Of a stretch of 64,000 nucleotides of DNA, positions 1 through 64,000 are shown piece by piece. Source of the DNA: Polaromonas sp. (GTDB lineage: Bacteria; Pseudomonadota; Gammaproteobacteria; Burkholderiales; Burkholderiaceae_C); contig NZ_JACPOF010000029.1 in assembly GCF_016185115.1 (NCBI RefSeq), forward strand, positions 126,530-190,529, given 5' to 3'. The position numbers and the translations under genes are program-made. The notes under the pieces are model-generated. The model saw only the letters and a list, made by a program, of their open reading frames with translations, was not told where the DNA came from and searched no databases. Position 1 is the first letter of the stretch; every line of letters starts with the position of its first letter.

Positions 1-242
1 TGGGCGAAAGAATCTGTGCATTCATCGTGGTCAAAAGCGGCGGTGCTGCGCCCGGCATTGGCGAGCTGGGCCAACACCTGCAGGCGCTGGGCATGGCGAA
101 ATTCAAATGGCCGGAACGCATCGAAGCGGTCGACGCCATCCCGCTCACCAAGGTAGGCAAAGTCGACAAGGCCACCCTGCGGAAAAACATCACCAGCACG
201 CTGTCGGCCGAAGCGCCCGCGAAAACACTGCAACCCTCCTGA
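1..242 (+). CDS. AMP-dependent acyl/aryl-CoA (or aryl-AMP) ligase, C-terminal end only
   Basis: The reading frame is open from the left edge and stops with TGA at 240-242, so only about the last 80 residues are present. They match the small C-terminal domain of adenylate-forming ligases: a GERICAFIV strand, then KFKWPERIEAVDAIPLTKVGKVDK, which holds the typical P-(L/R)-T-x-x-G-K motif with the catalytic lysine of the A10 region. Family members activate carboxylic acids with ATP and CoA. The neighbours (VOC protein, aryl-CoA-type flavin monooxygenase, thioesterase) suggest a salicylate-, anthranilate- or dihydroxybenzoate-like substrate. That is inference, because the substrate-binding N-terminal domain lies outside the window. 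Confidence 0.85.
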   Translation, partial: GERICAFIVVKSGGAAPGIGELGQHLQALGMAKFKWPERIEAVDAIPLTKVGKVDKATLRKNITSTLSAEAPAKTLQPS

Positions 243-254
243 AAGGCATTCACC

Positions 255-866
255 TTGAACAACCAACCGATGACGCTCCATGGCGTCAACCATACGGCCC
301 GACCCACCTGGAAGCTGGCTGAAACCGTGGCGTTTTACAAGGACGTCCTGGGCTTGCCGCTGGTGCACTGCGTGTCTGCGCGCGGCTGGGGACCGGCCAA
401 CCACCCGGACTTTCTGCATTTCTTCTTCGACAGCGGCAATGGCAGCACGATTGCCTTTTTTTACTACATCGGTGACGACCAGCCAGAGCACCTGGTGCAC
501 CGGCCCGAATATGACAACGACGCCATCCACACGGCCTGGACCGTGCAGACACGGGATGAACTGCTGGCCTGGCGCGCGCAAATCGAAAGCCGCGGCGTCA
601 AGGTGATGTTCCAGATCGAACATGAAGTGATCGAGTCTATCTACTTCAGGGACCCCAATGGATACCTGCTGGAAATCACCATGCCGCTGCGCGCGTTCCG
701 GCCCATAGACGGGATAGACGCAGAACTCACCCTTCAGGCTGCCATTGAACAGGAGGCCCGGCGCAACAACACGCAACAGCCTTTTGAAGAGGTCGAAGCA
801 GTCTGGCGATCCAAGGGCGACATGGTGCGCAAGCTGGTGGCAAATACACAGGCGGCGGTGCACTGA
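255..866 (+). CDS. VOC-superfamily (glyoxalase/extradiol dioxygenase-like) protein
   Basis: A 203-residue protein. Residues 6-140 form a vicinal-oxygen-chelate fold: the first module starts HGVNHTARPTWKLAETVAFYKDVLGLPLVH, and a later E-x-x-Y-F-R-D-P-N-G-Y-L-L-E-I strand ends the second module with the usual metal-ligand Glu. His near residue 9 and Glu near residue 136 are plausible metal ligands. The TTG start at 255 lies 8 bases after GAAAGG; an ATG at 270 is the alternative. The last 50 residues are a helical extension not needed for the fold. It sits inside the aryl-CoA cluster, so it could be a ring-cleaving dioxygenase or an isomerase/lyase. The fold is clear but the reaction is not. Confidence 0.8.
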   Translation: MNNQPMTLHGVNHTARPTWKLAETVAFYKDVLGLPLVHCVSARGWGPANHPDFLHFFFDSGNGSTIAFFYYIGDDQPEHLVHRPEYDNDAIHTAWTVQTRDELLAWRAQIESRGVKVMFQIEHEVIESIYFRDPNGYLLEITMPLRAFRPIDGIDAELTLQAAIEQEARRNNTQQPFEEVEAVWRSKGDMVRKLVANTQAAVH

Positions 867-1123
867 TGGTGACGATTTTTGTACCCAATATTCCCGAGTT
901 TGAACCGCTGCTCAAGGGCGCGCGGCTTTATCCGGGCTGCGCCGTGACCGGGCCCGTCGCGGACTACTGGCAGATTGAAGCCGGATCTTTTATCGAGTTC
1001 ACACGCAAGGGGCTTGACCTGGGGCCTGCGCTCTGGAACAGCGCCCTGTGCGGTGGTTTCATTGGCCGCATTGCCGAATACAGCCGGGATGTCATGCGTA
1101 TCGAGAGCGAGGTGGCCGCGTGA
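866..1123 (+). CDS. 85-residue protein of unknown function
   Basis: The ATG at 866 overlaps the stop of the VOC gene (TGATG). Its own stop at 1121-1123 overlaps the GTG start of the next gene, so translation of all three is probably coupled. The protein is small and without an obvious signal peptide or transmembrane segment. It has an aromatic-rich middle (DYWQIEAGSFIEF) and a conserved-looking ALWNSALCGGFIGRI stretch. I recognise no family. Its fixed place between two enzymes suggests an accessory subunit or an additional small domain working with the monooxygenase. That is inference from coupling only. Confidence 0.7.
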   Translation: MVTIFVPNIPEFEPLLKGARLYPGCAVTGPVADYWQIEAGSFIEFTRKGLDLGPALWNSALCGGFIGRIAEYSRDVMRIESEVAA

Positions 1124-2286
1124 AAATCAACGTCCTGGGCGGAGGCCCCTCCGGCCTCTACTTTGCCCTGCTGGCCAAACGGCGTTTTCCCGAAGCGGAC
1201 ATCTGCGTGCATGAGCAGAATCCGCGCGGCGCCACCTACGGCTTCGGCATTGTGCTGGCCGATCGCGGGCTGGACAGGCTGCAAAAGGCGGACCCGGTCT
1301 CGTACCAGGCCATTGTCGACGCGTCATTTGTGACGCGGCACCGCTTCATGACGCATCCCGATGAAACGCTTTTCATCGAAGGGGGGGGTTACGGCGGTTC
1401 CGTCGCGCGGCTCAAGCTGTTGCAGATTCTTGAAGCCCGCTGTGAAGCGCTCGGTGTCCACATCACCTACGGCGTGCGGGTGGAAGACCTGGGCGCGCTT
1501 GAAAAAGCGGATCTTGTGGTCGGCGCCGACGGTGTGAACTCCATGCTGCGCAAACGGCATGAAGCCGCATTCGGCACCACCAGCCGCCTGCTCACCAACC
1601 ACCTGGCGTGGTACGGCACCGAAAAACATTTCGCCTACCCGGTGATGTCTTACCGGCGGCATGCAGGCGGGCATTTTGTGGCAGTGGCCTACCCCTACTC
1701 GGAGCGCATGAGCACCTTTGTCGCCGAGTGCGACAAGGACACCTGGATCAATCTGCACATGGACGCGATGAGCGATGCGGAGCGGCAGGCGCTGGTCGAA
1801 AAAGTCTTTGCAGAAGAACTCCAGGGCCAGCCGCTGATCAGCAACAAGTCGGTCTGGCACAACCTGCCGGTGGTGCGCAACAGGCAATGGTCCGTCGGCC
1901 ATCGCGTGCTGATCGGCGACGCCCTTCACAGCGCACATCCCAGCATAGGTTCGGGCACCCGCATTGCGATGGAAGATGCGATAGCGCTGGCCGATGCCCT
2001 TGTGGCGACGCCGGATGACATCCCCGCAGCGCTCGCAAACTTCAGGAAGATGCGCGAGCCCGGCAAGCTGAAACTGGTCGCCGCCGCAGAGAAAAGTTTC
2101 AACTGGTTTGAAACCTTCCCCGTAAAAGTGGACACGCTGGGCGCCGTACCCTTTATCTTTGACTACCTGATGCGTACCGGGCGTGTCGGCGACGAACGCC
2201 TTCAGGCCGAATATCCGGAATTCATGGCGCACTATGGCCATCGCCGCCATGAGGGTGTGTCCACACAGGAAGTGGCACCGGCATGA
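1120..2286 (+). CDS. FAD-dependent aryl-CoA monooxygenase (salicylyl-CoA/aminobenzoyl-CoA hydroxylase-like)
   Basis: A 388-residue group A flavoprotein monooxygenase. The Rossmann motif starts at residue 5 (VLGGGPSGLYFALL). A DG motif follows near 131 (VVGADGVNS), and a GD-type motif near 268-290 reads VLIGDALHSAHPSIGSGTRIAMEDAI. The sequence after the GD motif (SIGSGT, then EKSFNWFE) resembles salicylyl-CoA 5-hydroxylase and the monooxygenase half of 2-aminobenzoyl-CoA monooxygenase rather than the PheA/UbiH groups. The GTG start at 1120 overlaps the preceding stop; a more upstream start would add 24 residues that do not fit the family. Expected reaction: NAD(P)H- and O2-dependent hydroxylation of an aromatic ring held as a CoA thioester. 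The substrate is inferred. Confidence 0.82.
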   Translation: MKINVLGGGPSGLYFALLAKRRFPEADICVHEQNPRGATYGFGIVLADRGLDRLQKADPVSYQAIVDASFVTRHRFMTHPDETLFIEGGGYGGSVARLKLLQILEARCEALGVHITYGVRVEDLGALEKADLVVGADGVNSMLRKRHEAAFGTTSRLLTNHLAWYGTEKHFAYPVMSYRRHAGGHFVAVAYPYSERMSTFVAECDKDTWINLHMDAMSDAERQALVEKVFAEELQGQPLISNKSVWHNLPVVRNRQWSVGHRVLIGDALHSAHPSIGSGTRIAMEDAIALADALVATPDDIPAALANFRKMREPGKLKLVAAAEKSFNWFETFPVKVDTLGAVPFIFDYLMRTGRVGDERLQAEYPEFMAHYGHRRHEGVSTQEVAPA

Positions 2287-2747
2287 CCGCAGTGACACCC
2301 TGGCTTATGGCACAGCCATTCACCAGCGAACGCCGCGTGCGTTGGGGTGAGTGCGACCCGGCGGGCGTGGTCTACACACCGCGCTTTGGAGACTATGTGG
2401 CCGAAGCCTTCCACACATTCATGGAGGCGCTGCTGGGCGGCCCGCTGAGCCGGAAGATGCCAGAGCTGGACCTGGGAACGCCGGTCAAATCACTGCAGTT
2501 TGTGTTTCACCGGTCATTGTGGCCCGACGACGAATTCCGCATCAGCACGCTGGGCGGCGACATCCGCAATCGCAGCTTTGACCTGGCCATGGAAGCGCAT
2601 GACATCAAGGGCCGCCATGTCTTCAGCGCACGCCTGGGCATCATCTGCGTGCATACCGTGCAACGCGAGTCACAGGCCATCCCGCAGGCATTGAAAGAGC
2701 GGCTGCAACTTTATGCGGCGCGCTTTCCTGCGCCTGTTGCGGCGTAG
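2283..2747 (+). CDS. Hotdog-fold acyl-CoA thioesterase (4-hydroxybenzoyl-CoA thioesterase type)
   Basis: A 154-residue single hotdog domain. The active-site segment RVRWGECDPAGVVYTPRF carries the Asp used by 4HBT-type thioesterases, followed by the long hydrophobic helix DYVAEAFHTFMEALL. The ATG overlaps the monooxygenase stop (ATGA). Together with the ligase and monooxygenase this completes an activate-hydroxylate-release sequence: the thioesterase would free the hydroxylated acid, such as gentisate if the substrate is salicylate. The fold is secure; substrate specificity is inferred from context. Confidence 0.85.
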   Translation: MTAVTPWLMAQPFTSERRVRWGECDPAGVVYTPRFGDYVAEAFHTFMEALLGGPLSRKMPELDLGTPVKSLQFVFHRSLWPDDEFRISTLGGDIRNRSFDLAMEAHDIKGRHVFSARLGIICVHTVQRESQAIPQALKERLQLYAARFPAPVAA

Positions 2748-2791
2748 CCGCTCAAGAAGATTTCCCCCACCAACGATAAACAGGAGACAAC

Positions 2792-3775
2792 ATGACACTG
2801 AAATTTTCCTCCATGGCCAGGCTTGCAGTGGCCGCACTGATGGGCGCGACACTTGCCAGCGCACATGCCCAGAGCGGCGCCTATCCACAAAAGCCGGTGC
2901 GCATCTTTGTGGCTGCACCCGCGGGATCGGCGCCCGACCTGATCGCCCGCATCCTCAGTGAAAAGCTGGCCTCGCAACTGGGCCAGCCGGTGATCATCGA
3001 GAACCGGCCCGGCGCAAACGGCATCGTGGCCATGAATGCCCTGAAAGCCGCAGCGCCGGACGGCTACACCATTGCCATGCCGCAGGCGGCTGTGGTGGCC
3101 GTCACGCCCTTCACGTACAAGGATGCGCACTACAACGTCGAACGCGACTTTGAGACCTTTGCCATCGTGGCGACATCGCCCATGCTGTTCGTGACCAACA
3201 TGAGCAACCCCGCCAAAAATCTGGCAGACGCGGCGGCAGCCGCCAAAGCTGCGCCTGACCGTGTGGCGATAGGGAACCCGACGCGTACGTCCATCCCCCA
3301 CCTGGCCGCAGAACTTGCAGGCCTGAAAGCGAACGCAAAATTCCAGCAGGTATCGTTTGCAACCACGGGTCAGGGCATACAGGCAGTCGTCAATGGCGAC
3401 ACTGCGTTTTACGTCGATGGCGTCGGACCGCTCATACAGCTCGTGAAGTCAGGAAGGCTGCGGGCGCTGGCAGTGGCGTCCGAAACGGAATTGCCCGGTC
3501 TTGAAGGCATCCCGCTCGCCAACAAATCCCTGCCAGGGCTCAATGTGTCCGGGTGGTTCAGCATGCAAGCCCCCAAGGGAACGCCCGCTGCGATTCTCCA
3601 GCGCCTGAACAATGAAGTGAAGATTGCGTTGCAATTGCCCGATGTCGTTGCCAAGTTCCGCGACTTCGGCACCTACCCCACACCGGGCAGCGTGGCCGAT
3701 GCGCAAAAGTTCATCAAGGGTGAAATCGACCAGTTCAGCGGCGTGATCCGCACACTCGGGTTGAAGCCGGAGTAA
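2792..3775 (+). CDS. Bug-family (tripartite tricarboxylate transporter) periplasmic solute receptor
   Basis: A 327-residue protein with a cleavable signal peptide ending near ASAHA-QSG, then the Bug signature YPQKPVRIFVAAPAGSAPDLIARIL and QPVIIENRPGANGIVA. The ATG at 2792 follows AGGAG. Bug proteins bind carboxylates or aromatic acids in the periplasm and feed TctA/TctB-type transporters or sensory systems. No membrane subunits are encoded in the window. As the last gene of the aryl-CoA cluster, it probably binds that pathway's substrate or a related acid (inference). Confidence 0.9.
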   Translation: MTLKFSSMARLAVAALMGATLASAHAQSGAYPQKPVRIFVAAPAGSAPDLIARILSEKLASQLGQPVIIENRPGANGIVAMNALKAAAPDGYTIAMPQAAVVAVTPFTYKDAHYNVERDFETFAIVATSPMLFVTNMSNPAKNLADAAAAAKAAPDRVAIGNPTRTSIPHLAAELAGLKANAKFQQVSFATTGQGIQAVVNGDTAFYVDGVGPLIQLVKSGRLRALAVASETELPGLEGIPLANKSLPGLNVSGWFSMQAPKGTPAAILQRLNNEVKIALQLPDVVAKFRDFGTYPTPGSVADAQKFIKGEIDQFSGVIRTLGLKPE

Positions 3776-3791
3776 GGGAGCCATCAGTTGC

Positions 3792-3817
3792 GGCGATAGC
3801 CCAATCCGGCTATCGCC
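3792..3817. terminator. Hairpin between convergent genes
   Basis: A perfect 10-bp stem (GGCGATAGCC / GGCTATCGCC) with a 6-base loop lies between the forward Bug gene and the reverse kinase gene. There is no long T-run, so it may be a weak or factor-assisted terminator serving both sides. Confidence 0.5.
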
Positions 3818-3870
3818 TCAAGCTGCAGTTTCAAAACGGGCGTTCGCAGGGTTTCCCGAACAGGCTTCGC

Positions 3871-5637
3871 TTACAGGCCCACGTCCCGCGCCGCAATCAC
3901 GGCATCTATCAATTCAACCAGCATGGCCGGCTCGACAGGCTTGACCAGGTGCCTGTCGAAGCCCGCTTCATCAGAGCGGCGACGGTCATCTGCCTGTCCC
4001 CAGCCGGTGCATGCCACCATGGTGCGGCCAGCCCCTCCGGGTTGCTCACGAATCTTGCGGCAGGCTTCATAGCCATTGAGCCTGGGCATGCCGATGTCGA
4101 GAAGCACGATCTGGGGGTCGAATTCCGCAGCAGCGCTCACGGCTGCTGCGCCGTCATGCACCTGCCGCACAGCAAATCCTGACAACTCAAGAAATGCGGT
4201 GAGGGTGGCAGCCGCATCCTCGTTGTCATCAGCAACCAGGATGCGAACCTCTGTGTCCTGCACGGGCCTGTCTTCAACAGGTTTATCAGGGGTCTCGACA
4301 ACTTCTGCACGTTCACCCCCGGCAGCCAGGGGCATCCTCACCTCGAACTCGCTGCCAAAACCGAGCCCCTTGCTTCGTGCCTGAACGCTGCCGCCGTGCA
4401 TGGTGATCAATTGTTTTGTCAGTGACAGGCCAATGCCCAGCCCGCCTCGCGACCTGGACAGCGCCGTCTGCACCTGGGAGAAAAGTTCGAACACGCGTTC
4501 CAGCTGATCGCTTGAAATGCCAATACCTGTGTCCTTGATGGTGATCACGGCTTCATGCTGCAATTTCTGGACATCAATGTCTATGCGCCCGCCTTTGTCC
4601 ATGTATTTGGCTGCATTGTTGATAAGGTTCATGAAAGCCTGCGTCAATCGGGTGGAGTCGGCGTCAAACACAAGCTCCTGATCGGGAATCCTCAGCACCA
4701 GTTGATGCCCGCACTCGTCGATCAGCGGCCGGGCTGATTCAATCGCATCCTCGATGATGGACTTCGCGTTTACCCGGTCGCGGCGCAGTTCAATGCGGCC
4801 CTGGTTGATGCGGCTGACATCCATCAAATCGTCTATCAACCGGCTCATCGCCCGGACCTGACGGTCTATGACCTCGGCCGTCCACTGCAGGTCTGGTGTG
4901 CCCGCACCCTTCAGGCGCAGAAGCTGGACGGCATTGCGCACGGGCGCCAGGGGGTTGCGCAGCTCGTGTGCAAGCGTCGCCAGAAATTCGTCCTTGCGCC
5001 GGTTCACATCACGCAACCTGGCCTCACTCGCCTGCAGGGCGTTTGTCCTTTCGGTCACCTTTTTGTCCAGTGTGTCGTTGAGCTCGTTCAGCCGCTCTTC
5101 CGCCCTTCGCCGTTCTGCGATCTCATCCTGCAGCGCGCGGTTGGCGGTTTCCAGGGCACGGCCCCTGCGGTGCAATTCAGCAAAGATCGAAACCTTGGAA
5201 CGCAGCACCGATGCGTTGACAGGCTTGAGAAGGTAGTCAACCGCACCGCTGCCGTAACCCGTAAGAACGTGCTGATCCTCGTTGTAATAGGCCGTGAGGA
5301 AAATGATGGGCACGCGGGCGGTTTTCTTGCGCTCCTTGACGAGCAGGGCCAGCTCGAAGCCGGTCATGTCGGGCATGCGCACATCCAGAACCAGCACCGC
5401 GAACTCATCGGCCATCAGGGCCAGCAGGGCCTCGGAGCCGGATCCAGCCCTGACCAGCCGATAGCCGGGATCATCAAGCACCGTTTCAAGAACCGTGAGG
5501 TTCTTGGGCTCGTCATCAACAATCAGGATATTGACCTGGTCTACAACCGGGGCCAATATTCCCGGCACCGACCCATGGGCGTCGGCGCTCATAGTCCCCT
5601 TTGCAGGCGGTGGCATGGCGTTCACCGGAATAACCAT
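3871..5637 (-). CDS. Hybrid sensor histidine kinase/response regulator (REC - HisKA - HATPase - REC)
   Basis: Up to 588 residues. The N-terminal receiver domain is at about 36-150, with DDE at 41-43, phosphoacceptor D85 and the KPV lysine at 139. A coiled coil follows at about 155-210, then the HisKA box AHELRNPL (H224), a HATPase domain ([24 protein letters not shown]) and a C-terminal receiver at about 465-585 ([20 protein letters not shown]). There is no membrane segment or sensor domain, so input must come through the first receiver. The start overlaps the stop of the giant kinase by 16 bases; ATGs at 5616 and 5592 are alternatives. The arrangement suggests a phosphorelay in which the upstream kinase feeds this one. 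Confidence 0.92.
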
Positions 5638-8600
5638 ACACGCATCAGCGACAGCAACTGGTCGGTATTGACAGGTTTGGCGATGTAGTCGCTGGCACCC
5701 GCATCAAGGCATTTTTCACGGTCACCTTTCATGGCTTTGGCGGTCAGCGCCAGTATCGGGAGGGTACGGAATTTCGGATCCTTGCGGATTTCGCGCATGG
5801 TCTCATACCCGTCCATCTCCGGCATCATGATGTCCATCAGGACCATGACCACATCCGGGCTGTTCTGGATGATCTCGATGGCCTGGCGCCCATTGGTAGC
5901 GCTCAGCACGTCGACTTCGTGGTTTTCCAGCACGGAGGTCAGGGCAAAAATATTACGGGCGTCATCGTCAACGATCAGAACCTTGCGCCCGCGCAGCACT
6001 TCCGCCGAGTTATGCAGTTTATCCAGCATGGCCTGCTTCTGGGGAGGCAGAGCCGTCACGACACGGTGCAGGAACAGCGCGGTCTCATCCAGCAGCCTCT
6101 CCGGCGACTGCACATCCTTGAGCATGATGCTTTTGGCCATGGACTGCAGGCGCGCCTGCTCGTCCCTGCTCAGGTCCTTGCCCGTAAATACGACAACCGG
6201 CACGGCGGCAAGGGCAGGATCAGACTGTACTTTCTCAAGCAAATCAAAACCGGTCATGTCGGGAAGCCTCAGGTCCAGAACGACACAGTCGTAAGAATTC
6301 TCGCGCATGGCCGAGAGTGCATCTTCACCACTTCCGGCTGCCACGATCTCGATATCCTCATAACCTAGAAGTTCGACGACGGCATTGCGCTCCACTTCGT
6401 TGTCCTCAATGATCAGAAGACGTTTTTTGCGCGGTATCGTAAATTCCCTGATGCGGTCGAAAGCCACTTCAAGGCCCGTGGTGGTGGGCTCCTTGACAAG
6501 GTATGCAAAAGCGCCGTGCGCGAGCCCGTGTTGCTGCTCCTCTTCCATCGACACGATCTGCACGGGAATATGGCGCAAGGCGGGGTCGAGCTTCAGCTGG
6601 TTGAGTACCGTCCAGCCCAGCATGTCGGGCAGGAAGATATCCAGTGAAATTGCCGCAGGCTGGTATTGGCGGGCAAGTGCAAGGCCCTGCGCGCCCTTGG
6701 TGGCCACCACGCCCTTGAAGCCCTTGTCCCGGGCAAGGCCCAGCAGGATGCGCGCGTAATGCGGGTCGTCTTCAATGACCAGCAGGACCTGGTCCCCTGG
6801 CCTAATGCTGTCGCGGTCATCTGCGATGTGTTCCTCCCGTGCTGCCGGAAGGGCAATGACGGACCGTGAAATTTCCTTGCCCTGCTCCACGTCACGGGAA
6901 ACGGTGGCGCCATCGGGCCCCGAATAATGAAGCGGAAGATACAGCGTGAAGCAGCTGCCCTGGCCATGAATGCTGGTCAGCCTGATTTCGCCGCCCAGCA
7001 GTACCGCCAGCTCGCGGCTGATCGCCAGCCCGAGGCCAGTACCGCCGTATTTGCGCGATGTGCCGGCATCGGCCTGCTGGAATGCCTCAAAGATGAGCCG
7101 CTGCTTTTCTGGCGCGACGCCTATGCCGGTGTCCTCAACGGCAAAGGCCACAACATGCTGGGCCTGGCTGAGCACTGGATGATCGGCACTCCAGCCTCTT
7201 GACGCCAGCCCCACACGGACCTCCACCTGTCCCTGCGACGTAAATTTGACGGCATTGGACAGCAGGTTTTTGAGAACCTGCTGCAAGCGCTTGGGATCGC
7301 TGTCCATCGAGCGCGGCAGGTCTTCTTCAAACCGGATAAAGAAAGGCAGGTTCTTGGCTTCAGCCACATGGCGGAAATTGCGGTCTATGTTGTCACGCAG
7401 GCTGGCAAACGAAATCTCTTCGACCTCGACAGTCACCGTGCCCGACTCGATCTTGGACAGGTCAAGAATATCGTTGATCAGATGCAACAGGTCCGTGCCT
7501 GAAGAATTGATGTTGCGCGAAAACTCGACCTGTTTGGCAGAAAGCGTGCCCGGTGAATTTTCTGCCAGTTGCTGGCTGAGAATCAAAATGGAATTCAGGG
7601 GCGTGCGCAACTCATGCGACATGTTGGCGAGGAATTCGGACTTGTATTTGGATGTCAGCGCCAGTTCTGATGCCTTTTCCTCAAGCGCTCCACGCGCCTG
7701 TTCCACTTCGCGGTTCTTGCGTTCGACCTCGGCATTCTGCTCGGCCAGCAGACGCGCCTTGGTTCCCAGTTCCTCATTCGTTTGCTGCAATTCACTTTGC
7801 CGTGATTGCAGCTCAACCGTGAGCTGCTGCGACTGCGTCAGCAGGCCTTCCGTACGCACCGTCGCCTCAATGGTGTTGAACACGGCGCCAATACCCAGGG
7901 CGAGCTGGTCGAGGAAATTCAGGTTGACGGCCGTAAAGGGGTGCAGCGACGCGAGTTCGATGACGGCCTTGGGCTCGTTCTCGAACAGGACCGGCAAAAC
8001 AACAATGCTGACATGCAGTGAATCACCGAGGCTTGACGAAATGTTGACAAAGTCCGAAGGCACGTTCGTGAGCAATATGCGTTTTTTCTCAAGTGCGCAT
8101 TGCCCGACCAGCCCCTCCCCGGGCCTGATCGTGGAAGGCAACCTGACGCTTCCCGACTGTGCGTAGCTTGACAGCAGCGTCATGCCGGCAGTGTCACCCG
8201 CTCCGCTGCAGTGGTAGACGGTGCCCTGGTGTGCATGCACCAGCGGGGCAAGTTCCGACAGCAGCATCTTGCCCACCGTATTCAGTTCACGCTGGCCCTG
8301 CAACATGCCCGTAAAACGCGCCAGATTGGTCTTGAGCCAGTCCTGCTCACGGTTGCTTTCCGTGGTCTCGCGCAGGTTGGAGATCATGGTGTTGATGTTG
8401 TCCTTGAGTTCGGACACCTCACCCTTGGCATCGACCTGGATGGAGCGCGTCAGGTCGCCTTTGGTGACCGCTGTGGCCACCTCGGCAATGGCACGCACCT
8501 GCGTGGTCAGGTTGGCCGCCAGAAGGTTGACGTTGCCGGTCAGGTCCTTCCAGGTACCTGCTGCACCGGGCACGTTGGCCTGGCCACCAAGCCGGCCGTC

Positions 8601-11600
8601 CACACCCACTTCACGCGCGACGTTGGTCACCTGATCAGCAAAAGTGGCCAGCGTGTCCGTCATGCCGTTGATGGTGTCGGCCAGCGCTGCGACCTCCCCT
8701 TTGGCCTGCACGGTGAGGCGCTGGCTGAGGTTGCCGTTTGCCACGGCAGTCACCACTTTCACGATACCCCGGACCTGCTCCGTCAGGTTGGACGCCATGA
8801 AGTTGACGTTGTCGGTCAGGTCCTTCCAGGTGCCGGCCACACCGCTCACCTCTGCCTGCCCGCCCAGCTTGCCCTCAGTGCCCACTTCACGAGCCACCCG
8901 CGTCACCTCACCCGCAAAGGCGTTGAGCTGATCCACCATGGTGTTGATGGTGTTCTTCAGTTCCAGGATTTCGCCTTTCACGTCCACCGTGATCTTGCGG
9001 TTCAGGTCACCACGCGCCACGGCCGTCGTCACCTCCGCAATATTTCGGACCTGGGTGGTCAGGTTGTTGGCCAGGCCGTTCACGGTATCGGTCAGGTCTT
9101 TCCATGTGCCGGCTACACCAGGCACCGCAGCCTGCCCGCCCAGCCGTCCTTCCGTACCCACTTCACGCGCGACACGCGTGACCTCGGATGCGAAGGAGCG
9201 CAACTGCTCCACCATGGTGTTGATGGTTTCCTTGAGCTGCAGGATTTCACCGCGCACGTCCACCGTGATCTTTTTGGACAGGTCGCCATTGGCCACGGCA
9301 ATCGTCACTTCTGCAATGTTTCGCACCTGGCCTGTCAGGTTGGACGCCATCGAATTGACGTTGTCGGTCAGGTCCTTCCATGTACCCGCCACGCCCGGCA
9401 CCTGCGCCTGCCCGCCCAGCTTGCCCTCGGTACCTACCTCACGTGCCACACGTGTGACCTCTGATGCAAAGGCTGACAGCTGGTCCACCATGGTGTTCAT
9501 GGTTTCCTTGAGCTGCAGGATTTCACCCTTCACGTCCACAGTGATCTTGCGGCTCAGATCGCCACGCGCGATGGCCGTGGCGACGTCTGCAATATTGCGC
9601 ACCTGGCCGGTCAGGTTGTTGGCCATGGAGTTGACGTTGTCCGTCAAATCTTTCCATGTACCGGCAACACCGGGCACCTGTGCCTGGCCGCCAAGCTTGC
9701 CGTCCGTCCCCACCTCCCGCGCCACGCGGCTCACCTCAGCTGCAAATGAGCGCAACTGGTCTACCATGGTGTTGATGGTTTCCTTCAGTTCGAGGATTTC
9801 CCCGCGTACGTCAACCGTGATCTTCTTTGACAAATCGCCGTTGGCGACGGCGATGGTCACCTCCGCGATGTTGCGAACCTGACCCGTCAGGTTGGAGGCC
9901 ATGGAGTTGACGTTGTCGGTCAAATCCTTCCAGGTGCCGGCCACACCCTCCACCTCTGCCTGCCCACCCAGCTTGCCGTCAGTACCCACCTCGCGCGCCA
10001 CCCGACTCACCTCGCCGGCAAAGGCGTTCAACTGGTCCACCATGGTGTTCATGGTTTCCTTCAGCTGAAGAATTTCACCCTTCACTTCCACGGTAATCTT
10101 GCGCGACAAGTCACCGCGTGCAATGGCTGTCGCGACGTCGGCAATGTTGCGCACCTGGCCTGTCAGGTTGGAGGCCATGAAGTTGACGTTGTCGGTCAGG
10201 TCTTTCCAGGTGCCAGCAACCCCCGGAACCTCGGCCTGGCCGCCCAGCTTGCCTTCGGTGCCGACCTCGCGGGCCACACGCGTAACTTCAGAGGCGAAGC
10301 CATTGAGCTGGTCCACCATGGTGTTGATGGTGTTTTTCAGCTCAAGGATTTCGCCCTTGACCTCAACCGTGATCTTGCGCGAGAGATCCCCCCGCGCCAC
10401 GGCGGTCGTCACGTCGGCGATATTGCGCACCTGGCCTGTCAGGTTGTTGGCCATGGAATTGACGTTGTCGGTCAGGTCCTTCCAGGTACCGGCGACACCG
10501 CGCACCTGTGCCTGCCCGCCCAGCTTGCCGTCGGTGCCCACCTCGCGGGCGACGCGGGTCACTTCAGAGGCAAAGCCGTTCAGCTGATCCACCATGGTGT
10601 TCAGGGTGTTTTTGAGCTCAAGAATTTCACCCTTGACGTCCACCGTGATCTTTTTGGACAAATCGCCGTTGGCGACCGCTGTCGCCACGTCGGCAATATT
10701 GCGCACCTGGGCCGTCAGGTTGGAGGCCATCGAATTGACGTTGTCGGTCAGGTCTTTCCAGGTACCGGCCACACCGAGCACCTGGGCCTGCCCACCGAGT
10801 GCGCCTTCTGTCCCCACCTCCCGCGCAACCCGGCTGACCTCGCCGGCAAAACCATTGAGCTGGTCGACCATGGTGTTGATGGTGTTTTTGAGCTCCAGGA
10901 TTTCGCCGCGCACGTCGGCCGTGATCTTCTTTGAAAGATCGCCTCGCGCCACTGCGGTTGTAACCTCTGCAATGTTTCGTACCTGCCCGGTCAGGTTGGA
11001 GGCCATGAAGTTGACACTGTCGGTCAGATCCTTCCATGTACCCGCCACGCCCGGCACGGCCGCCTGCCCACCCAGCTTGCCTTCGGTGCCCACCTCGCGG
11101 GCAACGCGGGTGACTTCCGATGCAAACCCGTTGAGCTGGTAGACCATCGTGTTGATGGTGTTTTTGAGTTCGAGAATTTCGCCCTTCACGTCCACCGTGA
11201 TGGTCTTGGAGAGGTCGCCGTTGGCCACAGCCGTCGTCACCTCAGCAATATTGCGCACCTGGCCTGTCAGGTTGGATGCCATGAAGTTGACGTTGTCGGT
11301 CAGGTCCTTCCAGGTTCCTGCCACGCCGGGGACCTGCGCCTGACCGCCCAGCTTTCCTTCGGTGCCCACCTCACGCGCCACCCGGGTCACTTCGGATGCA
11401 AACCCGTTGAGCTGATCGACCATGGTGTTGATGGTTTCCTTGAGCGCGAGAATTTCGCCCTTCACCTCAACCGTGATTTTTGAAGACAGGTCGCCCTTGG
11501 CAATGGCGGTCGCAACGCCCGCAATATTTCGCACCTGGCCTGTCAGGTTGGACGCCATCGAATTCACGGAGTCGGTCAAATCCTTCCACGTCCCTGCCAC

Positions 11601-12797
11601 GCCAGGCACCTGTGCCTGGCCGCCCAGCTTTCCTTCGGTGCCCACCTCGCGCGCCACCCGCGTCACTTCCGACGAAAAGCCGTTGAGCTGGTCGACCATG
11701 GTGTTGATGGTTTCTTTTAGCTCCAGAATCTCGCCCTTCACGTCCACCGTGATCTTGCGGCTCAAGTCACCACGCGCCACGGCCGTGGTCACAGTCGCAA
11801 TATTGCGCACCTGCGAGGTCAGGTTGTTGGCCATCGAATTGACCGAATCGGTCAAATCCTTCCAGGTACCCGCAACCCCTGGCACCACGGCCTGCCCACC
11901 CAGGCGGCCGTCGGTGCCGACCTCACGTGCCACACGCGTCACCTCGGAAGCAAATGAACGCAACTGGTCAACCATGGTGTTGGTCGCTTCCTTCAGCTGC
12001 AAAATTTCCCCGCGCACATCCACCGTGATCTTTTTGGACAGGTCGCCGTTGGCCACCGCAATCGTCACATCCGCAATGTTGCGCACCTGGGCGGTCAGGT
12101 TGCCCGCCATCTGGTTGACCGAATCAGTCAGGTCTTTCCAGACACCTGAAACGCCCTTGACCTGCGCCTGGCCGCCGAGTTTGCCCTCGGTGCCGACCTC
12201 GCGCGCCACACGCGTCACTTCCGAGGTGAACACCGAGAGCTGTTCAATCATGGAGTTCACCAGCTTGGCCGAACGCAGGAACTCGCCCTTGAGCGCACGC
12301 CCGTCAACCTGGAGTTCCATGGACTGGCCCAGGTCGCCCTTGGCCACCGCGCCAATGGTTCGTGCGATATCCGTCGTTGGACGCACCAGATCGTCTATCA
12401 ATGTGTTGAGGGAATCAACCTGCCCGGCCCATCCGCCGACCGCACCCGGTGCCGACATGCGCTGGGAAAGCCGCCCTTCCTTGCCAACACCGGTGCGCAA
12501 CCGGTCGGCCTCCATGCTGATGCGTTCTGCATTGCCGATGGCGCGGTTGAACGCTTCGGCGATGCGGCCATTGGTCGCCGACCAGTCTGCAGGCAGCCTG
12601 ACCTTGAAATCCCCCTCCGAGAAGGCCATCATCGCGGCGAGCATCTGACGCGACTCAATTTCTGCCATTTCTACCGTATTGGCGTTCAACGATGAAGTCG
12701 AAGCCGGGGACGAGGCCCTGTTCAATAACGAATCGTTGTCAACCGGTTTCTTCCTCGACCTGCTTTTTTTGAACGTTGGGTCTGTGACCTGATTCAT
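5622..12797 (-). CDS. Giant soluble hybrid histidine kinase with a tandem HAMP array (14+ units), GAF, kinase core and three receivers
   Basis: A 2391-residue protein. The ATG at 12797 follows GAGGAAG. After a short basic linker and one or two divergent HAMP units, fourteen units of about 92 residues follow, each containing a REVG.(E/D)G.LGGQA.V.G..G.WKDLT core and VRNIA..T.A.A.GDLS. Then come a GAF domain, a coiled coil, HisKA ([10 protein letters not shown]), HATPase ([16 protein letters not shown]) and three receiver domains with phosphoacceptor motifs [18 protein letters not shown] and [11 protein letters not shown]. No transmembrane helix is visible. The layout resembles poly-HAMP kinases such as fungal Nik1-type sensors, where the HAMP array itself senses osmotic or oxidative state (family knowledge). 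The repeat number is unusually high. The gene overlaps the next kinase. Confidence 0.93.
8395..12260 (-). repeat. Tandem 276-bp coding repeats (HAMP array)
   Basis: The word GGTCAGGTC(C/T)TTCCA recurs on the plus strand every 276 bases, near 8531, 8807, 9083, 9359, 9635, 9911, 10187, 10463, 10739, 11015, 11291, 11567, 11843 and 12119. That gives 14 registered copies with no change of period. Units differ mainly at third codon positions and at a few residues (SN/NN, DV/EV, NT/ET). The array is prone to unequal crossing-over and to assembly collapse. Confidence 0.92.
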
Positions 12798-12962
12798 GGA
12801 GCTTCCTCGATCCAGTTTTATGTTCGTAGTAGTGGTGCAGCGCAGCAATCGACGTTCCCCAACATCGATCACCGATGATTGTCTGGGGAATGTGTATGAA
12901 AATGTGTAGGACGCTACTGACACCCTCGACGGTCGTGGCATCGCCCCTTTAAAACAGGCATC

Positions 12963-12997
12963 AAAAAACCCGCTTTGACTGTAGCCAAAGCGGGTTT
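12963..12997 (-). terminator. Rho-independent terminator of the FAA-hydrolase gene
   Basis: A perfect 12-bp stem (AAACCCGCTTTG / CAAAGCGGGTTT) with an 8-base loop. Read on the minus strand it ends in a T-run. It lies downstream of the FAA-family gene and upstream of the giant kinase start, so the kinase pair has its own promoter. Confidence 0.8.
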
Positions 12998-13048
12998 CAA
13001 ACTTCTGGTCCAGCCCTTGCCGGGCCCATTCAAGGACGCCTTAATAGC

Positions 13049-14032
13049 CTATTTCACAAAGCGGTTCTTGAGCACCCCGATTCCCTGCACTTCCAGTTCG
13101 ACCACATCGCCGGGTTTCAGAAAGCGCATGGTCTCCAGCCCGCAGCCCGAACCCACGGTGCCCGAGCCGAAGAACTCGCCGGAGAACAGAGTCTCGGAGC
13201 GTGAGGCATGCGCGATGCAGTCTTCAAACTTCCAGCGCATGGTGCCGCTGTTGCCGCCACCCCAGCGTTCGCCGTTGACACGTACTTCCATCTCCAGGCT
13301 GTAGGGGTCGGTCATCTCGTCTGCAGTGACCAGACAGGGGCCGAGGATGTTGCCGGTGTCAAAGTCCTTGCCCTTGCCGGGGCCGAGCTGGCCGGGCATG
13401 TCTATGACCTGTTCATCCCTGGCCGACACATCGTTGAAGATGGTGTAGCCGAAGATGTGTTCGCGTGCTTTCTCCTTGCTGATGTCTTTGCCGGGCTTGC
13501 CGATGAAGACGCCGAACTCAAGTTCAAAATCAAGCCGGCTTGAATAGCCGGGCCACATCACATCGGTGCCGGTACCCACCACGTTGAGGCGGTTGGGGTG
13601 GTAAAAAATCGGCCGCTGGTACCAGACCTCAGGGATGGTGAGGATGCCCTTTTCTTCCATCTCGCGCATGGCGGCTGCCGGGTCCGGCGCTGACGAGGCG
13701 CGCACCTCGCGGGATTTCTTGAAGGCCTCGACCAGGTGTTCCTCAAAACACAAAAAATCGCGCATCTGCGGCGGTGCGGGTATGGGCGACAGCAACTGCA
13801 CATCTGCCAGCTTGTGCGTCACACCCGCTGGTTTTGCATCCACCAACTGCTGTGCGAGCCTGACGGACTGGTCGCTGTTTTCAGCCATGGCGAGCACGCT
13901 GGCCAGCATGGGTGATGGTTTGGCGTGCACAGCCTCATGCGCGGCCTGAAGGTCGATGACGGTGGCGCCCCCGTCTATCAGGGCGCCGGCTTTAGGGGTT
14001 GAGTTTTTACCCTGGAAGGTCACGAGTTTCAT
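13049..14032 (-). CDS. Fumarylacetoacetate hydrolase-family protein
   Basis: A 327-residue protein. The N-terminal 70 residues form the small FAA_N-like domain. The catalytic FAA domain includes DFLCFEEH, then RLDFELEFGVFIGK, whose acidic residues are the usual Mg2+ ligands, IFNDVSARDEQ, KGKDFDTGNILGPC and SGTVGSGCG. The family hydrolyses C-C bonds of diketoacids (fumarylacetoacetate, fumarylpyruvate, acylpyruvates) or decarboxylates them. Fumarylpyruvate hydrolysis would suit a gentisate route fed by the left-edge cluster, but no gentisate dioxygenase or maleylpyruvate isomerase is visible. The start overlaps the tetR stop by 4 bases (ATGA). Confidence 0.88.
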   Translation of the reverse strand: MKLVTFQGKNSTPKAGALIDGGATVIDLQAAHEAVHAKPSPMLASVLAMAENSDQSVRLAQQLVDAKPAGVTHKLADVQLLSPIPAPPQMRDFLCFEEHLVEAFKKSREVRASSAPDPAAAMREMEEKGILTIPEVWYQRPIFYHPNRLNVVGTGTDVMWPGYSSRLDFELEFGVFIGKPGKDISKEKAREHIFGYTIFNDVSARDEQVIDMPGQLGPGKGKDFDTGNILGPCLVTADEMTDPYSLEMEVRVNGERWGGGNSGTMRWKFEDCIAHASRSETLFSGEFFGSGTVGSGCGLETMRFLKPGDVVELEVQGIGVLKNRFVK

Positions 14033-14769
14033 GGTTTGGTCTTTCCTGTCTTTGGTTTTTTGGAAGGGGCGTCCGGCTTGGTGGCCTTTGTCTCGCCGCC
14101 CAGAAATGCACTTGAGAAAAAGTTGACGATTTCATCGATGACGGCCTGCTCGTCGCCGATGTCGCAGACCTTTCCCGACAGCCGTTTCACACGGTCGGGG
14201 TTGGAAAGAATCAGAAGCAAGGCGCCTATGAAGAAGTGGTAGGCCCAGGCGACTTTTCTGGCGCTCATTCTGGGCAGGGCTTTCTGCATGGCAGCCATGA
14301 ACTCGAGCGCAATCGGGTCAAGCAAATCCGACACAATGCCGCGCTTGCCCTCTGCCGGGTCGCCCACCTCACGCGCAATCAGGCGGCTGTAGGCCAGGCC
14401 GCCCGGTTGCCGGCGCATCTCTACCCAGGGCCGGGCGAGCGCATCGAGTACCTCACGTATGGGTGGCGACTTCTGGTCGAGCACGACGGCCAGCGCTTCA
14501 CGCCGCAGGCTGGAGACCGGCACGATGCGCCGCTCGAACACGCCGCGGTAGAGCTTGTCTTTGGAGCCGAAGTGGTAGTTGACGAGCGCCAGCGTGACTT
14601 CTGCACTGACAGCGATGTCGCGCATCGATACGCCGTCAAGGCCGTGCTCGGAGAACAGTGTTTCTGCTGCGTCAAGGATGAGCACACGGGTGCGCTCGCC
14701 ATTTTTATTCGCTGATGGAGCCTCGGACTGCGGAGTGCTGGCGGTTTTGGTCTTGGTCAGGGTTTTCAT
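14029..14769 (-). CDS. TetR-family transcriptional regulator
   Basis: A 246-residue protein; the ATG at 14769 is preceded by an in-frame TTG. The DNA-binding domain is at about 25-75: RVLILDAAETLFSEHG, then DGVSMRDIAVSAEVTLALVNYHFGSKDKLYRG. The C-terminal ligand-binding domain resembles the CerR/TetR_C type (MSARKVAWAYHFFIGALLLIL). A Lys/Pro-rich tail ends the protein. It is co-transcribed with the FAA-hydrolase gene and divergent from the cupin/Bug genes. Two related palindromes in the divergent gap are likely operators, so it probably represses both sides until an aromatic or CoA-ester ligand binds (inference). Confidence 0.92.
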   Translation of the reverse strand: MKTLTKTKTASTPQSEAPSANKNGERTRVLILDAAETLFSEHGLDGVSMRDIAVSAEVTLALVNYHFGSKDKLYRGVFERRIVPVSSLRREALAVVLDQKSPPIREVLDALARPWVEMRRQPGGLAYSRLIAREVGDPAEGKRGIVSDLLDPIALEFMAAMQKALPRMSARKVAWAYHFFIGALLLILSNPDRVKRLSGKVCDIGDEQAVIDEIVNFFSSAFLGGETKATKPDAPSKKPKTGKTKP

Positions 14770-14775
14770 CAATTA

Positions 14776-14828
14776 TTGGACGTTCGTTTAATTCTATGAT
14801 TCAATCCGTTTATTGAACAGTCGTTCAA
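14776..14828. promoter_or_regulatory. Two candidate TetR operators in the divergent gap
   Basis: A perfect inverted repeat TTGAAC-AGTC-GTTCAA lies at 14813-14828. A degenerate copy, TTGGACGTTCGTTTAA (12 of 16 bases the same), lies at 14776-14791. Their starts are 37 bp apart between tetR and the cupin gene, as expected for autoregulation plus control of the divergent operon. Confidence 0.6.
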
Positions 14829-14877
14829 CTATAGGGTTTACCCAAACCTGCATCAACAACCATCAAAGGAGCCAGAC

Positions 14878-15432
14878 ATGGTGTGGAAAGTCAGAAGAGT
14901 GGTCACGGGCCACGACGCAAGCGGCAAGTCGATATTTACCATGGACGGCCACGCGACCTGCGTGAAAGAGATGGAATCCATGCCCGGCCTGGCGCTGACG
15001 GACCTATGGGAGACAACGACGGCGCCTGCCGACAACGCGGGCAACCATGACCCTGCAGATCGCCCTGTGAAGCTCGAACCGCCCAAGGGCGGCAGCATTC
15101 TGCGCATTGTTGAATTTCCGCCGGACAAGGTGTGGCGCAACAACGCCGATGCGGCCACGGCCTTCACGTCGATAGGCGCGGGCCATGCGAACGACAAGGG
15201 CAACAGCGACCCCATGATGCACACAACCCTGACAGTGGACTACATCATCGTGCTCAAGGGCGAGATCTTCGCCATCATGGACGAGGGTGAAAAGCTGCTG
15301 AAACAGGGCGACATCCTGATCCAGCGCGGCACCCGCCATTCATGGAGTGTGCGCGGTGATGAACCCTGCATCGTCGCAGCCATCCTGGTCAGCGCCCTGC
15401 CCGTGCCGGGAAGTGCAGCCACCGCGCATTGA
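14878..15432 (+). CDS. Cupin-domain protein (first copy)
   Basis: A 184-residue protein; the ATG follows AAAGGAG. Residues 1-95 form an N-terminal part with RRVVTGHDASGKS and LTDLWETTTAPADN. The conserved single cupin barrel follows: MHTTLTVDYIIVLKGEIFAIMDEGEKLLKQGDILIQRGTRHSW. Cupin motif 1 here has no HxH pair, while motif 2 keeps the His in RGTRHSW, so a complete metal site is uncertain. It is a paralogue of the product of 16501-17037. Such cupins often accompany aromatic catabolic genes, but no reaction is established. It could be a dioxygenase, an isomerase or a binding protein. Confidence 0.85.
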   Translation: MVWKVRRVVTGHDASGKSIFTMDGHATCVKEMESMPGLALTDLWETTTAPADNAGNHDPADRPVKLEPPKGGSILRIVEFPPDKVWRNNADAATAFTSIGAGHANDKGNSDPMMHTTLTVDYIIVLKGEIFAIMDEGEKLLKQGDILIQRGTRHSWSVRGDEPCIVAAILVSALPVPGSAATAH

Positions 15433-15488
15433 ACACGAACAGCACAAACAGCCATCAACAACACAGAGACAAGAGCAAGAGCAAGACC

Positions 15489-16469
15489 ATGACACGCAGA
15501 AAAATCATTCTTTCAACACTCGCTGCCGCCGCCTCGTTCGCCATCGGCATGGGCGCCAACCCGGCATTTGCCCAGGCCGCCTGGCCCAACAAGCCCGTGA
15601 AGCTGGTCGTACCCTTCCCTGCGGGCACATCGCCCGACACGACGGCACGGCTGGTCGGCGACAAGCTCTCGCAGATGTGGGGCCAGCCGGTGCTGGTCGA
15701 CAACCGCGCAGGCGCAGCGGGCGGCATAGGCGCAGAGAACGTCAAGCAAAGCCCGGCTGACGGCCATACCGTGCTGTTCACGGTGTCGTCCGTCATCACC
15801 ATCAACCCGCATGTGTATGCCACGCTGCGCTACAACCCGCTGACCGACTTCACCGGTGTGGCGACGGTGGCCATCATTCCATACGTGTTGATTGCGACAC
15901 CCGCGGCGCCGTTCAACAACCTTGCAGAACTGGCAGAGGCTGCCAAACGCAAACCCGGCGGCATCGACTACGCATCCTACGGCGTGGGCTCGCAGACGCA
16001 GGTGGCGGTCGAGATGTGGTCCAAGCAGATGGGCATCAAGCTCAACCATGTGCCGTATGCAACCAACCCGTCTGCAGACCTGATGGGCGGCACCGTCAGC
16101 CTGCTGTTTGACCCGGCCACCACGGCCATACCGCTCATCAAGGGCAACAAGGTGAAAGCGATTGCGGTGTCCAGCGAGCAGCGCCTGGCCGCCCTGCCGA
16201 ATGTGCCTACCGCGTCGGAGTTCATACCCGGCGCGGTATCCACCGCGTGGCACGGCATGTTTGTACCGAAAGGCACACCGCCTGCCGTGATTGCAAAGGT
16301 CAATGCCGATGTACTGAAGGTGCTGGCCATGCCCGACGTGCGCAGCCGCATCACCGACCTGGGCCTGCTTGTCGGCAGCGGCAGTGCTGAAGACCTGAAC
16401 ACCCGGGTGGTGGCCGAGCACGCCAGCTGGGGCCGCGAGATCCGCAACCTGAACATCAAGCTGCAATAA
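15489..16469 (+). CDS. Bug-family periplasmic solute receptor
   Basis: A 326-residue protein whose signal peptide starts MTRRKIILS and is cleaved near NPAFAQ-AAW. The RR pair resembles, but does not prove, a Tat signal. The Bug core starts WPNKPVKLVVPFPAGTSPDTTARL and QPVLVDNRAGAAGGIGA. The ATG at 15489 is chosen because the signal peptide begins there; upstream codons encode a low-complexity Ser/Lys/Gln stretch. It is part of the cupin-Bug-cupin-Bug block, likely controlled by the divergent TetR regulator. The ligand is unknown. Confidence 0.9.
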   Translation: MTRRKIILSTLAAAASFAIGMGANPAFAQAAWPNKPVKLVVPFPAGTSPDTTARLVGDKLSQMWGQPVLVDNRAGAAGGIGAENVKQSPADGHTVLFTVSSVITINPHVYATLRYNPLTDFTGVATVAIIPYVLIATPAAPFNNLAELAEAAKRKPGGIDYASYGVGSQTQVAVEMWSKQMGIKLNHVPYATNPSADLMGGTVSLLFDPATTAIPLIKGNKVKAIAVSSEQRLAALPNVPTASEFIPGAVSTAWHGMFVPKGTPPAVIAKVNADVLKVLAMPDVRSRITDLGLLVGSGSAEDLNTRVVAEHASWGREIRNLNIKLQ

Positions 16470-16500
16470 ACGTCGGACAAAGAAACAAAAAGGAAAACAC

Positions 16501-17037
16501 ATGAGACAAGCGATACGCCGCGTGGTCACGGGCCACAACAAGAACGGCCAGTCGGTCATCACCATCGACGACGACGCACCCAACGCCACAGCCGTCGAAG
16601 GCTGGCCTGGCCTCTACATCACGGAGCTTTGGGTGACAGGCGAGATGCCCATCAACAACATGGGCGACACCGACCAGGGCGCACGCAAGATGCGGCACGA
16701 CCCGACGCCCAACGGCACGGTATTCCGCGTGGTGGAGTTTCCGCCCGAAAGCAGGATGTCCGGCATCGACACCCAAAAAGCTTTTGAAGCCATGGGCAGC
16801 CACAACAAGCCCCGCGCGCAAGACTCGGCCAAACACGCCTCCATGCACAAGACCAATTCCATCGACTACCTGGTGGTGACCGCAGGCGAGATGTGGATGG
16901 TGATGGAAGAGGGCGAAACCCTGCTCAAGCCGGGCGACTGCATCGTGCAGCGCGGCACCAACCACGCCTGGGTCAACAAGAGCGACAAGCCCTGCATGCT
17001 GATGGCGATATTGATTGACGCGGTGCCTGCGCCCTGA
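16501..17037 (+). CDS. Cupin-domain protein (second copy)
   Basis: A 178-residue paralogue of the cupin at 14878, with the same plan: RRVVTGHNKNGQS near the start, LYITELWVTGEMPINN, RVVEFPPES, then the barrel MHKTNSIDYLVVTAGEMWMVMEEGETLLKPGDCIVQRGTNHAWVN. As in the first copy, motif 1 lacks the HxH pair but motif 2 has the NHAW histidine. It lies 31 bases after the Bug stop, following AAAAGGAAAAC, and is probably in the same transcript. The function is unassigned. Confidence 0.85.
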   Translation: MRQAIRRVVTGHNKNGQSVITIDDDAPNATAVEGWPGLYITELWVTGEMPINNMGDTDQGARKMRHDPTPNGTVFRVVEFPPESRMSGIDTQKAFEAMGSHNKPRAQDSAKHASMHKTNSIDYLVVTAGEMWMVMEEGETLLKPGDCIVQRGTNHAWVNKSDKPCMLMAILIDAVPAP

Positions 17038-17094
17038 CGCTACCCGAGTAGAAAAAGCGGCCTCCGGCACCCTCGGAAACGGCGGGGCGCTGAT

Positions 17095-17123
17095 TTGCAC
17101 GTTTTCGCTCTGCGAAACATATT
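17095..17123 (+). promoter_or_regulatory. Candidate promoter with a palindrome in the spacer
   Basis: TTGCAC (17095-17100) and CATATT (17118-17123) are separated by exactly 17 bases. The spacer holds a perfect inverted repeat TTTCGC-TCT-GCGAAA (17103-17117), so a repressor bound there would block RNA polymerase. It lies 64 bases before the third Bug gene of the window, suggesting that gene and those after it form a separately regulated unit. Confidence 0.5.
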
Positions 17124-17186
17124 TGCGTTGTAATCGTTCCAGCCGGGACCCGATTTCCGGAATCCCATAACGAACCGGAGACACGC

Positions 17187-18167
17187 ATGCAAATCAGCGC
17201 CGTCATGCGCTCGCTGGCCTTCATGGCCGCAGCCCTTTCCTGCCTTTCAGCCGTCCACGCGCAAAGCCCGGCCTACCCCGACAAGCCCATCAAGCTCGTG
17301 GTGCCCTACGCCCCCGGCGGGCCGACCGACCTGGTGGCGCGCTCGATGGCAACGACGCTGTCGCAACAGCTGCATCAACCCGTGGTGGTTGAAAACCGCG
17401 CCGGCGCGGGCGGCGTGATCGGCACCAGCTTCGTCGTCAATGCCCCTGCTGACGGCTACACCCTGCTGCTGGGCCTTCAGGGGCCCATCACCATCAACCC
17501 GGCGCTGACCAAGGTGCCTTACGACCCCTTCCGCGACCTGGTGGCGGTGCGCATGATTGCTTCGGCGCCCATGGTGTTGATGGCCAGCAAAAAGTCGGGC
17601 GTCGCCAAACTGGCCGACATCACGACGCTGTCAAAAACAAAAACATCGGGCCTGAACATAGGCTCGCCCGGTAACGGCAGCCTGCCTCACGTAGCGGCGG
17701 AGCTGATGAAGAACCAGACCGGCGCGAACCTTACCCACGTACCGTACAAGGGTGCCGGCCCGGCATTGGCCGACCTCACCGCCGGGCACATCGACCTGCT
17801 GTTCACGGATTTGCAGGTAGGCCTGCCTGCCATCCAGGCTGGCCTTGTCACGCCGCTGGCGGTCACCATCCCCATGCGTTCGCCCAAGCTGCCCAACCTG
17901 CCGACCATGGCAGAGTCCGGCTTCGGCAACACGCGCCTGGCCGGCTGGTATGGCATCTTTGCGCCGAAAAACACGCCACCCGCCGTGGTGGCCCAGATCA
18001 ACAAGGCGGTGGACGGCATGTTCCAGGACGCGGCCTTCAAGCAGTTGCTCGAGAACCAGGGCGCGCAGCAAAGCACTGCGGACAATACCCAGTTCATGAA
18101 GTTCCTGCACGATGAATACGATCAGTGGTCAAAGCTCGGCAAGGCCATCACCATCAAGATGGATTGA
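17187..18167 (+). CDS. Bug-family periplasmic solute receptor
   Basis: A 326-residue protein with a signal peptide cleaved near SAVHA-QSP, then YPDKPIKLVVPYAPGGPTDLVAR and QPVVVENRAGAGGVIG. The ATG follows CCGGAGACACGC. It starts an apparent operon with the MmgE/PrpD and enolase-superfamily genes, so it probably binds the organic acid they process (inference). Confidence 0.92.
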   Translation: MQISAVMRSLAFMAAALSCLSAVHAQSPAYPDKPIKLVVPYAPGGPTDLVARSMATTLSQQLHQPVVVENRAGAGGVIGTSFVVNAPADGYTLLLGLQGPITINPALTKVPYDPFRDLVAVRMIASAPMVLMASKKSGVAKLADITTLSKTKTSGLNIGSPGNGSLPHVAAELMKNQTGANLTHVPYKGAGPALADLTAGHIDLLFTDLQVGLPAIQAGLVTPLAVTIPMRSPKLPNLPTMAESGFGNTRLAGWYGIFAPKNTPPAVVAQINKAVDGMFQDAAFKQLLENQGAQQSTADNTQFMKFLHDEYDQWSKLGKAITIKMD

Positions 18168-18174
18168 GTCCGGG

Positions 18175-19557
18175 ATGCAGGGAACAAGCGAACAGCTGGC
18201 CGCCTGGGTGGCCCGCCTGCAGTGGGACGACATTCCGCAGCATGTGCGCAAGGCGGCACGGCTGCACATCCTGGACGTGGTCGGTGTCATGCTGGCCGCG
18301 AGGCCGTCAGAGGTTGTCAATGCGGCAGCCCGCGCCATGGCGCAGACCGACCCCGGCTCCCAGGCGAGGGCATTGGGCTTTGACAGTACCCTCTCGCTGG
18401 GTGGTGCGGCGTTTGTGAACGGCGTCATGGCTTCGGTGCTGGAGTTTGACGACACGCATATCGAGTCGTTTGTGCATTCAACCATTGCGCCCTTCTCGGC
18501 CGCTGCGGCCCTTTGCCAGGCATCGCACCTGGCGGGCCCGCTCCTCATGCAGGCTGTCATCGTGGGCAGCGAACTGGGTTGCCGCCTGGGCCTGGTGTCA
18601 CCCTCGCGCCTGCACAGCGCAGGCATACACCCGTCGGCCATCATGGGCACGTTCGGTGCCGTCTATGCGCTGGCCACGCTTCGCGGCCTGCCCGCTGCGC
18701 AAATCGTCAGCGCCATCGGCCACAGCGCAAGCATGTGCGGCGGCCTGATGGCTTCATGGGAAGACGGCGCATCAACCAAAACCCTGCACGTCGGCATGGC
18801 TGCGGGCCAGGCGGTCCGCGCCGTGGCCCTGGCTGCGGAAGGCATCAGCGGACCGGTATCGGCCTTCGACGGCCGCTACGGCTGGTTCCGCACGCACCTG
18901 CAAAAAACACCACCTGAAGAGTTCCGTTTCTCCAAAGCCACTGCGGCGCTCGGGCAAGACTGGGAGATGCTCAATGTCGCCTCCAAGCCCTACCCCAGCG
19001 CCTTCACCATTCACCCTTATGTCGATGCGGTGCTGGCGCTGAAGGCAGCGCACGGGATGGATGCGTCGCACATCACGGAAATCCGCTGCGAAGTCGCGCA
19101 AAGCTCTATCGCCACGCTGTGCGAGCCGGTGGCCGAAAAGCTGCGGCCACGCACCACCTGGCACGGCCGCATCAGCCTGCAGCACTCGCTGGCTGAAGCC
19201 TTCATCATCGGCAAAATGGACAAGAACGCCTACAGTCCCGAGGCACTGCACGACCCGCACATCAATGCGCTGGCCGACAAGGTCAGCTACCGGGTGGCGC
19301 AAAAGCCGGTCGATGCGAAAAAATCGGGCGCGCATGTCACCATCTTCCTCGACGACGGCAACAGCATGCAGCATGTGATCGACAGCGTGCGCGGCACGCG
19401 TGACAATCCGATCTCTGAGGCAGACTATTTCGACAAATTCCGCTCCAATGCAGAGGGCGTCATCGCCCCGGCGCTGGTGGAACAGACCATAGACAGCCTG
19501 ATGCGCCTGGACGAACTCCCGGATGTTGCCCCGGTGTTCGACAGGCTCGCAGGCTGA
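18175..19557 (+). CDS. MmgE/PrpD-family protein
   Basis: A 460-residue protein of the 2-methylcitrate dehydratase/aconitate decarboxylase superfamily. The typical features are an all-helical N-terminal domain with LHILDVVGVMLAARPSEVV, NGVMASVLEFDDTH, HPSAIMGTFGAVYALA and KTLHVGMAAGQAV. A smaller C-terminal domain carries KPYPSAFTIHPYVDAV. The DDTH segment and the HPSA histidine correspond to conserved active-site positions in the family. The ATG at 18175 lies 7 bases after the Bug stop. This member sits with an enolase-superfamily enzyme and a Bug receptor and not in a prp operon, so it is probably a dehydratase, isomerase or decarboxylase for another branched acid, not propionate metabolism. 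Confidence 0.88.
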   Translation: MQGTSEQLAAWVARLQWDDIPQHVRKAARLHILDVVGVMLAARPSEVVNAAARAMAQTDPGSQARALGFDSTLSLGGAAFVNGVMASVLEFDDTHIESFVHSTIAPFSAAAALCQASHLAGPLLMQAVIVGSELGCRLGLVSPSRLHSAGIHPSAIMGTFGAVYALATLRGLPAAQIVSAIGHSASMCGGLMASWEDGASTKTLHVGMAAGQAVRAVALAAEGISGPVSAFDGRYGWFRTHLQKTPPEEFRFSKATAALGQDWEMLNVASKPYPSAFTIHPYVDAVLALKAAHGMDASHITEIRCEVAQSSIATLCEPVAEKLRPRTTWHGRISLQHSLAEAFIIGKMDKNAYSPEALHDPHINALADKVSYRVAQKPVDAKKSGAHVTIFLDDGNSMQHVIDSVRGTRDNPISEADYFDKFRSNAEGVIAPALVEQTIDSLMRLDELPDVAPVFDRLAG

Positions 19558-19577
19558 CACAACTTTCGGGCCAAGTC

Positions 19578-20642
19578 ATGCACATCGCCGCCATCGCTGT
19601 TTTACCCTGCCACCAGCGCATGCGCGATGCGGGCTGGAAATTCGCACGTGCCACCGTGTCGAAAATCGAGGGGTCGGTGTTGTCGCTGACTGACGATGCC
19701 GGCAACACCGGCCTCGGCTACGCGCATGCCATTCCGGCCATCACCACGCACGGTGAAGGCGCCCGCTCTGCACTCGAGCTGGTCAAGCCCCTGCTCGAGG
19801 GCCGCGCGCTGCAGGACATCGCCCTCATCATGGAAGAAGTGGAACGCAGCCTGGCCTTCAGCTACAGCGTCAAGGCCGCTGTCGACATGGCGCTGCACGA
19901 TCTTCTGGCCAGGCGCGTGGGTGTGCCCATCCACGTGCTTCTGGGCGGCAGGATGCGCAGCGAAATACCCCTGGCGCGCATCCTCTCGATCAAGTCGCCT
20001 GCGGAGATGGCAGGCAAGGCGGCGGCACTGACCGAAAGCGGTTTCAAACAGCTCAAGCTGAAACTGTCAGGCGACACGGCTCTCGATGTCAGCCGCGTCG
20101 CGGCGGTGCGGGATGCGGCCGGCCCGGATGTGGTGCTGACGCTGGACCCCAACCAGTCCTACAGCGCCAAACAGATGATGACGGCCTTCGCGCGCATGGA
20201 GCGTTACGACATCGCCCTGATCGAGCAGCCCGTACCCGCACACGACTGGGCCGGTCTCGAACTGCTCACGCGCAGCCTGCCAGCGGCCGTCGAGGCCGAT
20301 GAAAGCGCAGTCACCGTGCATGACGTCTACAGGCTGGTGTCAGGCCGCGTCGTGGATGTGATCAACCTCAAGGTGACCAAGCTCGGCGGCTTCAGGCATT
20401 TCATGGAGGCCGTGCGCATCTGCGAAGCAGGCGGCGTGGTGTGCCGTGTCGGCGCCGCCTTCGGCCCCTCGCTCATGCAGGCCATGAACGCGCAGGCGGC
20501 AAGCACCATCAAGACCCTGCCCTATGCCTGCGAACTGTCGGAGCATGAAAACCTGCTGGATGACCCGTTCACCGGATTGACGATCAACAGGGGGGTGCTG
20601 ACCTTGCCGGATTCACCGGGCTGCGGCATTGTGCTCGCCTGA
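19578..20642 (+). CDS. Enolase-superfamily enzyme (mandelate racemase/muconate lactonizing type)
   Basis: A 354-residue protein. A capping domain (1-115) is followed by a barrel with the acid/base pair K160-x-K162 (QLKLKLSG), metal ligands D190 (DPNQ), E216 (IEQPV) and D241 (EADES), and K265/K268 in NLKVTKLGG. This Lys-on-both-sides pattern fits the muconate-lactonizing/dipeptide-epimerase subgroup rather than mandelate racemase. Members abstract the alpha proton of a carboxylate, giving racemisation, cycloisomerisation or dehydration. It probably acts on the same compound as the adjacent MmgE/PrpD protein. The substrate is unknown. Confidence 0.9.
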   Translation: MHIAAIAVLPCHQRMRDAGWKFARATVSKIEGSVLSLTDDAGNTGLGYAHAIPAITTHGEGARSALELVKPLLEGRALQDIALIMEEVERSLAFSYSVKAAVDMALHDLLARRVGVPIHVLLGGRMRSEIPLARILSIKSPAEMAGKAAALTESGFKQLKLKLSGDTALDVSRVAAVRDAAGPDVVLTLDPNQSYSAKQMMTAFARMERYDIALIEQPVPAHDWAGLELLTRSLPAAVEADESAVTVHDVYRLVSGRVVDVINLKVTKLGGFRHFMEAVRICEAGGVVCRVGAAFGPSLMQAMNAQAASTIKTLPYACELSEHENLLDDPFTGLTINRGVLTLPDSPGCGIVLA

Positions 20643-20682
20643 AGCCCACCTGCTTTCCTGATCTATAGACCGGCAAATAAAA

Positions 20683-20714
20683 AATCCCGCCAGCGCATAT
20701 GCAGTGGCGGGATT
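20683..20714. terminator. Bidirectional terminator between convergent genes
   Basis: A 10-bp perfect stem AATCCCGCCA / TGGCGGGATT with a 12-base loop, with A-rich sequence on the left and T-rich on the right. It lies between the forward enolase-family gene and the end of clpB. Confidence 0.8.
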
Positions 20715-20732
20715 CTTGTTTGCAGAAGACGC

Positions 20733-23330
<2,598 letters not shown>

Positions 23331-23362
23331 GGGATGCTTTCTCCGAACTTTGGTTGCCGAAC

Positions 23363-23390
23363 AGTTCAGGCCACCCGGCGCATTTTCAAG
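23363..23390 (-). promoter_or_regulatory. Possible heat-shock (sigma-32) promoter of clpB
   Basis: On the minus strand CTTGAAA (23390-23384) is followed, after about 14 bases from CTTGAA, by CCTGAACT (23370-23363), a partial match to the CCCCATNT -10 element. It lies 33-60 bases before clpB. A separate TTGACA at 23423-23418 could serve sigma-70. The match is modest. Confidence 0.3.
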
Positions 23391-23510
23391 CGCTATATCA
23401 GTTGGTGGCTTGCGCCATGTCAAAGTCAGCGGTGTGTCGCGCACGAGAAGCGACTGAAGACCTGCAGCCCGCCAGCGAGGCCAGAGTGTGCGCACGGCAG
23501 CACTCGGCGA

Positions 23511-23601
23511 AATTTATTTGCTATTTATTCAATAGCTGCTCACGCATGTATTTAAAGGGCTGCAGCCTGTTTTAGGCTAAAAAATGGCCTGTTTTAGGCT
23601 A
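23511..23601. repeat. Dispersed palindromic repeat plus a 15-bp direct repeat
   Basis: GCTATT-TATTC-AATAGC (23520-23536) followed by GCTCACGC and AAAGGGCTGCAGCC resembles a short interspersed repeat I associate with Comamonadaceae genomes (memory, not a search). It runs into two copies of GCCTGTTTTAGGCTA (23565-23579 and 23587-23601), each itself a small hairpin (AGCCT/AGGCT in the first). Confidence 0.5.
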
Positions 23602-23646
23602 TTTTTAGTCCAGAAATCGGTCCCTCTTGTGCTGTGGCCGCCAAAT

Positions 23647-23693
23647 GTTAATACCCATATTAACTTTTTGCTATTTTTTAACGTGTACGTTAA
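23647..23693. promoter_or_regulatory. Two operator-like TTAAC palindromes
   Basis: GTTAAT-ACCCAT-ATTAAC (23647-23664) and TTAACGT-GT-ACGTTAA (23678-23693) are perfect inverted repeats. Each is followed by a similar TTTTTGC word. They look like protein-binding sites, but no regulator gene or start codon is near enough to be their obvious target. Confidence 0.4.
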
Positions 23694-23738
23694 ATTTTTG
23701 CCGTAGGTGTTAAAAATTGAGGTGCTGGACCGCTCCAG

Positions 23739-24003
23739 CCTGTCATTGCGGGCTTGACCCGCAATCCATGGCGCACAAAGCGGGGGATGGATCCCGGATC
23801 GCGCCCGGGACGACGTTAGTGAGTTGCCGTTGTGCCCTTCATGACCAGGCCGGGTCTCGCCCCGGCGGGCGAGTTACCTTTCTTTGGGCGAAGCAAAAGA
23901 AAAGTGACTAGCCGCCGGGCTACCCCCGGCTTCTACGAGAAGGGCACGACCCCCCACAAAACGCACAGATGGATCCCGGAGCAAGTCCGAGATGACGGCT
24001 TGC
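23739..24003. repeat. Cluster of dispersed intergenic repeat fragments
   Basis: ATTGCGGG-CTTGA-CCCGCAAT (23745-23765) and TCCCGG-ATCGCGC-CCGGGA (23792-23810) would translate as CHCGLDPQS-type peptide. A related half-copy at 23970-24003 would translate as WIPEQVRDDG. Between them, 23874-23909 holds the near-palindrome CTTTCTTTGGGCGAAGC... common in Burkholderiales. These peptides recur in spurious ORFs of many proteobacteria, so the DNA is repeat, not gene. Confidence 0.55.
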
Positions 24004-24117
24004 AACCCTGCGTCAAGTGGACGTCTCCATCAACGCCTCACGCGAGGAGTCTGGAATGTACGCAAATTTCTATGAAATGCGTCTGAGCTTCTGTTGAGCG
24101 ACGACATTCGCGCAGAA

Positions 24118-25005
24118 TTAATCGGCGCTCAAGCTGATCAGGTTTTCATTAAAGTATTGAGCCATCACAGCGAAGGCGCCCGTAGACCAGCTTCGAGTCG
24201 CGGGGCTGACATAGGTTTGGCTGCTATCACACCTTCTGTAAATTATCATTTCCTTACCCGCGACCTCCGACATCGCGTATCGCTCAATCACCGCCCATCT
24301 TTGCGGGTCAATGCCCAATCGGCTTGCTATCGCAGGGAAGTTTCGAGTTTTGATTAGCAATTCATTTTTTACTTGACCGATCTGACCAAGATTGACGAAC
24401 TGCGCCAGGTAAATGTCATTGACGGGATTTGCAACAGCGGTATAAATTTTCCCCCTAATCTCCTCATCCAGATCATTTGACTCAGCTGAATTCGTCGAGG
24501 CTATGGATTTACCATCCGCATTAAAAGTTCGCTGGAAGGCCTCAAAACTCCAGGCTTCGACTTCCCCACCAAGGCGAGGAAAAAAATGAACAACACCGAA
24601 AATGCTCCGCAAACTTTGCAATTGATCTGAGGACAAATCAGATTGATAAGCTTTGACGAGGCAATCACCCCATAGCTCAAACTGTTGTTGTGCCTGAGTT
24701 GGCGTGATTGGTACCGCGCCATGTCTTGCCCCGTAAGCCTTAAGGTCCTCCACTACTTTTGCGTTTCTGGCAGGTGTGAAGGTTCGTTTCACGCTTAGTT
24801 GTATGCCGCTAACAGGTATTTGGTAATTTCGGTAGTGGAGCGCTTTGAGCATTTCACTCGAATTACCATACAGCCACCGCTGGTTGACATAGGTCCTAAG
24901 CTCGGACTCACTTGGCATCTGACTTTCTATATTCTGTGCAGATGAGCCACAAGCACACAAGATCAAAACAAGCGCAAAAAATACACCGTTGAGATGACGA
25001 GTCAT
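24118..25005 (-). CDS. Putative lipoprotein of unknown function
   Basis: A 295-residue protein from the ATG at 25005; an in-frame start at 25068 is possible. The N-terminus MTRHLNGVFFALVLILCACGSS is a lipoprotein signal with the lipobox ILCAC. The rest is mostly helical and polar, with no family I recognise; LGIDPQRWAVIERYAMSEVAGKEMIIYRR is a notable C-terminal helix-strand stretch. Base composition is visibly more AT-rich than its neighbours and the gene stands alone next to the repeat cluster, so recent acquisition is likely. Probably exported and anchored to a membrane. Confidence 0.7.
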   Translation of the reverse strand: MTRHLNGVFFALVLILCACGSSAQNIESQMPSESELRTYVNQRWLYGNSSEMLKALHYRNYQIPVSGIQLSVKRTFTPARNAKVVEDLKAYGARHGAVPITPTQAQQQFELWGDCLVKAYQSDLSSDQLQSLRSIFGVVHFFPRLGGEVEAWSFEAFQRTFNADGKSIASTNSAESNDLDEEIRGKIYTAVANPVNDIYLAQFVNLGQIGQVKNELLIKTRNFPAIASRLGIDPQRWAVIERYAMSEVAGKEMIIYRRCDSSQTYVSPATRSWSTGAFAVMAQYFNENLISLSAD

Positions 25006-25146
25006 CGGGGAAGCATTTAGTGGGTGCAGACAGGCAGGAAGTTGACTAATAAGAAGCGTTGGGGTCATACGGACCCATCCTGACAGCGAAACAAAACCGC
25101 GTCAAATGCAATCGCCTCAACTCACTCAATGGTCCGCAAAAATTTA

Positions 25147-26403
25147 TCAGCCTGGTGCAGTAGCCTTGAGCGCAGCTTGCGAGAAGCCAGCGATATTGGC
25201 GTAGTTCTCGGCGATCTTGCGCAACTCGTCCTGGCTGATCAGGTCGTCAATCTTGCCAAACGGCTTGCCGCCACTGAGCTCATCAGCCTTCATGATGATG
25301 AAATCAGGCGGCGTCGAGCGGTTGGTCTCGACAATCCTGCCGGTGGTCTTCAGGCGCAGGTCTTCGTAGCTTTTCAGCGCCGCCAGCGGGTCGGCGTGCT
25401 GCTGCAACTGGTCGGCGAGTGTGCGGCCGTCGATGAGGGCCTGCGCCGAGCCGTTGGAGCCGCGCGGGTACATGGGGTGGGCCGCATCGCCCAGCAGCGT
25501 GATGCGTCCAAAGGTCCACTGCGCCACCGGGTCCTTGTCGACCATGGGGTATTCGAGGATTTCTTCAGAATTGGCGATCAGCGCCGGCACATCCAGCCAG
25601 GGAAAGGTCCAGTCCTTGAAGATGCCGGCGAAGTCTGCCGCCTTGCCCTTCTGGTTCCAGTCGTTCATGTCGGTGGCGTCGCCCTGGATTTCTGTGGTCC
25701 AGTTGATGAGCTGCATGCCGTCGTCATCAAGCTTGTCGATGATGGGGTAAATCACCATCTTGCCGGTTTCTATGGTGCCAACGCGGATGTAGCTTTTGCC
25801 GGTCAGTATGGGTTTGTGCCTTGTCACGCCGCGCCAGGTGTTGATGCCGGCAAAGGCGACTTTCTCGTCGGGGTAGAACTGCTTGCGCACCGCCGAGCGC
25901 ACGCCGTCGCAGGCGATCACCACATCGGCACGTACCGGCTCGCGTGCGGCACCCGTAGCCGGGTCGATAAAGCGGAGGGTGGCGCCGCTGTCGTCCTGCT
26001 CTACGCCCACACAGCGGTAGCCGGTGTGGATGCGGTCAGCGCCGAGACGGACCAGCGCTTCGTCATACAAAATGCGGTGCAGCTTGCCGCGGTGAATGCC
26101 GAGCTCGGGCAAGGCATAACCGGCATGGCGGCCGCGCGGCTCCTTGTAGATGAACTGGCCGTAGCGGTTGAAAAACACGCTTTCGAGGTTTTCAATCGCG
26201 ACGGCTTCGAGCTTCGCCTGCACGCCCAGCGCCGCCAGCTCGCGCATGGCATGCGGCAGCAGCGTGATGCCGACGCCCAGCTCTTTCACCTCGGGCACCG
26301 CCTCATACACATCGCAGTCCAGGCCGAGCTGCTTGAGCGCCAGCGCGAAACCGAGACCCCCAATACCGCCGCCGACGACGGCGATTTTCATGTTCTTGTT
26401 CAT
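25147..26403 (-). CDS. FAD-dependent monooxygenase (PhzS / salicylate hydroxylase-like)
   Basis: A 418-residue protein with the dinucleotide fold AVVGGGIGGLGFALAL at about 8-23, VIACDGVRSAVRK (DG motif) and ITLLGDAAHPMYPRGSNGSAQALIDG (GD motif). The PRGSNGSAQA sequence after the GD motif resembles PhzS-type and 3-hydroxybenzoate 6-hydroxylase-type enzymes. The ATG at 26403 overlaps the stop of the preceding monooxygenase gene; AGGAG lies 10 bases before. Expected to hydroxylate a free aromatic acid with NAD(P)H. It is the last gene of the catabolic operon. Confidence 0.88.
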   Translation of the reverse strand: MNKNMKIAVVGGGIGGLGFALALKQLGLDCDVYEAVPEVKELGVGITLLPHAMRELAALGVQAKLEAVAIENLESVFFNRYGQFIYKEPRGRHAGYALPELGIHRGKLHRILYDEALVRLGADRIHTGYRCVGVEQDDSGATLRFIDPATGAAREPVRADVVIACDGVRSAVRKQFYPDEKVAFAGINTWRGVTRHKPILTGKSYIRVGTIETGKMVIYPIIDKLDDDGMQLINWTTEIQGDATDMNDWNQKGKAADFAGIFKDWTFPWLDVPALIANSEEILEYPMVDKDPVAQWTFGRITLLGDAAHPMYPRGSNGSAQALIDGRTLADQLQQHADPLAALKSYEDLRLKTTGRIVETNRSTPPDFIIMKADELSGGKPFGKIDDLISQDELRKIAENYANIAGFSQAALKATAPG

Positions 26404-28040
26404 CACTTCACAACTCCTTGAATAATTCGCAGCACTTGCCTTATTTCGGCGTCACCGGGCTCAGGCGTGTTTGCTGTCCACGCGACGAACTCATCGGGGC
26501 GCACCAGTACCAGTGCGGCGGCATAGCGCAGGACTTCGCCTTCAGGCGCGGCCACACAAACAGTCAGGGGCAAATCCAGTTCAGCCGCTGCATGCCGGAA
26601 GCGGTCGACAGTGGTTTGCGGCACGCCAATCGCCAGCAGGGTAACGCCGGCCCCAAGGGCCTCGAAGACGTTGCCACCCGAAGAAAGAAGGGCAGGCGCG
26701 AGGTGATGCCCTGCACGCGCCTCGAACCGGTGCGCCCCCCTGGCGCTGCACACAGCATCGGCAGAGTGAGGCCACACCACCGGCGAGCCTTCGTAGTTCG
26801 GTTCATATGAATGGATTTCGCCAACCACGCCGGCGGCCCGCTCCTGCCACGCCGCCTCGAACGCAGGCCGGTCACGTTCAGGGTCATGGGCGGCCAGAAA
26901 GCTGCCATCGTTCTCTATGGATTTCGCGATGAAGTCGTCTATGGTTGACCTGAACACCGGACGGCGTTCAGCGTCATAGGAATCGAGCAGGCCTTCACTG
27001 CCCCACCCTTGCAAAGTGGCGGCGAGCTTCCATCCGATGTTTCTGGCATCTTCGAAGCCAGAGTTGACGCCATAGCCACCATAGGGCGGATGGCTGTGGG
27101 CGGCATCGCCCGCGATGAATACACGGCCTTTGCGGTAGGAGTCCGCGAGCATGAAGCGCAGGTCCCAGAAACCGATGTGTTCAAACTCAACGTCAATCGT
27201 TGCACCTATCGACTCGTACAGATAGGCCTTGAAGTCGAAGTTGTCGGCAGTCGTGCCAGGCGGCACCGGTGCGTGAAAGAACCATGTGCTGCCCAGGTCC
27301 ACACGCCCGAAGAACTTCCAGTAGCCCTTCAGGTCCGGGTGCAGGACGTTGTAAAAGGCCTTGTCCGGGTAGCGCTCCAGCAGCTTGTGAAGTTCCACCG
27401 ACCTGAAAACCAGCAGCACCATCAGCCTGTCATGGTCGGTGCGGGTGTGCGTGATGCCTGCCTGCTCGCGAATGCCGGACCTCGCACCGTCACAACCCAC
27501 GACATAGGCCACGCGCAAGACACGCTCACTCTTGTCAGCACGATTTGTGATGACGACAGAAACGCCGGTCTCGTCCTGAAGCACATCACCGGCGTCATGG
27601 CCGTACATGGTCTCTACATGCGAAAGCTCAGATACGCGTTGGCGCAGCACCGCCTCGGTGGCGTATTGGGGCAGTCGTTCATTCGCCTGAAAGTAGTAGG
27701 GCTTGACCAGGTCGCGCGGGAACCAGTCGTAGGCATATCGGCCAAGCAGGGTGCCGTATGCGGTCAGGCCGCCAATGCCATAGTCCGGTGGAATGGTGCG
27801 GGCCGCACGCAACTGCTTTTCTGCACCCCAGGCATGGAAATGCTCCATGGTGCGCGTGGTCAGGTTCTGGCCCTTGGGAATGGGCTGGGGTTGCTCGTAG
27901 CGCTCGACCACAATGCAGCGAACGCCGCGCTGCCCCAGCTCGATCGCCAGGCCCATGCCCACAGGGCCGCCGCCAACGATGATTACATCCGCGTCACGCG
28001 AAGTTTCGCTCCCGCCCGGGAGCATGCTGCTGGTTTCCAC
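26403..28040 (-). CDS. FAD-dependent aromatic-ring hydroxylase (MhpA/PheA/TfdB type)
   Basis: A 545-residue protein: VIIVGGGPVGMGLAIELGQRG at 20-40, VVGCDGARSGIREQAG, and VFIAGDAAHSHPPYGGYGVNSGFEDARNIGWKLA, followed by a thioredoxin-like C-terminal region as in phenol and 3-(3-hydroxyphenyl)propionate hydroxylases. The GTG start at 28040 follows GAGGAC; ATG at 28025 is an alternative. Two different flavin hydroxylases in a row suggest two successive ring hydroxylations, or two related substrates. Confidence 0.9.
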   Translation of the reverse strand: METSSMLPGGSETSRDADVIIVGGGPVGMGLAIELGQRGVRCIVVERYEQPQPIPKGQNLTTRTMEHFHAWGAEKQLRAARTIPPDYGIGGLTAYGTLLGRYAYDWFPRDLVKPYYFQANERLPQYATEAVLRQRVSELSHVETMYGHDAGDVLQDETGVSVVITNRADKSERVLRVAYVVGCDGARSGIREQAGITHTRTDHDRLMVLLVFRSVELHKLLERYPDKAFYNVLHPDLKGYWKFFGRVDLGSTWFFHAPVPPGTTADNFDFKAYLYESIGATIDVEFEHIGFWDLRFMLADSYRKGRVFIAGDAAHSHPPYGGYGVNSGFEDARNIGWKLAATLQGWGSEGLLDSYDAERRPVFRSTIDDFIAKSIENDGSFLAAHDPERDRPAFEAAWQERAAGVVGEIHSYEPNYEGSPVVWPHSADAVCSARGAHRFEARAGHHLAPALLSSGGNVFEALGAGVTLLAIGVPQTTVDRFRHAAAELDLPLTVCVAAPEGEVLRYAAALVLVRPDEFVAWTANTPEPGDAEIRQVLRIIQGVVK

Positions 28041-28109
28041 CGTCTGTCCTCAATTCAAATGTTTCATGGCGGTGGACCCGGGGTCCCCGTTCGGACCGCT
28101 GCCAGCCGC

Positions 28110-29075
28110 TTATTCGGCGGCGATGCCGTTGGTTTTGATCACCTTGCCCCAGCGCGTGTAGTCCTGGCCCACGATGGTGGTCAGTTCAGCAGGCGTGGAA
28201 GACGAAGCATCCAGCCCGCCCTTGGTCAGCACCGACTGCACGTCCGGCAACTTCATGATGGCTGCGATCTCGGTATTCAGGCGGCTGACCACATTGGCCG
28301 GCGTGCGGTTGGGCACAAAAAAGCCATACCACATGTCGACATTCAGGCCCTTCATGCCCAGTTCCTGCAGGGTGGCCACATTCGGTGCTGCCGGGTTGCG
28401 CTTTGCGCTGCCGACGGCCAGCGCATTGAGCTTGCCTGCCGTCACAAAACCCTGGGCCACGTGCACCGGCAGAAAGCCGACCATCAGCTCGCCGCCCAGC
28501 AAGTCCTGCACGTAGCCGGCCGTGCCCTTGTAGGGAATGTGCAGCATGGACACCTTGCCTTCAGACTTGAGCAGCTCCATCGCCATGTGGTGCGGCGTGC
28601 CGACGCCGGGCGAGCCGTAGCTGATGAAGCCGGGTTTCGATTTGGCCAGCGCCATCAGGTCTTTCAGCGACTTGATGTTGGTCTTGGGGTTGGACACCAG
28701 CATCAGCGTGCCATAGGCTGCCATGGACACCGATGAAAAATCCTTCACCGGGTTGAAGGGCACGTTCTGGTAGAGCTGCGAGGCGATCAGCATGGTGTTG
28801 GCGCCCATCAGCACGGTGTAGCCGTCAGGCGTGGCCTTGGCAACGGCGTCAGCACCGATGTTGCCGCTGGCACCCGGTGTGTTCTGCACGATCACGGGCT
28901 GGCCGAGACGTTCGCTCAGCTTGGGCGAGACGGCGCGGGCAATGGTGTCCATGCCGGTGCCGGGTGTGAATGGCACAACTATCCTGATGGTCTGGCCTGG
29001 CCAGGTCTGCGCCTGGGCAGCAACGACAAAGGCCATCAGCAGGCCAGTCGAAAGTGCACGTTTGATGAGGTTCAT
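28110..29075 (-). CDS. Bug-family periplasmic solute receptor
   Basis: A 321-residue protein; the ATG at 29075 follows CAGGAGACATC. The signal peptide is MNLIKRALSTGLLMAFVVAAQAQ. The Bug motifs are WPGQTIRIVVPFTPGTGMDTIAR and QPVIVQNTPGASGNIGA. It lies between the amidohydrolase and monooxygenase genes in the minus-strand operon, so the receptor probably binds an aromatic acid handled there. No TctAB partner is present. Confidence 0.92.
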   Translation of the reverse strand: MNLIKRALSTGLLMAFVVAAQAQTWPGQTIRIVVPFTPGTGMDTIARAVSPKLSERLGQPVIVQNTPGASGNIGADAVAKATPDGYTVLMGANTMLIASQLYQNVPFNPVKDFSSVSMAAYGTLMLVSNPKTNIKSLKDLMALAKSKPGFISYGSPGVGTPHHMAMELLKSEGKVSMLHIPYKGTAGYVQDLLGGELMVGFLPVHVAQGFVTAGKLNALAVGSAKRNPAAPNVATLQELGMKGLNVDMWYGFFVPNRTPANVVSRLNTEIAAIMKLPDVQSVLTKGGLDASSSTPAELTTIVGQDYTRWGKVIKTNGIAAE

Positions 29076-29121
29076 GATGTCTCCTGATGGATTCGGGTAA
29101 GTAAAAATGGGCGGCGCGGCT

Positions 29122-30162
29122 TCAACGAATCTTGAACACCGTCTCGGCATTGGTCTGGAAGAACTTCTTCTTGTCTTCCATGCTCATGTCCATGTTATCG
29201 AGCGCGATGACCTCGTCAAGCTGGTGCTGGTAGGGGTAATCCATCGCATACAGCACGCGGTCAACACCCAGCACCTGCTGAGAGAACTTGATGGCCGGCT
29301 CCCATGCCACACCGCTGTTGGTGATGTAGAAATTTTCCTTCAGGTAGTCGCCAGGCGTCTTCTTGATGGGCTTCATGCTTTCGTAACGTTTGGATGCAAC
29401 TGTGGCGCGGTGCATGTAATTCAGGCGGTACATCCAGAACGGCAATGCTTCGCCCATGTGGCCGATGATCATGCGCAGCTTGGGGAAGCGGTCAAACGCA
29501 CCCGAGGTGATGATGCGCATGGCGTGCAGGCCGGTCTCTACACCAAAGCCGTAAATCGCACCGTCAAGACCGGCTTCCTGGAAGGGCTCGATCATGTTCT
29601 TGGGCAACGAGTTGGGGTGCAGGTAGATGGGCGCGTCATGCGCTTCAGCGGCTGCAAGGATGTCCCAGAATTTCTGGTCAGACAGGTATTCGCCCTTGGT
29701 GTGCGAGTTGATGACGATGGCATTCATGCCCAGCTGTGTCACCCCGCGCTCGATCTCTTTTGCCGCGGCCGCAGGGTCTTGCGGCGCGACCGAGATCATG
29801 CCGGTGAAACGGGTGGGGTGGCGCTTGACCGCATCGGCCAGGAAGTCGTTGCCGACTTTCGCAAATGCCACCGCATCGTCCTTGTCCATCACCTGCACAC
29901 CGGGTGAGGTCATGGCCAGCACCTGGCGGTCAATCCCGCATTCGTCCATGTGCTGGATGCGCAGCTCGTCCATGTCGGTCAGGCAGCGCATGATGTGTTT
30001 GGCACGGTCGCTCGGGCTGGTCATGTAAAAACCCATCAGGCCATTGAAGCCGGGGTCTACATTTCCCCTGGCGATGATTTTGCGATAGGCCTCCAGCAGT
30101 TCGGGCGGCGCGAAAGCCTCTTCAGTGGCGATGCGCTGGTAGTTGGGGGATTTTGGATGCAT
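29122..30162 (-). CDS. Amidohydrolase-family aromatic decarboxylase (LigW / gamma-resorcylate decarboxylase-like)
   Basis: A 346-residue metal-dependent TIM-barrel protein. RIATEEAF (Glu as first metal ligand) is near residue 12. GFxxSPSxR and HMDECGIDRQVLAMTSPGVQV are typical of non-oxidative decarboxylases of the amidohydrolase superfamily. Later ligands are APIYLHPNSLP, IIGHMGE and the Asp in AMDYPYQ. Relatives decarboxylate 5-carboxyvanillate, gamma-resorcylate or 2,3-dihydroxybenzoate. With two hydroxylases in the same operon, it plausibly removes CO2 from a hydroxylated benzoate. The ATG at 30162 follows GGAGAGACCCC. Confidence 0.87.
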   Translation of the reverse strand: MHPKSPNYQRIATEEAFAPPELLEAYRKIIARGNVDPGFNGLMGFYMTSPSDRAKHIMRCLTDMDELRIQHMDECGIDRQVLAMTSPGVQVMDKDDAVAFAKVGNDFLADAVKRHPTRFTGMISVAPQDPAAAAKEIERGVTQLGMNAIVINSHTKGEYLSDQKFWDILAAAEAHDAPIYLHPNSLPKNMIEPFQEAGLDGAIYGFGVETGLHAMRIITSGAFDRFPKLRMIIGHMGEALPFWMYRLNYMHRATVASKRYESMKPIKKTPGDYLKENFYITNSGVAWEPAIKFSQQVLGVDRVLYAMDYPYQHQLDEVIALDNMDMSMEDKKKFFQTNAETVFKIR

Positions 30163-30201
30163 GGGGTCTCTCCGTTGGGTTCAAAAAAAGAATGAGCAGG
30201 C

Positions 30202-31176
30202 CTAGTTAGCCTTGATGTTGTTATCCAGAGCCAGCTGCTTCCAGAGCGGGATTTCGGTAGCGATGACTTTTGAAAATTCTTCAGGCGTGCTGCTTGCGGG
30301 CACCACAGACATCGCGGTGAAGCGGCTTTTGACGTCAGGCATGTTCATCACCTTCGTGATCTCTTCCTGCAGGCGCTTGATGACAGGTGCCGGTGTGCCA
30401 GCCGGTGCGAGCAAGCCGCTCCAGAACGACACCTTGAGGTCAACGCCCAGTTCGCTCAGCGTAGGCACACCGGGCATGTCTTTCAGGCGCTCGGAAGATG
30501 TCACGGCCAGGGCCTTCACTCGCCCGCCCTGCAACACGGCGGAAGCAGCGCCTGCGTCAACCAGCGTCATCGTCACGTCGCCGGAAATCAGCGCAGTGAT
30601 GGCGTCGTTGCTGCCCTTGTAGGGGATGTGCGCAAACCTTGCCCCGGTTTTGGTATTGAACAGTTCAGTGACCAGCTGGAATGAGGCAGAGCTGGCGCCA
30701 TAGTTGGATTTGTCAGGGTTTTGCTTTGACTGCGCGATCAGCTCCTGCACGTTTTTTGCAGGGTTGTTCGCGTTCGCCAGCAACAGCAGCGGAAAGGTGC
30801 CGAGAAGGGACACCGGCGCGAATTCCTGCGGCGCATACGGCAGCCTGGCGTACAGCGCGTAATTGAAAACATTGGGGCCGCTGGCCCCCATCAGCAGCGT
30901 GTAACCATCAGGTTTGGCCTTGGCTACAAAGGCTGCGCCCACAATCGAAGCAACACCAGGCCGGTTTTCAACCAGCACCGGCTGGCCCAGGCCAATCGCC
31001 AGCTTTTCAGCGACGATACGGGCCAAAGCGTCACTGCTACCGCCCGCAGAAAAACCCACCACAATGGTGACGGGCTTGTTCGGGTAGCTGCCGACCTGCG
31101 CAGCTGCAGGCACAACAACGGCTGCCGCCATCGCAAATGCCAGGACCAACTTCAGGGCCACGCGCTCGGTCTGCAT
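30202..31176 (-). CDS. Bug-family solute receptor, tandem copy 2
   Basis: A 324-residue protein with a signal peptide cleaved near VPAAA-QVG. It has YPNKPVTIVVGFSAGGSSDALAR, QPVLVENRPGVASIVG and, at the C-terminus, EIPLWKQLALDNNIKAN. It is strongly similar to the product of 31177-32157 along its whole length. Its ATG abuts the stop of that gene with no gap, so translation is probably coupled. Confidence 0.92.
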   Translation of the reverse strand: MQTERVALKLVLAFAMAAAVVVPAAAQVGSYPNKPVTIVVGFSAGGSSDALARIVAEKLAIGLGQPVLVENRPGVASIVGAAFVAKAKPDGYTLLMGASGPNVFNYALYARLPYAPQEFAPVSLLGTFPLLLLANANNPAKNVQELIAQSKQNPDKSNYGASSASFQLVTELFNTKTGARFAHIPYKGSNDAITALISGDVTMTLVDAGAASAVLQGGRVKALAVTSSERLKDMPGVPTLSELGVDLKVSFWSGLLAPAGTPAPVIKRLQEEITKVMNMPDVKSRFTAMSVVPASSTPEEFSKVIATEIPLWKQLALDNNIKAN

Positions 31177-32157
31177 TTAGTTCGCCTTGATGTTGTTGTC
31201 AATCGCGAGCTGCTTCCACACCGGGATTTCAGAGGCAATCACTTTGGCGAACTCTTCAGACGTGTTGCTCATGGGGATGACCGACATGGTGGTCATGCGT
31301 TTCTGCACGTCGGGCATGGCCACCGCCTTGGCAACGGCATCCTGCAGGGTTTTCATGACGTCGGCCGGCACGCCTGCAGGGGCCAGCAGGCCAATCCACA
31401 GCGAGACTTTCAGGTCAATGCCCAGTTCGCTCAGCGTCGGCACATTGGGGTAGTCCTTCATGCGCTGCGCCGAGGTCACAGCCAGCGCCTTGACGCGGCC
31501 GCTCTGCAGGCCGACAGAGGCCGGGCCCGCATCGGCCAGGGCCATGGTGATATCGCCGGCCATCACTGCAGTGACGGCATCATTGGCGCCCTTGTACGGA
31601 ATGTGCGTGAACTGGCCGCCGGTCTTTTTCTTGAAGAGTTCGGTGATGAGCTGGAAGGATGCCGAGCTCGCGCCGTAGTTGGACTTGTCGGGGTTCTGTT
31701 TTGACTGGGCCACGAGCTCCTGCACAGTTTTGGCCGGGTTGCTTGCATTGACGATCAGCATGAGCGGCGAGTCGCTGACAAAGGAAATCGGCGTCAGTTC
31801 CTGCGGTGTGTAGGGCAGCTTGGCATAGACAGCGTGATTGAAGATGATGGGGCCGGGGGCACCCATCAACAGTGTGTAGCCGTCAGGTTTGGCCTTGGCG
31901 ACATAGCTGGTGCCGACAATCGCGCCCACGCTGGGGCGGTTTTCAACAATCACCGGCTGGCCAATGATGGAAGGCAGTTTCTCGGCCATGATGCGCGCCA
32001 TGGCATCGACACCGCCGCCGGCGGAATAACCGACGACGATGGTGACGGGCTTGTTCGGGTAGGCGCCCTGTGCGGCAGCCATCATGGGCATCATGGGCAG
32101 CAAAGCCATCGCGACGAAGGCCCGGCGGGCGAAATTCAATTTGTGTGTATTCAGCAT
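31177..32157 (-). CDS. Bug-family solute receptor, tandem copy 1
   Basis: A 326-residue protein. The ATG at 32157 follows AGGAGACAAAA. The signal peptide is Met/Ala-rich, followed by YPNKPVTIVVGYSAGGGVDAMAR, QPVIVENRPSVGAIVG and the C-terminus EIPVWKQLAIDNNIKAN. The shared stretch AQSKQNPDKSNYGASSASFQL with copy 2 shows a tandem duplication followed by divergence. The two may bind different acids or compete for one transporter. Confidence 0.92.
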   Translation of the reverse strand: MLNTHKLNFARRAFVAMALLPMMPMMAAAQGAYPNKPVTIVVGYSAGGGVDAMARIMAEKLPSIIGQPVIVENRPSVGAIVGTSYVAKAKPDGYTLLMGAPGPIIFNHAVYAKLPYTPQELTPISFVSDSPLMLIVNASNPAKTVQELVAQSKQNPDKSNYGASSASFQLITELFKKKTGGQFTHIPYKGANDAVTAVMAGDITMALADAGPASVGLQSGRVKALAVTSAQRMKDYPNVPTLSELGIDLKVSLWIGLLAPAGVPADVMKTLQDAVAKAVAMPDVQKRMTTMSVIPMSNTSEEFAKVIASEIPVWKQLAIDNNIKAN

Positions 32158-32242
32158 TTTTGTCTCCTGTTTAAACAGTTATTTACGGTTGATGGGGCGC
32201 TCTTGCGGCGCCTCGTCGATCTCAAACTCTCCACAAATCTTT

Positions 32243-33973
32243 TTATTGAAGGCCTATCTGTACATTCAGCACGGCGGCCTGCCCTGCATCCACGGCCTTG
32301 AGGCAACGCGCAATGGCGGCCTCAACCTCAGCCGGGTCACTCACACATTCGCCATGGGCGCCAAAGGCTTGGGCAACTTTTTCAAACTGCCTGTCCTGCC
32401 CCTGCAGGCGCGCCTGGAATTCATTGGTTTTTGCAGCCACGCCATCGGGATAGACACGCAGCACGGCTTCTTTGACAGCCTGCCAGCCGCCGTTGTCGAG
32501 CACCACAGTGAAGATGGGCAAGTTGTAGCGCTGCGCCGTTGCATAGACCGACGTGGGCGTCGAAAAATGAAAACCGCCATCACCCACCACCTGCACCACG
32601 CGCACTTTGGGGTTGGCCAGTTTCGCGCCCAGCGCCATGCCGCCGCTGTAACCCAGGCCGCCGCCTGCACCGCAGAACAGGGTCAGTGGTTTGCAGCGTG
32701 GTATCTGGTTGAGCACGGCAAAGGTATTGCGTATGGCTTCGTTAATGACGAGGTCATCCGGCGAAATGGCTGCGCCCAGCGCCGCACACAACCAGGCCGC
32801 AGTGATGGCGCCCGGCTTGCCGTGGTCTTCTGCCGCATGGGCGACCACCGCCTTGCGTTCGACTGATGCCGCAAACCAGCCGTCGATGCGCGCCGAGACC
32901 TTTTTGTGAAAGGCGTCACTCGCTTTGGCACGGACAATTTTTGCGACCTGCCTAAGCACCGTAGCGCAGTCGGCCTGCACCCGCATGTCGGTGGCAAAGC
33001 CCCACATCGGGAAGTCCTTCTTGATCGGGTCCACATCGATGTGTGTCCAGCGCGTCTCGCTGCTGACCTGCACAAACTTGGGCAGCCAGGGCACATCGAC
33101 ATCCAGCAGCAGGCCGACGTCTGCATTGCCCACACCCTTGCCCGGCTCGAAGCCGGAAAAACACGGTGAGGTGCGCGAGATGTTCATGTGGCTGGGGCTG
33201 AACTCGAACACCTTGATACCGCAGAGCAGCGCGAGGTCTTCAAGGGCTGCCACCGCCTCTGCCTTGCGGCCGAGATATGACGTGACGGCAATGGGGTTGC
33301 TGGCCGACATGAGTTGCGCAGCAATCGCCTGGGCGCGCTCATCATCAATACCGCCGGACATCACCGGGCCGTAACGCTCGCCGCTGTAGGCCTTGACCTT
33401 GTCACCGTCAATCGTTTCGGCCAGCACTTCACGCGGCAGGGTCAGGTAGACCGGACCCTGCGGGTCGCTCTGCATGACGGAGTGGCCGCGCCGCAGCACC
33501 TCTTTTGCAATCACGCCTGTGGGCAGTGAGTAGTCCCACTTCACATAGGGCCTGACCACGCTGGCCATGTCGAACGGGTCCTGCACAAAATGCACATAGT
33601 TGTCGCGCGAGCCGGGCAGCTCGTTGCGCAATGTGTAGGGTGCCTTGCCTGCCATCAGCAGCACCGGCAGGCGGCCGCGGAACATGTTGTGCATGCCCAT
33701 CGCAGCATTGGCGGTGCCCGCATCAACGTGCACCATGACGGCCTGGCCACGGCCCGTGACAGCAGCAAAACCTGCAGCCATGTGAATGGCCACGTTTTCA
33801 TGCGGCACCAGCAGCATGTTGGGGTGCGGCCTGCCCTCTTGGTCCCAGCGCGCCAGCTCTTCAATGATGGAGACGTGGTCGGTGCCGAGGTTGCTGAAGA
33901 CGTGCTCTATGCCGAGCTCGGTCAGCCCTTCGAGGAAATAATGCGCCCCGCTGCGTTGTTCGGCCTGGCTCAT
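32243..33973 (-). CDS. Thiamine-diphosphate-dependent enzyme (acetolactate synthase / benzoylformate decarboxylase superfamily)
   Basis: A 576-residue protein. The N-terminal Pyr domain has the catalytic Glu in VPHENVAIHMAAG. The middle domain has low nucleotide-binding character. The C-terminal PP domain has the ThDP/Mg motif GDGGFHFS...LDNGGW at about 455-490. It lacks an acetolactate-synthase regulatory subunit gene. The ATGA overlap with aldehyde dehydrogenase suggests a 2-keto-acid decarboxylase making an aldehyde for that enzyme, as in the mandelate route from benzoylformate to benzaldehyde to benzoate (inference). Alternatives: a carboligase or an oxalyl-CoA-type enzyme. Confidence 0.88.
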   Translation of the reverse strand: MSQAEQRSGAHYFLEGLTELGIEHVFSNLGTDHVSIIEELARWDQEGRPHPNMLLVPHENVAIHMAAGFAAVTGRGQAVMVHVDAGTANAAMGMHNMFRGRLPVLLMAGKAPYTLRNELPGSRDNYVHFVQDPFDMASVVRPYVKWDYSLPTGVIAKEVLRRGHSVMQSDPQGPVYLTLPREVLAETIDGDKVKAYSGERYGPVMSGGIDDERAQAIAAQLMSASNPIAVTSYLGRKAEAVAALEDLALLCGIKVFEFSPSHMNISRTSPCFSGFEPGKGVGNADVGLLLDVDVPWLPKFVQVSSETRWTHIDVDPIKKDFPMWGFATDMRVQADCATVLRQVAKIVRAKASDAFHKKVSARIDGWFAASVERKAVVAHAAEDHGKPGAITAAWLCAALGAAISPDDLVINEAIRNTFAVLNQIPRCKPLTLFCGAGGGLGYSGGMALGAKLANPKVRVVQVVGDGGFHFSTPTSVYATAQRYNLPIFTVVLDNGGWQAVKEAVLRVYPDGVAAKTNEFQARLQGQDRQFEKVAQAFGAHGECVSDPAEVEAAIARCLKAVDAGQAAVLNVQIGLQ

Positions 33974-35418
33974 GTGTTGGTCTCGAAGTAGAAGTGTTTG
34001 GTCTGCAGGAAGTCGTTAAGCCCCTCTGCGCCGTGCAGGCGGCCATAACCGCTGTCGCGGAAACCACCGGTCTCTGCTTCGGCAAACAGTCGGTTGTGGC
34101 TGTTGGACCAGACCGTGCCTGAGCGCAGCGCTGCGGCAATGCGGCGCGACTTTTTCATGTCGCTGCTCCAGACGCTTGCGGCCAGGCCAAAGCGCGTGGC
34201 GTTGGCGCGCATCACGGCTTCGTCTTCAGTCGTGAAGCGTTCCATCACCAGCAGCGGGCCGAACAGTTCTTTCTGGATAAAGTCGGATTGCAGGTCATCG
34301 ACCTCAATCAGGCTGGGCTCAATGAATGCGCCTTTGGCCAGAGCGCCGCCAGGCACATTGCCGCGCAGGAGGACGCGCTGGGTGGCAGCAGCGGTATCCA
34401 TCAGGCCATTGATGCGATCGCGGTTGCGCACATCAATCAGGCAGCCCATCTGCGAGGCCGGGTCGTTGCCGGGCCCAACCTTGACGGCCTTGAGCGCGGC
34501 GGTGAGCTTGAGGGCAAACTTGTCGTAGGCTGCGTCTTCGACCAGCACGCGGGTGATAGCCGTGCATTGCTGGCCAGCCATGACCATGCCACCGGCGACC
34601 ATGCCGGCCACCGTCTTGTCCATGTCGGCGTCTGCAAATACGACAGCAGGCGCCTTGCCGCCCAGTTCAAGCGACAGGCGCTTGAGTGTGGTGGCGGTGG
34701 TTTCGGCAATCAGCTTGCCCACTGCAGATGAGCCGGTAAAACTGATAACGTCGATATCGGGTGAGTCGCAGAGGAAGCGTGACACCTCGGCGCCGGATTC
34801 GGTCACGGAGTTGATGACGCCTGCCGGCACGCGCGCATCGCTGCTCATGCATTCGAGCACCATGTTGTTGACCACAGCCGTCTGGCAGGCGGGCTTGATG
34901 ACCACGGTGCAACCTGCAGCCAGCGCCGGCGCCAGGGAGCGGACCAGCAGGGTCACGGGCGCGTTCCATGGCAGGATGATGGCGCAGACGCCTGCGGCTT
35001 CGCGGTCAAGCGATGAATAGCAGCCCGGCTCGACTTCGAGCACACGGCCGAACAGGTTGCGCGCCAGCCCGGCGTAATAACGCAGCTCTGAAATGCCCGC
35101 GCCTATTTCACCCAGGGCTTCGCGCCTGAGCTTGCCATTGAGGGTCACCAGCCAGTCGGCGATTTCTTCCTTGCGGGCATCGAGCTTGTCGGCAAAATCG
35201 AGCAGCACCTGGGCACGCAGGCGCGGGCTGCGCTTCCAGTCCGTGTTTTCAAAGGCGCGCAAAGCCGATGCGACTGCGGCTTCTGCCTCAGCTGCGGTAC
35301 CTTCACAGAACTGGGCGGCGACTTCGCCGGTGGCGGGGTTGATGGCATTACCGAGGCGCTCTGCGCCGGCCACGTGGCTGACCCACTGACCATCTATCAG
35401 TTGTTTTGCTGTTTGCAC
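33970..35418 (-). CDS. NAD(P)-dependent aldehyde dehydrogenase
   Basis: A 482-residue protein of usual length: LPWNAPVTLLVRSLAPALAAG (cofactor/oxyanion Asn), ISFTGSSAVGK, LELGGKAPAVVFADAD (general-base Glu near 254) and MAGQQCTAITRVLV (catalytic Cys near 288). It is the first gene of the minus-strand operon, divergent from a LysR gene, and overlaps the ThDP-enzyme gene by 4 bases. It probably oxidises the aldehyde released by that enzyme. Confidence 0.93.
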   Translation of the reverse strand: MQTAKQLIDGQWVSHVAGAERLGNAINPATGEVAAQFCEGTAAEAEAAVASALRAFENTDWKRSPRLRAQVLLDFADKLDARKEEIADWLVTLNGKLRREALGEIGAGISELRYYAGLARNLFGRVLEVEPGCYSSLDREAAGVCAIILPWNAPVTLLVRSLAPALAAGCTVVIKPACQTAVVNNMVLECMSSDARVPAGVINSVTESGAEVSRFLCDSPDIDVISFTGSSAVGKLIAETTATTLKRLSLELGGKAPAVVFADADMDKTVAGMVAGGMVMAGQQCTAITRVLVEDAAYDKFALKLTAALKAVKVGPGNDPASQMGCLIDVRNRDRINGLMDTAAATQRVLLRGNVPGGALAKGAFIEPSLIEVDDLQSDFIQKELFGPLLVMERFTTEDEAVMRANATRFGLAASVWSSDMKKSRRIAAALRSGTVWSNSHNRLFAEAETGGFRDSGYGRLHGAEGLNDFLQTKHFYFETNT

Positions 35419-35498
35419 TTTGTCTCCTGGAAATCTCTATGAGCATGGCAAGGCTATGGCTGCCTTGCGTTGGGTCAATGCTAATTAACTTTGATTTG

Positions 35499-35511
35499 GG
35501 TGACAATCACC
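35499..35511. promoter_or_regulatory. Candidate LysR-type operator
   Basis: A perfect inverted repeat GGTGA-CAA-TCACC sits 39 bases before the lysR start and 81 bases before the aldehyde dehydrogenase start, inside the divergent gap where LysR proteins normally bind. Confidence 0.4.
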
Positions 35512-35549
35512 TATTTTTAAGCCAGACCTTTTCCAGATCGCAATAAATC

Positions 35550-36461
35550 ATGGACACACTTGCCAACCTCAAGGCCTTTGTTGCGGCGGCTGACGCGGGG
35601 AGTTTTTCGGCTGCGGCGCGCAAGCTGGACCTGGTGCCATCGGTCATTTCCAAGCGCATAGACCAGCTGGAGTGGCGCATACGCGCGCCGCTGTTTGCCC
35701 GTTCAACACGCAAGCTGACCCTTACCGACGTTGGCGACCGCTACCTGCCGACGGTGCGCGAGCTGGTGCGGCAGATGGACGATGCGCTGGATGGCATGGC
35801 CAGGTCCAGCGGCGACCTGGAAGGACACATCCGCGTGAAGGTACCGACCACCATGGCCATCCTTTACCTGAGTGACATTCTTTACAGTTTTCTGCGCAGC
35901 CAGCCCAAGATCAGTATGGACATCGTGCTGGCCGACCGCTCCGTCAACCCGCTGGAAGAAGGTTTTGATCTGGCGCTGGGCGCGAGACCCGAGTTGTATG
36001 GCGGCGTGCAGGACATTGCACTCTGCCGCCTCAAACGCTATCTGTGCGCCTCGCCCGCCTATCTGGCCAGGCGCGGCACGCCGCAGCATGTGAGCGAACT
36101 GCCCGACCACGACTGCGTGGTGTTTGCCACCACCGGGCCGCGCTGGGAGTTCATGAGCCAGCAGGGGCTGATTGGCATTGATGTGCGCCCCAAACTGCGC
36201 AGCAACGACGGCGCGGCCATCTGCAATGCAGCCATTGCCGGCAGCGGCATCGCTGTGCTGACCGACTACATGGCCGGACCGGCGATTCGTTCAGGACAAC
36301 TGGTGGAGATACTTCCGGAGTTCGAGGTGCCAGATATCTGGCTCAAGGCGCTGGTGCCCGGCACACGCATTGCGCTGCCGCGTGTGCGCATGCTGCTGGA
36401 CTGGCTGAAGCAGCACCTGGAGCAGTTGCCGCCGCTGGACAAGGCCACCGTCCAGACCTGA
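35550..36461 (+). CDS. LysR-family transcriptional regulator
   Basis: A 303-residue protein with the winged HTH at 1-60: MDTLANLKAFVAAADAGSFSAAARKL, then PSVISKRIDQLEWRI. A periplasmic-binding-protein-like effector domain follows (90-295). It is divergent from the aldehyde dehydrogenase operon, the standard arrangement for a LysR activator of its neighbour. The effector is likely the pathway substrate or an intermediate (inference). It converges on moaE with a gap of about 9 bases. Confidence 0.94.
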   Translation: MDTLANLKAFVAAADAGSFSAAARKLDLVPSVISKRIDQLEWRIRAPLFARSTRKLTLTDVGDRYLPTVRELVRQMDDALDGMARSSGDLEGHIRVKVPTTMAILYLSDILYSFLRSQPKISMDIVLADRSVNPLEEGFDLALGARPELYGGVQDIALCRLKRYLCASPAYLARRGTPQHVSELPDHDCVVFATTGPRWEFMSQQGLIGIDVRPKLRSNDGAAICNAAIAGSGIAVLTDYMAGPAIRSGQLVEILPEFEVPDIWLKALVPGTRIALPRVRMLLDWLKQHLEQLPPLDKATVQT

Positions 36462-36470
36462 GGATGGCGC

Positions 36471-36947
36471 TCAACCCGCGTTGGGCTGGTCTATGCCCCA
36501 CTTCGCCAGCGCTGCATCGTCGCTGACGCGGGCATCGACCCAACGCGCGCCCTCAGGCGTCTCTTCTTTTTTCCAGAACGGGGCCTGGGTCTTGAGGTAG
36601 TCCATCAGGAACTCGCAGGCCCTGAAACTTTCACCGCGATGCGCCGAGGTCACGGCCACCATGACCACCTGATCGAGCGGCTGCAGGAGGCCGACACGGT
36701 GCACAACACGGGCACCGAAGATGTCGAAGCGCTTGAAGGCCTCGTCAATCATGGCCTCTATGGCTTTTTCGGTCATGCCCGGGTAATGCTCAAGCTCCAT
36801 GCTGCTGACGGTCTGGCCGTCATTGCGGTCTCTTACGGTTCCGGTAAACGTGCAGACGGCGCCTACCCGTTTGTCGTCCCTGCGAAGCAATTCGACTTCT
36901 TTTGCAAGATCGAAGTCCTCCGCCTGAATGGACACGCGGGCCATCAT
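36471..36947 (-). CDS. moaE: Molybdopterin synthase catalytic subunit MoaE
   Basis: A 158-residue protein: VGAVCTFTGTVRD, LEHYPGMTEKAIEAM, VHRVGLLQPLDQVVMVAVTSAHRGESFRACEFLMDYLKTQAPFWKKE with the active-site lysines. The start follows the moaD stop by one base; a second ATG three bases in is an alternative. It transfers sulfur from MoaD thiocarboxylate to cyclic pyranopterin monophosphate, making molybdopterin. Confidence 0.97.
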   Translation of the reverse strand: MMARVSIQAEDFDLAKEVELLRRDDKRVGAVCTFTGTVRDRNDGQTVSSMELEHYPGMTEKAIEAMIDEAFKRFDIFGARVVHRVGLLQPLDQVVMVAVTSAHRGESFRACEFLMDYLKTQAPFWKKEETPEGARWVDARVSDDAALAKWGIDQPNAG

Positions 36948-36948
36948 C

Positions 36949-37200
36949 TCAACCCCCGGTCACCGGCGGAAAAAAAGCGACCTCGCAGCCATCGACGAGG
37001 CTTGCCGACTCATCGCTCATGACCTGGTCAAGCGCCATGCGCACGGCCTTGCCGCGGGCCAGCACACCCGCGTAGGGCGTGCCCAGGGCCAGCAACTCGT
37101 CACGCAAACCTCCCAGCGTTGTTGCTGCGGTTTCGCGTGCCTCGCTGCCCTTGCCCACGGCTTCACGCACAGAGGCGAAATACTTGATGGTGACTTTCAT
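36949..37200 (-). CDS. moaD: Molybdopterin synthase sulfur-carrier subunit MoaD
   Basis: An 83-residue ubiquitin-fold protein ending in the required GG terminus (FFPPVTGG). It begins MKVTIKYFASVREAVG. It lies between moeA and moaE, directly coupled to moaE. The terminal Gly is adenylated and thiocarboxylated by MoeB/ThiF-type enzymes, not encoded here. Confidence 0.96.
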   Translation of the reverse strand: MKVTIKYFASVREAVGKGSEARETAATTLGGLRDELLALGTPYAGVLARGKAVRMALDQVMSDESASLVDGCEVAFFPPVTGG

Positions 37201-37210
37201 GGCAAGGCCT

Positions 37211-38482
37211 TCACGCGATCAGCGACGAAAAGGGCAGGAACTGCACCGTGTCGCCATGGGCAATGCTTGCACCTGCGGGGTTGTCAATCACGCCGTCACC
37301 CCACACCGCCGAGGTGAGCACGCCCGAACTCTGGTTATTGAACAGGTCCAGTCCGCCAGCGGCGTTGCGCTTTACCCGCAGAAACTCCTGGCGTTTGTCG
37401 GGCCGGGGCCAGTTGAAATCGGCCCGCATGGGCAGGGGTTCCGCGGCCAGATGCGTGGCACCCTGGAGCCTGAGTATGAAAGGCCGCACCAGCACCAGGA
37501 AGGTGATGAAACTGGAGACCGGATTCCCCGGCAAACCTATGAAATGGGCGGCCTGTTTTTCATGTTCAACAAGGCCATAGGCAAAGGGCTTACCGGGCTT
37601 GATGGCCATTTGCCACAAGGCCAGCTTGCCAAGTGCCTCTACCGCAGGCTTGATGTGGTCTTCTTCACCGACAGACACGCCCCCGCTGGTCAGGATCAGG
37701 TCGTTCTGGCTGCAGGCACTTTTTAATGCGCCTATGGTGGCATCAAGACGGTCGGGCACTATGCCCATGTCGGTGACGGTGCAGCCCAGGCGCAGTAGGA
37801 GCGCACGCAGGAAGAAACGGTTGGAGTTATAGATGGCACCCGGCTTCATGTCGGCAGGCGCCACGTCGCCAGGCATGACCAGTTCGTCACCCGTCGAGAA
37901 AAGCGCCACCCGCACACGGGGTGCGACCTGCAGTGTGTCAAAACCAATGCTCGCCGCCAGGCCCAGCGACGCCGGCGAGAGCCGTTCGCCCTTGCTGAGC
38001 ACCACAGCGCCGGAGGTCACATCTTCACCGGCACGGCGTATTGACGTGCCCGGTTTGGGCTGAGTTTTCACCTTCACGCCTGGCAGGCCACCGGCGACGG
38101 CCTCCACGGCCACGCAGTCTTCCTGCATCACGACGGTGTCGGCCCCCTGGGGCACTGGCGCACCGGTGAAAATGCGCGCAGCGGAACCGGCTGCGAGCGG
38201 CGAGCCGGCGCTGCCTGCAGGAATACGCTGGTGAACCGGCAGCACGGCATCGGCACCTGTCCAGTCGGCACAGCGCAAGGCATAACCATCCATCGCGCTG
38301 TTGTCGTGGGCCGGCACATTGAGGCCGGAGACGACATCCTGCGCCAGCACGCGCCCATCGGCATCAAAGGTGGACACCGCCTCGACACCCGGCAATGGCG
38401 CTGCATGCGACAGCAGCTCGGCCAGTGCATCAACAAGCGGCCTCAGGGGCGCGCGCGGTGGTGGTGATGAAACTGCAGTCAT
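37211..38482 (-). CDS. moeA: Molybdopterin molybdenumtransferase MoeA
   Basis: A 423-residue protein. The ATG at 38482 lies 4 bases after the mobB stop. Domains: an N-terminal MoeA_N region (DVVSGLNVPAHDNSAMDGYALR), IFTGAPVPQGADTVVMQED, then the MoCF-binding domain with STGDEL and LTSGGVSVGEEDH, and a C-terminal beta domain. It inserts molybdate into adenylated molybdopterin. It is co-transcribed with mobB, moaD and moaE. Confidence 0.97.
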   Translation of the reverse strand: MTAVSSPPPRAPLRPLVDALAELLSHAAPLPGVEAVSTFDADGRVLAQDVVSGLNVPAHDNSAMDGYALRCADWTGADAVLPVHQRIPAGSAGSPLAAGSAARIFTGAPVPQGADTVVMQEDCVAVEAVAGGLPGVKVKTQPKPGTSIRRAGEDVTSGAVVLSKGERLSPASLGLAASIGFDTLQVAPRVRVALFSTGDELVMPGDVAPADMKPGAIYNSNRFFLRALLLRLGCTVTDMGIVPDRLDATIGALKSACSQNDLILTSGGVSVGEEDHIKPAVEALGKLALWQMAIKPGKPFAYGLVEHEKQAAHFIGLPGNPVSSFITFLVLVRPFILRLQGATHLAAEPLPMRADFNWPRPDKRQEFLRVKRNAAGGLDLFNNQSSGVLTSAVWGDGVIDNPAGASIAHGDTVQFLPFSSLIA

Positions 38483-38486
38483 GGCA

Positions 38487-39044
38487 TCAAACGTCCTGGG
38501 GAAGCCGGATTTCAAACGAATATTCAAATCGCTCCTGGTCGCGGATCAGGTAATCAGCCACCGCTTGTGGATTGTTGAGGTCCAGCACCGGGCGCAGGGT
38601 TTCATGAGGCAGCTGCGTCGCGTCGTCGGTGGCGATGGCGACGATGAAATCGTCTTCCATGTACATCGGCTCGCGCCCCGCGTAGTGGGCAGACGGAGCG
38701 CGCCAGACTTCTATCTTGAGCAGGTCGCTGCTCTTGAAGCCTTCAACCAGCACCCAATCCACACCCTCGTACAGCTCGGCAATCAGCTGGTGGACCGAGA
38801 GCTCTGCAGGTTGCTCGAACTCCCGCATGAGGGCCAGCCGGCGATCAGACGCCACGACCACCTCAAAGGCACCGGCTTCCCTATGGCGAAAAGTGTCCTT
38901 TCCGGGGTGATCAATGTCAAAGCGGTGATGCGCGTGCTTGACGACGGACACCCTGAGCCCCCGCGCCTTGAGGACGGGGATGAGCCGCTCGACCAGCGTG
39001 GTTTTACCCGATCCGGAAAAACCGGCAAACCCTACGACATTCAT
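38487..39044 (-). CDS. mobB: Molybdopterin-guanine dinucleotide biosynthesis adaptor MobB
   Basis: A 185-residue P-loop GTPase: Walker A GFSGSGKTTL at residues 7-16, VSVVKHAHHRFDIDHPGKDTFRHREAGA (typical MobB), and WVLVEGFK as the Walker B region. It assists MobA in forming the guanine dinucleotide cofactor. Position directly before moeA supports the assignment. Confidence 0.96.
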   Translation of the reverse strand: MNVVGFAGFSGSGKTTLVERLIPVLKARGLRVSVVKHAHHRFDIDHPGKDTFRHREAGAFEVVVASDRRLALMREFEQPAELSVHQLIAELYEGVDWVLVEGFKSSDLLKIEVWRAPSAHYAGREPMYMEDDFIVAIATDDATQLPHETLRPVLDLNNPQAVADYLIRDQERFEYSFEIRLPQDV

Positions 39045-39065
39045 GCGCCTGCCTTCAGGTGTTTT

Positions 39066-40493
39066 TCAGTGAACATTGTCGGCAATGTAGCGCTTGATGA
39101 GCACTGCGTCAGGCGGCATCACTTGCACGCGCTTGGGCAGGGCTTCAATGCCTTCGAACCTTGCCGGCCTGTCGGGAAGGCGGCCCAGCGCCTCTTCAAT
39201 GGTGGCTGCGAACTTGATGGGCAAAGCCGTCTCAAGCACGATCATGGGAATGCCCGGCTGCAGGTGTTCGCGCGCCACCTTCACGCCGTCGGCGGTGTGC
39301 GTGTCTATCATGGTGCCGAAGCGCCCATAGGTGTCCCTGATGGTCGCCAGACGATTGGCATGGGTGCTTTTGCCACTGACAAAGCCGTAGGTCGCCCGCG
39401 CCGATTTGAAAGCCGGCACATCGCTCAGATCGAACTGCCCGCTCTTGCCGAGCTGGTCATGGAAGAGCGCCCTGACCTTGTCACCGTCGCGCCCCAGCAG
39501 GTCAAACACAAAACGCTCGAAGTTGGATGCCTTGGAAATGTCCATGGACGGACTGGAGGTTTCGTGGGTGTCCGCGCTGGCCCGTACACGGTAAACCCCG
39601 GTACGAAAGAACTCGTCAAGCACATCATTTTCATTGGTAGCCACCACCAATTGGGCAATCGGCAGGCCCATCATGCGGGCGACATGGCCTGCGCAGACAT
39701 TGCCGAAGTTGCCCGACGGCACGGTGAAACTTACTTTTTCAGCGTTTGATTTCGTCGCCTGGATGTATCCGGCAAAGTAGTAAACCACCTGGGCCATCAG
39801 CCGCGCCCAGTTGATGGAGTTGACCGTGCCTATCCTGTACTTGCGCTTGAACTCCAGGTCGTTGGACACCGCCTTGACGATGTCCTGGCAGTCGTCAAAC
39901 ACGCCATCGACAGCGATGTTGTGGATGTTTTCATCCTGCAGGCTGAACATCTGCGCCTGCTGGAACGGGCTCATGCGGCCGTTGGGCGAGGTCATGAACA
40001 CGCGCACGCCTTTTTTGCCGCGCATGGCATATTCGGCGGCGCTGCCGGTGTCGCCACTGGTAGCGCCCAGGATGTTGAGCTCTTCGCCGCGCCGAGCAAG
40101 CTCGTACTCAAACAGGTTGCCCAGCAACTGCATGGCCATGTCCTTGAAGGCCAGCGTCGGGCCGTTGGACAGGGCCTCCAGCTGAAGGCCGGCTTCCAGC
40201 GGACGCAGCGGCACGATTTCAGGGGTGCCAAAAACTTCAGGCGTGTAGGTCTTGTGGCAAATCGCCTTCAGGTCTGCATCGGGAACGTCATCGATGTAAA
40301 GCGAAAGGATTTCAAAAGCGAGGTCTGCGTAAGAAAGCGACCGCCAGCTCGCCAGGGTGAAATCATCGACCTGCGGGTACTGTTCGGGCAGGTACAGGCC
40401 GCCATCAGGCGCAAGGCCTTCCAGCAGGATTTCACAGAAGCGCTTGCGGCCTGATGCGTCCGAGGCAGCGGCCCTTGTCGAGAGATAACGCAT
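39066..40493 (-). CDS. thrC: Threonine synthase
   Basis: A 475-residue protein: MRYLSTRAAASDASGRKRFCEILLEGLAPDGGLYLPEQYP at the start, the PLP lysine in NGPTLAFKDMAMQLLGN, ATSGDTGSAAEYAMRGK and VPSGNFGNVCAGHVARMMG. Class II, longer threonine synthase. The ATG at 40493 overlaps the hom stop (TGATG). Converts O-phosphohomoserine to threonine. Confidence 0.97.
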   Translation of the reverse strand: MRYLSTRAAASDASGRKRFCEILLEGLAPDGGLYLPEQYPQVDDFTLASWRSLSYADLAFEILSLYIDDVPDADLKAICHKTYTPEVFGTPEIVPLRPLEAGLQLEALSNGPTLAFKDMAMQLLGNLFEYELARRGEELNILGATSGDTGSAAEYAMRGKKGVRVFMTSPNGRMSPFQQAQMFSLQDENIHNIAVDGVFDDCQDIVKAVSNDLEFKRKYRIGTVNSINWARLMAQVVYYFAGYIQATKSNAEKVSFTVPSGNFGNVCAGHVARMMGLPIAQLVVATNENDVLDEFFRTGVYRVRASADTHETSSPSMDISKASNFERFVFDLLGRDGDKVRALFHDQLGKSGQFDLSDVPAFKSARATYGFVSGKSTHANRLATIRDTYGRFGTMIDTHTADGVKVAREHLQPGIPMIVLETALPIKFAATIEEALGRLPDRPARFEGIEALPKRVQVMPPDAVLIKRYIADNVH

Positions 40494-41824
40494 CAGACCA
40501 GCTCTTCCTTGCGAATGCGGATGATGGGTGCGAGTACGGTAGGCAGCGCCTGCATCTGCGCGAGGGCAGCATTCATTTTTGCTTCCACGCAATCGTGCGT
40601 GAGGATGATGAGGTCGGTCTGCGTGGAGCCCTCACCGCCAACTTCATCGGCTTCACGCTGCAGCACCGCATCGATGCTGATGCCGGATTCGGCGAGGATA
40701 CCGGTGACTTTTGCCAGCACGCCGGCTTCGTCCGCCACGTTCAGGCGCAGGTAATAACTTGTGACGACCTGACCCATGTCGAGCACGGGTGTGGTGCTCA
40801 TGGACTGCGGCTGGAAAGCCAGGTGCGGGACGCGCTGGGCGCTGTCAGCGGCGTGCAGGCGTGCGATGTCCACGAGGTCGGCAATCACCGCGCTGGCAGT
40901 CGGCTCACTGCCGGCGCCCTTGCCGTAGTACATGGTGGTGCCGACCGCATCGCCATGCACCATCACGGCGTTCATCGCCCCCTCAACATTGGCGATCAGG
41001 CGTTTTGCAGGGACCAGGCAAGGGTGCACGCGCAACTCGATGCCATTGGCCATCTGCTTGGTGATGCCCAGCAGCTTGATGCGATAGCCGAGCTGCTCGG
41101 CGTATTTGATGTCCTTGGCGCCGAGCTTGGTGATGCCCTCGACATAGGCCTTGTCAAACTGCACCGGCACGCCGAATGCGATGGCCGACATCAGCGCGGC
41201 CTTGTGAGCGGCGTCCACACCCTCGATGTCGAAGGTCGGGTCAGCTTCGGCATAGCCCAGGCGCTGCGCCTCCTTGAGCACCACGTCAAAGTCCGAGCCC
41301 TTGTCGCGCATCTCGCTGAGGATGAAATTGGTGGTGCCGTTGATGATGCCGGCAATCCATTCGATGCGGTTGGCCGTCAGGCCTTCGCGCAATGACTTGA
41401 TGATGGGAATACCACCGGCAACTGCCGCTTCAAAAGCCACCATCACGCCCTTGCGGTTGGCGGCTGCAAAAATCTCGGTGCCATGCACGGCGAGCAGCGC
41501 CTTGTTGGCCGTGACCACATGCTTGCCCGCCTCAATGGCTTCGAGCACCAGTTGCCTGGCGATGCCATAGCCGCCAATCAGTTCGACGACGATGTCGATC
41601 TCGGGATTGGCAATCACGGCGCGTGCATCGGCAACGACGGTGACGTTTTTGCCCACAGCCGCCTGGGCGCGTGCAGTGTCGAGGTCGGCGACCATGGCGA
41701 TCTCGATGCGGCGGCCAGCGCGACGCAGAATCTCGCCCTGGTTGCGCTGCAAGACGTTGAACACACCGCTGCCCACCGTGCCTATGCCCAGAAGGCCTAC
41801 CTTGATTGATTTCAAACTCGTCAC
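40493..41824 (-). CDS. hom: Homoserine dehydrogenase
   Basis: About 443 residues from a GTG at 41824 (VTSLKSIKVGLLGIGTVGSG). An in-frame TTG at 41878 would add 18 residues. Domains: NAD(P)-binding GLLGIGTVGSGV, catalytic domain with AGIINGTTNFILSEM and GVDAAHKAALMSAIAFG, and a C-terminal ACT domain (LRLNVADEAGVLAKVTGILAESGISI) for feedback by threonine. It is coupled to thrC; both follow the aminotransferase gene. Confidence 0.96.
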   Translation of the reverse strand: MTSLKSIKVGLLGIGTVGSGVFNVLQRNQGEILRRAGRRIEIAMVADLDTARAQAAVGKNVTVVADARAVIANPEIDIVVELIGGYGIARQLVLEAIEAGKHVVTANKALLAVHGTEIFAAANRKGVMVAFEAAVAGGIPIIKSLREGLTANRIEWIAGIINGTTNFILSEMRDKGSDFDVVLKEAQRLGYAEADPTFDIEGVDAAHKAALMSAIAFGVPVQFDKAYVEGITKLGAKDIKYAEQLGYRIKLLGITKQMANGIELRVHPCLVPAKRLIANVEGAMNAVMVHGDAVGTTMYYGKGAGSEPTASAVIADLVDIARLHAADSAQRVPHLAFQPQSMSTTPVLDMGQVVTSYYLRLNVADEAGVLAKVTGILAESGISIDAVLQREADEVGGEGSTQTDLIILTHDCVEAKMNAALAQMQALPTVLAPIIRIRKEELV

Positions 41825-41884
41825 TTTTGTTTTCGCTTTCAGAACACTCTGGATTTTTATCTGCAACTCTGCCAACAAACCCGC

Positions 41885-43114
41885 TCAGGCGACCGGATGG
41901 GTCTTGCGGTAGTTTTCAAGAAACTTTGCAATGCGGCCAATCGCTTCACGCAGGTCTTCCTCATGCGGCAGGAAAACAATGCGGAAGTGGTCCGGGTTGG
42001 GCCAGTTGAAGCCCGTACCCTGAACCAGCATGACCTTGGTTTCCTTGAGAAGTTCGAGGAAAAACTGGCGGTCATCGGTGATCGGGTAGACCTTGGGATC
42101 CAGCCGGGGGAACATGTAAAGCGCGGCCTGCGGCTTGACACATGTCACGCCCGGAATCGCAGTGATGAGCTCATAGGCCAGATCACGCTGGCGCCGCAGA
42201 CGGCCACCCTCGCCGGTCAGGTCATTGATGCTCTGATAGCCACCCAGCGCTGTCTGTATGGCCCACTGGCCGGGCACATTGGAACAGAGCTTCATGTTGG
42301 CCAGCATGTTCAGGCCTTCGATGTAATCCTGCGCCTGCTTTTTCGGGCCGGAGACAACCATCCAGCCCGCGCGGTAACCGCAAGACCTGTAACTCTTTGA
42401 AAGCGAATTGAAGGTCAGCGTCAGCACATCCGTCGAAAGGCTGGCAATGGCGGTGTGCCTGACGCCGTCATAAAGCACCTTGTCATAGACCTCGTCGGCC
42501 AGGATGACAAGTTCATGCTCGCGTGCAATATCCACAATCTTCTTGAGCAGTTCGTCGGAATAGAGCACGCCGGTCGGGTTGTTCGGGTTGATGACAACGA
42601 TGGCCTTGGTTCTGGGCGTGATGCGCGCGCGGATGTCTTCCGGGTCGGGCATCCAGCCATTGTTTTCGTCGCACAGGTAATGCACGGGCGTACCACCGGA
42701 CAGGCTGGTGGACGCGGTCCACAGGGGGTAATCTGGCGCGGGCAACAGGAGTTCATCGCCATCATCGAGCAATGCATTGGTGGCCATGGCAATCAGCTCA
42801 CTGGCGCCGTTTCCCAGGTAAACATCTTCAAGGGTCACGCCCTTGATGCCCTGCTTCTGGGTTTCATGCATGACGGCCTTGCGCGCCGCAAAAATGCCCT
42901 TGCTGTCCGAATAACCCGCCGATGCCGGCAGGTTGCGGATCATGTCCTGCTGGACCTCTTCGGGTGCGTCAAAACCGAACACCGCAAGATTGCCCAGGTT
43001 GAGCTTGATGAGCTTCTGGCCTTCTTCTTCCATTTTTTTGGCCGCGTCCATGATGGGACCACGTATGTCATAAAGCACATTGGCAAGCTTGGCAGATTTG
43101 GTAATCGGTTTCAT
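41885..43114 (-). CDS. Pyridoxal-phosphate aminotransferase, AlaT-like
   Basis: A 409-residue class I aminotransferase: NPNNPTGVLYSDELL, LADEVYDKVLYDG and the PLP lysine in FNSLSKSYRSCGYRAGWMV. The sequence style (KLANVLYDIRGPIMDAAKKMEEEG at the start) matches the AlaT/YfbQ alanine-glutamate aminotransferase group. In Burkholderiales this gene regularly precedes hom-thrC, suggesting a role in alanine or aspartate-family nitrogen supply. Confidence 0.93.
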   Translation of the reverse strand: MKPITKSAKLANVLYDIRGPIMDAAKKMEEEGQKLIKLNLGNLAVFGFDAPEEVQQDMIRNLPASAGYSDSKGIFAARKAVMHETQKQGIKGVTLEDVYLGNGASELIAMATNALLDDGDELLLPAPDYPLWTASTSLSGGTPVHYLCDENNGWMPDPEDIRARITPRTKAIVVINPNNPTGVLYSDELLKKIVDIAREHELVILADEVYDKVLYDGVRHTAIASLSTDVLTLTFNSLSKSYRSCGYRAGWMVVSGPKKQAQDYIEGLNMLANMKLCSNVPGQWAIQTALGGYQSINDLTGEGGRLRRQRDLAYELITAIPGVTCVKPQAALYMFPRLDPKVYPITDDRQFFLELLKETKVMLVQGTGFNWPNPDHFRIVFLPHEEDLREAIGRIAKFLENYRKTHPVA

Positions 43115-43230
43115 GCGTATTCTGGGATTAGGAACAGGAGCTGACCATCAACCCTGCCCGCAACTGGTGCACAGAAGGCCCTGGCTGCAGGAAAAATCGG
43201 GCGGAATCTATAATTTGACCACATAAAGTG

Positions 43231-43252
43231 CCTGTTTTCACTGGAAAACGGG
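43231..43252. other. Imperfect inverted repeat in the divergent gap
   Basis: CCTGTTTTC-ACTG-GAAAACGGG, with a single mismatch in the arms, lies between the aminotransferase and Mth938 genes. It could be an operator or a small hairpin. No regulator is assigned. Confidence 0.3.
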
Positions 43253-43307
43253 CAGTTCCCGCCCTGATACCGCCCCGTTTGCACCACGCTGACAACACCA
43301 CCTTCTC

Positions 43308-43697
43308 ATGAAACTCCAGCCTGACCGCCTCGACGTCCAGTCCATCCTCGGCTACGGCCCCGGATGGGTGGGTTTGGGCAGCAATGGTGTGGCTGAAAAA
43401 ATCGAACACAGCATCGTGATCGGCTCGCGCGGCGAAAAATTTGAATGGAAGTGCGCGAGGTTTGAAGACCTTACCGAAGCGCACTTCGCACTGCTGGCAG
43501 AAACACAGCCGGAGCTGGTGATTTTCGGCAGCGGCACACGCCTGCGCTTTCCGCCACCGGCCTTCATGCGGGCCCTGATGCAAAAACGCATCGGCATCGA
43601 AACCATGGACACGCTGGCGGCCTGCCGTACCTACAACATCCTCGCCGGGGAGGGGCGCCAGGTCATTGCTGCGTTGCTGATTGAGGCGGCAAGCTGA
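43308..43697 (+). CDS. Mth938-like domain protein (DUF498)
   Basis: A 129-residue protein: SILGYGPGWVGLGSNGV, VIFGSGTRLRFPPPAFMRALMQKRIGIETMDTLAACRTYNIL, the conserved core of the Mth938 fold related to the NDUFAF3 assembly factor. Bacterial members are widespread, with no proven biochemical role. Divergent from the aminotransferase gene and upstream of the peroxiredoxin gene. Confidence 0.92.
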   Translation: MKLQPDRLDVQSILGYGPGWVGLGSNGVAEKIEHSIVIGSRGEKFEWKCARFEDLTEAHFALLAETQPELVIFGSGTRLRFPPPAFMRALMQKRIGIETMDTLAACRTYNILAGEGRQVIAALLIEAAS

Positions 43698-43737
43698 AAG
43701 AGCAACTCTTTCAGGGTAAAATCTAGGGTTGCGTATA

Positions 43738-43754
43738 CCTCCAGGCAGTGGAGG
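43738..43754 (+). other. Small GC-rich hairpin before the peroxiredoxin gene
   Basis: CCTCCA-GGCAG-TGGAGG lies in the 102-bp leader of the peroxiredoxin gene. It is a possible 5' UTR structure. I do not recognise a riboswitch class. Confidence 0.25.
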
Positions 43755-43799
43755 GGCGCCGCGGCTAATTACAACCACTTTCGTCAGGGTCTACTCAGT

Positions 43800-44276
43800 A
43801 TGGCAGTCGTCGTCAATAAACTCCTCCCCGAATTTGAAGCGAACGCCACCAGCGGCGTCAAGGTCTCCAACCAGTCACACATGGGCAAGGTCGTTGTCCT
43901 GTACTTCTACCCCAAAGACAACACCCCCGGCTGCACCACCGAAGCCATGCAGTTCAGGGACCGCTACAAGGATTTCGTGAAAGCCGGCGCCACGGTGTTC
44001 GGCGTGTCGCGCGACAACATGAAATCGCACGACGAATTCAAGGCCAAGCTTGAACTGCCGTTCGAACTGATTGCTGACACGGAAGAAAAAATGTGCCACA
44101 TGTTCGGCGTGGTCAAGAACAAGATCATGTACGGCAAGAAGGTCAAGGGCATAGAGCGCAGCACCTTCCTGATCGGTGCAGACGGCACCCTGAAGGAAGA
44201 GTGGCGCGGCCTCAAGGTTCCGGGCCACGTTGATGACGTTCTCAAGGCCGTGAAAGCGCTGAAAAAAGCAGCCTGA
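43800..44276 (+). CDS. bcp: Thioredoxin-dependent peroxiredoxin (BCP/PrxQ family)
   Basis: A 158-residue protein with the peroxidatic Cys45 in KDNTPGCTTEAMQFRD. The position five residues later, Cys in E. coli BCP, is Met50. C99 (EEKMCHMF) is the only other Cys and could be the resolving residue, as in another PrxQ subgroup. VSRDNMKSHDEFKAKLELPFELI is typical of the family. It reduces hydroperoxides with thioredoxin. It is followed by a terminator-like hairpin before phoH. Confidence 0.95.
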   Translation: MAVVVNKLLPEFEANATSGVKVSNQSHMGKVVVLYFYPKDNTPGCTTEAMQFRDRYKDFVKAGATVFGVSRDNMKSHDEFKAKLELPFELIADTEEKMCHMFGVVKNKIMYGKKVKGIERSTFLIGADGTLKEEWRGLKVPGHVDDVLKAVKALKKAA

Positions 44277-44382
44277 GCACCTGAGGCCGTTGCGCAACAG
44301 TAGCGGGCAGGATTGAATTGCCCTGTCACCTGAGTTGTGCATAATGAGGCCATGCAGTTGAGTTTCACGACCGCGCTCACAG

Positions 44383-44414
44383 AAAAAGCCGCCCTGGTTT
44401 CAAGGCGGCTTTTT
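44383..44414 (+). terminator. Terminator hairpin between the peroxiredoxin and phoH genes
   Basis: AAAAAGCCGCC / GGCGGCTTTTT, a perfect 11-bp arm pair with a 10-base loop and T-run. It ends the peroxiredoxin transcript 34 bases before phoH, leaving little room for a separate phoH promoter, so partial read-through is possible. Confidence 0.8.
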
Positions 44415-44448
44415 CACTTCTTGAACCCCCTTCTGGAGAGTTATACGC

Positions 44449-46125
44449 ATGCCCTTGCCTCCCGCCCCGACAAAACGTGCCGCCCTCCTCTCCACCGACG
44501 CGCTGGACGCTCCGGCACGCTCACCCTCCAAAACTGCCCGTAATACCCATAATTCCGAGTCCTCGCAAAGACCCCCCGTCCTGGACCTTTTTGACAACCG
44601 TGCGACTGGCGGCGGCGACCACCCGGCGGCATTCAAGGGCAAGGAAACAGCCGGTAGCAAGGCCAGCACAGGCAGCTATAAACGCGAAGCCCCGCCGGCA
44701 CCCCTGCCCGTGAAAACCAGGAAGGCAAAGCACACGGGCCCCACCAAGCTTTTTGTGCTGGATACCAATGTCCTGATGCACGACCCCATGTGCATGTTCC
44801 GGTTCGAGGAACACGACATCTTCCTGCCCATGATCGTGCTGGAGGAATTGGACAGCAACAAGAAGGGCATGACGGAAGTTGCCCGAAACGCCCGTCAGAC
44901 CAGCCGCTCCCTGGATGCCCTGGCCGGTGCAAAAGATGCCGATATTGCCAAAGGCCTCAAGCTCAGCACCACCGGGCATGGCGAGGCCGGTGGCTGCCTG
45001 TTCTTCCAGACCAAGCCGCTGGACTACACACTGCCCATGAGCCTGCCGCAGGGCAAGGCCGACAACCAGATCCTGGGCGTTGTCGAGGCGCTGCGCAAGG
45101 AATACGCCCCGCGTGAAGTCGTGCTGGTGTCCAAGGACATCAACATGCGCGTCAAGGCGCGCGCGCTCGGCCTGGCAGCAGAGGACTACCAGAACGACAA
45201 GGTTCTGGAAGACGGCGACCTCCTCTATTCAGGCGCCCTGCCCCTGCCTTCGGATTTCTGGACGCGCCAGAGCAAAACCATAGAAAGCTGGCAGCAGGGC
45301 AGCCAGACCTTCTACCGCATTACCGGCCCCATCGTCGGCAGCCTGCTGATCAACCAGTTCGTATTTTTTGAGACCCCCGGTGAACCCCCGCTGTATGCGC
45401 GCGTGACGGAAATCCGCGCCAAGACAGCCGTGCTCAAAACCCTCAAGGACTACAACCACCTGAAAAATGCGGTCTGGGGCGTCACCACACGCAACCGTGA
45501 GCAGAACTTCGCCATGAACCTGCTGATGGACCCGGAAGTCGACTTCGTCACACTCGCAGGCACCGCAGGCACGGGCAAGACGCTGATGGCGCTGGCCAGC
45601 GGCCTGACCCAGGTGCTGGATGACCGGCGCTACACGGAAATCATCATGACCCGCGCAACCGTGTCGGTCGGTGAAGACATCGGCTTCCTGCCCGGCACCG
45701 AAGAAGAAAAGATGGGCCCATGGATGGGCGCACTCGACGACAACCTGGAGGTGCTGGGCAAGACCGACAGCGGCTCGGGCGAATGGGGCCGTGCCGCCAC
45801 CAATGAGCTGATCCGCTCACGCATCAAGGTGAAAAGCATGAACTTCATGCGCGGCCGCACCTTCCTGAACAAGTACGTGATCATTGACGAGGCCCAGAAC
45901 CTGACGCCCAAACAGATGAAGACCCTGATCACGCGCGCCGGCCCGGGTACCAAGATCATCTGCATGGGTAACCTCGCGCAGATTGATACGCCTTACCTGA
46001 CGGAGGGCTCATCCGGCATGACCTACGCCGTTGACCGCTTCAAGGGCTGGCCGCATGGCGGTCATATCACGCTGGCACGCGGCGAACGCTCCAGGCTGGC
46101 TGACTTTGCCAGCGAAGTGCTTTAA
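44449..46125 (+). CDS. PIN-domain/PhoH ATPase fusion (PhoH2-like)
   Basis: A 558-residue protein; the ATG follows TGGAGAG. A disordered, basic N-terminus (1-95) is followed by a PIN nuclease domain (KLFVLDTNVLMHDPMC, IVLEELDSNKKG, LVSKDINMRVKARALGLAAEDY) and then a PhoH-type helicase/ATPase (LAGTAGTGKTLMAL Walker A; YVIIDEAQNLTPKQMKTLITRAGPGTKIICMGNLAQID). Homologues act as RNA-unwinding, RNA-cleaving enzymes (family knowledge of PhoH2). Probably a role in RNA turnover. Confidence 0.93.
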   Translation: MPLPPAPTKRAALLSTDALDAPARSPSKTARNTHNSESSQRPPVLDLFDNRATGGGDHPAAFKGKETAGSKASTGSYKREAPPAPLPVKTRKAKHTGPTKLFVLDTNVLMHDPMCMFRFEEHDIFLPMIVLEELDSNKKGMTEVARNARQTSRSLDALAGAKDADIAKGLKLSTTGHGEAGGCLFFQTKPLDYTLPMSLPQGKADNQILGVVEALRKEYAPREVVLVSKDINMRVKARALGLAAEDYQNDKVLEDGDLLYSGALPLPSDFWTRQSKTIESWQQGSQTFYRITGPIVGSLLINQFVFFETPGEPPLYARVTEIRAKTAVLKTLKDYNHLKNAVWGVTTRNREQNFAMNLLMDPEVDFVTLAGTAGTGKTLMALASGLTQVLDDRRYTEIIMTRATVSVGEDIGFLPGTEEEKMGPWMGALDDNLEVLGKTDSGSGEWGRAATNELIRSRIKVKSMNFMRGRTFLNKYVIIDEAQNLTPKQMKTLITRAGPGTKIICMGNLAQIDTPYLTEGSSGMTYAVDRFKGWPHGGHITLARGERSRLADFASEVL

Positions 46126-46148
46126 AACCCCTGAAGCGCTCCAGAAAC

Positions 46149-46180
46149 AAAAAAGCCAGATCAGTTGATCTGGCTTTTTT
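46149..46180. terminator. Bidirectional terminator between phoH and tRNA-Val
   Basis: A perfect 15-bp palindrome arm pair, AAAAAAGCCAGATCA / TGATCTGGCTTTTTT, with a 2-base centre. It serves the forward phoH gene and the reverse tRNA gene. Confidence 0.9.
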
Positions 46181-46194
46181 ACGTCTTCAAAATC

Positions 46195-46269
46195 TGGTGG
46201 GAGATGCAAGTTTCGAACTTGCGACCCCTGCAGTGTGAATGCAGTGCTCTACCCCTGAGCTAATCTCCC
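46195..46269 (-). tRNA. tRNA-Val (anticodon CAC)
   Basis: 75 nt including an encoded CCA. The acceptor arms GGGAGAT / ATCTCCC pair fully. The D-arm is AGCTCAGGGGTAGAGC, the anticodon stem CTGCA-TTCACAC-TGCAG places CAC at positions 34-36, and the T-arm GCAAGTTCGAAACTTGC is canonical. It reads GUG. It lies just downstream of dnaQ on the same strand. Confidence 0.96.
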
Positions 46270-46298
46270 TTTCGGTCAGCCTAAGATTATATGCTGTT

Positions 46299-47021
46299 TC
46301 AGGCTGGGACCCCGGCCTGCAGGGCACCAACGCGCCACAGGGTCTTGCCCTTGCTGGCCTTGTCGATGTCGTCCAGCAGCTTTTCGTGCTCGGCGCTTTC
46401 CTGCTCGCTTGCCAGAATCAGGGGCAACTCGAACCTGCTCAGGTCTATGGACGGCGCGGCCAGGTCGGTCTGCACCGCGCCAGCGACTTCCATCATCAGG
46501 CTGTTCTGACCACGCGTGAGGTTGATATAGACGTCGGCCAGCAGTTCCGCGTCAAGCAGGGCGCCGTGAAGGGTCCGGCCAGAGTTGTCGACTTCCAGGC
46601 GATCGCACAATGCATCGAGTGAATTGCGCTTGCCCGGAAACATTTCCTTGGCCATCACCAGGCTGTCAGTGACCTTGCCCACACAGTGCCTGATCGGCTG
46701 CTGGCCTATCAGTTCAAGTTCCTTGTTCAGGAAGCTCACGTCGAAGGGCGCGTTGTGGATGATGATCTCGGCACCGCGCAAATATTCAAGCAGTTCGTCG
46801 GCAATGGCTTCGAACTTTGGCTTGTCTTTGAGGAACTCGTTGCTGATGCCGTGAACCTTGAGCGCATCTTCATGGCTGTCGCGGCCGGGATTCAGATAAA
46901 AGTGCCGGTTGTTGCCTGTCAACTTGCGGGCAATCAGTTCAACACAGCCGATTTCAATGATGCGGTCGCCGTTTTCAGCCGACAGACCCGTGGTTTCAGT
47001 ATCCAGAACGATTTGGCGCAT
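46299..47021 (-). CDS. dnaQ: DNA polymerase III epsilon subunit (3'-5' proofreading exonuclease)
   Basis: A 240-residue protein. Exo I is IVLDTETTGL at residues 3-12, Exo II is IIHNAPFDVSFLNKEL, and Exo III is HGALLDAELLADVY. The C-terminal tail for polymerase alpha binding is present. The ATG at 47021 (MRQIVLDTETTG) is chosen because upstream codons do not fit the family. Confidence 0.97.
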   Translation of the reverse strand: MRQIVLDTETTGLSAENGDRIIEIGCVELIARKLTGNNRHFYLNPGRDSHEDALKVHGISNEFLKDKPKFEAIADELLEYLRGAEIIIHNAPFDVSFLNKELELIGQQPIRHCVGKVTDSLVMAKEMFPGKRNSLDALCDRLEVDNSGRTLHGALLDAELLADVYINLTRGQNSLMMEVAGAVQTDLAAPSIDLSRFELPLILASEQESAEHEKLLDDIDKASKGKTLWRVGALQAGVPA

Positions 47022-47167
47022 GAGGCGATTATCGCTCTGACTGCCGCCCAATCCTGTGCACCAACATCAGGCGCCGGATGAATTCAGGCCTCAAAAGCGC
47101 AGCGAAAGGCCGTGAAGGACAGGCCTGAATATTGCTCCACCCATGAAACACTTTCACAGGGAATCAC

Positions 47168-48283
47168 ATGGTGCATGTTTTACGTTACGTCTTTCCGCTG
47201 ATGGCACTGTGTTTGCCAATGGCCGCACTGGCGGAGTCAAAACCCATCGTCATTGGCCAGACGTATATCCAGACCGGCCCGCTGGCCGGGCTATCCACAG
47301 ACCCGCTGATCGGCATCAAGGCCATGCTGGCCTCAGCCAATGAAGTCGGCGGAGTCAATGGCCGGCTGCTGGAGATCAGGCAGATGGACGATGCGTATGA
47401 CCCCGCGCGTGCGGGTGAAAACGTCAAGCAACTGGTGTCGGAAGGTGCGGTCGCCATCCTGATGCCGATAGGCACAAGCTCATCTGTGGGCGCCCTCAAG
47501 GCCGCGAATGATCTCAAGGTACCGCTGATTGCGCCTTACACGGGCGCAGGCCCGGTGGTTAAATTTTCGGACTACGGATTTCCAGTACGCATCAGCTTTG
47601 ATGAAGAGTACGGCCGCATCGTGAACCACCTGTTCACACTGGGCATCACAAAGATTGCCTTTGCCTACAACGACAATCCCGGCGCGAAATCCGCGATGGA
47701 GAGCACCAGGGCCTTTATTGAACAACGGGGCGCAAAAATGTTGGGCAGCGTGGCCATCAAAAACGATGCGTCTGACGCAGAGGCCAGAGCTGTCGAACTG
47801 GCAAAACTCAACCCGGTCGCAGTTGTCCTGTCGGCGACCAACCCCGTCACCGCAAAGTTCATCCAGGCCTACAAGAAGGCAGGCGGCGAGGCCAACTTCT
47901 ATTCTTTTTCCTTCCTCAACGGCCAGCAGCTTTTCAAGGCCATCGGCAAGGACGCTGTGGGCGTGGTGGTGTCGCAGGTCGTACCTTACCCATGGAACAA
48001 CTCGTCTCCCCTCATCGCCGAGTACCAGGCTGCGATGAAAAAAATAGGCGTGAATGATTTCAGCTACGGCAGCCTGGAGGGCTATGTCAGCACCCGGGTG
48101 CTGGTCGAGGGCCTGAAACGCGCCGGCAGCAACCCGACGCCGGAGGCCCTCAAAAAAGCGCTCGAAAATTTCAAATCACTCAACCTGGGCGGCCTCTTCC
48201 TCGGTTACGGACCAACCGACCACCAGGGCCTGAACTTCTCGGAGCTGTCGATGATCAAGCGCGACGGGGCATACGTCCGTTAG
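47168..48283 (+). CDS. ABC-type branched-chain amino-acid/aromatic-acid binding protein (LivK-like)
   Basis: A 371-residue type I periplasmic binding protein with a signal peptide cleaved near ALA-ESK. The fold shows PIVIGQTYIQTGPLAGLSTDPLIGIKAML, QLVSEGAVAILMPIGTSSSVGA and VPYPWNNSSPLIAEYQAAMKKIG. The ATG follows AGGGAATC. No permease or ATPase gene is adjacent, so it is either an orphan receptor sharing a transporter elsewhere or an input for a sensor. In this organism group such orphans often bind aromatic acids (inference). Confidence 0.9.
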   Translation: MVHVLRYVFPLMALCLPMAALAESKPIVIGQTYIQTGPLAGLSTDPLIGIKAMLASANEVGGVNGRLLEIRQMDDAYDPARAGENVKQLVSEGAVAILMPIGTSSSVGALKAANDLKVPLIAPYTGAGPVVKFSDYGFPVRISFDEEYGRIVNHLFTLGITKIAFAYNDNPGAKSAMESTRAFIEQRGAKMLGSVAIKNDASDAEARAVELAKLNPVAVVLSATNPVTAKFIQAYKKAGGEANFYSFSFLNGQQLFKAIGKDAVGVVVSQVVPYPWNNSSPLIAEYQAAMKKIGVNDFSYGSLEGYVSTRVLVEGLKRAGSNPTPEALKKALENFKSLNLGGLFLGYGPTDHQGLNFSELSMIKRDGAYVR

Positions 48284-48305
48284 CCCGATTCAAGCCGGAC
48301 TAAAG

Positions 48306-49247
48306 TCAGACGGCGGTGGCTTCCGGCGGGCTTGAAACAGCTTTCGCCTGCCCGGCGCCCGACACCAGAAACACGCCCGGCAAAATCAGCGCAGCGCCCA
48401 CGGCGTGATGCCAGCCCGGCGCTTCGCCCAGTACCGCCCAAGCGACAAAGGCCGTATACAGCGGGCCCAGATATAGCGCTACCGCCACACGGCTCGCGCC
48501 AAGAACTTTCTGCGACCAGCCGTAAATCCAGTAGGCGCCCAGGCCGGGTATCACACCGGCAACCGCGATCAGCGTCCAGGCCTTCAGCCCCCAGTGCGTG
48601 AGTCCGGGTTGGGTGGCTTCCCACAGGGCGCACGGCAGGAGCAGGATGACGCCGCCGGTACAGCTTGCGGCGAGCCGCGCAGTGGCGCTCAGGGTGCTTG
48701 GCCACTTCTTCTGCAGCAGGGCATAAGCCGCCCATGCGAATGTGGCGCCCACAATCCACGCATCGCCGGGCACAAACTGCACGCTGCCCAGGGCAGACCA
48801 CTTCCCTTTGAGAACCACATGCAGCACGCCAGCCATGGCAATGACCACACCGGTTGCCTGCAGCTTGCTGAAGCGCTCACCCAGCCACAGGGCGGCGCCC
48901 AGACCAATCAATACGGGCGATGCTGAATAAATCAGCGCAATATTGACGGCACCGGTGGAACGGGCGCCAAGGTAGACCCAGGCACCGCAGACCAGCATGC
49001 CCAAAAAGCCGAGCACAAGGTATTGCCACCAGGTTTGCGCAAGCTCGGCACGCTTTTGCCAGAGTTCACCACCGGACAGGGCCAGCAGTACCACGGCCGC
49101 CAGCGTCCATCGTCCCAGTGCCAGCGCATAAGGGCCAATGACACCCGGCGCTGTTCGCGCCACGACATAGTTGGCCGTCCACAAAACCGGAATGAACCAG
49201 ATCACTGCCAGAGCCAGCCTGATCTGGCGCGGCGTCGCGTCAGGCAC
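48306..49247 (-). CDS. EamA-family (DMT superfamily) transporter
   Basis: A 313-residue protein with about ten predicted membrane segments arranged as two EamA repeats (WFIPVLWTANYVVARTAPGVIGPYALALGRW in the first; AWIVGATFAWAAYALLQKKW in the second). The GTG start overlaps the dusA stop by 8 bases, so it is translated with dusA. Members export amino acids or other metabolites; substrate unknown. Confidence 0.9.
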   Translation of the reverse strand: MPDATPRQIRLALAVIWFIPVLWTANYVVARTAPGVIGPYALALGRWTLAAVVLLALSGGELWQKRAELAQTWWQYLVLGFLGMLVCGAWVYLGARSTGAVNIALIYSASPVLIGLGAALWLGERFSKLQATGVVIAMAGVLHVVLKGKWSALGSVQFVPGDAWIVGATFAWAAYALLQKKWPSTLSATARLAASCTGGVILLLPCALWEATQPGLTHWGLKAWTLIAVAGVIPGLGAYWIYGWSQKVLGASRVAVALYLGPLYTAFVAWAVLGEAPGWHHAVGAALILPGVFLVSGAGQAKAVSSPPEATAV

Positions 49248-50292
49248 AGGCGGCTTCTGCAGCGGTGGGGTGTTGTTCTGGTGAACTGTGTGCCAGCGCC
49301 ATCACCTCATGCGGGGGCATGGCCTTGAGCCTGTGGTCGCTCCAGACCTGGCGCCAGCGGCGGCTGCCGGCCAGGCCATGGCGAAGGCCCAGCATGTGGC
49401 GGGCAATATTGCTCCACGGCGTGCCGTTCGCATCAAGCTCGCGCACCATGTAATCGCACATCTGCGCTTCAACGATTTCGCGCGTGAGCCCGTTGGGCGC
49501 TTCACCAAAAAAGGCTTCGTCCCACGAGGCCAGCCACCAGGGGTTGTGATAGGCCTCACGCCCAATCATCACGCCATCAAGCACCTGCAATTGTGAACAC
49601 ACCTGACCTTGGTTGGCAATGCCGCCGTTGATGGCGATGGTCAGATGGGGAAACTCGCTTTTGAGTTGCTGAACCATCCCGTAACGCAGCGGCGGCACTT
49701 CACGGTTTTCTTTCGGGCTCAGGCCCTTGAGCCAGGCATTGCGGGCATGGACGATGAACACATTGCAGCCGGCATCACTGACAGCACCCACAAAATCGCG
49801 CACAAAACCGTAGCTCTCGGTCTTGTCTATGCCGATGCGGTGCTTGACCGTCACAGGCACATCCACCACATCAACCATGGCTTTCACGCAATCGGCCACC
49901 AGTTGCGGCTCGGCCATCAGGCAGGCGCCAAAAGCCCCACGCTGCACGCGCTCGCTGGGGCAGCCGCAGTTGAGGTTGATCTCGTCGTAACCCCACTGCT
50001 CGCCCAGCCTGGCGCAATAGGCCAGGTCGGCCGGCTCACTGCCGCCCAGTTGCAGGGCGACCGGGTGTTCTTCAGCATTGAAGCGAAGGTGCCTGGCCAC
50101 GTCACCATGAATCAGCGCGCCGGTGGTCACCATTTCGGTATACAGCAGGGCATGGCGTGAAAGCAGGCGGTGGAAATACCGGCAATGCCTGTCGGTCCAG
50201 TCCATCATGGGCGCGACGGACAAGCGCCACGGGCTGAATCCCGCCTCCGGCAGAGCGGACGGCGAAGATGTTGATGGATCAAGAGCAGACAT
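49240..50292 (-). CDS. dusA: tRNA-dihydrouridine synthase A
   Basis: A 350-residue flavoprotein: SVAPMMDWTDRHCRYFHRLLSRHALLYTEMV at the N-terminus, the catalytic Cys in INLNCGCPSERVQRGAFGACLM, VTVKHRIGID and INGGIANQGQV. The ATG at 50292 is chosen as the first fitting start; translation further upstream gives no family sequence. DusA reduces U20/U20a in tRNA D-loops. Confidence 0.95.
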   Translation of the reverse strand: MSALDPSTSSPSALPEAGFSPWRLSVAPMMDWTDRHCRYFHRLLSRHALLYTEMVTTGALIHGDVARHLRFNAEEHPVALQLGGSEPADLAYCARLGEQWGYDEINLNCGCPSERVQRGAFGACLMAEPQLVADCVKAMVDVVDVPVTVKHRIGIDKTESYGFVRDFVGAVSDAGCNVFIVHARNAWLKGLSPKENREVPPLRYGMVQQLKSEFPHLTIAINGGIANQGQVCSQLQVLDGVMIGREAYHNPWWLASWDEAFFGEAPNGLTREIVEAQMCDYMVRELDANGTPWSNIARHMLGLRHGLAGSRRWRQVWSDHRLKAMPPHEVMALAHSSPEQHPTAAEAACA

Positions 50293-50419
50293 CGCCCCAT
50301 TTTCCCAGAAAGGTAAAGTCCCCGGAATCCGGCTGGCGGGTAATATGGCTCGTATGCACCCAACAAGGGGATGCACTCCCCAGCGATTCACAGACTGCAA
50401 CTGCCACAGGAAGTCAGCC

Positions 50420-52285
50420 ATGCCCGATTCCATACCTTACGGTCCAGTCAAGAACCCCAAGGTTGCGCATCACCACTCGTCGATGACAAAACTGGCGCTG
50501 AGCCTGGGTGCCACAGTACTCATGCTGGGCTGCGCGTCGTCGCCCATGCCCGAGTGGAATAGCATCTTTTCGGCCAGGCCTGCAGCAACAACACCCCCAT
50601 CACCGCAACCATCAAGGCCGGCCATCGTGGCGCAGACAGTGCCGCAAGCGATTGCTGTGGCGCCCCTGCCGGAAGTGAAAGTCTCGCCGGTCGCACCGCC
50701 GCCACCCGCAACGCCGATGCCGCTGCAGGACCAGCCCCTTCCCTACAGCGCGGCCGTCGCATCCCGGTTTCCACCACCGCCCATCACCTACAGCACGCCC
50801 GGCCTGCAGGGTGGCCGCAACACTTACACATCACAGTCGGAAATCCAGGCCTGGCTGCGCGCGCAGGCCACAGCAGCAGGCGGTGTTCCCGGGCTGGCGG
50901 CCGCGGTCATTCCTGCCGGTACTTCGCAGCGCGGGGAAACGATTGAAGCCCTGGTGCTGGCCCGCGCCACGGGCACTGACCCGGCCGCACTGCTGGCCAA
51001 TGGAAGGCCGACTGTTTTCCTGGTCGGGCAACAGCATGGCAATGAACCCGCAGGCAGCGAGGCACTGCTGGTGATGTCACGTGAGCTGGCGCAGGGCCTG
51101 CTGCGCTCCCTGCTGGACCGCATCAACGTCGTGATCGTGCCACGCGCCAACCCCGATGGCGCGTCTGCGGACAGGCGTGAAACCGCCAATGGCGTGGACA
51201 TGAACCGTGACCACCTGCTGCTCAACACACCGGAGGCGCAGGCGCTGGCAAAACTCACGCGCGACTACCACCCCACCGTCGCCATAGACGCCCATGAATA
51301 CACCGTCGCTGGCCGCTTTCTTGAAAAATTCGGCACCGTGCAAAAGTTCGATGCGCTGCTTCAATATGCCACCACCGCCAACCTGCCCGAGTTCCTGACC
51401 AAGGCGTCTGAAGAGTGGTACCGCAGACCACTGGTTGCCGCTCTCAAAACCCAGGGCCTGAGCACAGAGTGGTACTACACCACCTCCTCCGACCTGGCCG
51501 ACAAGAAAATATCCATGGGCGGCACCCTGGCTGATACAGGCCGCAATGTTGAAGGGCTCAAAAATGCGGTCAGCCTGCTTGTAGAGACACGTGGCGTCGG
51601 CATAGGCAGGTTGCACATACAGCGCCGCGTGCATACACAGGTTGCAGCCATGACCAATGTGCTGAACAGCACGGCACAGCGCGCGTCCGAGCTGAGCCAG
51701 TTGCGCCCCTATATCGACAAGGAAGTCGCAGGCCTGGCCTGCCGCAATGCCGCCGTGGTTGAAGCCGGGCCAACGCCTGCCCAGTACGAGCTGACCATGC
51801 TGGACCCCGTCACAGGCGCCGACAAGACCCTGGTCGTCAACTGGGACTCGGCGCTGGCGCTGCAGACCATCAAGACCCGCGCCCGGCCCTGCGGCTACTG
51901 GCTGTCGGCGTCATCATCCACCGCTGTAGAGCGCTTGCGCCTGCAGGGTGTGCAGGTGCAACGGCTTGCAGAGGCAGGTTCTGTGCTGGGCGACAACTAC
52001 CGCGAGACCTCGCGCACGGTCTCCGAACGGCAGGACGTGCGGGGCACGATTGCTGATGGCAACAACAAGGCCGTGAAGGTGGAAGTGGGCCTGGCGCGCG
52101 GGCTGATTGAAGTACCACGCGGCAGCTATTACGTGCCGCTCAACCAGCCGCTTGGCAATCTGGTCATCGCAGCACTCGAGCCCGATACGCAGAGCAGCTT
52201 TTTTGCCAACCAGCTGATTGATGATTTGAAAAACACCGCGCGTGTCATGGCGCCACCTGCATTCCGGCTGGAAGACCTGCCATGA
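50420..52285 (+). CDS. Lipoprotein with a zinc carboxypeptidase (M14-type) domain
   Basis: 621 residues from ATG 50420, preceded by AGGAAG. An internal ATG at 50483 gives a cleaner lipoprotein signal (MTKLALSLGATVLMLGC, lipobox MLGC). A Pro-rich linker follows (VAPPPPATPMPLQDQPLP). The M14-like domain shows the zinc motif GQQHGNEPAGSEALLV, the substrate-Arg region NPDGASADRRETANGVDMNRDH and DAHEYTVAG. It probably trims peptides or peptidoglycan-derived peptides in the periplasm, anchored to the outer membrane (inference). Confidence 0.88.
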   Translation: MPDSIPYGPVKNPKVAHHHSSMTKLALSLGATVLMLGCASSPMPEWNSIFSARPAATTPPSPQPSRPAIVAQTVPQAIAVAPLPEVKVSPVAPPPPATPMPLQDQPLPYSAAVASRFPPPPITYSTPGLQGGRNTYTSQSEIQAWLRAQATAAGGVPGLAAAVIPAGTSQRGETIEALVLARATGTDPAALLANGRPTVFLVGQQHGNEPAGSEALLVMSRELAQGLLRSLLDRINVVIVPRANPDGASADRRETANGVDMNRDHLLLNTPEAQALAKLTRDYHPTVAIDAHEYTVAGRFLEKFGTVQKFDALLQYATTANLPEFLTKASEEWYRRPLVAALKTQGLSTEWYYTTSSDLADKKISMGGTLADTGRNVEGLKNAVSLLVETRGVGIGRLHIQRRVHTQVAAMTNVLNSTAQRASELSQLRPYIDKEVAGLACRNAAVVEAGPTPAQYELTMLDPVTGADKTLVVNWDSALALQTIKTRARPCGYWLSASSSTAVERLRLQGVQVQRLAEAGSVLGDNYRETSRTVSERQDVRGTIADGNNKAVKVEVGLARGLIEVPRGSYYVPLNQPLGNLVIAALEPDTQSSFFANQLIDDLKNTARVMAPPAFRLEDLP

Positions 52286-52327
52286 CGCAGAAACGCCGGC
52301 AGTGAATTTAAGTCCCCGTCTTACAAG

Positions 52328-52356
52328 GCCGGGCAGCCTAGCCTGACGGCTTTTTT
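52328..52356 (+). terminator. Likely terminator of the M14 lipoprotein gene
   Basis: GCCG-GGC-AGCCTA-GCC-TGA-CGGC followed by TTTTTT: a bulged 7-bp stem with a T-run, 43 bases after the stop. Confidence 0.5.
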
Positions 52357-52426
52357 GATGCGTTTGACCCTTAATGATGGGACTGATCCCGGATAACCCG
52401 GACACCCGACAACAAGGATGCAAACC

Positions 52427-52828
52427 ATGAACGAATTCAAACTCACCTCCGATATGGTCAGCCTGGGCGGCGCTTTTTACCCCAAAGGCTATGTCTTCAT
52501 CATGTTCCCCGACCAGGAGAGCGCCGCGCAGGTTGCTCGCGAAATTGATGGCCATCCCGGCAATGAGGTGGTGATGCTTCTCAGCCCGGCTACTATCCTG
52601 CGCGAAATAGGCAAGGTGGATGGCGAGTCAAGAATACCGCTCCCATCGGTCGGTACCGAGGGCGCCACGGTCAACAACTATGTGGCCCTGGCACGCAAGG
52701 GCCACCACGCGCTGATGGCCAGGGTGGCCTCGGACGAAGATGCAAAGCGCGTGACTGACGCAGCACGCAGGGCCTCGTTCTCTTATGGCCAGCGCTACCA
52801 CCTTCTGGCTATCGAAGACCTCGAATAA
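52427..52828 (+). CDS. 133-residue protein of unknown function
   Basis: The ATG at 52427 has AAGGA about 8 bases before it; an earlier ATG at 52418 would sit inside that ribosome site. No signal peptide. Two alpha/beta-looking halves: the first, FYPKGYVFIMFPDQESAAQVAREI, resembles a ferredoxin-like small domain; the second, YVALARKGHHALMARVASDEDAKRV, could be a repeat of the same unit. I recognise no family. It probably binds a ligand or a partner. Convergent with the radical-SAM gene. Confidence 0.75.
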   Translation: MNEFKLTSDMVSLGGAFYPKGYVFIMFPDQESAAQVAREIDGHPGNEVVMLLSPATILREIGKVDGESRIPLPSVGTEGATVNNYVALARKGHHALMARVASDEDAKRVTDAARRASFSYGQRYHLLAIEDLE

Positions 52829-52842
52829 ACCCAGGATTAAAC

Positions 52843-53742
52843 CTAGAAAAGGCTGCCCTGCCCTTTTGCAGCGGCCGGCCTGAAGCGGCTCAGATCAAGT
52901 TCGATGCGCTGGCGGTTAAAGCCCAGTTTTCGGGTGGCTTTTTCAAACCGCTGTCGAATCATGTCTGCCCACAAACCCTGGCCTTTCATGCGTGAAGCGA
53001 AGTCGCTGTCGTAGTCCTTGCCGCCGCGCATGTCGTGAATGCGCGCCATGATGCGTGCGGCACGCTGCGGGTAATGCAGTTCAAGCCACTCCCTGAAGAT
53101 GGGAGCCAGTTCCCACGGCAAGCGGATAACGGTATAAAACGCGCTGCGTGCACCTGCCTCCCACGCGGCTTTTAAAACCTGTTCCATGTCATCGTTCACG
53201 AACGGGATTTGCGGCGCCAGGCTCACGCCCACAGGAATGCCGTGTTCCACCAGTGTCTTGATCAGTCGCAAGCGCCTGTGCGGCGCAGCGGCACGCGGTT
53301 CAAGCTTGCGCGCGAGTTCTGCGTCCAGCGTGGTGATGGTCACGTAGACGGCCGCCATGTTTTCTTTTGCCATGGCGGCAATCAGGTCGAGGTCACGCTC
53401 CACGCCCGCCGACTTGGTGACCAGTGAAAACGGGTGACGCGTCTCCTGCAGCACTTCAATCACGCTGCGCGTCAGTCGCAGTTCGCGCTCGACCGGCTGG
53501 TAGCAATCGGTGGCAGATCCGATATTGAGCAGGTGCGGCACGTAACTCTTTCTGGCCAGGTCCCGTCGCAGCACCTGGGCGATGTTGCGCTTGGCGATGA
53601 TTTTTGTTTCAAAGTCCAGGCCGGGCGAGAGGTTCAGGTAGCTGTGCGTGGGCCGGGCGTAGCAGTAGACGCAGCCATGCTCGCAGCCGACCCAAGTCCC
53701 CCCTAGATTTCCATACATAAAGGAAATTAAGGGATTTTTCAT
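52843..53742 (-). pseudogene. PA0069-type radical SAM protein, 5'-truncated
   Basis: Residues 17 onward match the radical-SAM/spore-photolyase-like PA0069 family: GCEHGCVYCYARPTHSYLNLSPGLDFETKI with the three cluster cysteines, then a complete C-terminal part ending AKGQGSLF. Full-length members have about 50-80 further residues ending INPYxGCEHGC. Here the family match stops abruptly at 53688, and the open frame upstream (MKNPLISFMYGNLGG) is unrelated AT-rich DNA. The SAM core is intact, so a shortened enzyme might be made from the ATG at 53742, but the gene has lost its native start and promoter. Confidence 0.75.
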
Positions 53743-53960
53743 TGGGAAAAGTAAATACTGCGAAGTATGGAAATATGGATGGATTTTCTTAGTGAGTACA
53801 TTCTTTCCTATAAGTCGTACTTTAGGAGCTGAATAAGCAGCCTTCTCAAATCAAGAAGACTTTTTCATTTTGTAGAAATCGGCCGAAAAGTAAACGCCGA
53901 GTGACAAGGCTGCCTCTTTGCGCTCGCTGAGTGCTCGACAATGGTTGGGGGGATAAAGAC
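53689..53960. other. AT-rich junction region at the left edge of an acquired segment
   Basis: Base composition changes sharply at 53689, where the radical-SAM family sequence ends. The next 270 bases are AT-rich, hold no credible gene and lead into the metallopeptidase gene. No tRNA or clear attachment repeat is visible. Confidence 0.55.
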
Positions 53961-54800
53961 ATGAATAAGATTCTTTTTGGTGTTCTGCTCTTCGCGGGTT
54001 GCTGTTTAAAGTCCTATGCCGCCCTGCCGTTCGAGCAGCTTTTGTACAAGGGTCGGGCGATCCCGTTTTACGGGGTGTCACAGGATGCCACCCAGCAGCA
54101 ATTGCTAGATGCTGTTAAGAGGTCAAATCTGTCAGAACGCATGGCGGGTATGACAAACGCGACCCTACACCTCAAGAGTGACATTGGCGTTGGATTCGAA
54201 TCCTGTGGATCGGTCAATGCTTTTTACTCGCGACAGCGACATGCCGTTGTGATTTGTTCCGAATTAATAGAGACCATAGGCAAGCTGGCGGTGGCTGACC
54301 AGGATGTCATGGGCAAACTTCCGCGAGAACAGTTCGCCAAGGTACTTGATGGCTTGATTTGGGGCATTTACTTCCACGAACTCGGACATGCGCTTGTTGA
54401 TACAAACCGAATTTCTATCACGGGACGCGAAGAGGATGTTGCCGATCAATTCGCTGTCTGGTTTGCATTGAACTACGTGGATCTCAGCAGGCAGCCCATC
54501 CTGATGCCCACTATCTGGTTTTGGCGGGAAATGTCCAAAGCCAGAAACCTTCCGACCATGAGCCAGGATCAGTTGAGGCATTTTCTTTCAGACGAACATA
54601 GTCTGGATGAGCAACGAATCTACAACTTGGCATGCTGGGCTTATGGGAGCAATACGCCTGCCGGAAACGGTGCCGCGCGCTACGCTCGCCTACCGGAGCA
54701 AAGAGCTCAACGATGCGCAGGGGAATATGCGTCGGTTGATCGAGGCATGATGACCCATTTCAGAAAATTTTTCAGATTACGCCCATTGACCGCTCGCTAG
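53961..54800 (+). CDS. Secreted DUF4344-like metallopeptidase
   Basis: 279 residues from ATG 53961, preceded by GGGGGG. The signal peptide MNKILFGVLLFAGCCLKSYA may be cleaved by the Sec peptidase, or lipidated at the AGC. The zinc motif is HELGH at 139-143 (IYFHELGHALVD), with downstream acidic ligands in EEDVADQFA (about 157-165). This matches the putative metallopeptidase family DUF4344. It lies upstream of the IetAS-like pair, same strand, with a 147-base gap, so it may be part of the same mobile segment and not the same transcript. Function unknown. Confidence 0.8.
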   Translation: MNKILFGVLLFAGCCLKSYAALPFEQLLYKGRAIPFYGVSQDATQQQLLDAVKRSNLSERMAGMTNATLHLKSDIGVGFESCGSVNAFYSRQRHAVVICSELIETIGKLAVADQDVMGKLPREQFAKVLDGLIWGIYFHELGHALVDTNRISITGREEDVADQFAVWFALNYVDLSRQPILMPTIWFWREMSKARNLPTMSQDQLRHFLSDEHSLDEQRIYNLACWAYGSNTPAGNGAARYARLPEQRAQRCAGEYASVDRGMMTHFRKFFRLRPLTAR

Positions 54801-54947
54801 CGCAACACCTAAAAACTGCCTCCGCCAGCGAATTGTTAATTTATCCGAAATCGAAACGACTTGGCGTAAAAACGAAACAAAATAGCTGTTTTTCGAATCA
54901 CGTATGCGATAAACTGAAACAGATATCTACATTATCGGTACAGGTCC

Positions 54948-56114
54948 GTGCAATATCTTTCTGAAGTACTCAAAATATTAGACGGCGCGCTCAAGGCCAA
55001 TGCGGGTATGGCCAGCAACTATGCGGGCTTGCTGGCTGACAAGCTTGACCAGGAAGGTGAGCGCCAGCAGGCACGGCAACTGCGGGAAAGGCTGGCACGT
55101 GTTGTTCCTGCTTTGGTGTCAGCTCAAGATGCCGGGCACGGGGTAAGCATGGGGCAATTGCCGACCGACAATGAAAGTCGGCTCAACACGGTAGATGTAA
55201 GTCGCCCACAAAGCCGAGACATAGATCTTGTATTGCCTGACGCAATTCAAGGACGTCTTGACGAATTCCTGCAATGCGTCCGTCACCATGACCAATTGGT
55301 TAGGGCTGGCGCGGCTCTGCCCAATCGGGTTTTGATTTATGGCCCCCCGGGGACCGGCAAGACTCAAACAGCTCGATGGCTATCGGGACAACTAGAACTC
55401 CCGCTGCTGACTGTGCGGTGCGACACCTTGGTGAGCAGCTTGTTGGGGCAAACCAGCCGAAATTTGCGCCGGGTCTTTGACTACGCGGAGCAAACCCCGT
55501 CGGTTCTCTTTCTGGATGAGTTTGATGCGCTCGCAGGGGCGCGCGGGAATGAACGTGATGTAGGGGAACTGCAGCGCGTGGTGATTGCCTTGCTGCAAAA
55601 CATCGACGCCTTGCCTGATAGCACTATTCTTGTGGCTGCCACCAACCATGAGCAGCTTCTTGATGCTGCTATTGGAAGAAGATTCGCTTTTCACATACCT
55701 ATGCCTCTACCGGACGCATCGCTACGCACCGTCTTGTGGCAACGATGGTTGGGGTCTTATGCCCCAGCCAGTATTGACTGGGATGAACTCAGCGACTTAT
55801 CTTCCGGTGCTACCGGCGCTGTAATTGAGCATGTGTGCATGGACGTCAAACGCACAGCCATCCTGTCAGGCCAGGCCTTGATTGACAAGAACGAGTTGTA
55901 CCGGCGCCTGGGACTAACCCAAGCCATGGCCTCGCAAGAGCGTTTGAGCACCACAGAACAGGAAATCGTCTGGCTGCGGCAATGGGCTCCTGAGCATTTT
56001 TCATTGCGTGCGCTTGCTGGGATGTACAACCTTTCCACCCGTAAGATCACCAGTATTATTCAAGCAAAAAAGGGAGGCAGCCATGGCAACAAAAAAGGGG
56101 TCGGCCGACGGTGA
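54948..56114 (+). CDS. AAA-family ATPase, IetA-like (antitoxin/regulator of the subtilase)
   Basis: A 388-residue protein with a GTG start at 54948. A helical N-terminus (1-100) is followed by an AAA domain: Walker A GPPGTGKT (132-139), Walker B VLFLDEFD (186-193), the sensor ATN (231-233), an arginine-finger-like GRR at 243-245, and a C-terminal small HTH-like segment (FSLRALAGMYNLSTRKITSII). The 3' end overlaps the subtilase start by 32 bases. AAA-ATPase plus cytoplasmic subtilase is the IetA-IetS arrangement: IetA from the pTiC58 plasmid neutralises the protease (family knowledge). The assignment rests on architecture, not on sequence comparison. Confidence 0.8.
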   Translation: MQYLSEVLKILDGALKANAGMASNYAGLLADKLDQEGERQQARQLRERLARVVPALVSAQDAGHGVSMGQLPTDNESRLNTVDVSRPQSRDIDLVLPDAIQGRLDEFLQCVRHHDQLVRAGAALPNRVLIYGPPGTGKTQTARWLSGQLELPLLTVRCDTLVSSLLGQTSRNLRRVFDYAEQTPSVLFLDEFDALAGARGNERDVGELQRVVIALLQNIDALPDSTILVAATNHEQLLDAAIGRRFAFHIPMPLPDASLRTVLWQRWLGSYAPASIDWDELSDLSSGATGAVIEHVCMDVKRTAILSGQALIDKNELYRRLGLTQAMASQERLSTTEQEIVWLRQWAPEHFSLRALAGMYNLSTRKITSIIQAKKGGSHGNKKGVGRR

Positions 56115-58371
56115 GGCCGCACCCGCGCCGCCCGGACCCAGCCCAACCAATCCATTTATTCTCGTGCCACACGCCGTGGCAGATCTGCAGAACTACGAGG
56201 CCGGTGGTGGGGGCACCACTGAACTTGTGCCGGTTACTCAGGCGGTCCGCGAGGAATTGGCGGGAACTCTGCGGGAGACCCGGGCATCCTTGGCCGCAAC
56301 TCTGCAAAGCTACCCCAATCTGCTCAGCACGGTGGTGTTGAGATTGCGGGAAACGGGCATTGCCAAATCCCATCGGCCTCTGAATCTCATCGAACGGGCA
56401 GGACTGGAGTCTGCGGGTCACGCCCACCTGGACGAAATGCTGGTTGGCAGCTCTGCCGCGGGTTTGCAGCAGTTGGAGCAGGTGATTTACGAAGGCTCAA
56501 CACAGGTCCTGCGGGCCAATATAAGCGCCATTGCGCGCATTGAGCCTTGGACGCGTCAAAAACGCAATCCTGAGGGTTCCCTTGCCTTACGTCAAAACGG
56601 TAGCGCACTGCTCCGATTGTTTCGGTACTGGAACGATGAAGCGACTGCAACAACTCGCGCCAATGTTCTGGCTCTGCTCGAACTGTTGGACGTGAAGTTT
56701 CATGTTCTTCAAGGGATTGGGTCGGGACTCCTGCTCAAACTCGAAGATCTTGATCATGTCGACGATCCCGTCCTTGATTTGATTCTCGACCATCCGGGAA
56801 TCCGCACTGCGAGCACCGAGCCATTGGTGCTTACGGCGGCCACTGGCGCGCCTGCTGCAGTCGCCACTGTAGCTGGGCTTCCGTTTTTTGGTGTGCCGTC
56901 GGCCGGCCTTCCGACTGTTTCGGTTTTCGACTCCGGCACAGCCGCCGGAAACGCTGCACTGGCACCATGGATAAGCAGTCGTGGCTCTTACGTCCTGCCA
57001 CCAGAGACTGATCATGTGCATGGCACTGCAGTTGCTTCTCTGGTCGCTGGCGGCAAAGCGTTGAATCCGACTTTTGCTTGTCCGCCTTGCGTTGTGCATG
57101 ACATTGCGGCTATGGAAACCGCTGGAAGTCCCCTTGCTGTTCTGGCCGAACGTTTACGCGATGCGGTCGCCCTGCGTCCGGATATCAAAGTGTGGAACTT
57201 GTCACTCGGAGTCAATGCGCCTTGCGATCCCGATCTGTTCGGTGAACTGGCACAAGTTCTCGACACACTTTCAGATCGCCATGGCGTCCTGTTTGTGGTC
57301 GCCGCCGGCAACTATTTATCTGCACCGCGTCGTACCTGGCCACCGGATAAAACCATGACGGCTGACCGGCTGTCAACTCCTGGTGATTCGGTGCGAGCTC
57401 TGACGGTTGGATCCATCAGCCACGCCGACTCAGCGGACACACTCAGTCTGGCAGGCGAACCAGCACCCTATTCGAGGCGCGGTCCCGGACCTGTATTTAC
57501 ACCTAAACCGGACATTGTTCACCATGGCGGTAACGTGCATACCCCATGGACAGGTGGCCAGTCCTCTACCCGTGTGCTCGCACCGGATGGGGCAACTTAT
57601 GCGAGCTTCGGGACAAGTTTTGCCGCGCCACTTGCCTCGGCCATGGCAGCTCATGTCTGGCAATCGCTCGAGGGACACCCCGCGTTGCAGGCTAATCCGG
57701 CGCTGGTCAAAGCACTCATGATTCATGCTGGCCAGCTATCCGGGCCCGCCTACCAGGGATGGGAGCGCAGGTATTTTGGCGCGGGCTTGCCGCTTGATGC
57801 CATGAGCGTTTTGTTTGACCGTGACGACAGTTTCACCATGGTGTTTGAAGCCAGCCTGATCCCCGGCGCTTGGCGCTGGAGAAAGTCAAACTATCCCATA
57901 CCCGCGGCACTACGCCACCACGGCAAGCTGCGCGCCGAGGTCATCATGACGGCAGCTTACACGCCACCGCTCAATCCAAGTTTTGGCGCTGAATACGTCA
58001 GAGCCAATCTCGAATTGGGTTTTGGCGTTGAGGACGCAGACGGGTTTAAAGGTAAGGTCCCTCTGTTAGGTGAAGAGGGGACCACGGGGTATGAATCCGA
58101 GCAGGTGGAGTACGGCGGCAAGTGGGCACCGGTCAAAGTTCATCGACGAAAATTTCCCCAAGGTGTTGCCGGTGACGTGTGGGCGCTGAACGCAAAGTTG
58201 ATGTTGCGTGCCTTTGAGCCACCTTTGCAGGAAGCCCTGAGAGCTTACATAGTGGTCACTCTGCGCGCGACTGATGGAGACACGAGAGTTCATGCCCAGG
58301 GTATCCACGCACTGCAGGCCCGTAACTGGGTGCAGCACGCCTTGCCGCTGCGCGTGCCAATTGTTGTTTAA
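56083..58371 (+). CDS. Cytoplasmic S8 (subtilisin-like) protease, IetS-like
   Basis: A 762-residue protein. The ATG at 56083 follows AGGGAGGC; no signal peptide. The catalytic triad is intact: D283 (VSVFDSGT), H313 (DHVHGTAVAS), oxyanion N410 (VVAAGN) and S512 (FGTSFAAP). An N-terminal region of about 270 residues before the protease domain is helical and unrecognised, and may hold the substrate- or ATPase-binding part. A beta-rich C-terminal 220 residues follows. The lack of export and the translational overlap with an AAA ATPase fit a toxin/defence protease kept inactive in the cell (inference from IetAS). Confidence 0.87.
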   Translation: MATKKGSADGEAAPAPPGPSPTNPFILVPHAVADLQNYEAGGGGTTELVPVTQAVREELAGTLRETRASLAATLQSYPNLLSTVVLRLRETGIAKSHRPLNLIERAGLESAGHAHLDEMLVGSSAAGLQQLEQVIYEGSTQVLRANISAIARIEPWTRQKRNPEGSLALRQNGSALLRLFRYWNDEATATTRANVLALLELLDVKFHVLQGIGSGLLLKLEDLDHVDDPVLDLILDHPGIRTASTEPLVLTAATGAPAAVATVAGLPFFGVPSAGLPTVSVFDSGTAAGNAALAPWISSRGSYVLPPETDHVHGTAVASLVAGGKALNPTFACPPCVVHDIAAMETAGSPLAVLAERLRDAVALRPDIKVWNLSLGVNAPCDPDLFGELAQVLDTLSDRHGVLFVVAAGNYLSAPRRTWPPDKTMTADRLSTPGDSVRALTVGSISHADSADTLSLAGEPAPYSRRGPGPVFTPKPDIVHHGGNVHTPWTGGQSSTRVLAPDGATYASFGTSFAAPLASAMAAHVWQSLEGHPALQANPALVKALMIHAGQLSGPAYQGWERRYFGAGLPLDAMSVLFDRDDSFTMVFEASLIPGAWRWRKSNYPIPAALRHHGKLRAEVIMTAAYTPPLNPSFGAEYVRANLELGFGVEDADGFKGKVPLLGEEGTTGYESEQVEYGGKWAPVKVHRRKFPQGVAGDVWALNAKLMLRAFEPPLQEALRAYIVVTLRATDGDTRVHAQGIHALQARNWVQHALPLRVPIVV

Positions 58372-58584
58372 CCATCGACAACTGCCTGCCGAAGCAGCTT
58401 CGCGAGCTCCCTGTTGTTAAGGCATTCAATGGCCTACAGCAGATAGACCAATAACCCCACAGCTCAAAACGTCAGATTGCTTATTCTGAGAATTGTGCTT
58501 CTTGTTTGCATGGCGACGCTCAGTTGCGCATGCGAATTTGGCACCGGTCCGTGAATCAATTCTTTAACTACCAGGAGCCATCAG

Positions 58585-58956
58585 ATGATTTCCAAATACA
58601 ACAGCAAGGCTATGCTCTTCTCCGCTATCGCGGTAGCAGCAGCAATGTTCTTGCCATTGGCGAATGCCCAAACCCCCATGGCTGGGGGTATGGACATGAA
58701 GGCCATGATGAAGGACAACAACGACAAAATGTCATCCATGGCCATGACGGGTAATGCGGATGTCGACTTTGCGATGATGATGAAAATTCACCACCAAGGA
58801 GCCATCGACATGGCTCAAGCCGAACTCAAGAACGGTAAAGAACCGCAAATGCGCAAGATGGCACAGAACATCATTGCTGCCCAGAAAAAGGAAATCGCAC
58901 AGTTCGACAAATTTCTGGCGAAGCACGGTCATCCCACCGACAAGATGAGCAAGTAA
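58585..58956 (+). CDS. DUF305-family periplasmic protein
   Basis: A 123-residue protein: signal peptide to LANA-QTP, a Met-rich linker (GGMDMKAMMKDNNDKMSSMAM), then the ferritin-like DUF305 domain with DVDFAMMMKIHHQGAIDMAQAEL and MAQNIIAAQKKEIAQFDKFLAKHG. Met/His-rich DUF305 proteins are often linked with copper or silver handling. The ATG follows CAGGAGCC. It stands alone. Confidence 0.88.
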   Translation: MISKYNSKAMLFSAIAVAAAMFLPLANAQTPMAGGMDMKAMMKDNNDKMSSMAMTGNADVDFAMMMKIHHQGAIDMAQAELKNGKEPQMRKMAQNIIAAQKKEIAQFDKFLAKHGHPTDKMSK

Positions 58957-58997
58957 TCGGCAGTCTAGGTCCCGCCGCATTGCGCTGATGAATAGTC

Positions 58998-60317
58998 TTA
59001 TTCGCCAACGGATGCGTCCGGAGTTGTATAGACAGGTGCAAATCCGCCGCCTGAGGTCCTGAAATTGGTGGTTTGCCCCTGATATACGCGGGCGCTGAGC
59101 CACTGAACACTGGCGTTGTATGCATAAGCGCGCAGGTCAAACTTCATTGACACAGGCGAGTCAACCCTTCCAGTGGATCTTGCACCAGGCTTGACCATTT
59201 CCTGAGCGACATAATCACCCGCCAGAATATCCTGCCAAACGCCCTTGGTAAGCTTGTCGCCGCGGTAGGCAGCGCGACTGCCAAAACCTGCAACGGGTTT
59301 GAAGAAAAGGCTGCGGCGCGCAGCCCAAAGACGCTGCGCATCGGCCGCTTCGACTACCTCCGTCCTCGGAATATTTTCAAGCAGGATCTTCTGGACAGAA
59401 GGTGGCACACCCAAACCCTCCAGCTGTCGCGCATCACTTAAAAGGGCGAGCCGCCTTTTGTTGGCATACAGCGCATGAGCCTGCGGATGCGGTGTCAAAA
59501 CAATCCCTTCAAGAAGGTAAGCCTCACGCAGGGCTGAGCTTTCAGGTAGCTCAAGATAAAAGTCAGTTAATCGGTTGTAAACCAGATCGACTACTTGAAT
59601 CCCATGTCGCAAGGCGCCGTCACGCCACTCGAATTCCGACGGGTCTGCAATGATGGTATGTAACCCATGCCTCTCGAACAGCTTTTGGAACAGCAGAAAC
59701 TCGGGGTATAGATACTGATCCCAAGGAGATGAATCCACGATGGCAATTGTCTTTAACGGTACCGTTCGTCCGGCCAGCGCCCACTCGTGGCGGAACATGC
59801 CCACTATCGCTTTTTCGAAGCTTTCAATCTCGGCAGGCGTAGGAGCCATCGCTCCCAAATCAGCGCAGCAAGCCCTATGGGCTCGGGCCATGACGGCATT
59901 TAACATCGCGCCGCCGGCATTGGTGTTGATCTCGATCAGTCCAAGATGCCCATCAATGAGATGAAAGTCATAGCCAAAAAATACCCCAAGCGCCCCTGTG
60001 GGTGCCAGTTGAGCGACCGTTGGTGAACCTGCCAACACCAGCTCGCGGTACTGGGGCATGGCAACTACAGACTCAACGGCTCGGACCACCTCGGCCATCT
60101 GCCGTATGTGCTGCGCACCCACAAAAACCGGTTGTGAGGCAAAAAGATAAGGGCAACGCTGCTTAACCATGGCCGACAATTCTTCGGTACCAAGTTCCGA
60201 ATCCAGGGCACATGCCAATGCTGTTTGATCAAGGCTAAGACAAAAGCACTCCTGATTCAGCAATTCGACCGCACCGCTTGAAGCACAAGGTAGTTGCGAC
60301 GAGGATTGATTATTCAT
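58998..60317 (-). CDS. ATP-grasp-like enzyme of unknown substrate
   Basis: A 439-residue protein. Two segments suggest an ATP-grasp ligase: GYDFHLIDGHLGLIEINTNAGG (115-136; the E-I-N pair is a usual Mg2+/ATP ligand) and RSLFFKPVAGFGSRAAYRGDKLTKG (335-359; the Lys and Gly-rich loop bind phosphate). The order, metal site before Gly-rich loop, is unlike the standard arrangement, so it may be circularly permuted (inference). Such enzymes join a carboxylate to an amine or thiol. Located downstream of an MFS gene; together they could make and export a peptide-like compound. Confidence 0.7.
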   Translation of the reverse strand: MNNQSSSQLPCASSGAVELLNQECFCLSLDQTALACALDSELGTEELSAMVKQRCPYLFASQPVFVGAQHIRQMAEVVRAVESVVAMPQYRELVLAGSPTVAQLAPTGALGVFFGYDFHLIDGHLGLIEINTNAGGAMLNAVMARAHRACCADLGAMAPTPAEIESFEKAIVGMFRHEWALAGRTVPLKTIAIVDSSPWDQYLYPEFLLFQKLFERHGLHTIIADPSEFEWRDGALRHGIQVVDLVYNRLTDFYLELPESSALREAYLLEGIVLTPHPQAHALYANKRRLALLSDARQLEGLGVPPSVQKILLENIPRTEVVEAADAQRLWAARRSLFFKPVAGFGSRAAYRGDKLTKGVWQDILAGDYVAQEMVKPGARSTGRVDSPVSMKFDLRAYAYNASVQWLSARVYQGQTTNFRTSGGGFAPVYTTPDASVGE

Positions 60318-60332
60318 AAGTGATTGTCTTAT

Positions 60333-61637
60333 TCATTGAGACGCCGTCGGTCTCTTCGCATCAGTATCGATATTTGGTAGTTTTCCAGCGGCGATCTCGC
60401 CCATCCGGGCCGGCCCCCACCAAACCAGCGACAGGGCAGCGCCAGCCAACAATACCAGCGCGGCGGTCCAGAATGGTGCCATCGGTGCCAACGTGAACAA
60501 TGAGCCAGCGCCCATTGATCCAAGCGCCTGTCCGAGATTGCCGGCCGCAGCTTGCTGACCAAGCAATGTTCCAGGCGCAGCCGACTGGCGCTCCAGCAAT
60601 TCATATGACAAAACCGGGCCTATCATCCCTGCAGCGGTCGCAACCACTGCGATCATCAAACCTAGCGATCCTGCGTCAGGTGCAAACGACGTAAAAGCCA
60701 GCGCAATGGCCGAGCTGGCAAATGCTGCAGCCATCCAACGCTGGTCAATGCGGTTTCGCACCGATGAAAAGAGCAACAAAGACTGCGCCGCGAGCATCGC
60801 GAGGCTGCAAGTGATGAACATCGCGGCCATCGCCGCAGTGGTCAACCCGAGTGTCTGGCTACCAAACAGATTGAACCCAACTTCGAAAGTACCCACCGCA
60901 AACGACGACAACAATGCCAGAAGCATTGATGAATGCAAAAAGCGCTTGCGGGATACACCTGGTTGCGCGGCGATTGGCTCGACGACGCGGTTCGAGCCAA
61001 GACACCATGGAGCCAGTAACAGCAGTGGCAGGCCCGCCAAGGCGACCGCCATAGCCGGCCAGTTCAGCATGCCTCCCATCTGTCCCACGGTCACGCCCAT
61101 CACCGGCCCGGCAAGCCACGTACCGAATGCTGGGCCGGCGAGAAAGCCGATGAAGGAAGCGCTGCCCAGCAGTACGAAGCGGCGACTGCGATCAACTGTC
61201 GTGCTGAAGTCGGCAATGTAGGCCTGCGCCGTTGGTACGATCGCAGCGGCACCGGCACCTGCGAGCACCCTTGCGCCGTAGACGACTTCCAGGCTAGGTG
61301 CGAGCGCAATTGCCACGCTGCCGACTAGGAACGCAGCAAAACCAATCAGCAGCACCAGAACGCGCCCATGCCTATCCGAGAGTCGGCCCCAGAGCGGCGC
61401 GAACATAAAAAGCGCGAATAGATAGATGCCCCCCAGCATGCCGACGTGCCAAGCCACGTTCGACGCAGGCACAGCATCAAGGTAACGCAGCAGATAGGGC
61501 CGAATCAGTGGCAGGCCTGCACCGTAGCCCAGCGAAACCACGAAGACCATCGCGCCCAGCAGTGCCATCGCACCCTTGGCAATGGACGATGGAGTCCTTG
61601 GAGATCGTTCGAAGCCACCATAAACATCAGTAGCCAT
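60333..61637 (-). CDS. Major facilitator superfamily transporter
   Basis: A 434-residue, 12-helix protein with the loop motif GRLSDRHGRVLVLL after helix 2 (typical MFS motif A) and AGAGAAAIVPTAQAYIADFSTTVDRSRRF, which matches the drug-exporter type. The ATG at 61637 lies 4 bases after the small membrane-protein stop, so the two are co-transcribed. The next gene downstream encodes the ATP-grasp-like protein. Substrate unknown. Confidence 0.93.
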   Translation of the reverse strand: MATDVYGGFERSPRTPSSIAKGAMALLGAMVFVVSLGYGAGLPLIRPYLLRYLDAVPASNVAWHVGMLGGIYLFALFMFAPLWGRLSDRHGRVLVLLIGFAAFLVGSVAIALAPSLEVVYGARVLAGAGAAAIVPTAQAYIADFSTTVDRSRRFVLLGSASFIGFLAGPAFGTWLAGPVMGVTVGQMGGMLNWPAMAVALAGLPLLLLAPWCLGSNRVVEPIAAQPGVSRKRFLHSSMLLALLSSFAVGTFEVGFNLFGSQTLGLTTAAMAAMFITCSLAMLAAQSLLLFSSVRNRIDQRWMAAAFASSAIALAFTSFAPDAGSLGLMIAVVATAAGMIGPVLSYELLERQSAAPGTLLGQQAAAGNLGQALGSMGAGSLFTLAPMAPFWTAALVLLAGAALSLVWWGPARMGEIAAGKLPNIDTDAKRPTASQ

Positions 61638-61641
61638 GTCG

Positions 61642-62073
61642 CTATCGTCTTGCGACGTAAAGAACGAAGCCTGCCAGCCAGGCCAGCACCGGGAACAGCA
61701 ACAACCACCTGAAATCAGAGTGGAGTGCAAAGTTGATTGAGCTCATGAGTGCAACCGTCAGCAACCCGGACATTGCAACAGCCCATGACGCGCCCCTCAA
61801 ACGCGAGGGAATCGCAACGCGCGCCGCAAAAATGGTGAGTACGCCTGTGCCTGCCATAAATCCCCCCATCACGATGAATACCCGTTTTAGCCAGCCCTCC
61901 AGGCCAGGGAGTGCAGTCCGAACTTGCTCAAGAGAGCTGCCCATGAACCTCGTATCTTCCGGTAACAAGGGGGGCCGCAGGAAGATAAAGTAAAGACCTA
62001 GTGACACAAGCCAGATTCCGCAGGCGATAAGCAGCCACATCGAGAGATGAGGAGTTCGGATGGGGGCGCTCAT
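61642..62073 (-). CDS. Small integral membrane protein of unknown function
   Basis: 143 residues from ATG 62073; ATG 62085 is an alternative. Four predicted helices: LSMWLLIACGIWLVSLGLYFIF, VFIVMGGFMAGTGVLTIFAAR, WAVAMSGLLTVALMSSINFAL and LLLFPVLAWLAGFVLYVARR. No family recognised. It links the TPM/lemA operon with the MFS gene through short gaps. Confidence 0.75.
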   Translation of the reverse strand: MSAPIRTPHLSMWLLIACGIWLVSLGLYFIFLRPPLLPEDTRFMGSSLEQVRTALPGLEGWLKRVFIVMGGFMAGTGVLTIFAARVAIPSRLRGASWAVAMSGLLTVALMSSINFALHSDFRWLLLFPVLAWLAGFVLYVARR

Positions 62074-62096
62074 GGTGAAATCCATTCTTAATTGCT

Positions 62097-62591
62097 TCAA
62101 AGAACTACCGGTCTGTCCGGCAGCTCATTCTGTTGATCGTCGACTGGGAAGTGCTGCACAAGGTGCTGTTTCGCGGCCAACACGCCGCCAATCACCCCGC
62201 CCTCATAGTTCGACTGCTTGAATGCAGCCTCCATCTGGCGGCAAACCTTGCTCCACTCTTCGGCGCCTATCCGGGCGTGGATTCCCCGATCAGCCACGAT
62301 CTCCACCGCTCGATCAGCGAGCAACAGATAGATCAGCAAGCCGTTATTGTGCTCGGTGTCCCATACGCGCAGCTGAGCGAAAAGTTCGATCGCCCGACTT
62401 CTGGGCGACTGTCCCTTGAAAAGTGGCATGCCGTCCAGTGACCCTTCAACCACGAACCGGATCTCTCCAGCATGCGCGGCCTCACTGGCTTTGATCGCAG
62501 CCTCGATAGCGTTCAATGCGCTTCGGGGAAAGGCTCGTGTGACCTGACCGTGTGTTGTCAGCAAGTGCTTCAAGATGCGTAGAGTTTTCAT
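62097..62591 (-). CDS. TPM-domain protein (small, non-secreted)
   Basis: 164 residues; the ATG at 62591 has GGAGG 8 bases before it. A TPM (TLP18.3/Psb32/MOLO-1) domain: AIEAAIKASEAAHAGEIRFVVE, LFAQLRVWDTEHNNGLLIYLLLADRAVEIVADRGIHARIG. No signal peptide is obvious, unlike the larger TPM protein upstream. Bacterial lemA-TPM-TPM operons are common; the function is unproven. Confidence 0.88.
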   Translation of the reverse strand: MKTLRILKHLLTTHGQVTRAFPRSALNAIEAAIKASEAAHAGEIRFVVEGSLDGMPLFKGQSPRSRAIELFAQLRVWDTEHNNGLLIYLLLADRAVEIVADRGIHARIGAEEWSKVCRQMEAAFKQSNYEGGVIGGVLAAKQHLVQHFPVDDQQNELPDRPVVL

Positions 62592-62593
62592 GA

Positions 62594-63448
62594 TCACCAC
62601 CTCCCCGACGCACCGCCACCACCGAAGCCGCCACCGCCACCACGGAATCCACCACCTCCACCTTGACCGCCTCCACCGTAATAGCCACCCAAACCACGCA
62701 TCCCGTGCCCTCTCATGCCTCCACCGAGCAAGGTGAACAACAGTGCGATCACACCCGCACCTAGAGCCATAGACACGGCACCGACGACGAACCAGGCAAT
62801 CAGGGCGACGACCCCGCCCGTGACCAATGAGCCGGGAACCTTGCCAAGCGCGGCGCGCAGCACGCTGCCTACGGCGATGGCAAGAATGAAGAGCATGGGC
62901 GCGTATTGTTGAAACCCACCGATATTCCTGGCGGGGGTGTTGCTGGGGGCGGGCAACGGCTCTCCGTCAACGACACGGATGATCTGCTCGATCCCGGCCG
63001 TAATGCCTCCATAGAAGTCTTGTGCCTTGAAGCGCGGGAGGAGGATTTCCCCGATGATGCGTTTGCTTGTGAGGTCTGTGAGCGCTCCTTCCAGACCGTA
63101 TCCCACCTCGATTCGGACGGCGCGGTCGTCTTTCGCAACGACCAGAATGGCGCCGTCATCCACCTTCTTGCGTCCGAGCTTCCACTGCTCTGCAACACGC
63201 AAGGCGTATTGCTCGACGGCCTCCGGTGCTGTCGAAGCGATCATCAGCACTGCGAGTTGGCTGCCTTTCCTGGCTTCGAACGCTGTCAGCGTTTGCTCCA
63301 GGGTGGCTTTTTGCTCCGCAGTGAGGGTGCCGGTCAGGTCGGTGACATGCCCATTCAAAGACGGAATCGGCACTTGCGCCATGACGAGGCCGGACCAACT
63401 GAGTGCGCATGCAACAAGCAGTACCCTAACGGTTCTACTCGTCGTCAT
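62594..63448 (-). CDS. Secreted TPM-domain protein with Gly-rich C-terminus (YgcG-like)
   Basis: 284 residues from ATG 63448; a GTG at 63460 overlapping the lemA stop is possible. The signal peptide ends near VMA-QVP. The TPM domain (28-160) includes LNGHVTDLTGTLTAEQKATLEQTL and DDRAVRIEVGYGLEGALTD. Two membrane segments follow, then a Gly/Arg-rich tail ending GGGASGRW. This layout is the classic YgcG/TPM partner of LemA. Confidence 0.93.
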   Translation of the reverse strand: MTTSRTVRVLLVACALSWSGLVMAQVPIPSLNGHVTDLTGTLTAEQKATLEQTLTAFEARKGSQLAVLMIASTAPEAVEQYALRVAEQWKLGRKKVDDGAILVVAKDDRAVRIEVGYGLEGALTDLTSKRIIGEILLPRFKAQDFYGGITAGIEQIIRVVDGEPLPAPSNTPARNIGGFQQYAPMLFILAIAVGSVLRAALGKVPGSLVTGGVVALIAWFVVGAVSMALGAGVIALLFTLLGGGMRGHGMRGLGGYYGGGGQGGGGGFRGGGGGFGGGGASGRW

Positions 63449-63456
63449 GCCCGTGA

Positions 63457-64000
63457 TCACTTGGCCACCCCGGAAGCCGTCGCCGCAGGCTTGACGGGTG
63501 CTGTATCGAAACCAACGCTTGGCGGCCTGGAGATTTCTTTTTCGTTTTCGACCGTGAAGTTGGCTTTTTCTTTGTAGCCCATCACCATCGCCGTCAGATT
63601 GGACGGGAAGGACCGCACCGTCACGTTGTAGTTTTGTACTGACTGGATATAACGGTTGCGCGCGACCGTTATACGGTTCTCAGTGCCTTCCAGCTGTGCA
63701 GACAGGTCGCGGAAGCCTTGGTTCGCTCTCAGGTTCGGATAATTCTCCGACACAGCCATGAGTCTGGACAGTGCGCCTGTCAATTGCCCCTGAGCGGCCT
63801 GAAATTTCTGGAATGCTGCGGGATCATTAATGAGTTCCGGGGTGGCCTGGATAGACGTGGCCTTGGACCGTGCCTCAATCACTTTGGTCAGCGTATCCTG
63901 CTCGAACTTCGCCTCCCCTTTGACGGTATTCACAAGGTTGGGCACCAGGTCCGCACGCCGCTGGTACTGGTTGATCACCTCGGACCAGCTCGCCTTGACC
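63457..64000 (-). CDS. LemA family protein (partial, N-terminus beyond the window)
   Basis: About 180 residues from the edge to the stop at 63457. INQYQRRADLVPNLVNTVKG, SRLMAVSENYPNLRANQGFRDLSAQLEGTENRITVARNRYIQSVQNYN and SFPSNLTAMVMGYKEK are the typical LemA coiled-coil core. The N-terminal membrane anchor lies to the right of the window. It is the first visible gene of the lemA-TPM-TPM operon. Confidence 0.95.
   Translation of the reverse strand, partial: VKASWSEVINQYQRRADLVPNLVNTVKGEAKFEQDTLTKVIEARSKATSIQATPELINDPAAFQKFQAAQGQLTGALSRLMAVSENYPNLRANQGFRDLSAQLEGTENRITVARNRYIQSVQNYNVTVRSFPSNLTAMVMGYKEKANFTVENEKEISRPPSVGFDTAPVKPAATASGVAK

What the first reader, a model, noticed from the sequence alone, without database searches (positions are those of the whole stretch)
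54948..58371. IetAS-like AAA-ATPase/subtilase pair: candidate toxin-antitoxin or phage-defence system
The two genes overlap by 32 bases. The ATPase has complete Walker A/B motifs; the protease has an intact Asp-His-Ser triad and no signal peptide. A cytoplasmic subtilase coupled to an AAA ATPase is the known IetA-IetS arrangement, described as a Ti-plasmid stability system and tested as an anti-phage system. Here it is chromosomal, next to a gene broken by insertion. The roughly 270-residue N-terminus of the protease is unrecognised and may set the trigger.
Basis: partly seen in the sequence, partly recalled or inferred. Interest (0 to 1): 0.82.

Follow-up and report, generated by a model that had tools for sequence, protein, structure and literature searches.

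The report
IetAS defence pair on mobile island
Two neighbouring bacterial genes form a known kind of anti-virus switch (a protease toxin thought to be held in check by an ATPase), sitting at the edge of a large mobile piece of DNA that has inserted into a chromosomal gene; the protease may also carry a built-in safety catch.

Summary
ietA (54948-56114) and ietS (56083-58371) overlap by 32 bases, and both proteins pass curated NCBIfam equivalog cut-offs (552 vs 510; 1015.7 vs 900 bits) and match PADLOC IetA/IetS. This is an intact member of a known defence / toxin-antitoxin family.

Three additions. (1) The "broken gene" is a radical-SAM gene split by an island of about 82.4 kb; its 5' part lies 82 kb away, same contig and strand. 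The far end carries gmtY-gmtZ-gmtX, the gamma-mobile-trio genes, so ietAS is terminal cargo of a mobile island. (2) The "unrecognised" protease N-terminus: the predicted model superposes residues about 157-251 on the propeptide of unprocessed pro-subtilisins; sequence profiles do not show this. (3) Related pairs lie in a prophage-like record, on a plasmid beside Shedu, in viral contigs and in a defence island.

Best explanation: IetS is a latent cytosolic protease toxin restrained by IetA and released during phage replication. Function was not tested; the mechanism is inferred.

The parts
54948..56114 (+). ietA: AAA+ ATPase, 388 aa, proposed antitoxin/regulator
   Evidence: PADLOC IetA E 5.6e-142; NCBIfam NF042959 552 bits over cut-off 510; most Walker A/B residues and R244/R245 at 97% or more in 120 listed homologues
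56083..58371 (+). ietS: S8 subtilase without visible signal peptide, 762 aa, proposed toxin/effector
   Evidence: PADLOC IetS E 5e-268; NCBIfam NF042956 1015.7 bits over cut-off 900; D283/H313/N410/S512 at 97% or more in 120 listed homologues
56551..56835 (+). IetS residues 157-251: predicted propeptide-like domain
56833..56907 (+). IetS residues 251-275: variable, low-confidence linker between propeptide-like and protease domains
   Evidence: pLDDT means 69 and 64 for 251-260 and 261-270; composition and length vary in 120 homologues
56072..56077 (+). GGGAGG Shine-Dalgarno-like sequence of ietS inside ietA
   Evidence: direct reading
53961..54800 (+). DUF4344 putative metallopeptidase gene between island end and ietA; no evidence that it is part of the system
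   Evidence: Pfam PF14247 E 1.1e-49; no PADLOC match
52843..53688 (-). 3' part of the PA0069-family radical-SAM gene interrupted by the island
   Evidence: NF033668 388.5 bits, profile 65-348 only; junction defined against seven uninterrupted relatives
53689..64000 (.). window part of the island of about 82.4 kb (C28:180218-262612); the rest lies beyond the window
   Evidence: 5' part of the radical-SAM gene at C28:262613-262855, junctions, gmtY/Z/X at far end, GC 0.60 left of the junction and 0.48 in 53689-54947

Best explanation
This is an intact IetAS anti-phage / toxin-antitoxin operon carried at one end of an island of about 82.4 kb with gamma-mobile-trio genes at the other end. Proposed working (inferred): the two overlapping genes are made together; IetA, an AAA+ ATPase of the p97/FtsH/proteasome-ATPase type, binds IetS and keeps it inactive while being able to release it. 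IetS is made as a latent cytosolic subtilase whose propeptide-like domain (about 157-251) caps the active site, with a flexible linker (251-275) leading to the protease domain. During phage replication, or if IetA is lost with the mobile element, the brake is released and IetS cleaves cell proteins, stopping growth before the phage matures. Shown here: identity, intact frames, conserved active sites, mobile setting. Inferred: the zymogen latch, IetA as brake, the trigger and the substrates.
For: Both proteins pass curated equivalog cut-offs and match PADLOC models. Catalytic and ATPase residues conserved in the 120 listed homologues each. ietA lies upstream of ietS on the same strand in 33 of the 37 loci given. 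The two proteins diverge in step: r 0.72 over all 32 pairs with equal contig length, 0 of 2000 permutations as high. Mobile/defence settings: this island, a Rac-like phage record, a plasmid beside Shedu, 24 viral contigs, a G032 locus with JAB, E1-E2 and capP matches. Mycoplasma AAA-ATPase/subtilase pair: deletion of the ATPase alone is reported lethal and the ATPase neutralised the protease (PMC8562856, passages). Passages of two papers link phage replication proteins with ietAS (PMC10286901; PMC10732053). The model superposes on unprocessed pro-subtilisins.
Against: No functional data for this copy. The propeptide-like domain has no sequence support: Pfam listed no I9 match in 19 fragments, a fragment profile against PDB found no subtilase propeptide, and the whole-protein profile matched PDB subtilases from about position 262 on only. 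Ferredoxin-like folds are common, and AlphaFold2 may copy the learned pro-subtilisin arrangement. The mycoplasma pair was not compared by sequence here, and its authors call their E. coli and B. subtilis data rather inconclusive overall. Many of the viral loci show the same identities and are probably one prophage group.
Confidence: 0.62

Rival explanations
1. IetAS is a classical energy-dependent protease: IetA unfolds proteins (phage or host) and hands them to IetS, as FtsH or the proteasome ATPases do, so that the ATPase is an activator and not an antitoxin.
For: IetA's AAA module is closest in sequence and fold to p97, proteasome ATPases and FtsH; conserved gene order and co-divergence.
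Against: In the mycoplasma pair the protease is toxic without the ATPase and the ATPase neutralises it (PMC8562856, passages). A subtilase with an open surface site does not need threading (general knowledge).
Confidence: 0.23
2. The pair is mainly an addiction module that stabilises the mobile island or plasmid, with phage defence a by-product.
For: Position at the end of an integrated island; plasmid relatives; the title of the pTiC58 paper, seen in the reference list of PMC8562856, speaks of high stability and incompatibility of the Ti plasmid.
Against: Other loci are a phage accessory site and a chromosomal defence island, where plasmid stability is not at stake. Addiction and defence do not exclude each other, so this rival overlaps the best explanation.
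Confidence: 0.3
3. The locus is a decaying remnant with no present function.
For: The KfrA_N-type gene found next to or near ietAS in R. bucti, the WB4_5_117 MAG, G032 and plasmid p1-T1 is not upstream of ietA here.
Against: Both reading frames complete, motif residues present, overlap preserved, full-length alignment to relatives at about 76-81% identity.
Confidence: 0.05

Closest known systems
IetAS (NCBIfam IteA/IteS, PADLOC IetA/IetS) anti-phage system
   Same: Both proteins over curated cut-offs, ATPase gene first, overlapping genes, conserved active-site residues.
   Different: Nothing found that removes it from the family; the setting is an island with gamma-mobile-trio genes, and a DUF4344 gene lies upstream where four relatives have a KfrA_N gene next to or near the pair.
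Mycoplasma mycoides AAA-ATPase/subtilase toxin-antitoxin module TA132/3 (PMC8562856, passages)
   Same: Enzyme types and sizes (353 and 757 aa there, 388 and 762 here).
   Different: Sequences not compared here; there tested in cells, here not.
Unprocessed pro-subtilisins (pro-subtilisin E 3whi, ProN-Tk-SP 3afg)
   Same: Predicted arrangement of propeptide-like domain and protease.
   Different: Those are secreted enzymes (general knowledge); IetS has no visible signal peptide, has an extra N-terminal part (about 23-156), and shows no detectable propeptide sequence similarity.
Gamma-mobile-trio islands (GmtY/GmtZ/GmtX)
   Same: All three trio proteins over NCBIfam cut-offs at the far end of the island.
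   Different: Here inserted in a radical-SAM gene of a genome that is probably Burkholderiales (nearest named genome: Rhodoferax bucti). The defining paper (Mahata 2024) is not held, so I cannot say whether IetAS cargo or this target is already described.

Membership tests
IetAS anti-phage system | ATPase passes IetA/IteA profile | tested here: met
   NF042959 552 bits, cut-off 510; PDLC02196 E 5.6e-142
IetAS anti-phage system | S8 peptidase passes IetS/IteS profile | tested here: met
   NF042956 1015.7 bits, cut-off 900; PDLC02197 E 5e-268
IetAS anti-phage system | Adjacent genes, ATPase first, catalytic residues intact | tested here: met
IetAS anti-phage system | Protects against phage | not testable with these tools
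   needs a phage-challenge experiment
Type II toxin-antitoxin module | Protease toxic alone, neutralised by ATPase | not testable with these tools
   reported for a mycoplasma pair in PMC8562856 (passages), not for this one
Subtilisin zymogen with propeptide (Inhibitor_I9 type) | I9 sequence profile match | tested here: not met
   Inhibitor_I9 not among the families listed for 19 fragments at E up to 10 (HMMER filters drop most weak matches); full IetS gave only Peptidase_S8 at E up to 0.01
Subtilisin zymogen with propeptide (Inhibitor_I9 type) | Propeptide fold in propeptide position | tested here: inconclusive
   predicted model aligns to 326 of 355 residues of unprocessed pro-subtilisin E, against about 242 of 275 for mature subtilisins; a prediction only
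Gamma-mobile-trio island | GmtY, GmtZ, GmtX together | tested here: met
   463.7 vs 340, 621.3 vs 600, 173.4 vs 40 bits
Gamma-mobile-trio island | Element excises or moves | not testable with these tools
   only the two junctions and uninterrupted relatives were compared

The most novel reading that the evidence does not exclude
IetS is a cytosolic zymogen: a divergent, sequence-invisible propeptide domain (about 157-251) caps the active site, and the IetA ring works on this cap, holding it in place in peace and pulling it off when phage replication proteins engage the ring. This would make IetAS an ATPase-gated zymogen defence, spread among other routes by gamma-mobile-trio islands that insert at one place in a radical-SAM gene.
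Probability: 0.3. Interest if true: 0.62.

Novelty: new member of a known kind. Interest (0 to 1): 0.38.

Why it matters
A 2023 paper still calls the ietAS mechanism undescribed (PMC9958689, passages). The predicted propeptide-like cap turns 'how is the protease kept silent and switched on?' into a bench question with residue numbers. The island finding ties an IetAS pair to gamma-mobile-trio genes and to a gene that is interrupted at nearly the same place in a second genome, which helps explain the patchy spread (over cut-off in 2 of 61 related genomes, own genome included). The membership itself is ordinary.

Tried and rejected
Tandem duplication of the propeptide-like domain: residues 48-157 and 158-255 of the 120 homologues compared by hhalign gave probability about 0.4%, below the best of 30 column-shuffled controls (top six 0.53-0.88%), so rejected.

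I9 propeptide by sequence: not found with a 19-sequence fragment profile against PDB (best row 7uek, molecule OT3, E 0.0011, no subtilase among the 5 rows) nor in Pfam. The reading rests on the predicted structure alone.

Promoters and terminators: 3 found against 2.7 expected and 5 against 5.5, so none is claimed. Inverted repeats upstream of ietA are short and imperfect.

Terminal repeats of the island: one shared 9-mer near the two ends, not at the junctions; by eye a weak AAGT..CCCC likeness of both ends, not tested. The two gmtY loci of G024 have different sequence outside gmtY and no end sequence shared with this island.

Other defence genes on the island: ten island proteins were scanned with PADLOC; two had matches, a type II restriction enzyme model (L035:18546-19808, 2.5e-16, part of the profile) and a partial mads_2 match. 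Most other island proteins were not scanned.

KfrA_N gene as a third component: found by Pfam next to or near ietAS in four loci, but in p1-T1 it is on the opposite strand with an integrase between; not claimed as part.

Co-divergence: my first count (30 pairs chosen by hand, r 0.87) had left out two equal-length pairs; with all 32 pairs r is 0.72, and 0.80 over 30 when the ambiguous contig length 9184 is dropped. One pair (length 9784) is discordant and may be a chance match of lengths.

Papers: ietAS searches showed no mechanism paper in their listings; subscription papers are mostly not held, so this says nothing about the whole literature. Yamamoto 2009, Gao 2020, Stokar-Avihail 2023 and Mahata 2024 were not read (titles or citations only, in part recalled).

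Direct comparison with the founding Ti-plasmid proteins was left out: I fetched no virulence plasmid.

Full report
Observation. Chance is excluded by family profiles: PADLOC IetA 5.6e-142 and IetS 5e-268; NCBIfam equivalogs NF042959 and NF042956, both over the curated cut-off. Over their Pfam cut-offs, IetA has AAA (and marginally AAA_5) and IetS has Peptidase_S8.

Anatomy. In the 120 listed homologues per protein, most Walker A and B residues, R244 and R245 of IetA, and D283, H313, N410 and S512 of IetS reach 97% conservation; P133 and F188 do not. These 120 are the best listed of 365 (IetS) and 2209 (IetA) matches, from capped candidate lists, so they are close relatives; distant ones were not counted. 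IetA models as an N-terminal helical part of low confidence, the AAA core, and a C-terminal helical part; its core resembles p97, FtsH and proteasome ATPases.

Setting. The radical-SAM ORF 52843-53742 is a 3' remnant. Of 37 same-genus genomes 9 have a match to it. In seven of the eight others the gene reads through the junction. In this genome the missing 5' part is at G000:C28:262613-262855, same strand, same contig. The retained parts end at window 53688 and C28:262613. The material between, C28:180218-262612, is 82,395 bases, give or take a base at the junction. Its far end carries gmtY, gmtZ and gmtX, each over its NCBIfam cut-off, with integrase-type Pfam matches for gmtY and gmtZ. GC is 0.60 left of the junction and 0.48 in the first 1.26 kb to its right. 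In the eighth relative, G006, the frame is also broken within a few codons of the same place, and the DNA there encodes a protein 74% identical to one of this island; its 5' part was not found in a genome 82% complete. So the site seems to be hit more than once. By reading the translations, much of the island looks like metal-resistance cargo; only one such protein, a heavy-metal P-type ATPase, was checked by profile.

Relatives and neighbourhood. Of 61 related genomes (own included), 8 had any match to the IetS family and 2 passed the cut-off, G000 and G032. In G032 the pair lies near JAB, E1-E2 and capP matches. A plasmid of Acidovorax carries it between an integrase and Shedu; a Rac-like Escherichia phage record carries it between replication and antitermination genes. 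In viral contigs 24 loci encode relatives, many with the same identities and probably one prophage group. Of the 37 loci given to tblastn, 33 have both genes on one strand, ietA upstream; L003 and L032 are the same place; the four without both are L005 (neither at that threshold), L010 (ietA only), L015 and L081 (part of ietS only). I did not give that call the own-genome loci L001 and L002 nor the weak matches L006-L009 and L011-L013. Pairwise identities of IetA and IetS correlate (r 0.72 over all 32 pairs of equal longest-contig length, 0 of 2000 permutations as high); this shows linkage and shared history, not contact.

How it works. From papers seen as passages: the mycoplasma AAA/subtilase pair behaves as antitoxin and toxin, clearest in a mycoplasma host (PMC8562856); phage replication proteins are listed in connection with ietAS (PMC10286901; PMC10732053); the mechanism was called undescribed in 2023 in a paper where the reference ietAS system went with an ICE integrase in 91% of positives (PMC9958689). 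With the conserved active sites this favours a restrained protease toxin. The cap suggests where the restraint acts. Whether IetA holds, removes or ignores the cap is open, and the unfoldase-protease and addiction rivals remain.

Verdict. The extra value is the mobile island and the testable zymogen model.

Noticed in passing
53961-54800: DUF4344 metallopeptidase gene with an apparent leader sequence (by reading). Of 61 related genomes 3 have a match (G000, G032, G040); within the 37 of the same genus only G000 and G032, the same two that hold an over-cut-off ietS, and in G032 it lies about 6 kb from ietA. Only two cases.
   Followed up: partly
L014:7674-8720, L017:5107-6153, L032:10803-11777, L019:4410-5408: KfrA_N-type DNA-binding gene next to or near ietAS in four relatives, not upstream of ietA in the window.
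   Followed up: partly
L028 around 1500: The same radical-SAM gene in G006 is broken within a few codons of the same place by DNA with a gene 74% identical to an island gene, suggesting an integration hot spot.
   Followed up: partly
L056 and L057: G024 has two near-identical gmtY loci whose sequence is the same up to one point outside gmtY and then runs into two similar but different stretches.
   Followed up: no
L035:18546-19808: Island protein with a partial type II restriction enzyme PADLOC match (2.5e-16).
   Followed up: no
L032:12396-14658 and 2892-6322: G032 locus holds JAB, E1-E2, DUF6791-ThiF and capP matches around ietAS, apparently a defence island.
   Followed up: partly
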